Part shown: positions 1 through 49,475 of the stretch, piece after piece
Layout: each line of letters starts with the position of its first letter
Numbering within the stretch: position 1 is the first letter of the stretch
Assembly (NCBI RefSeq): GCF_020179405.1
Contig: NZ_JAICBZ010000022.1
Span: 1-49,475 of the forward strand
Source: Xinfangfangia pollutisoli
GTDB lineage: Bacteria; Pseudomonadota; Alphaproteobacteria; Rhodobacterales; Rhodobacteraceae
DNA length: 49,475 bases
Reading direction: 5' to 3'
The notes under the pieces: model-generated
Databases searched by the model: none
Seen by the model: the letters and a program-made list of their open reading frames with translations, nothing else
Told to the model about the DNA's origin: nothing
Translations under genes and position numbers: made by a program

Positions 1-63
1 CCTGCGCGGCAGGAACGGGGGCGAAGGGGGCGGATCCGCGCCCTGACCGACGGGGCCGGCTGA
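1..63 (+). CDS. C-terminal tail of upstream gene, possibly waaA (partial)
   Basis: An open frame enters from the left edge and ends at TGA 61-63, overlapping the ATG of lpxK in a TGATG junction. Only about 20 codons are visible, ending in an Ala/Leu/Thr/Asp/Gly-rich tail. The overlap says the two genes are translationally coupled. In Rhodobacterales the gene before lpxK is usually waaA (Kdo transferase), but that identity is inferred from gene order and cannot be read from these residues. Confidence 0.4.
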
Positions 64-1055
64 TGCGCCCGCCCGCTTTCTGGGACGCCCCGCCCGAAAC
101 TCCCGGCCTGACCGCGCGTCTGCTGGCGCCGCTGGGCGCGCTTTACGCCCGCGCCACGGCGCGGCGGCTGGCGCGCGGCACGCCCTACCGCGCCGCGGTG
201 CCGGTGATCTGCATCGGCAATCTGAACGCGGGCGGCACGGGCAAGACGCCCAGCGCCATCGCGCTGACCGAGCGGCTTCTGGCCCGGGGCCAGCGGCCGA
301 TGCTGGTCTCGCGCGGCTATGGCGGCAGGCTGGAAGGCCCGCTGCAGGTCGACCCGGCCCGCCATTCCGCCGCCGATGTGGGGGATGAACCGCTGTTGCT
401 GTCGGCCTTCGCGCCCACTTTCATCGCCCGCGACCGGGCGGCCGGGGTGCGCGCGGCCGAAGCGGCGGGGGCCAGCGTGATCCTGCTGGATGACGGGTTC
501 CAGAATCCGGCCGTCGAGAAGGATCTGTCTTTGATCGTCGTCGATGCCGAGCGCGGCTTCGGCAATGGGCGCTGCCTGCCCGCGGGCCCGCTGCGCGAGC
601 CGGTGGCAACGGGGCTGGCGCGCGCCGATGCGCTGCTGTCGATCGGCGGGGCCGAGGCGCAGACGGCCTTCGCCGCACGCTGGGGCAAGGCGATCGCCCT
701 GCCGCATCTGACCGGCGCCTTGCGGCCCTTGCAGATGGGAATGGACTGGCAGGGCGAGCGGGTCGTGGCCTTTGCCGGCATCGGCCATCCCGAGAAATTC
801 TTCGCCACCCTGCGCGGCGAGGGGGCCGTTCTGGTGCGCAAAGTGGCGCTGGACGATCACCAGCCGTTTTCCGAAGCCCTGCTGCGCCGGCTGGAGCATG
901 ACGCGGCCCAGGCAGGGGCGCAGCTGGTGACAACCGAGAAGGACGCGGCCCGCCTGCCCGCGGCCTTCCGGCCCAAGGTTCTGGCGCTGGTGGTGCGGTT
1001 GCAGATCGACGACTGGGCGCCGTTGGAGGCGATGCTGGACCGGCTGGGGCTGTAG
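63..1055 (+). CDS. lpxK: tetraacyldisaccharide 4'-kinase LpxK
   Basis: LpxK phosphorylates the 4' position of the tetraacyl disaccharide 1-phosphate precursor of lipid A at the cytoplasmic face of the inner membrane. The 330-residue product has the family length, an N-terminal amphipathic stretch that would sit on the membrane, and the Walker A-like GGTGKT at residues 57-62 after the conserved IGNLNAG. The typical LLDDGFQNP motif lies near residue 140. The ATG overlaps the stop of the upstream frame (TGATG), so no separate ribosome binding site is needed. The gene is followed by a triple-palindrome element and then by dxs in the opposite direction. Identification is from family motifs and is secure. 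Confidence 0.95.
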
Positions 1056-1060
1056 CGCAT

Positions 1061-1126
1061 CGGAGTTTTCGAAAACTCCGGTCCGTTCTCTTCGAAGAGA
1101 ACGGACAAATTCCTTCAAAGGAATTT
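1061..1126. repeat. Triple abutting palindrome between lpxK and dxs
   Basis: Three hairpins stand head to tail without gaps: a perfect 20-bp palindrome at 1061-1080, a perfect 26-bp palindrome at 1081-1106 and a 9-bp stem with 2-nt loop at 1107-1126. The first two have TTCGAA at the centre. The element lies between the convergent 3' ends of lpxK and dxs, where it could end transcription from both sides, but it lacks a clear T-tract and looks more like a dispersed palindromic repeat. Confidence 0.85.
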
Positions 1127-1143
1127 GCGCCCGCCCCCCTCGG

Positions 1144-3072
1144 TCAGGCGCGCCGTTCCAGCGTGGCGATGCCCAGCACCTCCAGCACCTTGGCCTCGAT
1201 CTGCGGCGCCTCCATCCCGGCCACGCGATACATCGCCTCGGGGCTGGCCTGATCGATGAAGATATCGGGCAGAACCATGCTGCGGAATTTCAGCCCGCGG
1301 TCGAAGATGCCCGCCTCGGCCAGAAGCTGCGCGACCTGGCTGCCGAAGCCGCCCACCGCGCCTTCCTCGATGCAGATCAGCGCCTCATGTTCGGCCACCA
1401 GCCGCAGGATCAGATCGCGGTCCAGCGGCTTGGCAAAGCGCGCATCGGCCACGGTGGGCGCCAGACCGCGCGCCGCCAGCGATTCCGCGGCCTTCAGCAC
1501 TTCGGCCAGGCGCGTGCCGAAGGACAGCACCGCCACCCGCGCGCCTTCGCGCATCACCCGGCCACGGCCGATTTCCAGCGGCACGCCGCGCGCCGGCATC
1601 TCGACCCCGCACCCTTCGCCGCGCGGATAGCGGAAGGCGATCGGCCCCTCATCCCAGGCCGCGGCCGTTGCCACCATATGGCGCAATTCGGCCTCATCGG
1701 CCGCGGCCATCACCACGATGCCCGGCAGATTGGCCAGGAAGGCCGTGTCAAACGCCCCGGCATGGGTTGCGCCATCGGCGCCCACCAGCCCGGCCCGGTC
1801 AATGGCAAAGCGCACCGGCAGGCGCTGGATCGCCACGTCATGCACGACCTGATCGTAACCGCGCTGCAGGAAGGTGGAATAAAGCGCGCAGAACGGCTTC
1901 AGCCCGCCCGCCGCCATGCCGGCGGCAAAGGTCACCGCATGCTGTTCGGCAATGCCCACATCGAACATCCGGCGCGGGAAGCGGGTTGCGAACAGGTCCA
2001 GCCCCGTCCCGTCCGGCATTGCCGCCGTGACGCCCACGATCTTCTCGTCGCGCTCGGCCTCTTGCAGCAGGCTTTCGGCGAAGACCTTGGTGTAGGAGGG
2101 CGCGTTCGAGGGCGTCTTCTTCTGCTCGCCGGTGACCAGATCGAACTTCGCCCGCGCATGGCCCTTGTCGGCCGACAGTTCGGCGGGCGCATAGCCCTTG
2201 CCCTTCTTGGTCAGCACATGGATCAGCATCGGCCCGGTGGCGCGTGCATGCACGGTGCGCAGAACCGGCAGCAACTGGTCCAGATCATGGCCGTCGATCG
2301 GCCCGACATAGGAAAAGCCCAGCGCCTCGAACAGGGTGCCGCCAACGGCCATGCCCTTCAGCATCTCTTTCGCCCGCCGCGCGCCATCCTGCAACGGCCC
2401 GGGCAGAAGTCCGACAAAGCCCTTGGCGACCTGTTTCAGGTCCTGCATCGGCGCTTCGGCGTAAAGCTTGCTCAGGTAAGACGACAGCGCCCCAACCGGC
2501 GGGGCGATCGACATTTCATTGTCGTTCAGGATGACGAACAGCCGCTTGCCCAGATGGCCGGCATTGTTCATCGCCTCAAACGCCATGCCCGCGCTCATGG
2601 CGCCATCGCCGATCACCGCCACGGCATCGCCCGGATCGCCGCCCAGATCGGCCGCCACCTTGAAGCCCAGCGCCGCCGAGATCGAGGTCGAGGAATGCGC
2701 CGCCCCGAACGGGTCATAGGGGCTTTCGCTGCGCTTGGTGAAACCCGACAGGCCCCCTTCCATCCGCAGGGTGCGGATGCGGTCGCGCCGCCCGGTCAGG
2801 ATCTTGTGCGGATAGCACTGGTGGCCGACATCCCAGATGATCTTGTCGCGCGGCGCGTCAAACACGGCATGCAGCGCCACGGTCAATTCGACCACACCCA
2901 GCCCCGCGCCCAGATGGCCGCCCGTGACGGAAACGGCCGAAACCGTCTCGGCCCGCAATTCATCGGCCAGCTGCCGCAGCTCGCGGTCGGACAGCGCCTT
3001 CAGGTCGCCGGGGAAATGCACCCGGTCAAGCAGCGGTGTGGCGGGCAGCGGGGTGGCGGGGCGGTCGGCCAT
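1144..3072 (-). CDS. dxs: 1-deoxy-D-xylulose-5-phosphate synthase
   Basis: Dxs condenses pyruvate with glyceraldehyde 3-phosphate in the first step of the MEP pathway and supplies the isoprenoid, quinone and carotenoid routes. The 642-residue protein shows the N-terminal [17 protein letters not shown] region, the thiamine diphosphate binding motif beginning [10 protein letters not shown], the [15 protein letters not shown] motif of the transketolase pyrimidine-binding domain, and a C-terminal transketolase domain. It is the last gene of a minus-strand run after ispA, with a 12-nt gap, so C5 precursor synthesis and prenyl chain building are made together. Length and motifs are those of an intact enzyme. 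Confidence 0.97.
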
Positions 3073-3084
3073 GGAGCCTCCAGT

Positions 3085-3954
3085 TCAGCTGTCGCGCGAG
3101 ATAGAGAAACGCGCCGCCGCGATCAAGTAAGCTGCCGCTTCTCCGTAGGGTTCCAGCAGGCTTTCCGCCTGTTCGACCAGCGCCTCCGCCTGCACGCGCG
3201 CGCCGTCCAACCCCAGAAGCGAGACGAAGGTGGCCTTGCCCGCCGCCGCATCCTTGCCCAGACGCTTGCCGGCCGCCTGTTCCGAGCCGGTCACATCCAG
3301 AATGTCATCGGCGATCTGGAAGGCCAGGCCCAGCGCCTCGGCATAGGCGCGCAAGGGCGCCGGATCGGCCCCGGCCAGGATGGCGCCGGCCTCGGCGGAA
3401 AAGCGGATCAAGGCGCCGGTCTTGCCGGCCTGCAATTCCGTGATCTCGTCCAAGGACAGCGCGCGGCCGGCGGTTTCGGCGGCAATGTCCAGGGCCTGGC
3501 CCAGCACCATGCCCTGGGCGCCACTGGCCCGCGCCAGCCCGGCGACCAAGGCGATCCGCTGCTCGGCCCCGCCCAGCGCCGGATCTGCCAGCAATTCGAA
3601 AGCCAGGGTCTGCAGCGCGTCGCCGGCCAGAATCGCCGTGGCCTCGTCCCATTTCACATGCAGCGTGGGCTGGCCACGGCGCAGATCGTCATCATCCATC
3701 GCGGGCAGATCGTCATGCACCAGCGAATAGGCATGCAGGGCTTCCACCGCCGCCGCCGCCGAAACCGCCCGCTCGGCCGAGACGCCCAGCATCCGGGCCG
3801 ATTCCAGCACCAGAAAGCCGCGCAGCCTTTTGCCGCCGCGCAGCGCATAGCGCATGGCATGGACGACCGGCTGATCCGGGAAATCCGCCAAAGCCTCATC
3901 CAGCCGCAGGGCGATCCGCTGGGCGTCGCCGGCCAGCCGTTCGGGAAAGCTCAC
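3085..3954 (-). CDS. ispA: Farnesyl/geranylgeranyl diphosphate synthase (IspA family)
   Basis: This short-chain E-prenyl diphosphate synthase joins IPP to allylic diphosphates, most likely producing farnesyl diphosphate. The first aspartate-rich motif appears as VHDDLPAMDDDDLRRG and the second as FQIADDILDV, both complete. I choose the GTG at 3954, giving 289 residues starting VSFPERLAGDAQ, because it overlaps the xseB stop codon as GTGA and matches the family N-terminus; the frame stays open further upstream inside xseB, but that extension is low-complexity and unlike the family. xseB upstream and dxs downstream make a classical xseB-ispA-dxs operon. Confidence 0.93.
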   Translation of the reverse strand: MSFPERLAGDAQRIALRLDEALADFPDQPVVHAMRYALRGGKRLRGFLVLESARMLGVSAERAVSAAAAVEALHAYSLVHDDLPAMDDDDLRRGQPTLHVKWDEATAILAGDALQTLAFELLADPALGGAEQRIALVAGLARASGAQGMVLGQALDIAAETAGRALSLDEITELQAGKTGALIRFSAEAGAILAGADPAPLRAYAEALGLAFQIADDILDVTGSEQAAGKRLGKDAAAGKATFVSLLGLDGARVQAEALVEQAESLLEPYGEAAAYLIAAARFSISRDS

Positions 3955-4190
3955 AGCCCCTCCACCGGATCCGTGCCCACGGCACGGCCCTCGGCCAGGC
4001 GGATCTTCTCCACCTTCTCTTCGGCATCCTTCAGCCGTGCCGCGCAATGCGCCTTCAGCGCCGCGCCGCGCTCATACAGCGCGATCGACTGGTCCAGCGG
4101 CACATCGCCGCGTTCCAGCTGCCCGACCACGGTTTCCAGCGCGGCGAGCGCCTCTTCGAAGCTCATCTCCGCCACGGATTTCTCGCTCAT
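3951..4190 (-). CDS. xseB: Exodeoxyribonuclease VII small subunit
   Basis: The 79-residue product has the family signature MSFEEALAALETVVGQLERGDVPLDQSIALYERG followed by a charged helix. It would bind the XseA large subunit to form the exonuclease that trims single-stranded DNA during repair; xseA is not in this window. The start at 4190 overlaps the stop of the HDAC gene as ATGA; an internal ATG at residue 9 is an alternative. The stop overlaps the GTG of ispA. Function in DNA repair is unrelated to its isoprenoid neighbours, but this gene order is common in proteobacteria. Confidence 0.93.
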   Translation of the reverse strand: MSEKSVAEMSFEEALAALETVVGQLERGDVPLDQSIALYERGAALKAHCAARLKDAEEKVEKIRLAEGRAVGTDPVEGL

Positions 4191-5095
4191 GCCTCACGCC
4201 TCGCCATCTCGCCCACATAGGCGCCGGCACTTTCGGCCAGCGCCGCCAGATCATAACCGCCTTCCAGGGCCGAGACCACCCGCCCGCCGGACACTTCCCA
4301 CAACCGCGCGGCCAGCCAGCGGAAATCCTCCGCCTCCCAGTCCAGCTGCGCCAAAGGATCGTCGCGATGCGCATCGAACCCGGCCGAGACGATCAGCAGC
4401 TCGGGCCGCCAGTCGGCCAGCGCCGGCAGGATCGCGCGCTCATAGGCGGCGCGCATCTGGGCGCCGCCTGTGCCGGGGCGCAGCGGCAGGTTCAGCATCT
4501 GGCCAAAGGCGCCGCGGTCCTCCGCCCCGCCGGTGCCCGGATAAAGCGGCATCTGATGCGACGAGGCGAACAGGCAGCGCTCTTCCTGCCACAGCAGATC
4601 CTGGGTGCCATTGCCATGATGCACGTCGAAATCGACCACGGCGACGCGCGACAGGCCGTGGTGATCCAGCGCCCGCTTCACCCCCACCGCGACCGAGCCG
4701 AACAGGCAGAACCCCATCGCACGCGCGGTCTCGGCATGATGGCCCGGTGGCCGTGCGGCCACGAAGGCCGCGCCGGCCTCGCCCGCGACCACCGCATCCA
4801 CCGCCGCGCAAACCCCGCCCACCGCACGCAGGGCCGCCGCGAAAGACCCCGGCGCAAGAAAGGTGTCGCCATCCAGCTGCGCCCAGCCCTGATCCGGCAC
4901 CGCGCCCTTCACCCGCGCCAGATAGGCGGCGGGATGGCAGCGCAGCACCTCGGCCTCGTCCGCCAGCGGACAGTCGCACCGCGCCAGCACGATCCCGGCC
5001 AGCCCGGCCTCGACCGCCGCCAGCCGCTCCACCCGCTCGGGGTGCCCCGGCGGCGTCACATGGCCCAGACAATCGGCATGGGAAAAAACCAGCAC
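4187..5095 (-). CDS. HDAC-superfamily deacetylase (acetylpolyamine/acetoin-type)
   Basis: A 302-residue class II-like histone deacetylase homologue, a zinc amidohydrolase. Visible motifs are the RPPGHHAE histidine pair, the metal-binding DFDVHHGNGTQ, a second conserved block ending LIVSAGFDAHRDDPL, and EGGYDL near the C-terminus. Bacterial members remove acetyl groups from polyamines or from lysines of metabolic enzymes; which substrate applies here cannot be told from sequence. A clear ribosome binding site (AGGAAGG) precedes the ATG. It is the first gene of the HDAC-xseB-ispA-dxs run, separated from petR by a GC-rich repeat. Confidence 0.9.
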   Translation of the reverse strand: MLVFSHADCLGHVTPPGHPERVERLAAVEAGLAGIVLARCDCPLADEAEVLRCHPAAYLARVKGAVPDQGWAQLDGDTFLAPGSFAAALRAVGGVCAAVDAVVAGEAGAAFVAARPPGHHAETARAMGFCLFGSVAVGVKRALDHHGLSRVAVVDFDVHHGNGTQDLLWQEERCLFASSHQMPLYPGTGGAEDRGAFGQMLNLPLRPGTGGAQMRAAYERAILPALADWRPELLIVSAGFDAHRDDPLAQLDWEAEDFRWLAARLWEVSGGRVVSALEGGYDLAALAESAGAYVGEMARREA

Positions 5096-5116
5096 GTGCC
5101 GCCTTCCTCTCTGTCC

Positions 5117-5150
5117 AAATATCCCGGGGTCCGGGGCAGAGCCCCGGGCG
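5117..5150 (-). repeat. GC-rich intergenic repeat, copy 1
   Basis: Read on the minus strand, this element has a hairpin-forming CCCGGGG...CCCCGG core, then CCGGACCCCGGGATATTT, ending 22 nt before the HDAC start codon. A second copy in the same orientation relative to its downstream gene lies at 26381-26430 before queG. It also follows the petR stop, so it may double as a terminator. Confidence 0.7.
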
Positions 5151-5161
5151 CCTGCCGCCCC

Positions 5162-5869
5162 TCAATCCGGGGCGAGCATATAGCCTTCGCCCCGCACGGT
5201 CTGCAGATAGCGCGGCGCCTTGGGGTCGTCCTCGATCTTGCGCCGCAGGCGGGTGATCTGCACATCGACCGCGCGTTCCTGCGCCGCATCCTCGCGGCCC
5301 AGATCGGCAACCAGCCGTTCGCGGCTCATCGCAGCACCTGGCGCCGCCGCGAACAGCCGCATCAGCGCGGCCTCGGTCGCGGTCAGCCGGATCGGCGCCT
5401 CGCCGCGCCACAATTCGCCACGGTCCATGTCATAGCGCACCGCGCCCAGATGCAGCACCTTGGGCGCCGGTTCGGCGGCACGCGCCTGCGGCACCCGGCG
5501 CAGGATCGCATTGATCCGCAGCAGCAGTTCCTTCGGCTCGAAGGGCTTGACCAGATAGTCATCCGCCCCGGCCTCGAACCCCTCGATCCGGTTCGAGGTC
5601 TCGCCCTTGGCGGTCAGCAGCAGAATCGGCACCGCCATGACCTTGCGCAGATCGCGGGTCAGGCTGATGCCATCCTCGCCCGGCATCATCACATCCAGCA
5701 CGATCAGATCGAAGTCCAGCCCGGCCAGCAGCCGCCGCGCCTGCGCCGCATCCTTGGCGACCGTGACCAGAAACCCGTTTCGGATCAGGAACTTCTGCAG
5801 CAGGCCCCGGATACGTTCATCATCATCGACGACCAGAAGGTGGGGCTCTGCCCCTGCCTGTCCCGACAT
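5162..5869 (-). CDS. petR: OmpR-family response regulator (PetR-like)
   Basis: A receiver domain in the first 120 residues (DDDE acidic pocket, phospho-accepting Asp in FDLIVLDVMMPGEDG, conserved Lys in DDYLVKPF) is followed by a winged-helix DNA-binding domain ending in RGEGYMLAPD. The pairing with an upstream MarR-type gene is the petP-petR arrangement known from Rhodobacter, where PetR is required for expression of respiratory and photosynthetic electron-transport functions. I place the start at 5869, 13 nt after the petP stop and behind a purine-rich AAGGGGG site; an ATG at 5893 overlapping petP is possible. No cognate histidine kinase is adjacent, which fits an orphan pair. Confidence 0.85.
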   Translation of the reverse strand: MSGQAGAEPHLLVVDDDERIRGLLQKFLIRNGFLVTVAKDAAQARRLLAGLDFDLIVLDVMMPGEDGISLTRDLRKVMAVPILLLTAKGETSNRIEGFEAGADDYLVKPFEPKELLLRINAILRRVPQARAAEPAPKVLHLGAVRYDMDRGELWRGEAPIRLTATEAALMRLFAAAPGAAMSRERLVADLGREDAAQERAVDVQITRLRRKIEDDPKAPRYLQTVRGEGYMLAPD

Positions 5870-5882
5870 CTCCGCCCCCTTC

Positions 5883-6377
5883 CTAGCCGCCATCCCTGAG
5901 CCGGTTGTATTGGCTGCGCATCTCGGGGTCCATCATCGCTTCCAGAACCTGCCGGAAGCCGGCCACCGCCGCCGGCCCCGCCGCGCGATAGGCCGCGCGC
6001 ATCCGCGCCCGCTGCGCATCCGACAGGGCGCGTTCCAGCGCCTCGCCCTTCTCGGTCAGGAACAGGTGCCGCTCGCGCGCATCGGCCTTGCCCTTTTCGC
6101 TTTTCACATGCCCGTCGTCGATCAGCGTGCGCAGCACCCGGTTCAGCGACTGTTTGGTGACCCCCAGGATCGCCAGCAGGTTTGACACGGTGGTCCCGGG
6201 CGAGCGATGGATGAAATGCACCGCGCGGTGATGCGCGCGTCCGTAATCCAGGCCTTCCAGAATCCGGTCCGGGTCGGCGGTAAAGCCGCGATAGGCGAAG
6301 AACATCGCCTCGATGCCCTTGCGCAACTGTTCGTCGGTCAGAAAGAGAAGGCTTTCGCCTCCTGCCACTTCGGCCAT
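5883..6377 (-). CDS. petP: MarR-family regulator (PetP-like)
   Basis: A 164-residue winged-helix protein of the MarR family: the central helix-turn-helix reads VSNLLAILGVTKQSLNRVLRTLIDDGHV, followed by the charged wing KADARERHLFLTEKG. It lies directly before petR and divergent from ilvE. The start has a good ribosome binding site (AAAGGAG). A perfect 6-3-6 inverted repeat at 6417-6431 in the shared promoter region is a candidate site for this protein or for PetR. In this window the pair is not next to cytochrome bc1 genes, so its target here is inferred from the Rhodobacter pair. Confidence 0.85.
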   Translation of the reverse strand: MAEVAGGESLLFLTDEQLRKGIEAMFFAYRGFTADPDRILEGLDYGRAHHRAVHFIHRSPGTTVSNLLAILGVTKQSLNRVLRTLIDDGHVKSEKGKADARERHLFLTEKGEALERALSDAQRARMRAAYRAAGPAAVAGFRQVLEAMMDPEMRSQYNRLRDGG

Positions 6378-6416
6378 GCCTGTCTCCTTTTCGAAAGGAA
6401 TTTACGTCAGCCTTGT

Positions 6417-6431
6417 TGACTTTCCAAGTCA
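6417..6431. promoter_or_regulatory. Inverted repeat between petP and ilvE
   Basis: TGACTT-TCC-AAGTCA is a perfect inverted repeat with 6-bp arms. On the plus strand it overlaps a TTGACT hexamer that could serve as the -35 of an ilvE promoter, with TAGCGA 17 nt further on as a weak -10. A MarR-type dimer site of this size is plausible; the binding protein is not shown by sequence. Confidence 0.5.
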
Positions 6432-6517
6432 TAAAGCGTAGCGAGTCGGCGCCTTGACGCAACTTCGTGTCCGATCCGGACCCAATCTGCGCAAGATTCG
6501 AAAATCAGGAGGCCGAG

Positions 6518-7384
6518 ATGGCGGCATATGACGATCGTGACGGGTTCATCTGGATGGATGGCAAACTGGTGGAATGGCGGGACGCGAAGGTCCACCTTCT
6601 GACCCACGCTCTGCATTATGCCTCGGCCGTATTCGAGGGCGAGCGCTGCTACAGCGGCAAGATCTTCAAGGGGCATGAGCATTCCGAACGGCTGATCCGC
6701 TCGGGCAAGCTGCTGGACATGGACATTCCCTGGACCGCCGACGAAATCGACGCGGCCAAGGAAGCCACGCTGAAGGCCAATGGCCTGACCGACGCCTATA
6801 TCCGCGCCATCGCCTTCCGCGGCGCGGGCGAGGAAATGGGGGTCGCCAGCCACGGCAACCCGGTGCGTCTGGGCATCGCCTGCTGGACCTGGGGCGCCTA
6901 TTACGGCGACGCCAAGTTCAAGGGCGCGAAGCTGGACATCTCGAAATGGAAGCGGCCCTCGCCGGAAACCATTCCGTCCGAAGCCAAGGCCGCCGGCCTG
7001 TACATGATCTGCACCATGTCCAAGCACGCGGCCATGGCCAAGGGCTGCTCGGATGCGATGATGTTCGACTATCGCGGCTATGTGGCCGAGGCGACCGGGG
7101 CGAACATCTTCTTCGTCAAGGATGGCGAAGTGCATACGCCGCTGGCCGATTGCTTCCTGAACGGGATCACCCGGCAGACCGTCATCCAGATGATGAAGGA
7201 CATGCAGATCAAGGTGCATGAGCGGCACATAATGCCGGAAGAGCTGGAAGGCTTCGAACAGTGCTGGCTGACCGGCACGGCGGCCGAGGTGACCCCGGTC
7301 GGCCAGATCGGCGACTATAATTTCGAAGTGGGCGAGCTGACCAAGCGCGTCGCCACCGCTTACGAAAAGCTCGTGCGCGCCTAA
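6518..7384 (+). CDS. ilvE: Branched-chain amino acid aminotransferase
   Basis: A 288-residue fold-type IV PLP aminotransferase that interconverts Leu, Ile and Val with their 2-oxo acids. The N-terminus FIWMDGKLVEWRDAKVHLLTHALHYASAVFEG and the block TMSKHAAMAKGCSDAMMFDYRGYVAEATGANIFFVKDG are characteristic, as is the C-terminal LTGTAAEVTPV. I use the ATG at 6518 because a perfect AGGAGG sits five bases before it; the frame is open further upstream through the promoter region. It is a single gene, divergent from petP and ended by a strong hairpin at 7409-7434. Confidence 0.95.
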   Translation: MAAYDDRDGFIWMDGKLVEWRDAKVHLLTHALHYASAVFEGERCYSGKIFKGHEHSERLIRSGKLLDMDIPWTADEIDAAKEATLKANGLTDAYIRAIAFRGAGEEMGVASHGNPVRLGIACWTWGAYYGDAKFKGAKLDISKWKRPSPETIPSEAKAAGLYMICTMSKHAAMAKGCSDAMMFDYRGYVAEATGANIFFVKDGEVHTPLADCFLNGITRQTVIQMMKDMQIKVHERHIMPEELEGFEQCWLTGTAAEVTPVGQIGDYNFEVGELTKRVATAYEKLVRA

Positions 7385-7408
7385 GGTCTTTGGCCGCGCC
7401 TGAAGGAA

Positions 7409-7434
7409 CGGGGGTCTGCGCTGGCAGGCCCCCG
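7409..7434. terminator. Terminator between ilvE and the DUF1028 gene
   Basis: An 11-bp stem (one G-T pair) with a GCTG loop, followed by a short T-containing stretch. It lies between two convergent genes and can serve both. Confidence 0.75.
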
Positions 7435-7448
7435 TCTCATTTGCAGGC

Positions 7449-8165
7449 TCAGTCAGGCTGGCGCGGGGCCACGACCGGATCGGCGGCCAGGATCGCCCGG
7501 TCGGCACGGCAGGGGTCGGCAGCGACGGGCACGGCATGGGTCCAGGCGGCATAGCTGCCCGAGGTCGCGGCGCGGTGCAGCGCCTGCAGATCGGCCAGCG
7601 GATCTTCGGACAGGTCGATGCGCAGGCTTAACGGCGGGCGGCTTTCCGACAGGACCAGGATCGCCGCCGATTTCAGCCCCCGCACATCGCCCCCCATGGC
7701 CTGTGCCGCCTTCAGCGCCGCGATCAGCCGGGCGCCGGGGTCGGCTGCGGCATCGGGCAGGCTGTCATAGCCGTCGAACAGCGCCTGCAGCACCGCCGGA
7801 CGGGCCAGGATATTGCCGGCCGCCACCCGCCCCGGCCGGGCAAGATGGGCGCAAAGCGGCAGGTTCTCGGCCCCGCTATGGCCGGCCGTGCCGCCCCGCA
7901 TGTCCAGCGCCGACAATTGCCGCCAGGCGCGGTTGGGATCGGGGCCGACCACCTGCTGCACCGCCGCCTCGGCCGCCTCGCCCCTTCCCATCAGGTCCAG
8001 AACCGATTCCCCCCAGAAGGTGCTGGGCGCCGCACCCTGGCTGGCCGACAGACCAGCCCCCCAGCGCCCGCGCAACACCCATCCGCCCACGCAAAGCGAG
8101 CCGGTGGCGGCCGCTCCGGCCAGAATGCCTGTTTCCTCATCGCGGATCAGTAGCGAAAAAGTCAT
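7449..8165 (-). CDS. DUF1028 family protein (Ntn-hydrolase-like)
   Basis: A 238-residue protein starting MTFSLLIRDEETGILAGAAATGSLCVGG, the pattern of DUF1028 proteins, which are thought to have an N-terminal-nucleophile hydrolase-like fold; the substrate is unknown. The family is typically found with peptide or amino-acid utilisation genes, and here it is divergent from a peptide-type ABC importer operon with a shared 132-nt promoter region. The start at 8165 is chosen from the family N-terminus; the frame is open 28 codons further upstream but that part is unlike the family and crosses the promoter region. The product has no signal peptide, so it acts in the cytoplasm. Confidence 0.85.
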   Translation of the reverse strand: MTFSLLIRDEETGILAGAAATGSLCVGGWVLRGRWGAGLSASQGAAPSTFWGESVLDLMGRGEAAEAAVQQVVGPDPNRAWRQLSALDMRGGTAGHSGAENLPLCAHLARPGRVAAGNILARPAVLQALFDGYDSLPDAAADPGARLIAALKAAQAMGGDVRGLKSAAILVLSESRPPLSLRIDLSEDPLADLQALHRAATSGSYAAWTHAVPVAADPCRADRAILAADPVVAPRQPD

Positions 8166-8247
8166 GTCTTTCCCAAGGCTTGGGCCGACACCCCCGGGAT
8201 GCGGCGCATTTTGCCGGCCCAGATTACGCAAAAACCCTATCGCTTTC

Positions 8248-8265
8248 AATTTATCATGATAAATT
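8248..8265. promoter_or_regulatory. 18-bp perfect palindrome upstream of ABC operon
   Basis: AATTTATCATGATAAATT is perfectly symmetrical and strikingly AT-rich against its surroundings. It lies 32 nt before the start of the binding-protein gene and 82 nt before the divergent DUF1028 gene. Its size and centre suit a GntR/FCD dimer, and the operon carries such a regulator as its last gene, so autoregulation by that protein is the simplest reading. Confidence 0.6.
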
Positions 8266-8297
8266 TACCGAAAACACCATGCCAACAGGAGATCCCC

Positions 8298-9881
8298 ATG
8301 CTTTCCGCCCGTCTGTCGCGCCGCGCGCTTCTGTCGGCCAGTGCCGCCGGCCTTGCCCTTGTCAGCCTTGGCCTGCGCAGCGCCGCGCTGGCCCAGACGC
8401 CTCCGGGCGTGCTGATCCTGGGTCAGGTGGCCGAACCCAAGACGCTGGACCCGCAGGCCGCCACCGCGGCCAATGATTTCCGCATCTCGGCCAATCTGTT
8501 CGACGGGCTGGTGCGGTTTCGCGACGGCACGCTGGAGGTGGAGCCGGCGCTGGCCGAACGCTGGGAAATCTCCGACGATGGCAAGACCTATACGTTCCAT
8601 CTGCGGCCGGGGCTGACCTTCCACGATGGCAGCGCCTGCGATGCCGAGGCGGTGAAATTCACCTTCGAGCGGATGCTGAAGGAAGATCACCCCTATGCGA
8701 AGACCGGCCCCTTCCCGCTGGCCTTCTTCTTCTCGTCGGTCACCGCGATCGAAGCGCCCGATGCGACCACGGCGGTCTTCACCCTGTCCGAACCCTACGC
8801 GCCCTTCCTGGCCAATCTGGCCACGCCGACGGGCTATATCGTCTCGCCCGCCGCCGTGGCCCAGCATGGCGCCGATTTCGGCCGCGCGCCTTCGGGCACG
8901 GGGCCGTTCAAATTCGCCGAATGGCGCGCGAATGAGATGGTCGCGATCGAGAAGAACCCCGATTACTGGGATGGGCCGGCGGCGGCCGAGGCGATCGTGT
9001 TCCGCCCGCTGACCGATGCAAACACCCGCACCGCCGAGATGCTGGCGGGGGGCCTCGACATCATGGTCGAAGTGCCGCCGGTGACCCTGTCGCAATTCAG
9101 GACCGACGCTTTCCGCATCGTCGAGGCCGCCGGCGCGCATCTGTGGTTCCTGATCCTGAACTGCAAGGATGGCGCCTTTGCCGACAAGCGTGTGCGCCAG
9201 GCCGCGAATTACGCGGTGAACAAGGAGGCCCTGGTGAATGACGTGCTGGAAGGCACGGCCACCGTCGCCGCCGGGCCGACGCCCGCGGCCTTCAACTGGG
9301 CGGTGAACCCCGATGTGGCGCCCTATCCCTACGATCCCGAAAAGGCCAAGGCGCTGCTGGCCGAAGCCGGGCAGCCCAACCCGAAAGTGACCTTCTTCGT
9401 CACCGAAGGCGGATCGGGCATGCTGGACCCGGTGGCGATGGGCACGGCCATTCAGGCCGATCTGGCGGCGGTGGGCTTTGACGTCACGATCCAGACCTAT
9501 GAATGGAACACCTTCCTGGATCAGGTGAACCCCGGCCTGTCGGGCAAGGCCGACATGGCGGAAATGGCCTGGATGACCAATGACCCCGACACCCTGCCCT
9601 ATCTGGCGCTGCGCAGCGAGGCCTGGCCCGAGAAGGGCGGCTTCAACTCGGGCTATTACGCCAATCCGCAGGTGGACGATCTGCTGAACCGCGCCCGGAT
9701 TTCGACCAGCCAGGACGAGCGCGCCGATCTGTACAAGCAGATGCAGGTTCTGGTGCATGACGATGCGCCCTGGCTGTTCGTGGCGAACTGGAAGCAGAAT
9801 GCCGTCTCGACCGCCGCGGTATCGGGGCTGGCACTGCAGCCCTCGTTCCTTTTGACGCTGAAGGATGTGGCCAAGGCCTGA
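8298..9881 (+). CDS. ABC transporter substrate-binding protein, family 5 (peptide/nickel type)
   Basis: A 527-residue periplasmic binding protein of the DppA/OppA/NikA family. The N-terminus carries SRRALLSASAAGLALV with a twin-arginine pair and an AxA cleavage region ending SAALAQ, so export by Tat is likely. The body shows the family pattern VAEPKTLDPQAATAANDF, the ALAERWEISDDGKTYTFHLRPGLTFHDG block and a GTGPFKFAEW block. Ribosome binding site AGGAGAT precedes the ATG. It is the first gene of the importer operon. The ligand (short peptides, glutathione or another small compound) cannot be read from sequence; a DUF1028 neighbour favours a peptide or amide. Confidence 0.92.
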   Translation: MLSARLSRRALLSASAAGLALVSLGLRSAALAQTPPGVLILGQVAEPKTLDPQAATAANDFRISANLFDGLVRFRDGTLEVEPALAERWEISDDGKTYTFHLRPGLTFHDGSACDAEAVKFTFERMLKEDHPYAKTGPFPLAFFFSSVTAIEAPDATTAVFTLSEPYAPFLANLATPTGYIVSPAAVAQHGADFGRAPSGTGPFKFAEWRANEMVAIEKNPDYWDGPAAAEAIVFRPLTDANTRTAEMLAGGLDIMVEVPPVTLSQFRTDAFRIVEAAGAHLWFLILNCKDGAFADKRVRQAANYAVNKEALVNDVLEGTATVAAGPTPAAFNWAVNPDVAPYPYDPEKAKALLAEAGQPNPKVTFFVTEGGSGMLDPVAMGTAIQADLAAVGFDVTIQTYEWNTFLDQVNPGLSGKADMAEMAWMTNDPDTLPYLALRSEAWPEKGGFNSGYYANPQVDDLLNRARISTSQDERADLYKQMQVLVHDDAPWLFVANWKQNAVSTAAVSGLALQPSFLLTLKDVAKA

Positions 9882-9942
9882 GCAATCGCCGCAACATGGG
9901 ACGGGGGGCGCAGGCGCCGCCCGTCCGGCAGAAGGGGGCCTG

Positions 9943-10890
9943 ATGGGGCGCTATATCCTGTACCGGCTGATCTCGGCCGTGCCCGTGGTTCTGGGCATCA
10001 CCGTGATCGTCTTCTTCATCATGTCGCTGATCCCAGGCGATCCGGCGACGGCGATTCTGGGCGCCTATGCCTCGCCCGAGAATGTGGCGAAGCTGAACCG
10101 CGACCTTGGCCTAGACCGGCCCATGGTGGCGCGCTACTTCATCTGGCTGGGCAATCTGCTGACCGGCGATTTCGGCCGGTCGTTTTCCTTGAACCGCCCG
10201 GTGCTGGACGAGATCACCGAGAGGTTTTCGGCCACGCTGGTTCTGGCGGGCGTGTCGCTGGTGCTGTGCGCGGTGATCGGCATCGCGGCCGGCGTGGTTT
10301 CCGCCGCGCGGCAATTCGGCTGGCAGGACAAGGCGATCACCTTCGCCGTGCTGATCGGCATCTCGGTGCCCTCGTTCTTCCTGGGCATGCTGTTGATCCT
10401 GACATTCGCGGTGAACCTGCGCTGGCTGCCGGTGTCGGGCATGTATGAAATCTACGGCGGGCGCACGCTGTGGGATCTGGCCCGCCATCTGGTTCTGCCC
10501 GCAACCGCGCTGGCGGCCGTGGCAACCGGCGTCGTCGCCCGCCTGTCGCGCAGCGCGATGCTTGAGGTTCTGCGGCAGGATTTCATCCGCACGGCGCGGG
10601 CCAAGGGCGTGGCCGAGCGCGGGGTGATCTGGCGCCATGCGCTGCGCGCGGCCATGGTCTCGATCATCCCGGTTCTGGGGATTCAGGCCGGCTTCGTGCT
10701 GTCGGGCGCCGTCTATGTCGAGGTCGTGTTCCAATGGCCGGGCGTCGGCCGGATGCTGGTCGAGGCGATCCTGAAGCGCGACCTGCTGCTGGTTCAGGGC
10801 GGCGTGACCTTCGTGGCCGCCTGCTATGTGCTGTTCAACATCCTGGTGGATGTGGCGCAGTCGCTGATCGACCCGAGGATCAAGGCATGA
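9943..10890 (+). CDS. ABC transporter permease, DppB/OppB type
   Basis: A 315-residue inner-membrane permease with about six membrane segments. The N-terminal MGRYILYRLISAVPVVLGITVIVFFIMSLIPGDPA is diagnostic of the DppB group, and the EAA-like coupling loop appears as DFIRTARAKGVAERGVIWRHALRAAM. The start at 9943 has GAAGGGGG in front; upstream codons of the open frame overlap the preceding gene and are not family-like. The stop overlaps the next start as ATGA, so the two permease halves are translationally coupled. Confidence 0.93.
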   Translation: MGRYILYRLISAVPVVLGITVIVFFIMSLIPGDPATAILGAYASPENVAKLNRDLGLDRPMVARYFIWLGNLLTGDFGRSFSLNRPVLDEITERFSATLVLAGVSLVLCAVIGIAAGVVSAARQFGWQDKAITFAVLIGISVPSFFLGMLLILTFAVNLRWLPVSGMYEIYGGRTLWDLARHLVLPATALAAVATGVVARLSRSAMLEVLRQDFIRTARAKGVAERGVIWRHALRAAMVSIIPVLGIQAGFVLSGAVYVEVVFQWPGVGRMLVEAILKRDLLLVQGGVTFVAACYVLFNILVDVAQSLIDPRIKA

Positions 10891-12767
10891 GGCGCGCGGG
10901 CCCCTTTCTGGCGCTGGTCTTCCGCAACCGGCTGGCGGGGTTTGGCGCGGTGGTGCTGGCGGTGATCGTGATCCTGTGCCTGATCACGCCGCTGCTGCCG
11001 CTGCTGCCGCCCAATGTCACCGATACGCCGAACAAGTTCCTGCGCCCGCTGTCGGAAGGCCATCTGCTGGGCACCGACCATCTGGGCCGCGATATCCTGT
11101 CGCGGCTGCTGTGGGGCACGCGCCTGTCGCTGGCGGTGGGCTTTGCCGCGGCGCTGGTGGCGGCCGGGTTCGGCACGTTGATCGGGGTGACGGCGGGCTA
11201 TTTCGGCGGCCGCACCGACAATGTGCTGATGCGGCTGATCGACATGATCATGGCCTTTCCTTACATCCTTCTGGCGCTGGCCATCGTGGCCGCGCTGGGC
11301 CCCGGTATGCTGAACGCGCTGATCGCGGTGGCCGCGGTGAACGTGCCCTTCTTTGCCCGCAACATCCGCGGCCTGTCGGCTGGGCTGGCCGCGCGCGAAT
11401 TCATCGACGCGGCCCGCCTGTCGGGCCAGGGCCATACGCGCATCATCCTTACCGAGCTTCTGCCCAATGTCCTGCCGGTGATCACCGTTGCCGTTTCCAC
11501 CACGATTGGCTGGATGGTCCTGGAAACCGCCGGTCTGTCCTTCCTGGGTCTGGGCAGCCAGCCGCCGCAGGCCGATCTGGGATCCATGCTGGGCGAGGCG
11601 CGGGCGGCCTTTCTGACCGCGCCGCATGTGATGGTGGTGCCCGGCCTGACGATCTTTCTGATCGTGATGTCGATCAACCTGCTGGGCGACGGCTTGCGCG
11701 ATGCGCTGGACCCGCGCCTGCGGTCAGGCGCCCTGGCCCGGCCCGCGCCGGTGACGCTGATCCGTCGCGACGGCCCCGCGCCTGTGGCTGAACACCCCGA
11801 GGCCGCGCTGGAGATTCAGGCGCTGTCCACGCGGTTCGAGGTGGGCGCGCGGGTCTACAAGGCGGTCAGTGACGTGTCGCTGACGCTGGGCCGCGGCGAA
11901 TGTCTGGGGCTGATCGGCGAATCGGGCAGCGGCAAATCGGTGACCGCGCTGTCGGTGACCGGGCTGGTCGCCTCGCCCCCCGGGGTGATCACCAAGGGCG
12001 CGGTGCGGCTGTCGGGCACCGATCTTCTGTCGCTTCCCTATCGCGATCTGCGCGACCTGCGCGGACGGCGCATCGCCTATATCTTCCAGGATCCGCTGTC
12101 GACACTGCATCCGCTGTATCGTGTGGGCGAACAGATGGTCGAGGCGATCCGGGTGCATCGAAAGATGCCCCTGGCCGAGGCGCGGGCGCAGTGCATCGCG
12201 CTGCTGCGCACCGTGCGGATCCCGAATCCCGAAAGCCGGTTCGATGCCTATCCGCATGAAATGTCGGGCGGGATGCGCCAGCGGATCGGGATTGCCATGG
12301 CGCTGGTCAATGACCCCGAGGTGATCATCGCCGATGAGCCGACGACGGCGCTGGACGTGACCGTGCAGGCGCAGGTTCTGGCGCTTCTGGATGAACTCCG
12401 GCGCGACCGCGGCCTGTCGATCCTGTTCATCACCCATGATTTCGGCGTCGTGGGGCAGATCTGCGACCGGGTGGCGGTGATGTATGCGGGCCGGATCGTG
12501 GAAGAAGGCCCGACCGCCCAGGTTCTGGCCGCGCCCGCGCATCCCTATACCAGCCGCCTGATCGCCAGCCTGCCCGCGCCCGGCGCCGGCAAACGGCGGC
12601 TGGTGTCGATCCCCGGCCTGCCCCCGGCCGTGGACCGCCTGCCACCCGGCTGCGCCTTCGCCCCGCGCTGCCACCGGGCGCAGCAAGATTGCAGCGCCGG
12701 CGACATCGCCCTGACCCACCAGGGCAAGCGCGCCCTGCGCTGCCTGCACCCCGAGGCCACGGCATGA
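10887..12767 (+). CDS. Fused ABC permease (DppC type) and ATP-binding subunit (DppD type)
   Basis: A 626-residue fusion of two importer subunits that are normally separate. Residues 1-275 are a DppC-type permease ([23 protein letters not shown], then the coupling loop [26 protein letters not shown]). A short linker of about 35 residues rich in Ala, Pro and Arg leads to an ATPase with Walker A GESGSGKS near residue 344, signature [15 protein letters not shown], Walker [13 protein letters not shown] and the C-terminal oligopeptide-transporter cysteine tail ([15 protein letters not shown]). No stop or frameshift is seen at the joint. ATGA overlaps exist at both ends. The fusion ties one permease to one ATPase in fixed stoichiometry. 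Confidence 0.92.
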
Positions 12768-13735
12768 CCCCCGCCCTGCAGATCGACGGCCTGTCAAAGG
12801 CCTTTCCCGCCGGCCGGGGCCTGTTCCGCGCCGCGCGCGCGCAGGTTCAGGCGCTGCATCCGATCTCGCTTTCGGTGCAACCGGGCGAGACGCTGGGCAT
12901 CGTCGGCGAATCCGGCTGCGGCAAGACCACGCTGGCGCGGATGCTGGTCGGGCTTTTGAAACCCTCGACCGGCACGATCCTGATCGAGGGGAAGCCCTTC
13001 GACACCCGTGACCGCCGCATCTCAAGCCAGCAGATCCAATATGTGTTCCAGGATCCGATCTCGTCGCTGAACCCGCGCAAGACCATTCGCCAGACCATGG
13101 AAACCCCGTTGCGGGTGCTGTTCGGCATGGATCAGGCCGCGCGCCGCGCCCGCATTGATGAGGTGTTCGAGGCGGTGAACCTGCGCCCCGAATTCCTGGA
13201 CCGCTACCCGCATGAATTTTCCGGCGGCCAGGCCCAGCGGATCGGCATTGCGCGCGCGCTGCTGGCACGGCCGAAGATCATCGTGCTGGACGAACCCGTC
13301 TCGGCGCTGGATGTCTCGGTCCAGGCGCAGGTCCTGAACCTGCTGGCCGATCTGAAGGCGGAATACGGGCTGACCTATCTGTTCATCAGCCACGATCTGG
13401 CGGTGGTCGAGGCGGTATCCGACCGGGTGGCGGTGCTGTATTTCGGCGCCGTGGTGGAACTGGGCCCGGCCGAGGCGATCTTTGCCCGCCCGACCCATCC
13501 CTATACGCGGCTGCTGGCGCAATCGGCCCCGGCGCCGGGCCGGCCGCTGTTGCGTCGCGATCCGGCGCCGGCGGAATTGCCCGACCCGCTGCATCCGCCG
13601 CTGGGTTGCGCTTTTGCGGCCCGTTGTCCAAAGGTAACCCAGATCTGCCGCCAGTCGGCCCCCGCGCTGCGCGCAACCGGAGAGACCCAGCTTGCCGCCT
13701 GTCACCACCCGGACGGCCTTGGCGACCAGGCGTAA
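12764..13735 (+). CDS. ABC transporter ATP-binding protein, DppF/OppF type
   Basis: A 323-residue ATPase, the second nucleotide-binding subunit of the importer. Walker A is GESGCGKTTLARMLVG, the Q-loop block YVFQDPISSLNPR, signature FSGGQAQRIGIARAL and Walker B IIVLDEPVSALDVS; the C-terminal cysteine-containing oligopeptide tail is present (GCAFAARCPKVTQIC). Its start overlaps the fusion gene as ATGA and its end overlaps the GntR gene. It pairs with the ATPase half of the preceding fusion protein. Confidence 0.94.
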   Translation: MTPALQIDGLSKAFPAGRGLFRAARAQVQALHPISLSVQPGETLGIVGESGCGKTTLARMLVGLLKPSTGTILIEGKPFDTRDRRISSQQIQYVFQDPISSLNPRKTIRQTMETPLRVLFGMDQAARRARIDEVFEAVNLRPEFLDRYPHEFSGGQAQRIGIARALLARPKIIVLDEPVSALDVSVQAQVLNLLADLKAEYGLTYLFISHDLAVVEAVSDRVAVLYFGAVVELGPAEAIFARPTHPYTRLLAQSAPAPGRPLLRRDPAPAELPDPLHPPLGCAFAARCPKVTQICRQSAPALRATGETQLAACHHPDGLGDQA

Positions 13736-14459
13736 CGGCGCCCGCACCGAACAGGTGGCCGAGCATCTGAAGGCCTATATCGTGGCGCAGGGGCTGCGGC
13801 CGGGCGACCGTCTGCCCTCGGAGGCCGCGCTGATCGCCGCCCTGGGCATGTCAAAGGGCACGGTGCGCGAGGCGACGCGGATGCTGGCCGCGCAGGGGCT
13901 GATCCGCACCCGGACGGGGCCCGGCGGCGGGGCCTTCGTCGATGACATCACCGCCGATCACGCTATGGCGATGCTGGCGAATTTCTTCTATTTCCGCGAT
14001 CTGTCGGTGGCCGACCTGTATCAGCTGCGCATCCAGCTGGAACCCGAAGTCGCGGCGATGATGGCCGGCCGCGTTCCGGCCGAGGCCATGGCGCGGTTTC
14101 GCGCGGAAACCACGCGATTCGACCATCCGCCGCGCGATGCCGAAGAGGAACGCGCCCAGCATGTCGCCTCGCTGCAGTTCCACCGCGATCTGGCGGCGCT
14201 GTGCCCGAACCCGCTTCTGGCCTTCGTCGTGGGCTTCATCGCCAAGATCCTAAGCGATCTGACGGTGATCCGGCGCCTGTACGAACCGCACAGCCGGGCG
14301 CTGTGGCAGCAGGGCCATGATCACCATGCAAGGCTGCTGGATGCGCTGGAACATGGCACGCCCGAAACGGCGCGGGCGGTGATGCGCCAGCACATGGAGG
14401 CGGCTTTCGGCCTGATGGCGGAGCAGGAGATCCGGGTGGCGCGCGGCGTGCTGGAATAG
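13692..14459 (+). CDS. GntR-family regulator, FCD (FadR) subfamily
   Basis: A 255-residue regulator with an N-terminal winged helix (DRLPSEAALIAALGMSKGTVREATRMLAAQGLIRTRTG) and an all-helical FCD ligand-binding domain with the conserved His/Asp positions (LQFHRDLAAL, HHARLLDALE). The start is probably the TTG at 13692, preceded by GGAGAG and overlapping the upstream ATPase gene by 44 nt; a TTG at 13719 is an alternative. As last gene of the importer operon it most likely senses the imported compound or a derivative and controls the operon through the palindrome at 8248-8265. That link is inference. Confidence 0.88.
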   Translation: MPPVTTRTALATRRNGARTEQVAEHLKAYIVAQGLRPGDRLPSEAALIAALGMSKGTVREATRMLAAQGLIRTRTGPGGGAFVDDITADHAMAMLANFFYFRDLSVADLYQLRIQLEPEVAAMMAGRVPAEAMARFRAETTRFDHPPRDAEEERAQHVASLQFHRDLAALCPNPLLAFVVGFIAKILSDLTVIRRLYEPHSRALWQQGHDHHARLLDALEHGTPETARAVMRQHMEAAFGLMAEQEIRVARGVLE

Positions 14460-14530
14460 GCCGGGCGAAGGCGGGCCCGGCCGGCCTGCTGCGCCCGTCC
14501 TTCCGCGCGCGTCCCGGGGCCCGAACAGAC

Positions 14531-14566
14531 AAAAGCCGCGCAACCCTTGGGGATTGCGCGGCTTTT
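14531..14566. terminator. Bidirectional terminator between GntR gene and tRNA-Leu
   Basis: A 13-bp perfect stem (AAAAGCCGCGCAA and its complement) whose ends give a T-run on either strand. It closes the plus-strand importer operon and the minus-strand tRNA gene. Confidence 0.85.
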
Positions 14567-14574
14567 TGGTAAAG

Positions 14575-14659
14575 TGGTGCCCAGAAGAGGACTCGAACCT
14601 CCACGCCTTGCGGCGCTGGTACCTGAAACCAGTGCGTCTACCAATTCCGCCATCTGGGC
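14575..14659 (-). tRNA. tRNA-Leu (anticodon CAG)
   Basis: On the minus strand a full class II tRNA can be folded: acceptor stem GCCCAGA/TCTGGGC, D arm with AATTGGTAGACGC, anticodon stem CTGGT/ACCAG around a TTCAGGT loop giving anticodon CAG, a long variable arm (GCGCCGCAAGGCGT), T arm GGAGGTTCGAGTCCTCT, and an encoded CCA end. It decodes CTG, the most used leucine codon in this GC-rich genome. Confidence 0.97.
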
Positions 14660-14820
14660 ACTGGCGGCGATGTATCCGCGTGCAGAGGGAGTGTCAACAC
14701 GGCCAAGCGATAAGCGAAAGAAATTTGTCACATCCCTGCCGAAACCCTTAGGGCTTGCGGGGCCCCGGGGGGCGGGGCTATTCATCGGCAGGATTTTCGG
14801 GCCCGGACGGGAGGCGAGAC

Positions 14821-15807
14821 ATGAGCAAGCTGGTCACGATTTACGGCGGTGCAGGCTTTGTCGGCCGCTATGTCGCGCGGCGGATGGCGCGGGCGGGCTG
14901 GCGCGTCCGCGTGGCGGTGCGTCGGCCGAACGAGGCCCTGTTCGTCAAACCCTATGGCGTGCCGGGCCAGGTCGAGCCGGTGTTCTGCAACATCCGCGAC
15001 GACGATTCGGTGCGCGCGGTGATGCGGGGCGCCGATGCGGTGGTGAACTGCGTCGGCACCTTCGACCGCGGCGGCCGGAACAATTTTCAGGCCGTGCATG
15101 TGGACGGCGCGGGCCGGATCGCGCGGATCGCCGCCGAGGAGGGCGTGGCCTCGCTGGTTCACATCTCGGCGCTGGGGGCGGCAAGCGATTCGCCTTCGCT
15201 TTACGGCCAGTCCAAGGCCGAGGGCGAGGCGGCGGTTCTGGCCGCCTATCCCTCGGCGGTGATTCTGCGGCCTTCGGTGATTTTCGGCACCGAGGACGGG
15301 TTCTTCAACCGATTCGCCGGCATGTCGCGGATGGGGCCGGTGCTGCCGATCGTGCATGGCGCGACCAGGTTCCAGCCGGTTTTCGTCGATGACGTGGCGC
15401 AGGCTGCGGCCAAGGCGGCGATGGGCGAGGCGGCGCCCGGGATTTACGAACTGGGCGGGCCCGAGGCCAAAAGCTTCCGCGACTGGATGGCGGACATGCT
15501 GGCGGTGATCCAGCGCCGCCGCCTGGTGCTGGGCCTGCCGGTCTTTGCGATGCGCATCCTGGCCGGAGCGCTGGATCTGGGCTCGCTGCTGACGGGGCGG
15601 CTGATTTCCAACCGCATCCTGACCCGCGATCAACTGGCCAGCCTGGGCCGCGACAATGTGGTGTCGCCGGGCGCCAAGGGCTTTGCCGATCTGGGCATCC
15701 ACCCGGTCGCGCCCGAAGCGGTTCTGCCGGAATATCTGTGGCGCTACCGGCCCTCGGGCCAATATGCGGCGATCAAGGCCTCGGCCAAGAATCTGAAGAA
15801 GGCCTGA
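14821..15807 (+). CDS. NDUFA9-like NAD(P)-binding complex I family protein
   Basis: A 328-residue atypical short-chain dehydrogenase. The N-terminus VTIYGGAGFVGRYVARRMARAGW is a Rossmann nucleotide-binding loop, and the pattern VVNCVGTF, VHISALGA, YGQSKAEGEAAV, ILRPSVIFG matches the 39-kDa accessory subunit of NADH:ubiquinone oxidoreductase and its bacterial relatives. In alphaproteobacteria these proteins associate with respiratory complex I or act as stand-alone quinone-biosynthesis factors; which applies here is unknown. The ATG at 14821 follows GGGAGG. One base separates it from uppP, so they form an operon. Confidence 0.85.
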   Translation: MSKLVTIYGGAGFVGRYVARRMARAGWRVRVAVRRPNEALFVKPYGVPGQVEPVFCNIRDDDSVRAVMRGADAVVNCVGTFDRGGRNNFQAVHVDGAGRIARIAAEEGVASLVHISALGAASDSPSLYGQSKAEGEAAVLAAYPSAVILRPSVIFGTEDGFFNRFAGMSRMGPVLPIVHGATRFQPVFVDDVAQAAAKAAMGEAAPGIYELGGPEAKSFRDWMADMLAVIQRRRLVLGLPVFAMRILAGALDLGSLLTGRLISNRILTRDQLASLGRDNVVSPGAKGFADLGIHPVAPEAVLPEYLWRYRPSGQYAAIKASAKNLKKA

Positions 15808-15808
15808 C

Positions 15809-16609
15809 GTGGGCGACATGCTGATCGCAGCCCTGCTGGGGCTGCTGGAGGGGCTGACAGAGTTTCTGCCGGTTTCGTCCACGGGCCACCTGCTGCTGGC
15901 GGGGCATTTCCTGGGCTTCGAATCGGCCGGCAAGACCTTTGAGGTGGTGATCCAGCTGGGCGCGATCCTGGCGCTGTTCTCGGTCTATGCGGTCAAGCTG
16001 GGCGGGCTGGCGCTGGCCGCGCGGCACGATCCGGCGGCGCGGCGGTCGGTGGTGTCGATCCTGCTGGCCTTTCTGCCGGCGGTGGTCGTGGGGCTTTTGC
16101 TGCATGACTTCATCAAGACCGTGCTGTTCGAGACCCCGAAGCTGATCGCCATCATGCTGATTCTGGGCGGTTTCGTGCTGCTGGTGATCGACCGGATCGC
16201 GCCGAAGCCGGTGAATTTCGACGCGCTGGGCCTGCCCTTCGGCAAATCGCTGGCGATCGGCTTCTGCCAGTGTCTGGCGATGGTGCCGGGCGTGTCGCGG
16301 TCGGGCGCCACGATCGTGGGCGCGCTGCTAATGGGGGTCGAGAAGCGGGCCGCGGCGGAGTTTTCCTTCCTGCTGTCGCTGCCGACCATGGGGGCCGCCG
16401 TGGCCTATGACCTGTACAAGACCCGCGACCTGCTGGATTTCAGCGCGATGGGGCAGATCGCCATCGGCTTTGGCATGGCCTTCCTGACCGCCATTCTGGT
16501 GGTGCGCTGGCTGCTGAACTTCATCGGAAAGCACGGCTATTCGGTCTTTGGCTGGTGGCGAATCATCATCGGCTCGGTCGCTTTGGCGGCGCTGATGGCG
16601 GGCTTTTAA
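15809..16609 (+). CDS. uppP: Undecaprenyl-diphosphate phosphatase (BacA/UppP)
   Basis: UppP recycles the undecaprenyl carrier for peptidoglycan and other envelope polymers. The 266-residue integral membrane protein has the two catalytic blocks LLGLLEGLTEFLPVSSTGHLLLA at the N-terminus and MVPGVSRSGATIVGALLMG in the middle, with about eight membrane segments. The start is GTG 15809 or ATG 15818; GTG follows the upstream stop by one base. Confidence 0.95.
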   Translation: MGDMLIAALLGLLEGLTEFLPVSSTGHLLLAGHFLGFESAGKTFEVVIQLGAILALFSVYAVKLGGLALAARHDPAARRSVVSILLAFLPAVVVGLLLHDFIKTVLFETPKLIAIMLILGGFVLLVIDRIAPKPVNFDALGLPFGKSLAIGFCQCLAMVPGVSRSGATIVGALLMGVEKRAAAEFSFLLSLPTMGAAVAYDLYKTRDLLDFSAMGQIAIGFGMAFLTAILVVRWLLNFIGKHGYSVFGWWRIIIGSVALAALMAGF

Positions 16610-16623
16610 GGCGGTTTGGAAAC

Positions 16624-16699
16624 CATGCTGACCTAATTGACGCAAAAATCTTTCGCTGGCGCAGCATCGCGACCAAAAAAGCGTGGATTAGGTCAGCAT
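16624..16699. promoter_or_regulatory. 13-bp perfect inverted repeat upstream of gltD
   Basis: ATGCTGACCTAAT at 16624-16636 is repeated as its exact complement ATTAGGTCAGCAT at 16687-16699, with a 50-nt AT-richer loop. A TTGACT hexamer at 16702-16707 right after the second arm is a candidate -35 for gltD. The element could be a long hairpin in an RNA or two spaced operator sites that loop the DNA. The uppP end is 15 nt to the left, so a terminator role is less likely. Confidence 0.6.
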
Positions 16700-16771
16700 A
16701 ATTGACTTTTCTTTGCGCCAGAGCGATTGTAGGAAAAGCGCACCCGGGGATTTGCACAGGGACGCGCAGCC

Positions 16772-18208
16772 ATGGCCACGCAGAAGATGCTGAAGTTCGT
16801 CACGCTGGGCCGGCAGATGCCGGTGAAACGCGACGCATCTTCGCGCGCGAAGGATTTCCACGAAATCTACGCCGAGTTCGCCGCCGAGAAGGCCGCCGAA
16901 CAGGCCAGCCGCTGCAGCCAATGCGGCGTGCCCTACTGCCAGACCCATTGCCCCCTGCACAACAACATCCCCGACTGGCTGCGCCTGACCGCCGAGGGGC
17001 GCCTGCAGGAAGCCTATGAGCTGAGCCAGGCCACCAACACCTTCCCGGAAATCTGCGGCCGGATCTGCCCGCAGGACCGGCTGTGCGAAGGCAATTGCGT
17101 GATCGAACAGTCGGGCCATGGCACGGTCACCATCGGCTCGGTCGAGAAATACATCACCGACACCGCCTGGGAAGAAGGCTGGGTCAAGCCGATCAAGCCC
17201 GCGGTCGAACGCGCGGAATCGGTGGGCATCATCGGCGCGGGCCCGGGCGGGCTGGCGGCGGCCGATGTGCTGCGCCGCGCCGGCGTGCAGGTGACGGTTT
17301 ATGACCGCTATGACCGCGCGGGCGGCTTGCTGACCTATGGCATCCCCGGCTTCAAGCTGGAGAAGGACGTGGTGATGCGCCGCAATGAACAGCTGCGGCT
17401 GGGCGGCGTGAACTTTGTGCTGAACTGCGATGTCGGCAAGGACCTGTCCTTCGACGCGATCCGCGGCAAACACGATGCGGTGTTGATCGCCACCGGCGTC
17501 TACAAGATCCGCGAGATCGAGGCGCCGGGCGTCGGCGCCAGCGGCATCGTCAAGGCGCTGGATTACCTGACCGCCTCGAACAAGAAATCCTTCGGCGACG
17601 AGGTTGCCGAGTTTGACTCGGGCATGCTGGATGCCAAGGGCAAGCGCGTCGTGGTGATCGGCGGCGGCGATACGGCGATGGATTGCGTGCGCACGGCGAT
17701 CCGCCAGGGCGCGCAATCGGTGAAATGCCTGTACCGCCGCGACAAGGCCAACATGCCGGGCAGCCAGCGCGAAGTGCAGAATGCCGAGGAAGAGGGCGTG
17801 GAATTCGTCTGGCTCTCGGCGCCGAAAGGCTTCACCGGCGGCACGGAAGTGGACGGCGTGATGGTGCAGAAGATGCGCCTGGGCGCGCCCGATGCGACCG
17901 GCCGGCAAAGCCCCGAAGTGATCGAGGGCGCCGATTACGTCGAGCCGGCCGATCTGGTGGTGCAGGCGCTGGGGTTCGAACCCGAGGATCTGCCCACGCT
18001 TTGGGGCGTGAAAGAGCTGGCCGTGACCCGCTGGGGCACGATCAAGGCCGATTTCCGCAGCCATGCGACCAGCCTGCCGGGCGTCTATGCGGCAGGCGAC
18101 ATCGTGCGCGGCGCAAGCCTGGTGGTCTGGGCGATCCGCGACGGCCGCGAGGCCGCCGATGCGATCCTGTCCTACCTGGCGCAACCTGCCACGGTGGCCG
18201 CGGAATAG
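16772..18208 (+). CDS. gltD: Glutamate synthase (NADPH) small subunit
   Basis: GltD passes electrons from NADPH through FAD and iron-sulfur centres to the GltB subunit, which makes glutamate from glutamine and 2-oxoglutarate. The 478-residue protein begins with the cysteine-rich ferredoxin-like part CSQCGVPYCQTHCPLHNNIPDWL and ICGRICPQDRLCEGNC, followed by an FAD-binding GAGPGGLAAADVLRRAG and an NADPH-binding VVVIGGGDTAMDCVRTAIRQGA. It is the first gene of a four-gene run ending with gltB. Confidence 0.96.
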   Translation: MATQKMLKFVTLGRQMPVKRDASSRAKDFHEIYAEFAAEKAAEQASRCSQCGVPYCQTHCPLHNNIPDWLRLTAEGRLQEAYELSQATNTFPEICGRICPQDRLCEGNCVIEQSGHGTVTIGSVEKYITDTAWEEGWVKPIKPAVERAESVGIIGAGPGGLAAADVLRRAGVQVTVYDRYDRAGGLLTYGIPGFKLEKDVVMRRNEQLRLGGVNFVLNCDVGKDLSFDAIRGKHDAVLIATGVYKIREIEAPGVGASGIVKALDYLTASNKKSFGDEVAEFDSGMLDAKGKRVVVIGGGDTAMDCVRTAIRQGAQSVKCLYRRDKANMPGSQREVQNAEEEGVEFVWLSAPKGFTGGTEVDGVMVQKMRLGAPDATGRQSPEVIEGADYVEPADLVVQALGFEPEDLPTLWGVKELAVTRWGTIKADFRSHATSLPGVYAAGDIVRGASLVVWAIRDGREAADAILSYLAQPATVAAE

Positions 18209-18312
18209 CGTCTTCTTCCCGTCTTCCCCGCGTCTTCCTTTCGTCTCTACGCACGGACCATGCAGGGAAAGTTAAACGTCAGGATCTGTGACCTGATCAA
18301 AGGTAATCGGCG

Positions 18313-19008
18313 ATGCGGAAGTTTGTCATCCTTGCCTGTCTGACTGTTGCAGCATCGCCGCTGGCGGCAGAGACTTTGCGCCAACGGCCTGAATCCTGCG
18401 TACTCGTCGCCACATCACAGGACGATCATTGTGCAGTGACAAACCACTTCCGCTGCGATGGTGCGGGCCCGATCGCCTTCTGGCAGGAAATCACGCACGG
18501 GAATGGCGCGGTCGAGATACATGCGGACGACGCCAAGCATGGTGCCATAGAGATTGTGATGCCCGGCGGCTTTCACATCAGATCCAAAAGCAGTGGTGGC
18601 TCGCCTGCAGAGGCCGTGAAGACGGGAAAGTCTCGTGTGACCGAGCGCGCCACGCTGACCAGAGATGGCGCGAGCCAATCGTCGAGTATCGTTGTGGAAT
18701 ATATTTATGACGGTGAGACCCGAGAGCTTGCCGGCAAGAGGTTCAAGCGCCTCAGCTATGAGGCCGATCTGGATTATCCGCAGTCGGGTAGCAAGCTTCA
18801 TACGTCGGGAACGGTACTGTTCAATGAGCAGCTGGACCTGCTGATCAATGAGACAGAGGTTTCGGACGGACAGGGCGGACCCGGTCGCCGCATCAAGCTG
18901 AAAACCCTGGCGCTGGAGGGCAGGAAAGGCTTTGGATCGACCAAGCCGAAGTATGGCTGCCAATCCCTGAGCCTGAACGAATCTTTCCCGCCGGAGGTCC
19001 GCGCATGA
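18313..19008 (+). CDS. Secreted protein with four-cysteine pattern, paralogue 1
   Basis: I do not recognise the family. The 231-residue product has a Sec signal peptide (MRKFVILACLTVAASPLAAE). The mature part carries C-x10-C-x7-C with the middle segment TNHF, and near the end KGFGSTKPKYGC. The next gene product has the same spacing and the same ending, so the two are tandem paralogues. The even number of conserved cysteines suggests disulfides in the periplasm; the body is rich in beta-type segments. Codon use is visibly less GC-rich than in gltD and gltB. It lies between the two glutamate synthase genes, 104 nt after gltD. Confidence 0.8.
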   Translation: MRKFVILACLTVAASPLAAETLRQRPESCVLVATSQDDHCAVTNHFRCDGAGPIAFWQEITHGNGAVEIHADDAKHGAIEIVMPGGFHIRSKSSGGSPAEAVKTGKSRVTERATLTRDGASQSSSIVVEYIYDGETRELAGKRFKRLSYEADLDYPQSGSKLHTSGTVLFNEQLDLLINETEVSDGQGGPGRRIKLKTLALEGRKGFGSTKPKYGCQSLSLNESFPPEVRA

Positions 19009-19710
19009 AACGCCTTGCCTTGATCTTTGCCCTGCTGCCCGCCCCGGCGCTGGCCGGCAGCTGGACCCCGCCCGAGGGCTGCGAGATCACCATGACCGTG
19101 CAGTCCAAGGGCTGCCGGGTCTCCAACCATTATGTCTGCAAGGCCGATCCGCCGGGCGATCAATGGCGGGCGGATTTCGATCAGGAGGGCATCTATTTCT
19201 ACTCGCGCATCAACCGCGAGGCGGAGTGGATCGAAAGCTTCGACGTGAACCCGACCGTGCGCCAGTCGCTGGATCCGGGCGCCGAGGACCCGGCCTCGTT
19301 CAGCGAATTGCTGTCGGCCGGCATCGACACCTACGCTTTCAGCCTGTCGCGCGATGACGGGACGCATTCGAACGTATCCGGCTTCGACCGGCTGACCGGG
19401 CGCAGCTTCACCATCGACGGGGTGGTGCTGGAAGAGACCGAATTCGACTATACCGAGACCGACGACGGCGGGACGGTGCTGCGCCGGGCGCGCGGCAACG
19501 AATATATCAGCCGCGAGCGGCGCAACTTCTTTGCCGGCCCGGGCGAAACCGATCTGGGCGATGGCCAGTGGCGGCCGATCGACGGCAGCCCGATGGATTT
19601 CGCCTTTCCCGGCGACAAGGGCTTTGGCAGCACCCAACCGATCTATGACTGCGATGCGATCCTGTCGATGGCGCCCGCAGTCTCTTCCCCTGACCTGATG
19701 GAGGCAGACC

Positions 19711-19724
<14 letters not shown>
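19005..19724 (+). CDS. Secreted protein with four-cysteine pattern, paralogue 2
   Basis: An unrecognised 239-residue secreted protein with signal peptide MKRLALIFALLPAPALAGS. It repeats the cysteine layout of the preceding gene exactly: C-x10-C-x7-C early (segment SNHYVC) and KGFGSTQPIYDC near the end. Its start overlaps the upstream stop as ATGA, and its end overlaps gltB by 14 nt, so it is co-translated with gltB. Codon use is GC-rich like its neighbours, unlike its paralogue, which suggests that the two copies have evolved at different rates or have different ages. Confidence 0.82.
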
Positions 19725-24249
<4,525 letters not shown>

Positions 24250-24251
24250 AA

Positions 24252-24275
24252 AAAGGGCCCCCGCGGGGGCCCTTT
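24252..24275. terminator. Rho-independent terminator after gltB
   Basis: A perfect 24-bp palindrome beginning AAAGGGCCCC, followed by GCTTTT on the plus strand and preceded by A-rich sequence, so it can also act for the convergent gene at 24289-24765. Confidence 0.9.
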
Positions 24276-24288
24276 GCTTTTGCAAGCC

Positions 24289-24765
24289 TCAGGGTTGGCC
24301 CGCGCCCTGGCCCGGGGCCGGACACTCGGCCTGGCCTTCCGGGCAGTCGCCGGGACCCGCGCCGGGCCCCTTGCCGGGACCGGCACCGGGGCCAGCACTG
24401 GCACCCTGGCCCATGTCGCCAGGCCCGCCCTTCCCTTCGGGACCGCGATGGTCTTTGCCATGACCCTTGCCATGGCCCTTCTTGCCATGCTTGCCCATGT
24501 CGCCCTTGCCGCCCATCGGCGACATCACCGGCGGGGTCGCAGCCAGCTTGTCGATCACCGGGCCGGCCGCGGCCAGGCAGGCGTCGATCGCGGTGGCGCC
24601 GCAATCGATGCGCAGGCTGCGCCCGGCGCCAAGATCCAGCCGGAAGCCCGCATCGGCGGCCGGGGCGGGGCGCGGGGCGGTGGTACTGTCTTGCGCCATC
24701 AGCGGCAGGCTGCCCAGCGCCAGGACGGCCAGCAACGCGGCGGGAAGGATCATCGGTTTCGCCAT
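24289..24765 (-). CDS. Secreted protein with His/Lys/Gly- and Pro/Gly-rich tail
   Basis: I do not recognise the family. The 158-residue product has a signal peptide cleaved near residue 24, a short ordered part with cysteines 55 and 63, then a low-complexity tail: about residues 86-105 are rich in Gly, Lys and His (repeated HGK), and residues 112-158 in Gly, Pro and Ala with cysteines 141 and 148. The His-rich part could bind metal ions; the basic charge could bind anionic envelope polymers. The start at 24765 follows GAGGAG; an ATG nine codons upstream lacks a site. It is convergent with gltB and divergent from mtgA. Confidence 0.72.
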   Translation of the reverse strand: MAKPMILPAALLAVLALGSLPLMAQDSTTAPRPAPAADAGFRLDLGAGRSLRIDCGATAIDACLAAAGPVIDKLAATPPVMSPMGGKGDMGKHGKKGHGKGHGKDHRGPEGKGGPGDMGQGASAGPGAGPGKGPGAGPGDCPEGQAECPAPGQGAGQP

Positions 24766-24894
24766 GATTTCTGCTCCTCTCATCGGGGTCATGCGGGTGA
24801 TACGGGCGGCCGGCCGCGTTCCGGCGCTGTGGCGCGGTCACGGCTGCGTGTGCGATACCCTTGACCCGCGCCCGGGCTTCGGGCCTATGGGGGC

Positions 24895-25638
24895 ATGTCC
24901 GAGACCGCCGAGAAAAAGCCCCGCGCCCGCAAGGCGAAACCTGCGGCGCCCGCGCCCCGGCCAAGGCTGACGCTGAAGCGGCTGCGGCGCTGGCTGTTGC
25001 GGGGTCTGGCGGGCGGGATCGGGGTCTTCGCGCTGCTGATCCTGCTGTTCGCCATCGTGCCGCCGCCGATCAACCTGTATCAGCTGCAGGAATCCTGGCG
25101 GCTGGGCGGAATCGAGAAGGACTGGGTCAGCTGGGACGAGATCGCGCCCGTGATGGGCCGCGCCGCTGTGGCGGCCGAGGATGCGAATTTCTGCAGCCAT
25201 TGGGGCTTTGACATGACGGCGATCCGCCAGGCGATCGAGGCGGGCAGCAATCGCGGCGCCTCGACCATCAGCCAGCAGGTGGTGAAAAATGTCTTCCTCT
25301 GGCAGGGGCGCAGCTGGCCGCGCAAGGCGATGGAAGCGGCGCTGACCCCGGCGGTGGAGCTGATCTGGTCGAAACGGCGCATCCTTGAGGTCTATCTGAA
25401 CGTCGCCGAATTCGACGAAGGCGTCTTCGGCGTGCAGGCGGCGGCGCGGCATTACTTCGGCGTCGATGCCAAGGACCTGACGCCCACCCAGGCCGCGCGG
25501 CTGGCGGCGGTGCTGCCCGATCCGAAGAACCGCAGCGCCTCGAAACCGTCGGATTTCGTGCGCAAGCGGACGCGGCAGATCCTGTCGGGGGCCGAAACCA
25601 TTGCCGCTGACGGCCGATCCGCCTGTTTCGAGCGCTGA
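24895..25638 (+). CDS. mtgA: Monofunctional biosynthetic peptidoglycan transglycosylase
   Basis: MtgA polymerises lipid II into glycan strands at the periplasmic side of the inner membrane without a transpeptidase domain. The 247-residue protein has a basic cytoplasmic tail, one membrane anchor around residues 35-58, and the GT51 motifs AEDANFCSHWGFD, GASTISQQVVKN, RKAMEAALTPAVELIWSKRRILEVYLNVAEF. There is no good ribosome binding site before the ATG, and a TTGACC hexamer at 24861 with a TATG-containing -10 region close to the ATG suggests a leaderless transcript. Confidence 0.94.
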   Translation: MSETAEKKPRARKAKPAAPAPRPRLTLKRLRRWLLRGLAGGIGVFALLILLFAIVPPPINLYQLQESWRLGGIEKDWVSWDEIAPVMGRAAVAAEDANFCSHWGFDMTAIRQAIEAGSNRGASTISQQVVKNVFLWQGRSWPRKAMEAALTPAVELIWSKRRILEVYLNVAEFDEGVFGVQAAARHYFGVDAKDLTPTQAARLAAVLPDPKNRSASKPSDFVRKRTRQILSGAETIAADGRSACFER

Positions 25639-25708
25639 GCGGGCCCGGGGATTGCAAGCCGCTTGGGCAAGCGGATAGGAAGGGGAAATCCCGAAGGTCC
25701 CTTTCGCC

Positions 25709-26374
25709 ATGAACCGACTGTATCACGTTCCGCTTTCCCCCTTCTGCCGCAAGGTCCGCCTGACGCTGGCCGAGAAGAAGATCGAGGTCGAACTGGTCGA
25801 GGAACGCTATTGGGACCCCTCGCCCGATTTCCTGCGCCGCAACCCGGCCGGCAAGGTGCCGGTCTTGCGGATGGAAGGGCGGGTGCTGAGCGAAAGCCAG
25901 GCGATCTGCGAATATCTGGAAGAGACGGTGCCGCAGCCGCAGCTGATGCCGCGCGACCCCGAGGCGCGCTATGAGGTGCGCCGCCTCTGCGCCTGGTTCG
26001 ACGACAAGTTCCACAACGAGGTGACTTCGAAGCTGTTGTACGAGCGGGTGAACAAGAAGGTCACCGGCCAGGGCTATCCGGATTCGCGCAACGTGAAATT
26101 CGGGGCCAGCCAGATCAAGTATCACCTGGCCTATATGACCCAGATCCTGGATCAGCGGCGCTGGCTGGCGGGCGATGTGATGACGCTGGCCGATTTCACC
26201 GCGGCGGCGCATCTGTCCTGTCTGGATTACATCCGCGATGTGGACTGGCACAGTTTCGCGGTGGTGAAGGACTGGTACGCCAAGATCAAGTCGCGGCCCT
26301 CGTTCCGCACCTTGCTGGCCGATCAGGTGCCGGGCTTCCCGCCCCCGCCGCATTATGCCGACCTGGATTTCTGA
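25709..26374 (+). CDS. Glutathione S-transferase family protein
   Basis: A 221-residue cytosolic GST: thioredoxin-fold N-terminal domain ([17 protein letters not shown], then [28 protein letters not shown], which holds the glutathione-binding Ser) and an all-helical C-terminal domain ([17 protein letters not shown]). The SPFCRK motif places a cysteine where beta- or omega-class enzymes have the catalytic residue. Substrate is not known. It is not part of an obvious operon; the next gene, queG, follows after a GC-rich repeat. Confidence 0.9.
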
Positions 26375-26380
26375 CGCGGC

Positions 26381-26430
26381 GCGGGGCGGAGACCCCGGGG
26401 GCCAGCCCCCGGACCCCCGGGATATTTATC
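26381..26430 (+). repeat. GC-rich intergenic repeat, copy 2
   Basis: CCCCGGGGG...CCCCCGGACCCCCGGGATATTT matches the element read on the minus strand at 5117-5150. It ends 5 nt before the chosen queG start, so it forms the whole leader between the GST gene and queG. Confidence 0.7.
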
Positions 26431-26435
26431 GACAG

Positions 26436-27470
26436 ATGAAGGGGGCCTTGCGGGCGCAGGCCCTTGCGGAAGGGTTTTCCGCCATGGGGATCTGCCGGCC
26501 GGATGCGGTGCCCGAAGCGGCGGGGCGGTTGCGGGCCTTTCTGGCCGAGGGGCGGCACGGGCAGATGCAGTGGATGGAGGCGCGCGAGGGCTGGCGCGGC
26601 TCGGCCGCGGCCCTGTGGCCCGAGGCGCGGGCCGTGGTGATGCTGGCCGAGACCTATACGCCGGAAAGCGACCCGACGGCGGGGCTGGCGCAGCCCGAGC
26701 GCGGGGTGATCAGCTGCTATGCCCAGGGTAAGGATTACCACGATCTGGTGAAGCGGCGGCTGAAGCGGGTGGGGCGCTGGCTGATGGACCATGCCGCAAG
26801 GCAGGGGGTGGCGGCCGAGATCAAGGTGTTCGTCGATACGGCGCCGGTGATGGAAAAGCCGTTGGCCCAGGCGGCGGGGCTGGGCTGGCAAGGCAAGCAT
26901 ACCAATCTGCTGAGCCGCGATCTGGGCAACTGGTTCTTCCTGGGCGCGATCTTCACCACGCTGGAATTGCCGGCGGATGCGGCCGAGACCAGCCATTGCG
27001 GCAGTTGCCGCGCCTGTCTGCAGGCCTGCCCGACCGGCGCCTTTCCCGCGCCCTATCAGCTGGATGCGCGGCGCTGCATCTCATACCTGACGATCGAACA
27101 TGCCGGGCCGGTGGATGAGGATCTGCGCGGGCTGATGGGCAACCGGATCTATGGCTGCGACGATTGTCTGGCGGCCTGCCCCTGGAACAAGTTCGCGGTG
27201 GCCGCGCAAGAGATCGGCTATCAGCCGCGGGTCGGGCTGCCCGAGCTGGCCGAACTGGCGGGGCTGGATGATGCCGCCTTCCGGGCACGGTTCGCCGGGT
27301 CGCCGATCAAGCGGATCGGTCGGGGGCGGTTCGTGCGCAATGTGCTGTATGCGATCGGAAATTCCGGGGCGGCGCGGCTGTTGCCACTGGCGCAGCGGCT
27401 GAGCGGCGATGAGGACCCGACGGTCGCCGATGCGGCCCGATGGGCGGTGGGGCGGCTTTCGCAAGGCTAG
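26436..27470 (+). CDS. queG: Epoxyqueuosine reductase
   Basis: QueG reduces epoxyqueuosine to queuosine in tRNA, the last step of queuosine synthesis, using cobalamin and two [4Fe-4S] clusters. The 344-residue protein has the cluster motifs [17 protein letters not shown] and [13 protein letters not shown], and a HEAT-like C-terminal helical part. I start it at 26436 ([14 protein letters not shown]), since the open frame upstream runs through the repeat element. No other queuosine genes are seen nearby. Confidence 0.93.
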
Positions 27471-27481
27471 GGCGCTGTGCC

Positions 27482-27530
27482 GCTGCAGGGCGATATGCAG
27501 CTGCAGGACGATATGCAGGTGCAGGACTGG
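27482..27530 (+). repeat. 18-nt tandem repeat after queG
   Basis: Two nearly identical 18-nt units (GCTGCAGGGCGATATGCA at 27482 and the same with one change at 27500) and a partial third follow the queG stop. They lie about 60 nt before the small basic gene at 27588, in its promoter region. Confidence 0.7.
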
Positions 27531-27587
27531 GGGCTGGGGCCAGGGGCGCGGTTGTGCTAGGCTGTCCTTTCAAGAGGAGGACCTGCG

Positions 27588-27755
27588 ATGACCAAGCACC
27601 TGGCTGACAAACGCAAACCGACGACGGGGGCCCGGGTGAAGCATTTCCTGCGCCTGTCGCGCGCCAAGCGCGAAACCTGGCACCGCAGCGAAAGCGCCGA
27701 AGGGGGCAGCCGTCTGACGCAATTCCTGCGCATCGCCCGCGGCCGTCTTGCCTGA
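27588..27755 (+). CDS. Small basic protein, 55 residues
   Basis: A short frame with an excellent ribosome binding site (AGAGGAGG, seven bases before the ATG). The product is rich in Arg and Lys and contains an internal near-repeat, KHFLRLSRAKR near residue 18 and TQFLRIARGR near the C-terminus, each predicted to form an amphipathic basic helix. There is no signal peptide. Function is unknown; nucleic-acid or membrane binding are the obvious options. It stands alone between queG and ohrR. Confidence 0.65.
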   Translation: MTKHLADKRKPTTGARVKHFLRLSRAKRETWHRSESAEGGSRLTQFLRIARGRLA

Positions 27756-27833
27756 CGGCGCGCGAATTCTGGCGGGTGCCCCTGGCGGGGCATCCGCTTT
27801 CAGACGCAAGATCAAGGGGTTGCGGGAAGGGCC

Positions 27834-28265
27834 TCAGGACCTCGCCGGCTTCAGCCGGTCGCGCAGCGTGACCAGGATATCGCGCAGATCGACGATCTCG
27901 GGCAGGTCCAGCCCGGTGCGTTCGGCAAAGGCGCGGGGCACGCCGGCGGCCTGTTCGGCCAGGCTGCGGCCCTGATCGGTCAGGCGGATGCGGACCTGGC
28001 GCTCATCGTCTTCGGCCCGTTTGCGCTGCACCCAGCCCTGCGATTCCATCCGCTTCAGAAGCGGCGTCAGCGTGTTCGATTCCAGCCGCAGCTGCGCGCC
28101 GATTTCGCCAACGCTTTGCCCGTCCTGCGCTGCAAGTGCAGAAAGCACCAGATATTGCGGATAGGTCAGGCCCAGCGGATCCAACAGCGGGGCATAGGCT
28201 GCATGCATGGCATGGGCCGCGGAATGCAGCGCGAAGCACAGCATGTCGGTGGGTGCGAGGGTCAT
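27834..28265 (-). CDS. ohrR: Organic hydroperoxide regulator OhrR (MarR family)
   Basis: A 143-residue MarR-type repressor. Cys10 in MLCFALHSA is the peroxide-sensing cysteine of OhrR proteins; the winged helix reads VGEIGAQLRLESNTLTPLLKRMESQGWV with the wing RAEDDERQVRIRLTDQG. Oxidation of the cysteine releases DNA and derepresses ohr, its divergent neighbour. No ribosome binding site is visible, and TTGCGT-17-TAACTA on the minus strand (-10 at 28272-28277) would start transcription almost at the ATG, so ohrR is probably expressed from a leaderless mRNA. Confidence 0.93.
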   Translation of the reverse strand: MTLAPTDMLCFALHSAAHAMHAAYAPLLDPLGLTYPQYLVLSALAAQDGQSVGEIGAQLRLESNTLTPLLKRMESQGWVQRKRAEDDERQVRIRLTDQGRSLAEQAAGVPRAFAERTGLDLPEIVDLRDILVTLRDRLKPARS

Positions 28266-28278
28266 CGCAGATAGTTAG

Positions 28279-28305
28279 ATCGCGCGCGATAGAAACGCAA
28301 GCGAT
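28279..28305. promoter_or_regulatory. OhrR operator copy 1 (ohrR side)
   Basis: Two ATCG-N4-CGAT type sites lie with their starts 15 nt apart: ATCGCGCGCGAT at 28279-28290 and AACGCAAGCGAT at 28294-28305. The first sits in the spacer of the likely ohrR promoter, so binding would give autorepression. The whole 27-bp unit is repeated at 28341-28367. Confidence 0.7.
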
Positions 28306-28312
28306 GAATCAG

Positions 28313-28341
28313 TTGACAGACTCGATCCGGCAAAATATAAA
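28313..28341 (+). promoter_or_regulatory. ohr promoter
   Basis: TTGACA at 28313-28318, a 17-bp spacer and TATAAA at 28336-28341: close to the sigma-70 consensus and the best promoter in the window. Its -10 touches operator copy 2. Confidence 0.85.
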
Positions 28342-28367
28342 TCGTGCACGATCAAATCGCAAACGAT
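28341..28367. promoter_or_regulatory. OhrR operator copy 2 (ohr side)
   Basis: ATCGTGCACGAT at 28341-28352 and ATCGCAAACGAT at 28356-28367 repeat the layout of copy 1 at the same 15-nt step. The site overlaps the -10 end and start-site region of the ohr promoter, where a bound repressor would block RNA polymerase. Confidence 0.75.
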
Positions 28368-28378
28368 AGGAAACTCCG

Positions 28379-28807
28379 ATGACAGTCGATGCCAAATACT
28401 GGACCGAAGGCCTTGCCACCGGCGGCGGGCGCAACGGGCTGGCGAAGCTGGCCGATGGCAAGCTGACCGTCAACATGGCCAGCCCCAAGGAACTGGGCGG
28501 GTCGGGCCTGGGCCACAACCCGGAAGAGCTGTTCGCCATGGGCTATGCCGCCTGCTATCTGGGCGCGATGCGCTTTGCCGCCCAAAGCGAGAAGCTGGGC
28601 AGCGTGCCCGATGACGCCACGGTCAATGCCCATGTCGGCATCGGCCCGCGGTCGGATGGCGGGTTCGGGCTGAAGGTGAAGCTGGTGGTGAAGCTGCCGG
28701 GGCTGGAGCGGGCTGTGGCCGAAAAGATCGTTGAGCGCGGTCATTTCATCTGCCCCTATTCGAATGCAACCAGAGGCAATATTGACGTAGAGACCGAACT
28801 CGCCTGA
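28379..28807 (+). CDS. ohr: Organic hydroperoxide resistance protein Ohr
   Basis: A 142-residue peroxidase of the OsmC/Ohr family that reduces organic hydroperoxides with lipoylated partners. The two redox cysteines are Cys59 (GYAACYLGAM) and Cys125 (HFICPYSNATRGN); the family start YWTEGLATGGGRNGLA and ELGGSGLGHNPEELFAMG are present. It is driven from the strong promoter at 28313 and repressed by OhrR. The next gene follows in the same direction after 53 nt. Confidence 0.96.
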   Translation: MTVDAKYWTEGLATGGGRNGLAKLADGKLTVNMASPKELGGSGLGHNPEELFAMGYAACYLGAMRFAAQSEKLGSVPDDATVNAHVGIGPRSDGGFGLKVKLVVKLPGLERAVAEKIVERGHFICPYSNATRGNIDVETELA

Positions 28808-28860
28808 TAGGATAGGCGGGGCAGGTGACCGGGCTATCCGGTCACTGGCGAGGAGTTGTA

Positions 28861-29307
28861 GTGTACGCGTGGAAGGTGCATGCCGATCTTGGCCTTGCGC
28901 TGTGCCGTTTCGACGGGCAGCTGACGGCCTCGGTCGGCCGGCGCGCCTTTATTGACCATGTGGAGAATTCCAGCTTCGATCCCAGCCATCGCCTGCTGTG
29001 GGACATCCGCGCCGCCGAGGTGATTGCCGATTTTTCAAGCATCTTCGGTGCTGTGCAAACCCTGGCAGCCGTTTTTCAGCGGCTGCCGCAGGATTGCCAG
29101 GCGGTGTTTCTGGTCGAGACCGGAATGCAATATGGCATGGCGCGGATGCTGGAGCAGATCCTTGATTTTGCCAGCCCGATCAGGGCCCGCGTCGTCACCT
29201 CGCCCGCCGAGGCGGCGCGGGCGCTGAACCTGTCAGAGCCGGTGATGGCGGCGCTGCTGGACCAGGCGGCCGGCACGGCCGGGCGCGAAGGCCCCTTGCA
29301 GGGCTAG
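28861..29307 (+). CDS. STAS/SpoIIAA-like single-domain protein
   Basis: A 148-residue cytoplasmic protein without signal or membrane segment. Alternating strand and helix segments (LALCRFDGQLT, HRLLWDIRAAEV, CQAVFLVETGMQYGMARMLEQIL) and the overall size resemble SpoIIAA-like STAS-fold proteins, but I do not see a phospho-accepting serine in a clear motif, so the assignment is tentative. I choose the GTG at 28861 because GAGGAG lies in front; an in-frame GTG at 28825 is further upstream. It may be cotranscribed with ohr. Confidence 0.6.
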   Translation: MYAWKVHADLGLALCRFDGQLTASVGRRAFIDHVENSSFDPSHRLLWDIRAAEVIADFSSIFGAVQTLAAVFQRLPQDCQAVFLVETGMQYGMARMLEQILDFASPIRARVVTSPAEAARALNLSEPVMAALLDQAAGTAGREGPLQG

Positions 29308-29391
29308 GGGCAAAGCGCAAGTCTTGGCCCAGCACGGCGGCCGCGGGGCAGGATGCCTTCATGCGCCCGCTGGCCTTTGCTGGAGACCGCG

Positions 29392-30390
29392 ATGACCAAT
29401 CCGCACTGGATCTATACCCAGACGATCAAGACCTTCGCCGCCGGCGCCGAGCCCGCCTTTGAAGACGAGGCCGAGCTGACGGCCAGTTGGGGCCGGGTCT
29501 GGGGCATCGACAATGACGTGGGGCAGATCCGCGATATCCTGATGCACCGGCCGGGCCCCGAAATGGCGGTGGTCGATCCGGCAAAGCGGCTGGACGAGAT
29601 CGGATCCTATGGCGATCCGGCAGTGGGCTGGTACTTCCAGTCGGACACGCTGCCGGATCTGCCGCTGATGCAGGCCCAGCATGACGGCTTTGTCGCGGCG
29701 CTGCAGGCCGAGGGCGTGACGGTGCATTTCATGCAGGGCGAGGCCGGCAACCGGCTGAAGCAGGTCTATACCCGCGATCCGTTCATCATGGTGAAGGGCG
29801 GCGCGATCGTCTGCCGGATGGGCGCGCGGATCCGGCGGGGCGAGGAACTGGCGGTGACGCGCACGCTGGCCGGCCTTGGCATTCCGATCCTGCGCACCAT
29901 CAACGGCACCGGCATCATGGAAGGCGGCAGTTTCGCCTGGCTGAACGAAAAGACCTGCGCGATCGGCGTGGGCGTGCGGGTGAATGCCGAGGGCGCCGCC
30001 CAGGTGGGCGAGGTGCTGGCCCGGCAGGGGGTGGAGCTGCTGGTGGTGGAACTGTCGGGCTATGACATTCATCTGGATGTCAGCTTCCTGATGGTCGACC
30101 GCGATCTGGCGCTGCTGAACCCGATGGGCCTGCCCTATTCCTTCCTGGAAGAGCTGGGCCGGCGCGGCATCCGCACTGTCGAGATCGACCCGGCCGACGA
30201 CCCGTGGATCGTCAACAGCCTGGCCATCGCGCCGGGCAAGCTGCTGATGCCGGAAGGCGCCAGCAACCGCACGCTGGACCGGCTGGCGGCGGCGGGCGTC
30301 AGCTGGGTGAGCCTGCCCTATGCGGCGGTCCACAAGAATGGCGGCGGGCTGCATTGCAGCACCACGCCGCTGCGGCGCGACAGCCTGTAG
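29392..30390 (+). CDS. Amidinotransferase/arginine deiminase-superfamily hydrolase
   Basis: A 332-residue guanidino-group modifying enzyme. The superfamily motifs are MEGGSFAWLN, the metal-independent catalytic block HLDVSFLMVD with its histidine, and the C-terminal nucleophile Cys in NGGGLHCSTTPLRRD. Members hydrolyse arginine, methylated arginines or agmatine, or transfer amidino groups; sequence alone does not separate these. The start at 29392 follows GGAG. It is convergent with a LysR gene, three bases between the stop codons. Confidence 0.82.
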   Translation: MTNPHWIYTQTIKTFAAGAEPAFEDEAELTASWGRVWGIDNDVGQIRDILMHRPGPEMAVVDPAKRLDEIGSYGDPAVGWYFQSDTLPDLPLMQAQHDGFVAALQAEGVTVHFMQGEAGNRLKQVYTRDPFIMVKGGAIVCRMGARIRRGEELAVTRTLAGLGIPILRTINGTGIMEGGSFAWLNEKTCAIGVGVRVNAEGAAQVGEVLARQGVELLVVELSGYDIHLDVSFLMVDRDLALLNPMGLPYSFLEELGRRGIRTVEIDPADDPWIVNSLAIAPGKLLMPEGASNRTLDRLAAAGVSWVSLPYAAVHKNGGGLHCSTTPLRRDSL

Positions 30391-30393
30391 CCG

Positions 30394-31290
30394 CTACAGG
30401 ATCGCGGCCGAGCGGATATCCTCGGCCGCGAAATCGATCAGCGCCCGCACCTTGCGCGGCAAAGCGCGGCCTTCCAGATAGACTGCGCTCAGCGGATTGC
30501 TGTCAGTGTCATAGCCCGGCAGCAGCGGCACAAGCGCGCCGCGGTCCAGCCGGTCGCCCAGCGCAAAACGCGGCACATAGGCGATGCCCAGCCCGTCTTC
30601 GGCCAAGGCCACCGCCGCGCTGGCCGAATTCACCTGAAAACGGCCCTGCACCTCGGCCAGCGTCTCGGCCCCGTCGCGGTGAAACACCCAGCGCCGCGGC
30701 TGGCGGCGGTTGGTGTCGACGATGCAGTCCCGCCCGGCCAGCGCCGCGGGCGTATCGGGCGCACCGAAGCGCGCGACATAGCCGGGGCTTGCGACCAGGA
30801 TGCTGCGGAACAGCCCAAGCTTGCGGGTCTTCAGCGACAGCGTTTCGCTGCGGCCCATGCGGAAGGCCAGGTCGATCCCCTCGCCCGCCAGGTCGGCGTA
30901 GCGGTCGCTGAGCCGCAGATCCAGCGTCAGCGCCGGGTTCTTCGCGCCAAAGCGGCCCAGCATGCCCGCCACATAGATCTCGCCGAAGGTCACCGGGGCC
31001 GAGATGCGGATCACCCCGGAAAAGCCGGTGGAGCCTTCGGCCAGATCGGAAAGCAGCGCGTCGAAATCGTCCAGCAGCGCCGGCGCGCGGGCCAGCAGAT
31101 CCTCGCCCGCCGGGGTCAACCCGACCTTGCGGGTGGTGCGCTGGAACAGCCGCACGCCCAGGCGCGATTCCAGTTCGGCCACGTATTTCGAGGTCAGCCG
31201 GTTCGACAGGCCCAATTGCTCGGCCGCGGCGGTGAAAGAGCCGGTCTGCGCGGTGGCCACGAAGGACCGCAGCTGGTCAAGAATGTCCAT
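30394..31290 (-). CDS. LysR-family transcriptional regulator
   Basis: A 298-residue LysR protein: N-terminal helix-turn-helix (LRSFVATAQTGSFTAAAEQLGLSNRLTSKYVAELESRLGVRLFQRTTRKVGLTPAG) and a periplasmic-binding-type effector domain. It is divergent from the DoxX-dioxygenase-GHR operon, which it most likely controls in response to a quinone or aromatic electrophile. The shared region holds a TTCAAC...GTTGAA inverted repeat. Confidence 0.92.
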   Translation of the reverse strand: MDILDQLRSFVATAQTGSFTAAAEQLGLSNRLTSKYVAELESRLGVRLFQRTTRKVGLTPAGEDLLARAPALLDDFDALLSDLAEGSTGFSGVIRISAPVTFGEIYVAGMLGRFGAKNPALTLDLRLSDRYADLAGEGIDLAFRMGRSETLSLKTRKLGLFRSILVASPGYVARFGAPDTPAALAGRDCIVDTNRRQPRRWVFHRDGAETLAEVQGRFQVNSASAAVALAEDGLGIAYVPRFALGDRLDRGALVPLLPGYDTDSNPLSAVYLEGRALPRKVRALIDFAAEDIRSAAIL

Positions 31291-31324
31291 GGTCCGGCCT
31301 TTCGGAACAAATCAGGGATAGTCA

Positions 31325-31350
31325 TTCAACAAAGTCTTCATTTCGTTGAA
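31325..31350. promoter_or_regulatory. Candidate LysR operator
   Basis: TTCAAC at 31325 and GTTGAA at 31345 form an inverted repeat with centres 20 bp apart, extended imperfectly by AAA/TTT inside. It lies 35 bp before the LysR start and 95 bp before doxX, as expected for an autoregulated LysR site. Confidence 0.5.
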
Positions 31351-31444
31351 GGATGGCAAGGCCTAGCTTGGGCCCAGATCGCAACGGCGCCACGCGATGG
31401 CCGGCTTGCGCGACTCCTGACCCCTGATTGCAAAGGATTGCACC

Positions 31445-31885
31445 ATGTCCACTTCCGCTTCGGCATCCGCCACCTCTTCGGCCGACACGGCCGCCCTTCT
31501 GCTGCGTCTGGGCAGCGGCGTCCTGTTCCTGGCCCATGGGCTGATGAAGATCTTCGTCTTCACCATTCCCGGCACGGTGGGCTATTTCGAAAGCCTGGGC
31601 CTGCCCGGCGTCTTTGCCTATCTGACCATTCTGGCCGAGCTGGGCGGCGGGGTGGCGCTGATTCTGGGCGTTGCCACCCGGCTGGTCTCGCTGGGGATGA
31701 TCGCGGTGCTGCTGGGCGCGACCTGGGTGCATTCGGGCAATGGCTGGACCTTCTCGAACCCGGGCGGCGGCTGGGAATTCCCGCTGTTTTGGGCACTGGT
31801 GCAGGGCGTGATCCTGATCCTGGGCAGCGGCGCGCTGGCCCTGCGCATCCCGGCGCTGCAAAAAGCGCTTGGCGCCTGGGCCTAA
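31445..31885 (+). CDS. DoxX-family membrane protein
   Basis: A 146-residue inner-membrane protein with four membrane segments. The family pattern LLLRLGSGVLFLAHGLMKIFVF, ESLGLPGVFAYLTILAELGGGVALILG and FPLFWALVQGVILILG is clear. DoxX proteins are linked to thiosulfate:quinone oxidoreduction in archaea and more generally to redox stress at the membrane. Ribosome binding site AAAGGA. First gene of a three-gene unit with the dioxygenase and hydroquinone reductase. Confidence 0.9.
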   Translation: MSTSASASATSSADTAALLLRLGSGVLFLAHGLMKIFVFTIPGTVGYFESLGLPGVFAYLTILAELGGGVALILGVATRLVSLGMIAVLLGATWVHSGNGWTFSNPGGGWEFPLFWALVQGVILILGSGALALRIPALQKALGAWA

Positions 31886-31949
31886 GGCCATCTCTGCGGC
31901 GGGCCGCCGGTCTGGCGGCCCCCTGTCTTCGCCCGGAAGGAGCAAGATC

Positions 31950-32774
31950 ATGATCACCCCGCAAAGCCTGACCGCATTGCATGACCGGCTGTCGCCGTCG
32001 GACCGGATGCCGCTGGTCTTTCTGGGCCATGGCAGCCCGATGAATGCCATCGAGGACACGGCCGCCAGCCGCGCCTGGGCCGATCTGGGCCGGACCCTGC
32101 CGCGACCCAAGGCGATTCTGGTGGTTTCGGCGCATTGGATGACGCAGGGGACGACGCTGGTCGATGTCTCGGCCCTGCCGCGCACGATCCATGATTTCTA
32201 CGGCTTCCCGCCCGAACTTTACGCCAAGACCTACCCGGCCCCCGGCGCCCCCGATCTGGCGCGCGATGTCGTCAGCCTTCTGGCCAGCCATCACGGCGCC
32301 GAGGATGACAGCTGGGGTCTGGACCATGGCGCCTGGAGCGTGCTGGCGCATCTTTACCCCAAGGCGGATGTGCCGGTGTTTCAGGTCTCGATCGACATGA
32401 GCCGCGAGCTTGCCTATCAGCTTGAGGTGGGGCGCAGCCTGTCTGCGCTGCGCGACCGCGGCGTGTTGATCCTGGGATCGGGCAATGTGGTGCATAATCT
32501 GCGCGCCATGCGGATGGGCGGCAAACCGCACGATTTCGCGCTGGAATTCGACACGGTCTTTGCCGAGACGCTGGAAAAGCGTGATATGGCCGCCCTGGCC
32601 GACCGCGAGGCGCTGGGGGCGCTGTTCCGCCTGGCGCATCCGTCGGTGGATCACTACCTGCCCGCGCTGACCATTGCCGGCGCCGCCGATGCGCGCGATT
32701 CGCTGCGCTTCATGACCGATACGATCGACCTGGCCTCGGTCTCGATGCGGTCTTTCGTGTTTCATTCTGCCTGA
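31950..32774 (+). CDS. ygiD: DODA-type extradiol ring-cleavage dioxygenase
   Basis: A 274-residue zinc/iron class III dioxygenase of the 4,5-DOPA dioxygenase family (YgiD-like), cleaving catechols. Metal-binding histidines appear in FLGHGSPMNAI, VVSAHWM and LDHGAWSVLAHLYP. The start at 31950 has AAGGAG in front; the frame stays open upstream into the doxX end but without family similarity. It sits between DoxX and a glutathionyl-hydroquinone reductase, so catechol or quinone removal is the likely shared role. Confidence 0.9.
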   Translation: MITPQSLTALHDRLSPSDRMPLVFLGHGSPMNAIEDTAASRAWADLGRTLPRPKAILVVSAHWMTQGTTLVDVSALPRTIHDFYGFPPELYAKTYPAPGAPDLARDVVSLLASHHGAEDDSWGLDHGAWSVLAHLYPKADVPVFQVSIDMSRELAYQLEVGRSLSALRDRGVLILGSGNVVHNLRAMRMGGKPHDFALEFDTVFAETLEKRDMAALADREALGALFRLAHPSVDHYLPALTIAGAADARDSLRFMTDTIDLASVSMRSFVFHSA

Positions 32775-32786
32775 AGGAGATCTGCA

Positions 32787-33761
32787 ATGCTGGTGAACGG
32801 AAAATGGACGACCGATTGGCAGCCGGTGCAGAAATCCGACGAGAAGGGCCGCTTCCTGCGCCAGGTGTCCAGCTTCCGCAACTGGATCACCCCCGATGGC
32901 AGCGCGGGGCCGACCGGACAGGCCGGCTTCGCCGCCGAAGCGGGGCGCTATCGGCTGTATGTGGCGCTGATCTGCCCCTGGGCCTCGCGCGCGCTGATCG
33001 GGCGCAAGCTGAAGGGGCTTGAGGCGCTGATCCCGGTGACGGTGCTGAACCCGACGCTTGGCGCGGAAGGCTGGGCCTTCGGCGGCTATCCCGGCGCCGA
33101 GGAAGACCCGCTGTTCGGCGCCCGCCATCTGCACGAGATCTACACCCGCGCCGACCCGGACTATACCGGCCGCGCCACGGTTCCGGTCCTGTGGGACATG
33201 AAGCAGGGCGTGATGGTGAACAATGAAAGCGCCGATATCCTGCGGATGTTCGACACCGCCTTCGAGGCGCTGGCCCCTTCGGATCTGCGGCTTTACCCCG
33301 CGGATCTGGGCGCCGAGATCGACGCGCTGAACGCCCGGCTTTATGACAAGCTGAACAATGGCGTCTACAAGGCGGGCTTTGCCAGCACCCAGGGCGCCTA
33401 TGACGAGGCGGTCGAGGGCGTCTTTGCGATGCTGGACGAATTGGAGGACCGGCTGCAGGGCGATTTCCTGTTCGGCGACCGGCTGACCGAAACCGATATC
33501 CGCGCCTTCGTGACGCTGATCCGCTTTGACGCCGCCTATCACGGGCTGTTCAAGGCCAATCGCCGCCAGATCGCCGATTACCCGCGCCTGCTGGCCTATC
33601 TGGAGCGGGTGCTGCGCCTGCCCGGCGTGGCCAGCACGGTGAACATGGACCATATCACCCGCGGCTATTACTCGATCAAGGCGCTGAACCCGAACGGAAT
33701 CCGCCCGACCGGCCCGGCGCATGTGGCGCGGCTTCTGCAGGCGGCAGGCGCCGCGGGCTGA
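32787..33761 (+). CDS. yqjG: Glutathionyl-hydroquinone reductase (YqjG/ECM4 family)
   Basis: A 324-residue omega-like GST that reduces glutathionyl-hydroquinones, returning the hydroquinone. Catalytic Cys63 is in the motif ALICPWASRALIGRKLKGLE; the family blocks PVLWDMKQGVMVNNESADILRMF and FLFGDRLTETDIRAFVTLIRFDAAYHGLFKAN are complete. Ribosome binding site GAAGGAGAT. Third and last gene of the LysR-controlled operon, followed by a hairpin at 33791-33821. Confidence 0.95.
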   Translation: MLVNGKWTTDWQPVQKSDEKGRFLRQVSSFRNWITPDGSAGPTGQAGFAAEAGRYRLYVALICPWASRALIGRKLKGLEALIPVTVLNPTLGAEGWAFGGYPGAEEDPLFGARHLHEIYTRADPDYTGRATVPVLWDMKQGVMVNNESADILRMFDTAFEALAPSDLRLYPADLGAEIDALNARLYDKLNNGVYKAGFASTQGAYDEAVEGVFAMLDELEDRLQGDFLFGDRLTETDIRAFVTLIRFDAAYHGLFKANRRQIADYPRLLAYLERVLRLPGVASTVNMDHITRGYYSIKALNPNGIRPTGPAHVARLLQAAGAAG

Positions 33762-34136
33762 GCCGAGGCCGCGAAGATGCGGCCCGACCCGGTGGCCCGG
33801 GGGGCGATTCCCCGGGCCGCCGGTCTTGGCCGATCCTGGCCGGTCGGGCAGGGCCGGGCCGCGGGAACCTGTCGCAATTCCGCAGCCCGATTGGCTTTTC
33901 AACCCTAAGACGTACGGGCAAGGGCCATTTCACAACGTTTGGCCTAGACTTCGGCGCGCGAGGGATTCATCGTCTGATTGGTTAACCTTTTGCCGGACGA
34001 CGCCCCGGCCGCAATTCGCGAGTTTGCCATGCCATCGTCGCAGGCGCCTGATCTCTGCCAATCGGCAGACCCAACCGGACCGGGCGTCGGGCCTTATGCG
34101 TCGCGCGGGCAGATCGGCCCGGCAGGGAATGCTCGG
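33762..34136 (+). other. 375-nt stretch before the first histidine kinase
   Basis: It begins with the terminator hairpin of the hydroquinone reductase operon, then turns less GC-rich near 33880-33995 with a GGTTAACC palindrome at 33980-33987 and presumably the kinase promoter. In-frame alternatives for the kinase start (TTG 33978, ATG 34029) lie here, but the encoded extension is low-complexity and not domain-like. Confidence 0.6.
33791..33821. terminator. Terminator-like hairpin after yqjG
   Basis: A 12-bp stem, GGTGGCCCGGGG against its complement with one G-T pair, and a 7-nt loop. There is no real T-run after it, so its strength is uncertain. Confidence 0.6.
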
Positions 34137-37100
34137 ATGGAACGGCCGATCGAGATCATTCGGTTTCTGCGCGACATGACGGCAGCGCCGGCCACCGGCA
34201 CGGGCCCCGATCTGCGCCAGTGCTATGCCCGGCTGATCGCGCTGTCGGGCGGCGGGCGGGCCTGGCTGTTCCTGCCCGAAGACGGCAACAGCCTGGCCGA
34301 GTTCTGCGAGGCAGACCCCGAGGACCGGATCGGATCGGCGCCGGCCTTGCAGCAGGCCGTGCCCGAGGCGCTGGCGGTTGCCGATCCGGGGCAGCTGACC
34401 GCAGCGCCCGGATTGCGCCGGTTCCTGCTGCAGAAGAAGGCCGGCCCCGTGGTGCTGGCGCCGATGCTGCTGGGCGACCGGCTGACCGGGCTTCTGTGCC
34501 ACGCGCCGCCGCCCGGGCCGGGCGACGACCGTGATCCCAGTCGTGACCCCGGCTTCCTGCGCGAATGCGCGGCCTTGCTGGGCGATCTGCAGACCCGCGC
34601 GGGCAACCGCAGCCCGCGCGGCGAACCCACGGCCCGGCTGATCCGCACGGTGGAAGCCCTGCCCGACCTGATGTTCGAGGTGGACAGCGCGGCGCGCTAT
34701 ACCAGTTTCATGACCGGCCCGCGCCGGATGCTGCCGCAGCCCGATCTGAACGTGACCGGCCTGTCGCTGGACGAGGTTCTGTCGCCGCCCGCCGCCCGGA
34801 TCATGCATCACGCCCTGCAGACGGTGATGCGCCACGGCAAGATCTCTGGCGTGACCTATCAAAGCGCCCGCGCCGATGGCCCGCATCTGCTGGAGCTGCG
34901 CGGCGCGCGCAGGCCCTCGGACGAGCCCGACCAGCCGCCGACGGCGATCTTCCTGGCCCGCGACATCACCCGCGAACACCTGATGCGGGAAGAGCTGAGC
35001 CGGATGGACAGCGTGATGCGGGCGATGAGCAACCTTGTCATCATCGTCGATCCCGATCTGCGGGTGACCTGGGTCAATCCTGCCTTCGAGCGCCATACCG
35101 GCTGGACCCTGGACGAGATCCACGGCCAGGTGATCACCGATCTGGTGCGCTGCGACGAAAGCGATCCGGCGATATCGGCCGGCGTTGCCGAGGCGATTGC
35201 CGCGGCCCGGCCGTTCAGCGGCCAGATGGTCAACAAGGACCGTCACGGCCGCCACTTCTATGTGGATTTCAACATCCTGCCGCTGTTCAGCACCGAGGGC
35301 GTGCTGCAGGGCTTTGTCTCGGTCGAGACGGTGGTGACGGAACTGGAAGAGCAGAAGATCGCGCTGGGCAAGCTGGCCACCGAGGCCGCCGCCGCGCAGC
35401 TTCGGCTGGAAAACGCGCTGAACGCCCTGCCCGACAGCATCATGATCTTCGATGCCCAGGACCGGCTGGTGATCTGCAACCCTGCGCATCGCCGCGCCTT
35501 CGCGCGGATGGCCGATGCGCTGGTGCCGGGGGTGACGCTGTCCGAGCTGGTGCGGGTCGGGGTTGAACGGGGCTATTTCGACGGGCCGTCGGACCCGAAG
35601 AAATGGCAGCGCTACGAGGAAGAGACGCTGGCGCCGTTCCGGCAGGCCAGCTACAGCGACGAGTTGCAGATCAAGGACGGGCGCTGGTTCCGGCGCGTCA
35701 ACAAGCGCACCTCGGATGGCGGGCTGATCTCGGCGATGATCGACATCACCGTGCGCCACCGGCAGATGGCCGAGCTGGATACGGCCAACGAACGGCTGTG
35801 GCGGGCGCTGGAACAGCGGGAACTGGCCGAGCAGCGGCTGAGCAACATCATGGAGGCGACGCGGGTCGGAACCTGGTCGCTGGATCTGGGCCGCGCGATG
35901 ATGACCGGCTGCCAGCACTGGGCGCGGATCATCGGGGTGCAGACCAATACCGACATCTCGATTCCGCATGCCGAGTTCATGGATCTGGTCCATCCCGACG
36001 ACCGCGGGATGCTGGAAACCGACACGCCGCAATCGGCCGCCCTGTCGCCCGATGTGTTCGAGCATGAATTCCGCATGCTGCACCGCGACGGCCGCTGGGT
36101 CTGGGTGCTGTCGCGCGGCCGGATCGTCGGCCGCGATGCCGAAGGCCACCCGCGGCAGTTTGAAGGCGTCGACATCGACATCAGCGAACAGAAGCAGCTG
36201 GAACTGGATATCCGGCAAAGCGATATCCTGTTGAAATCGGCGCTGGAAAGCAATGTCGCCGCCTTCGCGATCTATGACGGCGACAATATCCTGCAATATT
36301 GCAATGCCGAGGCCGAGCATATCCTGAAGCTGAAGCCGGGCCTGTATATGGGCCGGCAGGATGGCGAGCTGCGCTGGCGGATGGAACATGTCGACGGCCA
36401 CCCGCTGGCGGCGGGCGAGGGGCCCTGCGAAAGGGCGCGGCGCGAGAATGCACTGCTGCGCGACCTGCGCGTCGCCGTGCGCTGGCCCGATGGCCGGCGC
36501 CAGGTGCTGACCTGCAATGCAACGCCCTTCGACGCCGGCAATGGCCGCATCCACACCGCGATCTCGTTCCGCGACATCACCCAGCAGCTGGAAGTGACCG
36601 CCCAGCTGGAAGACGCGCTGGCCCATGCCGAAGCGATGAGCAAGTCGAAGTCGATCTTCCTGGCCAATATGAGCCACGAGATCCGCACGCCGCTGAACGG
36701 CGTTCTGGGCCTGGCCGAGGTGCTGAGCCTGCAGATCAAGGATCCCGAGCAAAGCCGGATGATCGCCACGATCCGCCGCTCGGGCGAGACGCTGCTGTCG
36801 GTGCTGAATTCGATCCTGGACATGTCGAAGATCGAAGCCGGCAAGATCGACATCGAATATGTGCCGCTGCGGCTTCTGGACATCCTGCAGCAGCTTGAGG
36901 CGGTCTATTCGATCCAGGCGGCCGAGAAGGGCCTAGATTTCGAGGTCATCACCTCGTCAGGGGCGGAAATTCCGCGGATCGGCGACCCGCACCGGATCCA
37001 GCAGGTGCTGAGCAACCTGTTGAGCAATGCGATCAAGTTCTCGTCCGAGGGCGGGGTCTCGCTGACGGTTTCCTGCCGCCCGGGCCGGCCGGTGACCTTC

Positions 37101-37337
37101 TCGATCAGCGATACCGGCGTCGGGATGACCGCCGATCAGCGCGACCGGGTGTTCAAAAGCTTTGAACAGGCCGACAGCAGCGTGACCCGCCGCTTCGGCG
37201 GCACCGGGCTGGGCCTGTCGATCGTGCGCGAGTTGGTCGAGCTGATGGGGGGTGAAATCACCCTGGAAAGCGAGCCGGATGTCGGAACGACGGTCCATGT
37301 GTCGCTGCCGCTGAAAATGGCAGAGCCGGCCGAGTAA
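34137..37337 (+). CDS. Multi-PAS sensor histidine kinase (HK1)
   Basis: A soluble kinase of about 1066 residues. Residues 1-165 look GAF-like; then come about five PAS modules (near 172-290, 290-410, 430-545, 568-690 as PAS_3 type, 700-820), a HisKA domain with His847 (FLANMSHEIRTPLNGVLGLAEV), and a complete HATPase domain (N box NLLSNAIKF, DTGVGM, GGTGLGLSIV). It has no receiver domain of its own. No membrane segment is visible, so the signal is cytoplasmic. I take the ATG at 34137 because sequence before it is not domain-like; ATG 34029 or TTG 33978 could extend it. RR1 follows after 172 nt and is the likely partner. Confidence 0.9.
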   Translation: MERPIEIIRFLRDMTAAPATGTGPDLRQCYARLIALSGGGRAWLFLPEDGNSLAEFCEADPEDRIGSAPALQQAVPEALAVADPGQLTAAPGLRRFLLQKKAGPVVLAPMLLGDRLTGLLCHAPPPGPGDDRDPSRDPGFLRECAALLGDLQTRAGNRSPRGEPTARLIRTVEALPDLMFEVDSAARYTSFMTGPRRMLPQPDLNVTGLSLDEVLSPPAARIMHHALQTVMRHGKISGVTYQSARADGPHLLELRGARRPSDEPDQPPTAIFLARDITREHLMREELSRMDSVMRAMSNLVIIVDPDLRVTWVNPAFERHTGWTLDEIHGQVITDLVRCDESDPAISAGVAEAIAAARPFSGQMVNKDRHGRHFYVDFNILPLFSTEGVLQGFVSVETVVTELEEQKIALGKLATEAAAAQLRLENALNALPDSIMIFDAQDRLVICNPAHRRAFARMADALVPGVTLSELVRVGVERGYFDGPSDPKKWQRYEEETLAPFRQASYSDELQIKDGRWFRRVNKRTSDGGLISAMIDITVRHRQMAELDTANERLWRALEQRELAEQRLSNIMEATRVGTWSLDLGRAMMTGCQHWARIIGVQTNTDISIPHAEFMDLVHPDDRGMLETDTPQSAALSPDVFEHEFRMLHRDGRWVWVLSRGRIVGRDAEGHPRQFEGVDIDISEQKQLELDIRQSDILLKSALESNVAAFAIYDGDNILQYCNAEAEHILKLKPGLYMGRQDGELRWRMEHVDGHPLAAGEGPCERARRENALLRDLRVAVRWPDGRRQVLTCNATPFDAGNGRIHTAISFRDITQQLEVTAQLEDALAHAEAMSKSKSIFLANMSHEIRTPLNGVLGLAEVLSLQIKDPEQSRMIATIRRSGETLLSVLNSILDMSKIEAGKIDIEYVPLRLLDILQQLEAVYSIQAAEKGLDFEVITSSGAEIPRIGDPHRIQQVLSNLLSNAIKFSSEGGVSLTVSCRPGRPVTFSISDTGVGMTADQRDRVFKSFEQADSSVTRRFGGTGLGLSIVRELVELMGGEITLESEPDVGTTVHVSLPLKMAEPAE

Positions 37338-37509
37338 GTGCTTGATCTGAAAGCCTGCCCGGAAAACCGCCGCCGATCCCGCCACAGGACGGCCACAGTA
37401 ATACCCCAATCTGACCAATATTTTTCCCCACATATCACCTACCAGTTGAGTCAAAGTCGAGTAATACAGCCAGATCAAGGCCCTGACCCAATCGGCGAAA
37501 GGTAGAACA

Positions 37510-38484
37510 ATGAAGATCCTAGCCGTCGATGACGAACCCCTGTTCCTGGAAATTCTGGAGGTCGCCCTTCAGGATCTGAATCTGACGGACGTGACGCCGA
37601 TCTATTCCGCCAAAGAGGCGCTGCGCGAGCTGGAATCGGGCAAGGCGGTTTTCGACTGCGTTCTGCTGGACATCCGCATGCCCGGGATGAACGGGGTGGA
37701 ACTGTGCCGCAAGATCCGTGCGGTCGCCGGCTACAAGCGCACCCCGATCGTCATGGTCACCGCGATGACCGATCGCGAATTCATCGAAGAGGCCTTTGCC
37801 GCCGGCGCCTCGGACTATTTGACCAAGCCACTGGATCCGCTGGAATTGCGCGCGCGCATGACGATGGTGGAACGGCTGATCGACGAGCAGGCACGCAATG
37901 TTCTGCTGGAACAGCGCTCGCCCCTGCCCTTCGAGGGCGAAGAGGAAATCGGCGAGGTCGAAGAGATCGAATTCGCCCTGGAGGCGCCGGTCGTTCTGCA
38001 GGGCTTTGACCGGATCATCGCCTATTCGGCGATGGAAAATTACCTGACTTCGCTGAGCGGAAAGAACGCGCTGAACACCGATGTTCTGGCGATTTCGATC
38101 CACAATGCCCGCAGTCTTTTCGATGCGGGGCGGCGGATCGATTTCATGAACGCGCTTTATGATGTGGGCGTGACGATCGAAACCGTGCTGAAGCGGTTCA
38201 ATGCGATGATTTCCTACGCGGGGGATGGGGTTTTCGTTGCGGTGACCAATGCCGCCGAAGAACCCGACATCCTGCTGCTGGAAGACCAGATCCGCAGCCG
38301 CATGGCCGATTTCGACCAGATCTACCAGCGCGACGATCTGCCGGCGCCGCTGGTCAAGGTCGGGCCGGCGATCAGCAAGCCGCTGGGCAAGGACGTGTCG
38401 GCGGCCGATCTGCTGAACGAGGCGATTGCGGCCATCGGCCAGCAGGCCGCGCTGGTGCAGGACGAAGCGCTGAAGACGGCCTGA
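37510..38484 (+). CDS. Response regulator with degenerate GGDEF/cyclase-like domain (RR1)
   Basis: 324 residues. The receiver domain is complete: acidic pair in AVDDE, phospho-acceptor Asp54 (LLDIRMPGMNG), Thr84, Lys106. After an acidic linker (about 140-160) comes a domain of about 150 residues that aligns with the C-terminal half of the response regulator at 43344-44282: AMENYLTSL near 174, then AGDGVFVAV at 237-245 where an active GGDEF protein would have its signature, then PLVKVGPAIS. The signature and metal ligands are not conserved, so it is probably catalytically dead and used for binding. Ribosome binding site AAAGG. Confidence 0.85.
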   Translation: MKILAVDDEPLFLEILEVALQDLNLTDVTPIYSAKEALRELESGKAVFDCVLLDIRMPGMNGVELCRKIRAVAGYKRTPIVMVTAMTDREFIEEAFAAGASDYLTKPLDPLELRARMTMVERLIDEQARNVLLEQRSPLPFEGEEEIGEVEEIEFALEAPVVLQGFDRIIAYSAMENYLTSLSGKNALNTDVLAISIHNARSLFDAGRRIDFMNALYDVGVTIETVLKRFNAMISYAGDGVFVAVTNAAEEPDILLLEDQIRSRMADFDQIYQRDDLPAPLVKVGPAISKPLGKDVSAADLLNEAIAAIGQQAALVQDEALKTA

Positions 38485-39025
38485 GCGGTTGGGCGAGGCA
38501 GATTGTGCCCTGCGCGCGCGCCGCGGGATCTGGCGCTGGCGGAAAGCCGCCGGTGCCCCGCGCGGCGCCGGAAATCAGGGCGCAGTTTGGCGCCGCGGTG
38601 ATGGGAAGGTGAAATTTCTTGTTTTTCAGAAGCTTGAAATAGCGCCGCCGCCGCAAGCCATCCGGGCCGCGTGATCATGTCTTCCGAGTATATGTTTCTG
38701 CTTCGGCAGAGCGTGCGGGCGCCCCAAATGTTTACGCTAGGTCACGCCTTGCACGGGAACGGGTTAGAGGTTGATTTGTTAGTCAATCATCACAGCTTTG
38801 AGTTGTGTTGGCCCTCGAGGACCTGATATTGTTTTACTATGCGGGATCAAGTTTCATTGACCGACACGGAGCCGAAACGCGACTTGCGCGTTGTCGGGAA
38901 AATGGGCGGTGAAACCGGGGGTGTTTGCCCCCGACCCCGATGTGTAGTTGATGGTGCGCGATTTCGGCTCTAAGGCCAATTCGTCTCCGGTGTGCCGCCC
39001 TTCTCCTGAATGAAACGGATCCAAA
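38485..39025 (+). other. 541-nt gap between RR1 and the REC protein
   Basis: I find no credible gene. The middle part (about 38620-38850) is clearly less GC-rich than its surroundings. A 6-bp stem hairpin CGGGGG/CCCCCG lies at 38916-38933 without a T-run. The stretch may hold a promoter, a small RNA or a long leader for the next gene. Confidence 0.6.
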
Positions 39026-39865
39026 GTGAACGTCAGCCCCTTCCGCCCGATCGAGGTGCTTCGCAAGCTCGAAGCCGATTACGGTCCGATGGCCGAAACG
39101 GTCGGCGCACGGTTCGAGGCGTTCAACAGCCTGGGCTGCGAAAAGGGCCGGATGGGCGATGCGGATGCGCTGGAACAGGTGCTGCGCCAGATCATCGGCC
39201 CGGCGCCGTTCCAGAACGGCGACAGCAGCTTGCGGCTGAAGCTGAGCGCCAAGGCCGACAAGCCCGTGACGGTGGAAATCGTGTCTTCGACCAGCCGGCT
39301 GGCGGCGGATGAGGCGGTTGAACGCGCGGTCGCGGCGATGGGTGGGTCGGTTTCGGCGGTGTCGGGCCCGTCCAGCCAGACGGTGCGCCTGACCCTGCCG
39401 CTGGATGAGGTCGAGCTGGACTGTGTCGAACAGGATGTCCGCCCGCAGGAGGAAAGCGCCAGCCTGGCCGGAACGCGGATTCTGATCGCCGATGACAGCC
39501 CCACCAACCGGCTGGTGCTGGAAGAGATGCTGGCCGACACCAAGGCCGAGCTTGTCAGCGTGAACGATGGCAAAGAGGCGCTGGACCGCTGGCGTTCGGA
39601 CCAGTTCGATCTGCTGCTGCTGGATATCTCGATGCCGGTGATGGATGGGGTCACCGCGATCCGCGAAATCCGCGCCACGGAACAGGAAAAGGCGCTGACA
39701 CCGACGCCGGCCATTGCGGTTACGGCCAATGCACTGGTCAATCAGGTGGCGGATTATCTGGTGGCGGGCTTCGACACCCATCTGGCCAAGCCGTTCCGGC
39801 GCAAGGATCTGATGCATGCGATCCTGACCTTGCGGACCGGAATGCGCGAGCTGCCGCGCGCCTAA
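39026..39865 (+). CDS. Receiver protein with vestigial kinase ATPase domain
   Basis: 279 residues. The C-terminal receiver (151-270) is complete: DDSPTNR, phospho-acceptor Asp200 (LLLDISMPVMDG), Thr233, Lys255; it resembles the tail receiver of hybrid kinases. Residues 10-130 align with the ATPase domain of the neighbouring kinases: LEADYGPMAE, GRMGDADALEQVLRQIIG in place of RIGDPHRIQQVLSNLLSNAIKF, and a final SQTVRLTLPL in place of TTVHVSLPL. The N-box Asn, the DxGxG box and the GTGLG loop are all missing, so it cannot bind ATP in the usual way. There is no HisKA domain. The start is a GTG with a weak ribosome binding site; a stop lies just upstream in frame. Confidence 0.82.
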   Translation: MNVSPFRPIEVLRKLEADYGPMAETVGARFEAFNSLGCEKGRMGDADALEQVLRQIIGPAPFQNGDSSLRLKLSAKADKPVTVEIVSSTSRLAADEAVERAVAAMGGSVSAVSGPSSQTVRLTLPLDEVELDCVEQDVRPQEESASLAGTRILIADDSPTNRLVLEEMLADTKAELVSVNDGKEALDRWRSDQFDLLLLDISMPVMDGVTAIREIRATEQEKALTPTPAIAVTANALVNQVADYLVAGFDTHLAKPFRRKDLMHAILTLRTGMRELPRA

Positions 39866-40231
39866 GACCTGCCATGACCGCCGGAAACCGATTGTCCAGG
39901 GCCCGGCAATTCCAATTGCCCAGCGCCGGAATTATTGGCCGATTTCCGCGCCTTGCCTTGGCGGCGAAACGATTTCGCGCTGTGCGGCCCGGCGCAATTG
40001 CGCGGCGCCATTCGCCAGAGTGCCCGGTCATTCAGCGCGGCTGCAACACCGCGCGGCTTTATCCTGATCGCCTGTGGAAGGGTCTTGATCGAAGGCGCCC
40101 GTCCAAGACAGACTGCACGCGTCCCAGCGTTATCCGGGGCAAGTGTTTTATGCGTGATCTTGGCATTCCCGACCTTCGCCTGACCCGCTGCTTTCCGAAT
40201 GCCAATTTGTTTTTGTCTGAAAGGATCATTC
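39866..40231 (+). other. 366-nt gap before RR3
   Basis: No credible gene. Palindromes are present: GGCAAT-TCCA-ATTGCC at 39905-39920 and GCGCAATTGCGC at 39992-40003, sharing the core CAATTG or a near form. The last 100 nt become less GC-rich and should hold the RR3 promoter. Confidence 0.55.
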
Positions 40232-40681
40232 GTGCCAGATGACGACGCAAGCCCCGGGCAATACGCGATAGTGCCCAAACGAATGGAAGCGTCCGCCAGA
40301 CCGATCAGGATTCTTGTCGCCGATGATGACGAGATCAACAGGGCCATCGTCGGGCATCTGATCGCGACCCTGCCCGAAGCCATGCTGACCGAAGCGGCCG
40401 ATGGCCGGGCGGCGCTGGAACTGGCCCAGACCCAGCGCTTCGATGTGCTGATCTTCGATCTGAACATGCCCGAGATCAAGGGCGACCGGCTGATCCGCCA
40501 TCTGCGCGCCAGCCAGTCTCTGAACGCAGCCTCGGCCATGGTGCTGTTCAGCGCCGCCGCCGATGCCTCGGGGCAGATTCCGGGCAATACCGCCTCGGCG
40601 CTGGCCGATCTGGTCCTGCCCAAGCCGATCCGGGCCGAGGCCTTTCTGACCGCGATCCGGGGCCTGGCGCAGCGGGGCTAA
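40232..40681 (+). CDS. Single-domain response regulator (RR3)
   Basis: 149 residues, only a receiver: acidic pocket VADDDEIN, phospho-acceptor Asp76 (VLIFDLNMPEIKGDRLI), Ser107 in the switch position, Lys131. A short N-terminal extension of about 22 residues precedes the domain. I choose the GTG at 40232 with AAGGAT in front; the ATG at 40283 would give a bare receiver. With no output domain it is suited to shuttle phosphate to or from the Hpt protein encoded nearby. Its stop is three bases from that of the convergent kinase HK2. Confidence 0.85.
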   Translation: MPDDDASPGQYAIVPKRMEASARPIRILVADDDEINRAIVGHLIATLPEAMLTEAADGRAALELAQTQRFDVLIFDLNMPEIKGDRLIRHLRASQSLNAASAMVLFSAAADASGQIPGNTASALADLVLPKPIRAEAFLTAIRGLAQRG

Positions 40682-40684
40682 GGA

Positions 40685-42865
40685 TCAGGCCTCTTCCAGC
40701 GGCAGGATGACCCGCACGGTCGTGCCTTCGCCCAGCTGGCTTTCCACTTCGATCCGGCCCTGCATCAGCTCGACCAGCTTCGCCACGATCGCCATGCCCA
40801 GCCCGGTGCCGCCGAAGCGCCTTGTCACGCTGCCATCGGCCTGCTCGAAGGCGTTGAAGATGCGCTGCGCCTGTTCGTTGTTCATCCCGATGCCGGTATC
40901 GCGCACCTCGATGACCATGGGCTTGCCCGGCGGGCAAGAGAAGACGACCGAGATCTCGCCCTCATGGGTGAATTTGATCGCGTTGCTGACCAGGTTCTGC
41001 AGGATCTGCATCAGCCGGTGCGGGTCGCCGATGCGCGGCATGTCGGGCCGGCCGCTGGTGTAGATTTCCAGATCGAGCCGCTTTTCATCGGCCGCAACCG
41101 CGTAAAGCTCATGCACGCGCGAGGCGATCTGTTCGGGGCGGAACAGCGCCGCCTCAAGTTCCAGTTTGCCCGCCTCGATCTTCGACATATCCAGCACGTC
41201 GTTCAAGATCGTCAGCAGCAATTCTCCCGAATGGCGGATCGTCGACAGCATCTTCTTCTGTTCGGCATCCTGCACCAGCCGGTCCAGCACTTCGGCCATG
41301 CCCAGAACCCCGTTCAGCGGGGTGCGGATCTCATGGCTCATATTGGCGATGAACTGCGACTTGCTGCGGTTTTCCGATTCCGATTTGGCGGCGGCATCGC
41401 GCAGGCTGATCTCGGTGCGGTATTCGTCGGTGATATCGGCCAGCGAGACCACCACCTTGGCCTCGGCCTCGGTCGATTGCAGCAGCGTCGCGTTGACCGA
41501 GATCACCCGGCGTTCGCCATCGCTGCGCCGCAACAGCGACACCCGGCGCTTGCGGATCGGCTTGTGGTCCAGAAGCATCCGCGCGAAGGCCAGCGCCAGA
41601 CCCGAGGCCGGCGTGCCTTCGGGCCATTCAAAGCCCCAGCGGGGATCGGCCAGATTGATCTCGCGCACCGCCACGGCCTGCAGGCCCAGGATCCGCTCGG
41701 CCTCGGCATTGATGAACAGGATGCCGCCGCGCGTATCGAGCGCGATGATCCCGGACAGGTTGGTTTCCATCAGCCGCGACAGGAAATCCCGCTCGGCCTG
41801 CAGGGCGCCTGACAGGAAGCGCCGTTCGGTGGAATCATGCAGGCGCAGGACCCAGCCGATCACCACATGCTCGCTGCCGAAGGGCTGGCGCACCGGGAAG
41901 ACATCGGGGTCGAAATAGCGGTTGCGGATGGTCAGCGCCCGGGGCGTCGGATGGCCCGCGGTGTCGATGATCTCGCTGATGAAACCCTGAAGCTCTTGGT
42001 TTTCGGCCTCCATCCCGTCGGATTTGCCCGGCTCGCGCCCGAAGATGCGCCGGGCTTCGGGGTTGCGGCCCACCTGGTTGCCGTCGCGGTCCAGGAAGAC
42101 GATGGGATCGGGCGCATTGTGGAACAGCAGATCCTTGGCGATCACCGCCACATCCATCAGCACATTGCGCGCGATCATCTGCGACAGCAGAAACAGGCTG
42201 ATCGAGAAGCCGAAGGGCGTGGGGTCGAAGCCATGCACCGTGAAGCCGAAGCCGATATAGAAGATGTTGCACAGCACCGGCACCAGCGTGACCATCAAGA
42301 GGCCGATGAAGAAGGACCGGTGCTGGACATTGGCCAGGACCGAGCCGCGAAGCGTCACCATCAGCGCCCAGGCCAGGTAGAGATACAGATAGACCGAGAA
42401 GGCCAGGAACAGCGGGCCATGCTGGAATTCCACCGCCGGAATCCCGTCGATGATCGTGATCCGGGTCTCGGTTCCGTAGAACAGATGGTGCCAGTCATTG
42501 GTCGCCACCACGATCGCCGCGGCCAGCGGGCCCAGAACCAGGGCCATGCAACGCCAGGTGGGCAGGCGGCGCGACATGCCCAGGGCGTAATCGGTCAGGA
42601 AGAAGGCCCAGGCGGTGGGCAGCAGCACGATGGCCGGCCAGGCCGCCTTGGCCCAGAAGATCTTGCACTCCTCGGTGGTCGAGCTGAGTTCCAGGAAGAC
42701 GGCGATCAGCCAGTACAGCATCGCCGCCAGGGCGATGACGAAGAAATGCCGGCCGAAGAAATACTCGCGCCCCGACCGATACAGCAGGTAGAAGATGCCG
42801 AGCCAGAAGAACAAGGTCACACCCCCGAGCGCGTCGATGCGCTGGACCTCGAAGCATTCTGTCAT
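40685..42865 (-). CDS. Membrane histidine kinase with 7TM N-terminal domain (HK2)
   Basis: 726 residues. The first 230 hold about seven membrane segments (from LFFWLGIFYLLY to FGFSISLFLLSQMIARNVLMD), resembling the 7TM sensor module found in some histidine kinases. Two PAS domains follow (near 245-350 and 370-480), then HisKA with His511 (FIANMSHEIRTPLNGVLGMAEVLDRL) and a full HATPase domain (NLVSNAIKF, DTGIGMNNEQ, FGGTGLGMAIV). There is no attached receiver. It is the last gene of the minus-strand set RR2-Hpt-HK2. The signal is not known; the 7TM module suggests a small hydrophobic or membrane-borne ligand. Confidence 0.9.
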   Translation of the reverse strand: MTECFEVQRIDALGGVTLFFWLGIFYLLYRSGREYFFGRHFFVIALAAMLYWLIAVFLELSSTTEECKIFWAKAAWPAIVLLPTAWAFFLTDYALGMSRRLPTWRCMALVLGPLAAAIVVATNDWHHLFYGTETRITIIDGIPAVEFQHGPLFLAFSVYLYLYLAWALMVTLRGSVLANVQHRSFFIGLLMVTLVPVLCNIFYIGFGFTVHGFDPTPFGFSISLFLLSQMIARNVLMDVAVIAKDLLFHNAPDPIVFLDRDGNQVGRNPEARRIFGREPGKSDGMEAENQELQGFISEIIDTAGHPTPRALTIRNRYFDPDVFPVRQPFGSEHVVIGWVLRLHDSTERRFLSGALQAERDFLSRLMETNLSGIIALDTRGGILFINAEAERILGLQAVAVREINLADPRWGFEWPEGTPASGLALAFARMLLDHKPIRKRRVSLLRRSDGERRVISVNATLLQSTEAEAKVVVSLADITDEYRTEISLRDAAAKSESENRSKSQFIANMSHEIRTPLNGVLGMAEVLDRLVQDAEQKKMLSTIRHSGELLLTILNDVLDMSKIEAGKLELEAALFRPEQIASRVHELYAVAADEKRLDLEIYTSGRPDMPRIGDPHRLMQILQNLVSNAIKFTHEGEISVVFSCPPGKPMVIEVRDTGIGMNNEQAQRIFNAFEQADGSVTRRFGGTGLGMAIVAKLVELMQGRIEVESQLGEGTTVRVILPLEEA

Positions 42866-42950
42866 TCTGGACCCCGTGAATATGGTCGGGCACCGCGGGT
42901 GCGGCGCTTTCCGATCAGCCAGTAAAGTGCAGCTTGCAGCTAGAGTTCTG

Positions 42951-43331
42951 TCAAGATTGCCTGACGTCTAGCACATTGCTGAGGCTGGCGTGAAATATGG
43001 AAATCGGTTGATCGAAGGTTCGCAGGTCCAGCGCGCCGGATTTCTGCGCCTGCGTCAGTTGCCGATCCAGGCTGGCGGCGGCCTCGCCCAGGCTGTCATA
43101 GCCCAGCGTCGCAGCCACGCCCGAGACGCGATGGGCGATCAGGCCGATGCCCGTCAGCGACTCGCGCAGCTGCGCGGGGGATTCGGCCGCCCGGCGCAGC
43201 ATGGCGATTTCAAGCACATAGGTTTCCGCCAGGGCCAGAAAACGCTGGCGGATCGCGAAGAACGGGTCTTTCGGCGGCTCGGCGCGCGGGTCGGGCGAAG
43301 AGATCTTCATGTCGGGATTAAGCACGTACAT
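42951..43331 (-). CDS. Free histidine phosphotransfer (Hpt) protein
   Basis: 126 residues, all helical. The phospho-accepting His67 lies in LIAHRVSGVAATLGYDSLGEAAASLDRQL, with the expected H-x3-G spacing and downstream Leu pattern. The start is 43331 or an ATG at 43310; neither has a strong ribosome binding site. It lies 12 nt after RR2 and 85 nt before HK2. As a stand-alone Hpt it can relay phosphate between the receivers encoded around it. Confidence 0.83.
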   Translation of the reverse strand: MYVLNPDMKISSPDPRAEPPKDPFFAIRQRFLALAETYVLEIAMLRRAAESPAQLRESLTGIGLIAHRVSGVAATLGYDSLGEAAASLDRQLTQAQKSGALDLRTFDQPISIFHASLSNVLDVRQS

Positions 43332-43343
43332 CGCGGAGCCGGA

Positions 43344-44282
43344 TCAATGCGTGAAGGCCAGTTTGCGCGCGCTTTGGCGGGCATCGGCGAAAAGCTGCGG
43401 CACCGCGGTGCGTGTGAACAGCCCGGCATGCTGGATCTCGCCCACGCGCACGACCGGCAGCGGAATGCCCAGCGCCTTGTACAGCTGCGCATAGCGATCC
43501 AGCGCAAGTTCGATTTCATCCTGCACAAGATCGGTGTCGAAATCGGCGCGCTGCGCCACCATGGCGACGAATTCGCCCTGGCCGGCAAAGGCGATCAGAT
43601 GGTTATGCGCCTTCAGCGCCCCGTCGATCGCCGAGGCGACATTGGCCATCGTGTCGATATAGCCGACCCCGTCGGTGGCGCAGTAGATGCTTTCGGCATT
43701 GGCAACCTTGAAGGCCAGAACGCCCTGCCCCATCAGCCGCAGCCGGCCCAGCGTCAGAGCGTAATTCTCAAGCGCCAGGGCGCTGATCACGCTGCCGGCT
43801 TCGGTGATCGTCACCGGCTCGTCGAAGGTGACATTGACCACCGGCAGACCGAAATCAGACGACAGGCGCGTCTCGACCGAGGCGCGGCGGCGGCGTTCGT
43901 CGATCAGATCGCCGACCATGCGCAGCCGGGTCTTCATCTCCAGCTCGTCGATCGGCTTGTGGACATAGTCATTGGCGCCGGCGCGGAAGGCATGTTCGAC
44001 ATGTTCCAGCGATTTCATCGCGGTGATCATGACGATCGGCGTCGTATGATAGTTTTGCATGGCGCGGACGCGCCGGCACAGCTCGATCCCGGTCATGCCG
44101 GGCATTTCGATATCCAAGAGCAGGCAATCGAATTTCTGCCGCGGGTCGCGCAGCCGCGCCAGGGCCTCGCTGCCCGAATTGACGCTGACCAGATCAGCAT
44201 AACCGATCGCGCCAAGCACGTGTTCCAGAAGCATCAGGAAAACGGGATCGTCGTCGACCGCCAGAATCCGCATCGGTGCCAT
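43344..44282 (-). CDS. Response regulator with degenerate GGDEF-like domain (RR2)
   Basis: 312 residues with the same architecture as the protein at 37510-38484. Receiver: AVDDDP, phospho-acceptor Asp57 (LLDIEMPGMTG), Thr88, Lys109. The C-terminal domain has ALENYALTL near 170, VLAFKVANAES, and AGQGEFVAM at 233-241, close to but not a GGDEF signature, then PLPVVRVGEI. The catalytic glutamate/aspartate arrangement is lost. The start follows GGAAAGG. It is the first gene of RR2-Hpt-HK2. The two regulators are clearly paralogues, probably from a duplication of a kinase/regulator unit. Confidence 0.86.
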   Translation of the reverse strand: MAPMRILAVDDDPVFLMLLEHVLGAIGYADLVSVNSGSEALARLRDPRQKFDCLLLDIEMPGMTGIELCRRVRAMQNYHTTPIVMITAMKSLEHVEHAFRAGANDYVHKPIDELEMKTRLRMVGDLIDERRRRASVETRLSSDFGLPVVNVTFDEPVTITEAGSVISALALENYALTLGRLRLMGQGVLAFKVANAESIYCATDGVGYIDTMANVASAIDGALKAHNHLIAFAGQGEFVAMVAQRADFDTDLVQDEIELALDRYAQLYKALGIPLPVVRVGEIQHAGLFTRTAVPQLFADARQSARKLAFTH

Positions 44283-44456
44283 TCTTGCCTTTCCGGTCCA
44301 CCCGACCGACGCCCAGAAGGCAGCCGGACAGAGCAGAGACCTGCGCTAAATTTTCTTCATTTAGATCGAGGAAAATGGCGAAAGTTAGACGTAATTCGCA
44401 GGATAGTTTAGCATCCGGCAACGATCACACGCGGAACGGGCGGGCGGATCGGCCGT

Positions 44457-44936
44457 TCAGATCGGGGCGGCCAGGGCGCGAAATGTGCCGCGATAAAAGA
44501 CCAAAGGCTCGGCCGTCGGGTCGGCGGACAGCGCCTCGACCGCGGCGACAACGATGTGGTGATCGCCGCCGTCATAGGTCTGGGTGATCCGGCAGGAAAT
44601 ATGCGCCAGGGCGCCGGCCAGCATCGGCGCGCCCCCGGCATCGGGCTGCCAGTCCAGCCCGGCAAAGCGATTCTCGCCCCGCCGCGCGAAGGCCTGGGCC
44701 AGGCCGGCCTGCCCCATCGCCAGAACATTGACGCATAGCCGGCCGGCCGGCGCCAGCTGCGGCCAGGTGGTCGAGGATTTCGCCGGGAACAATGCCACCA
44801 GGGCGGGGTCCAGCGACAGGGCATGGAAGCTTTGCATCGTCATTCCAACCGGCCCCGCCGCGCCCGCGGCCGTCACGATGACCACGCCCGAGGCGTAATG
44901 GCCCAGCACGCGGCGCATCTCGGTGGGGTCGATCAT
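44457..44936 (-). CDS. Flavin reductase family protein (FMN-binding split barrel)
   Basis: 159 residues of the flavin reductase-like family, which uses NAD(P)H to supply reduced FMN or FAD to monooxygenases. The start MRRVLGHYASGVVIVTAAG, GMTMQSFHALSLDPALVALFPAKSSTTWP and the C-terminal HHIVVAAVEAL are characteristic. No monooxygenase is adjacent, so the partner is unknown. It separates the signalling island from the flagellar genes and runs in the same direction as both neighbours. Confidence 0.9.
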   Translation of the reverse strand: MIDPTEMRRVLGHYASGVVIVTAAGAAGPVGMTMQSFHALSLDPALVALFPAKSSTTWPQLAPAGRLCVNVLAMGQAGLAQAFARRGENRFAGLDWQPDAGGAPMLAGALAHISCRITQTYDGGDHHIVVAAVEALSADPTAEPLVFYRGTFRALAAPI

Positions 44937-45194
44937 CGGGGCCTCGGCTTCTGGCGGGATGGGGCGGCGGATCCGGTTGCCGCGGGCCCGGCAGAGCGGA
45001 TCGCTGCGGTGCGGCAGCCCCTTTCGACCACAGAAGCCCGCCCGACCGCAAGGCCCGGTTCGGCCGCTGACCGGCGCCGCCTTGCCCGCCGCCGTGCCCG
45101 CCCCGTGTCAGGCCTATGTCAGGCCTGTGCAAGACCGCGACCGGCCAAAGGCAGCCCCCCGATCAAGCCGGGGCGCGGGAATCGCCCGCGCCGG

Positions 45195-45986
45195 TCAGCG
45201 ACCCAGGATCTGCAGTGCGATCGAGGCGGCGCTGCTGGGCCGGGCGTTTCCGCCCATTTCGGCACGGACGATATAGGTCCGCACCAGCTTTTCCATCACC
45301 GCGGGCTCGGCGAACTGGCCGACCGATTCGACCCCCAGCACCGTTCGGGCACGGCTTTTCAGCGTTGCCAGCTGCTTGTCGATGTCGATCAGCGCGAAAC
45401 TGTCGGGCAGGCCCAGCGCGCCCTGCATCACCCGGCGCAGCGGCTCATTGCCCAGGATCGAAAACCATTTCGCATTCTCGCTGCCCCCGCCTTTGGCCAG
45501 ATCTGTCAGCGCATGTTCGGCATTCAGCGCCAGGCGAAAGGTGTTGTTCTGCTCTCCCACCGCCGATTCAAAGCTTTGCCGGTTGTACAGGCCCAGGATC
45601 TTGTCGGCGAAATCCGACATCTGGCTGCGGGGCGTCTCGAAATCGCCGAAGCCGAAGGCCTTCGAGAAGGCAAGATAGCGCTTGTCCGACAGCTTGTTGG
45701 CCAGCGCATCGTCGGACAGGCTGCCATCCTGCAGCACCTTCTGCAGGAAGGCCTTGTAATTGATGTCCTGCTCCAGCCCGAAGGCGGTCAGCGCCACCGA
45801 CAGCAGCCTGCGATCCGCGACCAGATCCTTCGCCGTCTGGATCTTGCCGATGGTCTTGCGGAAATATTCTGCCTCGCGCTGCGCGACGGGCGAGGCCTGC
45901 TGCGCGGCCTGCTGCTTGCCCTGCGTGCGTTTCAGAAAGCTCCAGCCGGCATAGCCGGACAGCGGCAGGACCGGCTGGAAACTCAT
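45195..45986 (-). CDS. DUF1217 family flagellar-cluster protein
   Basis: A 263-residue protein starting MSFQPVLPLSGYAGWSFLKRT, typical for DUF1217 proteins, which occur in flagellar clusters of alphaproteobacteria; I know no established function. It is helical, with the repeated feature LSDKRYLAFSKAFGFGDF, and lacks a signal peptide. Its ATG overlaps the flbT stop as ATGA, so it is the third gene of flaF-flbT-DUF1217. The frame stays open 18 codons upstream inside flbT, which I exclude. Confidence 0.85.
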   Translation of the reverse strand: MSFQPVLPLSGYAGWSFLKRTQGKQQAAQQASPVAQREAEYFRKTIGKIQTAKDLVADRRLLSVALTAFGLEQDINYKAFLQKVLQDGSLSDDALANKLSDKRYLAFSKAFGFGDFETPRSQMSDFADKILGLYNRQSFESAVGEQNNTFRLALNAEHALTDLAKGGGSENAKWFSILGNEPLRRVMQGALGLPDSFALIDIDKQLATLKSRARTVLGVESVGQFAEPAVMEKLVRTYIVRAEMGGNARPSSAASIALQILGR

Positions 45987-46387
45987 GCCCGGCCGGCGGC
46001 CAGAAGCCGCTCCTCGCGCGGAAGCAGGCTGCGCAGGCATTTCAGCACCTGGTAATGCTGCTCGGCCAGTACCGCCTGACTGGCCTGGGCCAGAAGGCTG
46101 CGGCTGTCAGGATCGGTCAACACCTGGCTCAGCTGTTCGATCCCGCGCAGCAGCTGCTGCCGCGTATCGCCCGAATCGGCATCGCCGGACAGGACCAGCT
46201 GCGCGACATAGCAGACCCGGCGCACCGGCGTATTCGCCTCTTCGGGATGGATGGCATCGCGCAGGCGCAGGATATTGGCATTCGGCGTCATGATCGCCAG
46301 TTTCGACCGCCGGTCGCCGTTTTCGATCACCGCGCCATTGATCAACACCCGCTCATGCGGGCCGAGTTTCAGGACCAGCCCGCTCAT
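45983..46387 (-). CDS. flbT: Flagellin mRNA regulator FlbT
   Basis: 134 residues with the FlbT pattern LVLKLGPHERVLINGAVIENGDRRSKLAIMTPNANILRLRDAI and AEQHYQVLKCLRSLLPREE. In Caulobacter FlbT binds the flagellin mRNA leader and limits its translation, in opposition to FlaF. Its start overlaps flaF and its stop overlaps the DUF1217 gene, each as ATGA. It lies downstream of the flagellin gene it would control. Confidence 0.93.
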   Translation of the reverse strand: MSGLVLKLGPHERVLINGAVIENGDRRSKLAIMTPNANILRLRDAIHPEEANTPVRRVCYVAQLVLSGDADSGDTRQQLLRGIEQLSQVLTDPDSRSLLAQASQAVLAEQHYQVLKCLRSLLPREERLLAAGRA

Positions 46388-46773
46388 GCCGCCGCCCCCT
46401 CGCCCCGAAGGCCGCGCAGAACGGCGGTGTTGATCTCGACCAGGATCTCGGCCCCGGCGCTGCCGGCGCGGATCTTGCGGCTGTGATCGGCGGTGAAGCG
46501 GTAAAGGTAGAACAGCCGCGCGCGCAATTGCGCCGGCAGGCCATTTTCGGGGCCGGCCACGTCGGCGGCCAGCAGCGACCACAGGCGTTCATTGTCGCTG
46601 AGCGCGGCGATGAAGCCGGGATAATCCTGCTTGCGCCCGGCATTGGCCTGGTTCAGCCGCCGGGTGATGCGCGCGATCACGTCGTATTCGGCGGCGCGCG
46701 CGGTGCGCATCGGGGTGGCCGCGGCCTGGGCATAGGCCATTGGGGAAAGTCCTGTCTGTGCGATCTGGGTCAT
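46384..46773 (-). CDS. flaF: Flagellin synthesis regulator FlaF
   Basis: 129 residues of the FlaF family: RAAEYDVIARITRRLNQA near residue 26 and NERLWSLLAADVAGPENGLPAQLRARLFYLYRF. FlaF is needed for flagellin production in alphaproteobacteria and interacts with flagellin. The start at 46773 gives the family N-terminus; an ATG at 46740 would be shorter. It follows the flagellin gene after about 70 nt that hold a terminator hairpin. Confidence 0.93.
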   Translation of the reverse strand: MTQIAQTGLSPMAYAQAAATPMRTARAAEYDVIARITRRLNQANAGRKQDYPGFIAALSDNERLWSLLAADVAGPENGLPAQLRARLFYLYRFTADHSRKIRAGSAGAEILVEINTAVLRGLRGEGAAA

Positions 46774-46812
46774 GATCCGGGGCTCCGCTGGTGAGGGCGT
46801 TCAGGGAAAGGT

Positions 46813-46835
46813 GCCGGGGCCTGGCGGGCCCCGGC
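46813..46835. terminator. Hairpin after the flagellin gene
   Basis: GCCGGGGCC and its complement form a 9-bp stem with a 5-nt loop, followed on the minus strand by a short T-stretch. It may reduce read-through from the strongly expressed flagellin gene into flaF-flbT. Confidence 0.7.
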
Positions 46836-46845
46836 CGCTCTCGTC

Positions 46846-48075
46846 TTAGCGGAACAGCGACAGCAGGTTCTGCGGTTGCTGATTGGCGATCGACAGCGCC
46901 TGGATGCCCAGCTGCTGCTGCACCTGCAGCGCCTGCAGGCGCGCCGATGCCTCTTCCATATCGGCATCGACCAGCGTGCCGATGCCCGACGTCAGGGCAT
47001 CCGACAGCTGTGCGACGAAATCCGACTGAATGTCGATCCGGGTCTGGGCCGAGCCGAACTCGGCCGCGGCGTCGATCGAGATCTGCAGCATGGATTCGAT
47101 CGACCCCAGCGCCAATGCGGCGGCCGAGGCGGTCGAAACGTCGATCGTGTCCAGCGCCCCAAGCCCCCCGGAGCCGGCATTGCGATACTGGCCCGAGACC
47201 GAAAGGTCGACGGTCCCGTCATTCACGAAGGCCAGCTGGCCGGGATTGGCGCTGTCATAGTTCACCGTCAGCCCATCGATGCCCAGGGCGTCGATTGCGT
47301 TCTTCAGACCCACCGCGATCATGTCGGGGACCGTCGATGCCAGCGAGGCATTGCCCGCGTCGACATCGTTCTGCGTCAGCGTATAGGAGGCCTCCTGATT
47401 CCCGATGCGAATCGAGATCCGGTCCCCCGCCAACCAGGCATTGGCCCCGTCGGCGAAGGTGATGTCGTCGGTGCCGCCGCCCTGATCCAGGGTCAGGACG
47501 AACGTATCGGCATCGGTCGAGATCGTGCCCCCGGTCGAGGCCGAGAACACGTCATTGGCGACATAGCCCCCCGTCGACAGATCCTGCGCATTGATCGTGA
47601 TCGACGAGGCCGAGACCCCGGTCGAACTGCGGTCAAGCGAGGCCAGGATATCGACCGTCGATTGCGTGCCGTTGACAAGATTCAGCCCGTTGAACTGGGC
47701 CGATCCGACCACGGTGTTGATCTGGTCGACATATTTGGCGATGTCGGACTGGATCTTGACCCGGTCGACATTGTCTTCCTGGGCCGCGACGATCTTGCCC
47801 TTCATCTCGGTCAGAAGATCGGTGACGGTTTCCGCGGCCTTGCGGGCCACGGAGATGGTCGAGGAGCCGAGCGCGAGGCTGTCGGAGATGCCCTGAAAGC
47901 CCTTGACGTCGGATTGCATCACTTTCGAGATGGCCCAGACCGCCGCATTGTCCTTGGCCGAGCCCACCGATTTGCCGGTGGAGATTTCGGCCTGGACCTT
48001 GTTCATGCTCATGTTGATGCCCTTCATCGTCTGAAGGGCGACCATTGCGCTCGTATTCGTCAGGATAGACGACAT
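46846..48075 (-). CDS. fliC: Flagellin
   Basis: 409 residues. The conserved D0/D1 N-terminus (SSILTNTSAMVALQTMKGINMSMNKVQAEISTGKSVGSAKDNAAVWAISKVMQSDVKGF) and C-terminus (LQVQQQLGIQALSIANQQPQNLLSLFR) frame a variable middle of about 200 residues rich in Ser, Thr, Asp and Ala. There is no signal peptide, as expected for export by the flagellar type III system. I start it at the ATG 48075, after AAAGGAAG; an ATG eight codons upstream would add charged residues not seen in flagellins. The 225-nt region upstream has no promoter I can name with confidence. Confidence 0.96.
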   Translation of the reverse strand: MSSILTNTSAMVALQTMKGINMSMNKVQAEISTGKSVGSAKDNAAVWAISKVMQSDVKGFQGISDSLALGSSTISVARKAAETVTDLLTEMKGKIVAAQEDNVDRVKIQSDIAKYVDQINTVVGSAQFNGLNLVNGTQSTVDILASLDRSSTGVSASSITINAQDLSTGGYVANDVFSASTGGTISTDADTFVLTLDQGGGTDDITFADGANAWLAGDRISIRIGNQEASYTLTQNDVDAGNASLASTVPDMIAVGLKNAIDALGIDGLTVNYDSANPGQLAFVNDGTVDLSVSGQYRNAGSGGLGALDTIDVSTASAAALALGSIESMLQISIDAAAEFGSAQTRIDIQSDFVAQLSDALTSGIGTLVDADMEEASARLQALQVQQQLGIQALSIANQQPQNLLSLFR

Positions 48076-48300
48076 ATATAGCTTCCTTTCTTTCCCCATC
48101 GCTTTGCGCAGGGATCAAACGCCGCCTCGCGCGGCTGTTGCGGCCTTCTGTCCCTTGCCCAATCCCGGAAATCCGAGGGCGCCATTCCTGCCTTGGAATG
48201 CTGCGCGCAGGATCGCCGCGCAGGGCTAACAATTCCTGAATTTCCGCCGGTCCGGCGGCGGGGAACTGCAGCGGATTTGACCGAACCCGCGCATCGGGGC

Positions 48301-48609
48301 CTAAAGACGGCGGGCGGGTGGCGGGGGCGCGGCCCCGATCTCGCCCCGCCTGCCCTGCGCGTCATAGGTCGAGGACCGCCCCTGTCCGGTCAGGTCCTGC
48401 AGCCGCCGGCGCGCCGCGCGAATGCCCTTCAGCGCCGCCGCCAGCAATTGCGCATTGCGTTCGGCTTTCCGGCGCAGGCGGTGCAGCGCCGCCGGATCTG
48501 ATGGCGGCTCTGCCGTCGCCAGCGCGTCGGCCAGGTCCGCAAGGCGCGCCATGTCGCCGGCCAGAAGCGCGGCCCGGCTGTCGTCGAGAATCGCTTCCAG
48601 ATCAGTCAT
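48301..48609 (-). CDS. FlgN-like putative flagellar chaperone
   Basis: A 102-residue helical protein: a heptad-like first half (MTDLEAILDDSRAALLAGDMARLADLADALA) and RLRRKAERNAQLLAAALKGIRAARRRLQDLTGQGRSSTYDAQGRRGE. The NAQLL...A..G...A..R and TYD pattern resembles alphaproteobacterial FlgN export chaperones, but similarity is weak, so the name is tentative. Its start overlaps the FlgJ-like gene by 8 nt, so both are translated together. Confidence 0.6.
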   Translation of the reverse strand: MTDLEAILDDSRAALLAGDMARLADLADALATAEPPSDPAALHRLRRKAERNAQLLAAALKGIRAARRRLQDLTGQGRSSTYDAQGRRGEIGAAPPPPARRL

Positions 48610-48886
48610 TGCCCGGCCCTTGCAGCGCCCGGAACAGGGTTTCGGCAAGGCCGATTCCGCCCTTGGCGACGATCAGCTTCGCCTGTTCGCCGCGCAGGAA
48701 CGAGGCGAACTGCGCCTCGCCCACCCCGCCGGAAAAGCCGCTGTCCGCGGCCCCGCCCTCCAGCCCGGCATGACCCAGCATCTCGGCCAGGAACGCCGCC
48801 TCCAGCTCTTGCGCCTTGCGCAGAAGGGCTGCGGAGTTCGGCCTGTCTTCGGGCGCCGCCGCGCCCGCGATTGCGGGAAGATCCAT
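48602..48886 (-). CDS. FlgJ-like rod-binding protein
   Basis: A 94-residue single-domain protein with the rod-binding pattern LRKAQELEAAFLAEMLGHAGLEGG and GVGEAQFASFLRGEQAKLIVAKGGIGLAETLFRAL. Full-length FlgJ of enterobacteria has an added muramidase domain; it is absent here, as in many alphaproteobacteria. The start at 48886 has a strong AGGAGGTG ribosome binding site. It is divergent from the fliK-like gene. Confidence 0.85.
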   Translation of the reverse strand: MDLPAIAGAAAPEDRPNSAALLRKAQELEAAFLAEMLGHAGLEGGAADSGFSGGVGEAQFASFLRGEQAKLIVAKGGIGLAETLFRALQGPGND

Positions 48887-49000
48887 CCGGCACCTCCTGT
48901 CCAGATCGGTTGGATTTTCCGCACTATCCCCCGCAGGGGTAAAGAAAGCGGTAACCGGATGCGGGCAGAAAGAAGGGGTCCACGGCAGAAGTCGCAGGTC

Positions 49001-49475
49001 ATGCAAAGCATTCAGATCGCCCCGTCCCCGCCCTTGCCTGCCCCCTCTGCCCGGGGGGCGGCCCGCAGTGCCGATGCGGGCGCGGCGCCGGCCGAGGCGG
49101 CCACCGCCTTTCAGGCTGTGCTTGCGCAGCTTGAAGGCCAAGCGTGCGATCCCGACGGCGGCAAGGGCAGTCTGACGGGCTTTGTCGTCGATGCCGAGGC
49201 CGGCACGGGCCGCATCGCGCCGGATCTGGCAGACCCCGGGGGTACGCCGGGATCCGCAGCGAAGAACGCGGCCGAGGTCGAAGGCGCCGAGTCGGGCGGC
49301 GACATGCCCGCAGTGGCCAATGGGGCGGCGCTGCCCCTGTTGGTTCTGCCCCAACTTCCGACCGCGGCGGCCGAGCCGGTCGCTGCCGCCGCCGGCCCGC
49401 ATGGGGGTGACCTTGCGCCGCCTGCGATGCTGGATGGCGCTGGCCCGCGGCCTGCGCCCGCGGCCGGGCCTGTCG
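49001..49475 (+). CDS. N-terminal part of a probable flagellar hook-length protein FliK (partial)
   Basis: An open frame begins at the ATG 49001 and stays open to the window edge, 158 codons. The product is rich in Ala, Pro and Gly (many AAP and GAAP runs) with one more ordered stretch (ATAFQAVLAQLEGQ), typical for the disordered N-terminal half of FliK. Its position, divergent from a FlgJ-like gene in a flagellar cluster, supports the call. The conserved C-terminal domain that would confirm it lies outside the window. Confidence 0.65.
   Translation, partial: MQSIQIAPSPPLPAPSARGAARSADAGAAPAEAATAFQAVLAQLEGQACDPDGGKGSLTGFVVDAEAGTGRIAPDLADPGGTPGSAAKNAAEVEGAESGGDMPAVANGAALPLLVLPQLPTAAAEPVAAAAGPHGGDLAPPAMLDGAGPRPAPAAGPV

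Follow-up and report, generated by a model that had tools for sequence, protein, structure and literature searches.

The ShkA-ShpA-TacA system of Caulobacter follows the logic of a hybrid kinase, an Hpt and a response regulator, and TacA is a DNA-binding sigma-54 activator. CckA-ChpT-CtrA is likewise an alphaproteobacterial hybrid-kinase relay, in which ChpT is a kinase-like dimer, and in LuxN/LuxQ-LuxU-LuxO a single free Hpt collects the signals of several sensor kinases. The seven-gene island at positions 34137 to 44282 of the window (the whole 49,475-nucleotide stretch of Xinfangfangia pollutisoli DNA that was analysed) can be likened to the first of these systems in its logic and to the last in the putative convergence of its kinases on one Hpt. 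However, its receiver is a separate protein, its outputs are pseudo-GGDEF domains, its Hpt matches PF01627, and it has no DNA-binding response regulator of the kind that ends the other relays. Its two output proteins share a REC domain, a helical linker and a GGDEF fold with WspR and DgcR, which are REC-GGDEF diguanylate cyclases, but they have neither a GG[DE]EF-type motif nor an RxxD site and are probably fed by the Hpt. No description of such a module was recognised in the literature searched, as judged by title and abstract.

The first-pass annotation of this DNA had described two facing gene sets, HK1-RR1-RECx-RR3 on the plus strand and RR2-Hpt-HK2 on the minus strand, and both the coordinates and the three bases between the facing stop codons (from the end of the RR3 stop at 40681 to the start of that of HK2 at 40685) agree with that description. 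HK1 (34137..37337, plus strand) is a soluble multi-PAS histidine kinase by Pfam (PAS domains, HisKA, HATPase) with no transmembrane peak, and HK2 (40685..42865, minus strand) has a 7TM-PAS-HisKA-HATPase architecture with six hydrophobic peaks and a match to HisKA_7TM (PF16927, E 4.6e-39), just as had been read from the letters. It had also been noted that none of the four receiver proteins has a DNA-binding domain, and none was found in them by a Pfam search or among the best 25 NCBIfam matches, which fall on or about the receivers. Two points had been missed in that description. RR1 (37510..38484, plus strand) and RR2 (43344..44282, minus strand) do have an output domain, as both carry a degenerate GGDEF fold; RECx (39026..39865, plus strand) is more than a bare receiver, as its N-terminal ~130 residues can be aligned with an HATPase_c domain in truncated form. 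The residues of a relay are complete, with the kinase His, the intermediary REC Asp, the Hpt His and the terminal REC Asp all present, and the receiver Asp and Lys are found in RR1, RR2, RECx and RR3 in both the sequences and the alignment columns. Rough dN/dS values against four relatives are 0.15-0.47 across all seven genes, with one Hpt comparison saturated, and by this measure all seven look to be under selection.

RECx combines a lid-less pseudo-HATPase domain with a REC domain of the hybrid-kinase type, as seen by alignment, REC tree, AF2 model and fold search. It is 43% identical to the hybrid kinase of Cereibacter changlensis, relative to which a 27-residue deletion spans the ATP lid and the G2 box. 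In RECx, Pfam finds the receiver and nothing else, with no HisKA or HATPase match, and with the lid and G2 box deleted it does not have the HisKA phosphoacceptor and complete HATPase domain that define a hybrid histidine kinase. In a REC tree of 122 columns, for which SH-aLRT is the sole support measure, the RECx clade (99, starred) lies inside a group of hybrid-kinase RECs, and the forks that join it there have values of 88-93, unstarred. The top match in a fold search with RECx, using an AF2 model built from three sequences, was the hybrid kinase ShkA. Judged from its sequence, RECx is best described as a free C-terminal portion that has split off from a hybrid kinase. A decaying pseudogene was considered and rejected, as RECx is kept in five species with dN/dS of 0.20-0.28 and a closely similar REC domain. 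RECx is an example from nature of a hybrid kinase divided into a kinase and a free receiver, and it is useful for the study of how relay wiring evolves. The second small receiver, RR3 (40199..40681, plus strand), is a single-domain receiver by Pfam, alignment with relatives and the REC tree, and the same alignment suggests that its true start is perhaps later, at the GTG at 40232. An aromatic residue at the Tyr position was found in 0/5 RECx, 0/5 RR3, 0/16 hybrid and 3/47 other solo receivers, counts made with a crude finder that gave 75/96 for the RR family, with 5 unplaced, where alignment gave 96/96. According to PMC9981736, this position varies in CckA's intermediary receiver and is Tyr in CtrA, and the same paper also describes ShkA-type receivers as differing from this CckA/CtrA contrast. 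By fold search, RECx is nearer to the ShkA type.

Whether the genes belong together was the check that the first-pass annotation had proposed, and all seven occur together in five species of three genera, with the gene layout of the window repeated in G002 and G007. A C-terminal REC domain is absent by Pfam from HK1 of the window and of four relatives, whereas the hybrid counterparts of HK1 at loci L022 and L103 do carry one. The first of these is in C. changlensis, where five co-directional genes are arranged as hybrid HK-RR3-RR2-Hpt-HK2 and the REC domain lies inside an intact kinase.

The core of the island, a pseudo-GGDEF RR with an Hpt directly downstream, co-occurs family-wide in Rhodobacteraceae. 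The Hpt of the window (42951..43331, minus strand) is a free-standing histidine phosphotransfer protein with a weak match to PF01627 (E 5e-6; 27.1 bits, the cut-off being 24.6) and no NCBIfam match. It is the least conserved protein of the island (36-51% identity to four relatives), and its phosphoacceptor His is invariant in 20/20 aligned sequences. The gene directly downstream of the pseudo-GGDEF regulator encodes an Hpt in 49 of 75 loci, which were chosen for the most part among the highest-ranking matches rather than at random and include more than one locus from some genomes. In the other 26 it does not, so some RR family members work without an adjacent Hpt partner, having either none or one encoded elsewhere. 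The 75 loci leave out L173 (G127; 21,288 bases, as in the L022 record), L021 (the same place as L101), L028, L111 (a receiver-only match) and the window. Of the 80 loci from an earlier search, L021-L027 and L030 were used and L028 was looked at only in one comparison; the other 71 were dropped as receiver-only matches with no query residue past 158. Seen from the Hpt side, 69 of the 77 matches listed are less than 1 kb from a pseudo-GGDEF RR on the same strand, a count biased upward because the Hpt profile was built from Hpts beside such RRs; without the 16 rows that built the profile the count is 53/61, which lessens this bias and does not remove it. Among the matches listed (77 for the Hpt, to E 4.1e-11; at least 150 for the RR, in at least 93 genomes), 68 of the 71 genomes with an Hpt hold both (Fisher p 5e-51, uncorrected for kinship). 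A search of plasmids for the Hpt gave 6 records.

Given the co-occurrence of the seven genes and of the RR-Hpt core, a phosphorelay with protein-contact output, as originally suggested, is still the best reading, without the flagellar target that had been attached to it. We lean slightly towards a multistep His-Asp-His-Asp relay that would run from HK1 and HK2 to RECx (perhaps also RR3), on to the Hpt and then to RR1 and RR2, acting by protein contact. The individual phosphotransfer steps that we infer, like the direction of the relay and the nature of its output, would be as follows. The cytosolic HK1 and the 7TM kinase HK2 would autophosphorylate and pass phosphate to the free receiver RECx, because HK1 is without the receiver present in its hybrid relatives. 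The remnant ATPase fold of RECx would probably be its docking domain, and RR3 may shuttle phosphate as well or act as a sink for it. Phosphorylated RECx would then supply the single Hpt, and the Hpt both terminal regulators. The wiring could also be different, with HK1 phosphorylating its neighbour RR1 directly and the Hpt serving RR2 only. A larger departure would be two ordinary two-component pairs, HK1 to RR1 and HK2 to RR2, with RECx, RR3 and the Hpt draining phosphate or fine-tuning. HK1 and RR1 do adjoin on one strand, RR1 and RR2 belong to different subclades, and several family loci have an HK and RR with no detected Hpt. However, the Hpt lies directly 3' of RR2-type genes across the family, and the kinase of the closest relatives is a hybrid, which is the signature of a relay. 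Additionally, the DHp stretches of HK1 and HK2 are 67% identical over 72 residues, which makes separate wiring less likely, and we consider the paired arrangement improbable.

In the relay that we favour, the output depends on what the pseudo-GGDEF domains do. These belong to an RR family found in 96/394 genomes (393 genera) of Rhodobacteraceae, roughly one in four sampled genera. Residues ~150-312 of RR2 form a degenerate GGDEF fold after a REC domain and a linker helix, as seen in an AF2 model (pLDDT 86.6), by Foldseek and in a residue survey. Over its whole length the best structural matches are WspR (3i5a, E 1e-15) and DgcR (6zxm, E 3e-13), and model, fold search and profile comparison agree on a REC-linker-GGDEF fold of the WspR/DgcR type. 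However, whole-chain TM-scores are low (0.37-0.41), and therefore the domain placement in RR2 differs from that of WspR and DgcR or is unsure. RR1 is assigned the same REC, linker and pseudo-GGDEF output by its Pfam REC match, the family alignment and the family's match to GGDEF. In that comparison the family profile gave a probability of 94.7 and E 5.9e-8 (one comparison; the reversed control had a probability of 0.6). A class III nucleotide cyclase, a first guess by eye, gave 51.3 against 25 cyclase domains (25 of 30 fetched cyclase loci were usable) and was rejected.

The family alignment has 96 rows, namely RR1, RR2 and 94 of 95 profile matches, the remaining match having failed the length limits. 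None of the 96 has the [GAS]G[DE]EF active-site motif, and the loop in its place usually reads G-x-G-x-F (G in 93, G in 94 and F in 91). The RxxD inhibitory site for c-di-GMP is likewise found in 0/96, offsets of -3 to +3 included, and the metal Asp is not conserved. The switch residues are invariant (Asp57, Lys109 and Tyr/Phe106, each 96/96), the pattern expected of receivers that would act as switching terminal receivers. Since the fold is kept without catalytic and product-binding residues, RR1 and RR2 most likely act by protein-protein contact and not by making c-di-GMP, and phosphorylation of the REC domain would probably switch the dimer and linker geometry as in WspR and DgcR. The family may be viewed as a testable set of candidate outputs, pseudo-diguanylate cyclases whose phosphorylation residues are kept, and it is tied to a dedicated Hpt. 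It is quite improbable, in our estimate, that these domains are instead ligand sensors in the manner of PopA, with a non-canonical site for GTP or c-di-GMP whose occupancy is read together with REC phosphorylation. The fold and the G-x-G-x-F loop are indeed kept across a wide family, and passages of PMC9239204 state that inactive GGDEF domains are often c-di-GMP effectors; however, the same paper holds that loss of the I-site speaks against such a role, and here both that site and a conserved metal Asp are missing. The three GGDEF matches in the genome of the window leave room for c-di-GMP in the cell, a point that counts neither for nor against the ligand-sensor reading.

That the relay controls the adjoining flagellum, as the first-pass annotation had suggested from the DUF1217, FlbT, FlaF and flagellin genes ~0.9-4 kb beyond RR2, is very improbable and was dropped, as homologues of these four were not found around the island in four relatives (tblastn, E 1e-10, up to ~20 kb per side; in G007 the contig ends on one side), and no flagellin match was found in G270, whose island is complete. 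The flagellin match in G007 is ~225 kb from the island on the same contig, and those in G002 and G417 are on contigs other than that of the island.

A different lead comes from the neighbours of the family, as luxI was found by BLAST near 15 of the 75 loci. No autoinducer synthase is linked to the island itself, the sole luxI match of its genome being on contig C123. The linkage is thus a quorum-sensing lead for the family that does not extend to the window. In roseobacters, luxI-histidine kinase topologies H, I and J, in which an orphan luxI adjoins a histidine kinase, have been described with the suggestion of a two-component phosphorelay (PMC3824088), and the passages of that paper on these topologies name neither an Hpt nor a pseudo-GGDEF regulator. 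The module is a candidate for the missing half of these gene pairs. It is conceivable, and we put it forward tentatively as the less probable outcome, that this is an undescribed Rhodobacteraceae module of catalytically dead WspR-like outputs and a dedicated Hpt which, ancestrally or in some branches, reads AHL signals through kinases beside luxI, in a relay that resembles LuxN-LuxU and ends in protein contact. In the lineage of the island the hybrid kinase would have been cut apart, and the dead ATPase fold kept by the free receiver would be a tag to which other kinases dock. The idea of a constant functional neighbour of the module was given up: when the neighbours in the 75 loci were grouped by crude gene calling and single-linkage clustering, luxI appeared, in addition to the genes of the relay, in 13 loci and a putative frame in 26, and several further gene families were found near the module in 4-13 loci each.

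The island at 34137-44282 of the window appears to be a genuine and conserved phosphorelay whose general kind is known, with phosphotransfer predicted from its sequence. Its seven genes lie where the first-pass annotation placed them: the histidine kinase HK1, the regulator RR1, the pseudo-HATPase and receiver (REC) protein RECx and the single-domain receiver RR3 on the plus strand face the regulator RR2, a free histidine phosphotransfer protein (Hpt) and the kinase HK2 on the minus strand, and RR3 and HK2 converge with 3 bases between their stop codons. The reading of HK1 as PAS-rich and soluble and of HK2 as a 7TM-PAS kinase also held, HK1 being a multi-PAS kinase with no transmembrane peaks. 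That annotation had proposed looking for co-occurrence of these genes in related genomes, and the full set was found in the genome of the window, in two others of its genus with the same layout (G002 and G007) and in two of other genera with island parts re-oriented (G270 and G417). Against these four relatives the island genes gave rough dN/dS values of 0.15-0.47 (saturated in one Hpt comparison) and had well-diverged synonymous sites; the genes are conserved as proteins. No description of this relay was found in searches of the open-access literature, subscription papers falling mostly outside that coverage. Two long stretches without an obvious gene (38485-39025 and 39866-40198) lie in the plus-strand half, exceeding the gaps of the minus-strand half, and it is possible that they hold separate promoters.

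In single-sequence Pfam and NCBIfam scans of RR1 and RR2 the receiver was the only credible match, but modelling and profile comparison found a GGDEF-fold output. The best PDB matches of the RR2 AlphaFold model (alignment of 11 sequences; pLDDT 86.6) were REC-GGDEF proteins, with WspR (3i5a, E 1e-15; 3bre) followed by DgcR (6zxm, E 3e-13) and then PleD entries, and receivers filled the lower ranks among the matches listed. Whole-chain TM-scores were low (0.37-0.41, normalised by query), so RR2 matches WspR and DgcR by domains in order and not as one rigid arrangement. In profile-profile comparison, 96 C-terminal domains of this pseudo-GGDEF family (RR1, RR2 and the 94 that came from fetched loci) matched 30 GGDEF domains over 136 columns, with a probability of 94.7 and an E-value, counted for a single comparison, of 5.9e-8. 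As a control, reversing the GGDEF profile gave 0.6, 25 class III cyclase domains gave 51.3, and REC, LuxI and Hpt gave 0.4, 0.3 and 0.1. None of the 96 aligned members has [GAS]G[DE]EF, the loop being mostly G-x-G-x-F (G in 93, G in 94 and F in 91), and RxxD is absent from all of them, both at its expected position and up to 3 columns away. The column matching the metal-binding Asp, an equivalence that rests on the profile alignment, holds N in 44, D in 15 and G in 14 of 96. The receiver is intact, with the phospho-Asp, Lys, Thr/Ser and Tyr/Phe switch residue each present in 96/96. Because these residues are kept and the GGDEF motif is lost, the family is predicted to consist of regulators that can be phosphorylated but whose GGDEF output is dead. 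RR1 and RR2 belong to separate subclades of one 28-row clade (support 100*; 20 rows Hpt-linked, 1 linked to both Hpt and luxI, 7 to neither), which means that the island joins two regulator lineages and does not hold a recent tandem copy.

One unusual part of the island is that these dead-GGDEF outputs come with their own Hpt. The pseudo-GGDEF domain was found in 96/394 genomes of the family Rhodobacteraceae and the Hpt family gave 77 matches in 71 genomes (E up to 4.1e-11). Among the matches listed, 69 of the 77 lay less than 1 kb from a pseudo-GGDEF gene on the same strand, a count that is favoured because the profile was made from Hpts adjoining such genes and 16 profile rows are among the 77; without those rows it was 53/61. 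Both genes occur in 68 of the 71 genomes, and three (G137, G253 and G420) have the Hpt with no pseudo-GGDEF gene among the matches listed. With a looser threshold 117/394 genomes matched, many of the extra matches falling in long frames (about 700 aa and upwards). The Hpt was directly downstream in 49 of 75 fetched loci and anywhere in the locus in 52. On the Pseudosulfitobacter plasmid pDSM107133_a, RR, Hpt, REC, HK and PAS proteins are annotated in one row; DUF4214 proteins adjoin this module (L233:17430-20927).

The other unusual part is a split hybrid kinase. A receiver is the only Pfam match in RECx, and BLAST aligned residues 1 to ~130 with the ATPase domain, and the remainder with the receiver, of hybrid kinases (43% over 293 columns for that of Cereibacter changlensis, 37% over 295 for one in the family genome G024). 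A 27-residue deletion removes the ATP lid and G2 box. An alpha/beta fold is still present in the N-terminal half of the AF2 model (three sequences; pLDDT 80.5, pTM 0.48); the top PDB match of this model was the hybrid kinase ShkA (E 1.2e-14), the other 49 of the best 50 being receivers or receiver-bearing chains. A tree of 73 receiver rows, built on few columns (122) and with SH-aLRT support only, places all five RECx together in a clade (99*) amid the receivers of hybrid kinases, to which it is linked by forks with unstarred support of 88-93. No receiver was found in HK1 of the window or the four relatives. Read plainly, this is a hybrid kinase that has turned into a kinase and a free receiver. 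RR3 clusters with 12 solo receivers (97*, 17 rows), all 12 of which have a hybrid kinase in their loci. RECx N-domain matches of at least 44% identity occurred in 3/394 family genomes, the window's included, all carrying the island, and six more (32-36%) were in frames of 825-1508 aa.

HK1 and HK2 have 67% identity across 72 residues of their DHp stretches, with SHEIRTPL in both, which suggests that the two kinases may share partners. In excerpts of one study (PMC9981736), the terminal receiver CtrA retains the aromatic switch residue, which varies in the intermediary receiver of CckA, and intermediary receivers are not one group, ShkA-type ones being like that of CtrA. Here a crude motif finder, which scored 75/96 on the RR family where the alignment gives 96/96, found this residue in 0/5 RECx, 0/5 RR3, 0/16 hybrids and 3/47 other solo receivers. 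Since RR1/RR2-type receivers have the aromatic and RECx and RR3 do not, the latter two are predicted to be intermediaries or sinks, and RR1 and RR2 would be the switched end points. The RECx N-domain would be a docking part, and protein contact would be the output of a relay whose architecture, residues and linkage are directly observed and in which we infer every phosphotransfer step. The suggestion that this output acts on the flagellum encoded next door was not supported by comparison. DUF1217, FlbT, FlaF and flagellin genes come after RR2 in the window (FlbT being identified by reading frame and position), but the stretches surrounding the island in the relatives G002, G007, G270 and G417 yielded no homologues of the four, and the G270 genome has no flagellin match.

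Of the 75 family loci, 15 have a luxI close to both a kinase and a pseudo-GGDEF gene (L025, L026, L107, L108, L180, L195, L210, L211, L213, L214, L216, L221, L225, L226 and L229). The kinase is a histidine kinase of 455-492 aa, with N-terminal hydrophobic segments in all four examined. Excerpts of a review (PMC3824088) point out roseobacter luxI genes that have a histidine kinase as neighbour and liken these kinases to LuxN, and excerpts of PMC12363192 place P. inhibens pgaI2 downstream of a hybrid kinase. Only one of the 21 luxI-linked regulators is in the 28-row clade of RR1 and RR2. The single luxI match in the window's genome is on another contig (C123), so the quorum-sensing link counts as a family-level lead and not as a finding for the island. 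Five regulators are linked to both Hpt and luxI. Six luxI-linked loci (L108, L210, L216, L225, L226 and L229) have a further gene set in common, namely a dynamin-like GTPase, a second weakly GTPase-like protein, a PP2C phosphatase and an FHA-like (Yop-YscD_cpl) protein, each family being confined to these six among the 75 loci. On contig C123, at G000:C123:129569-133871 outside the window, ~3.4 kb separates luxI from a 532-aa frame with a partial GGDEF match, and similar pairs occur in G002 (C12) and G007 (C5).
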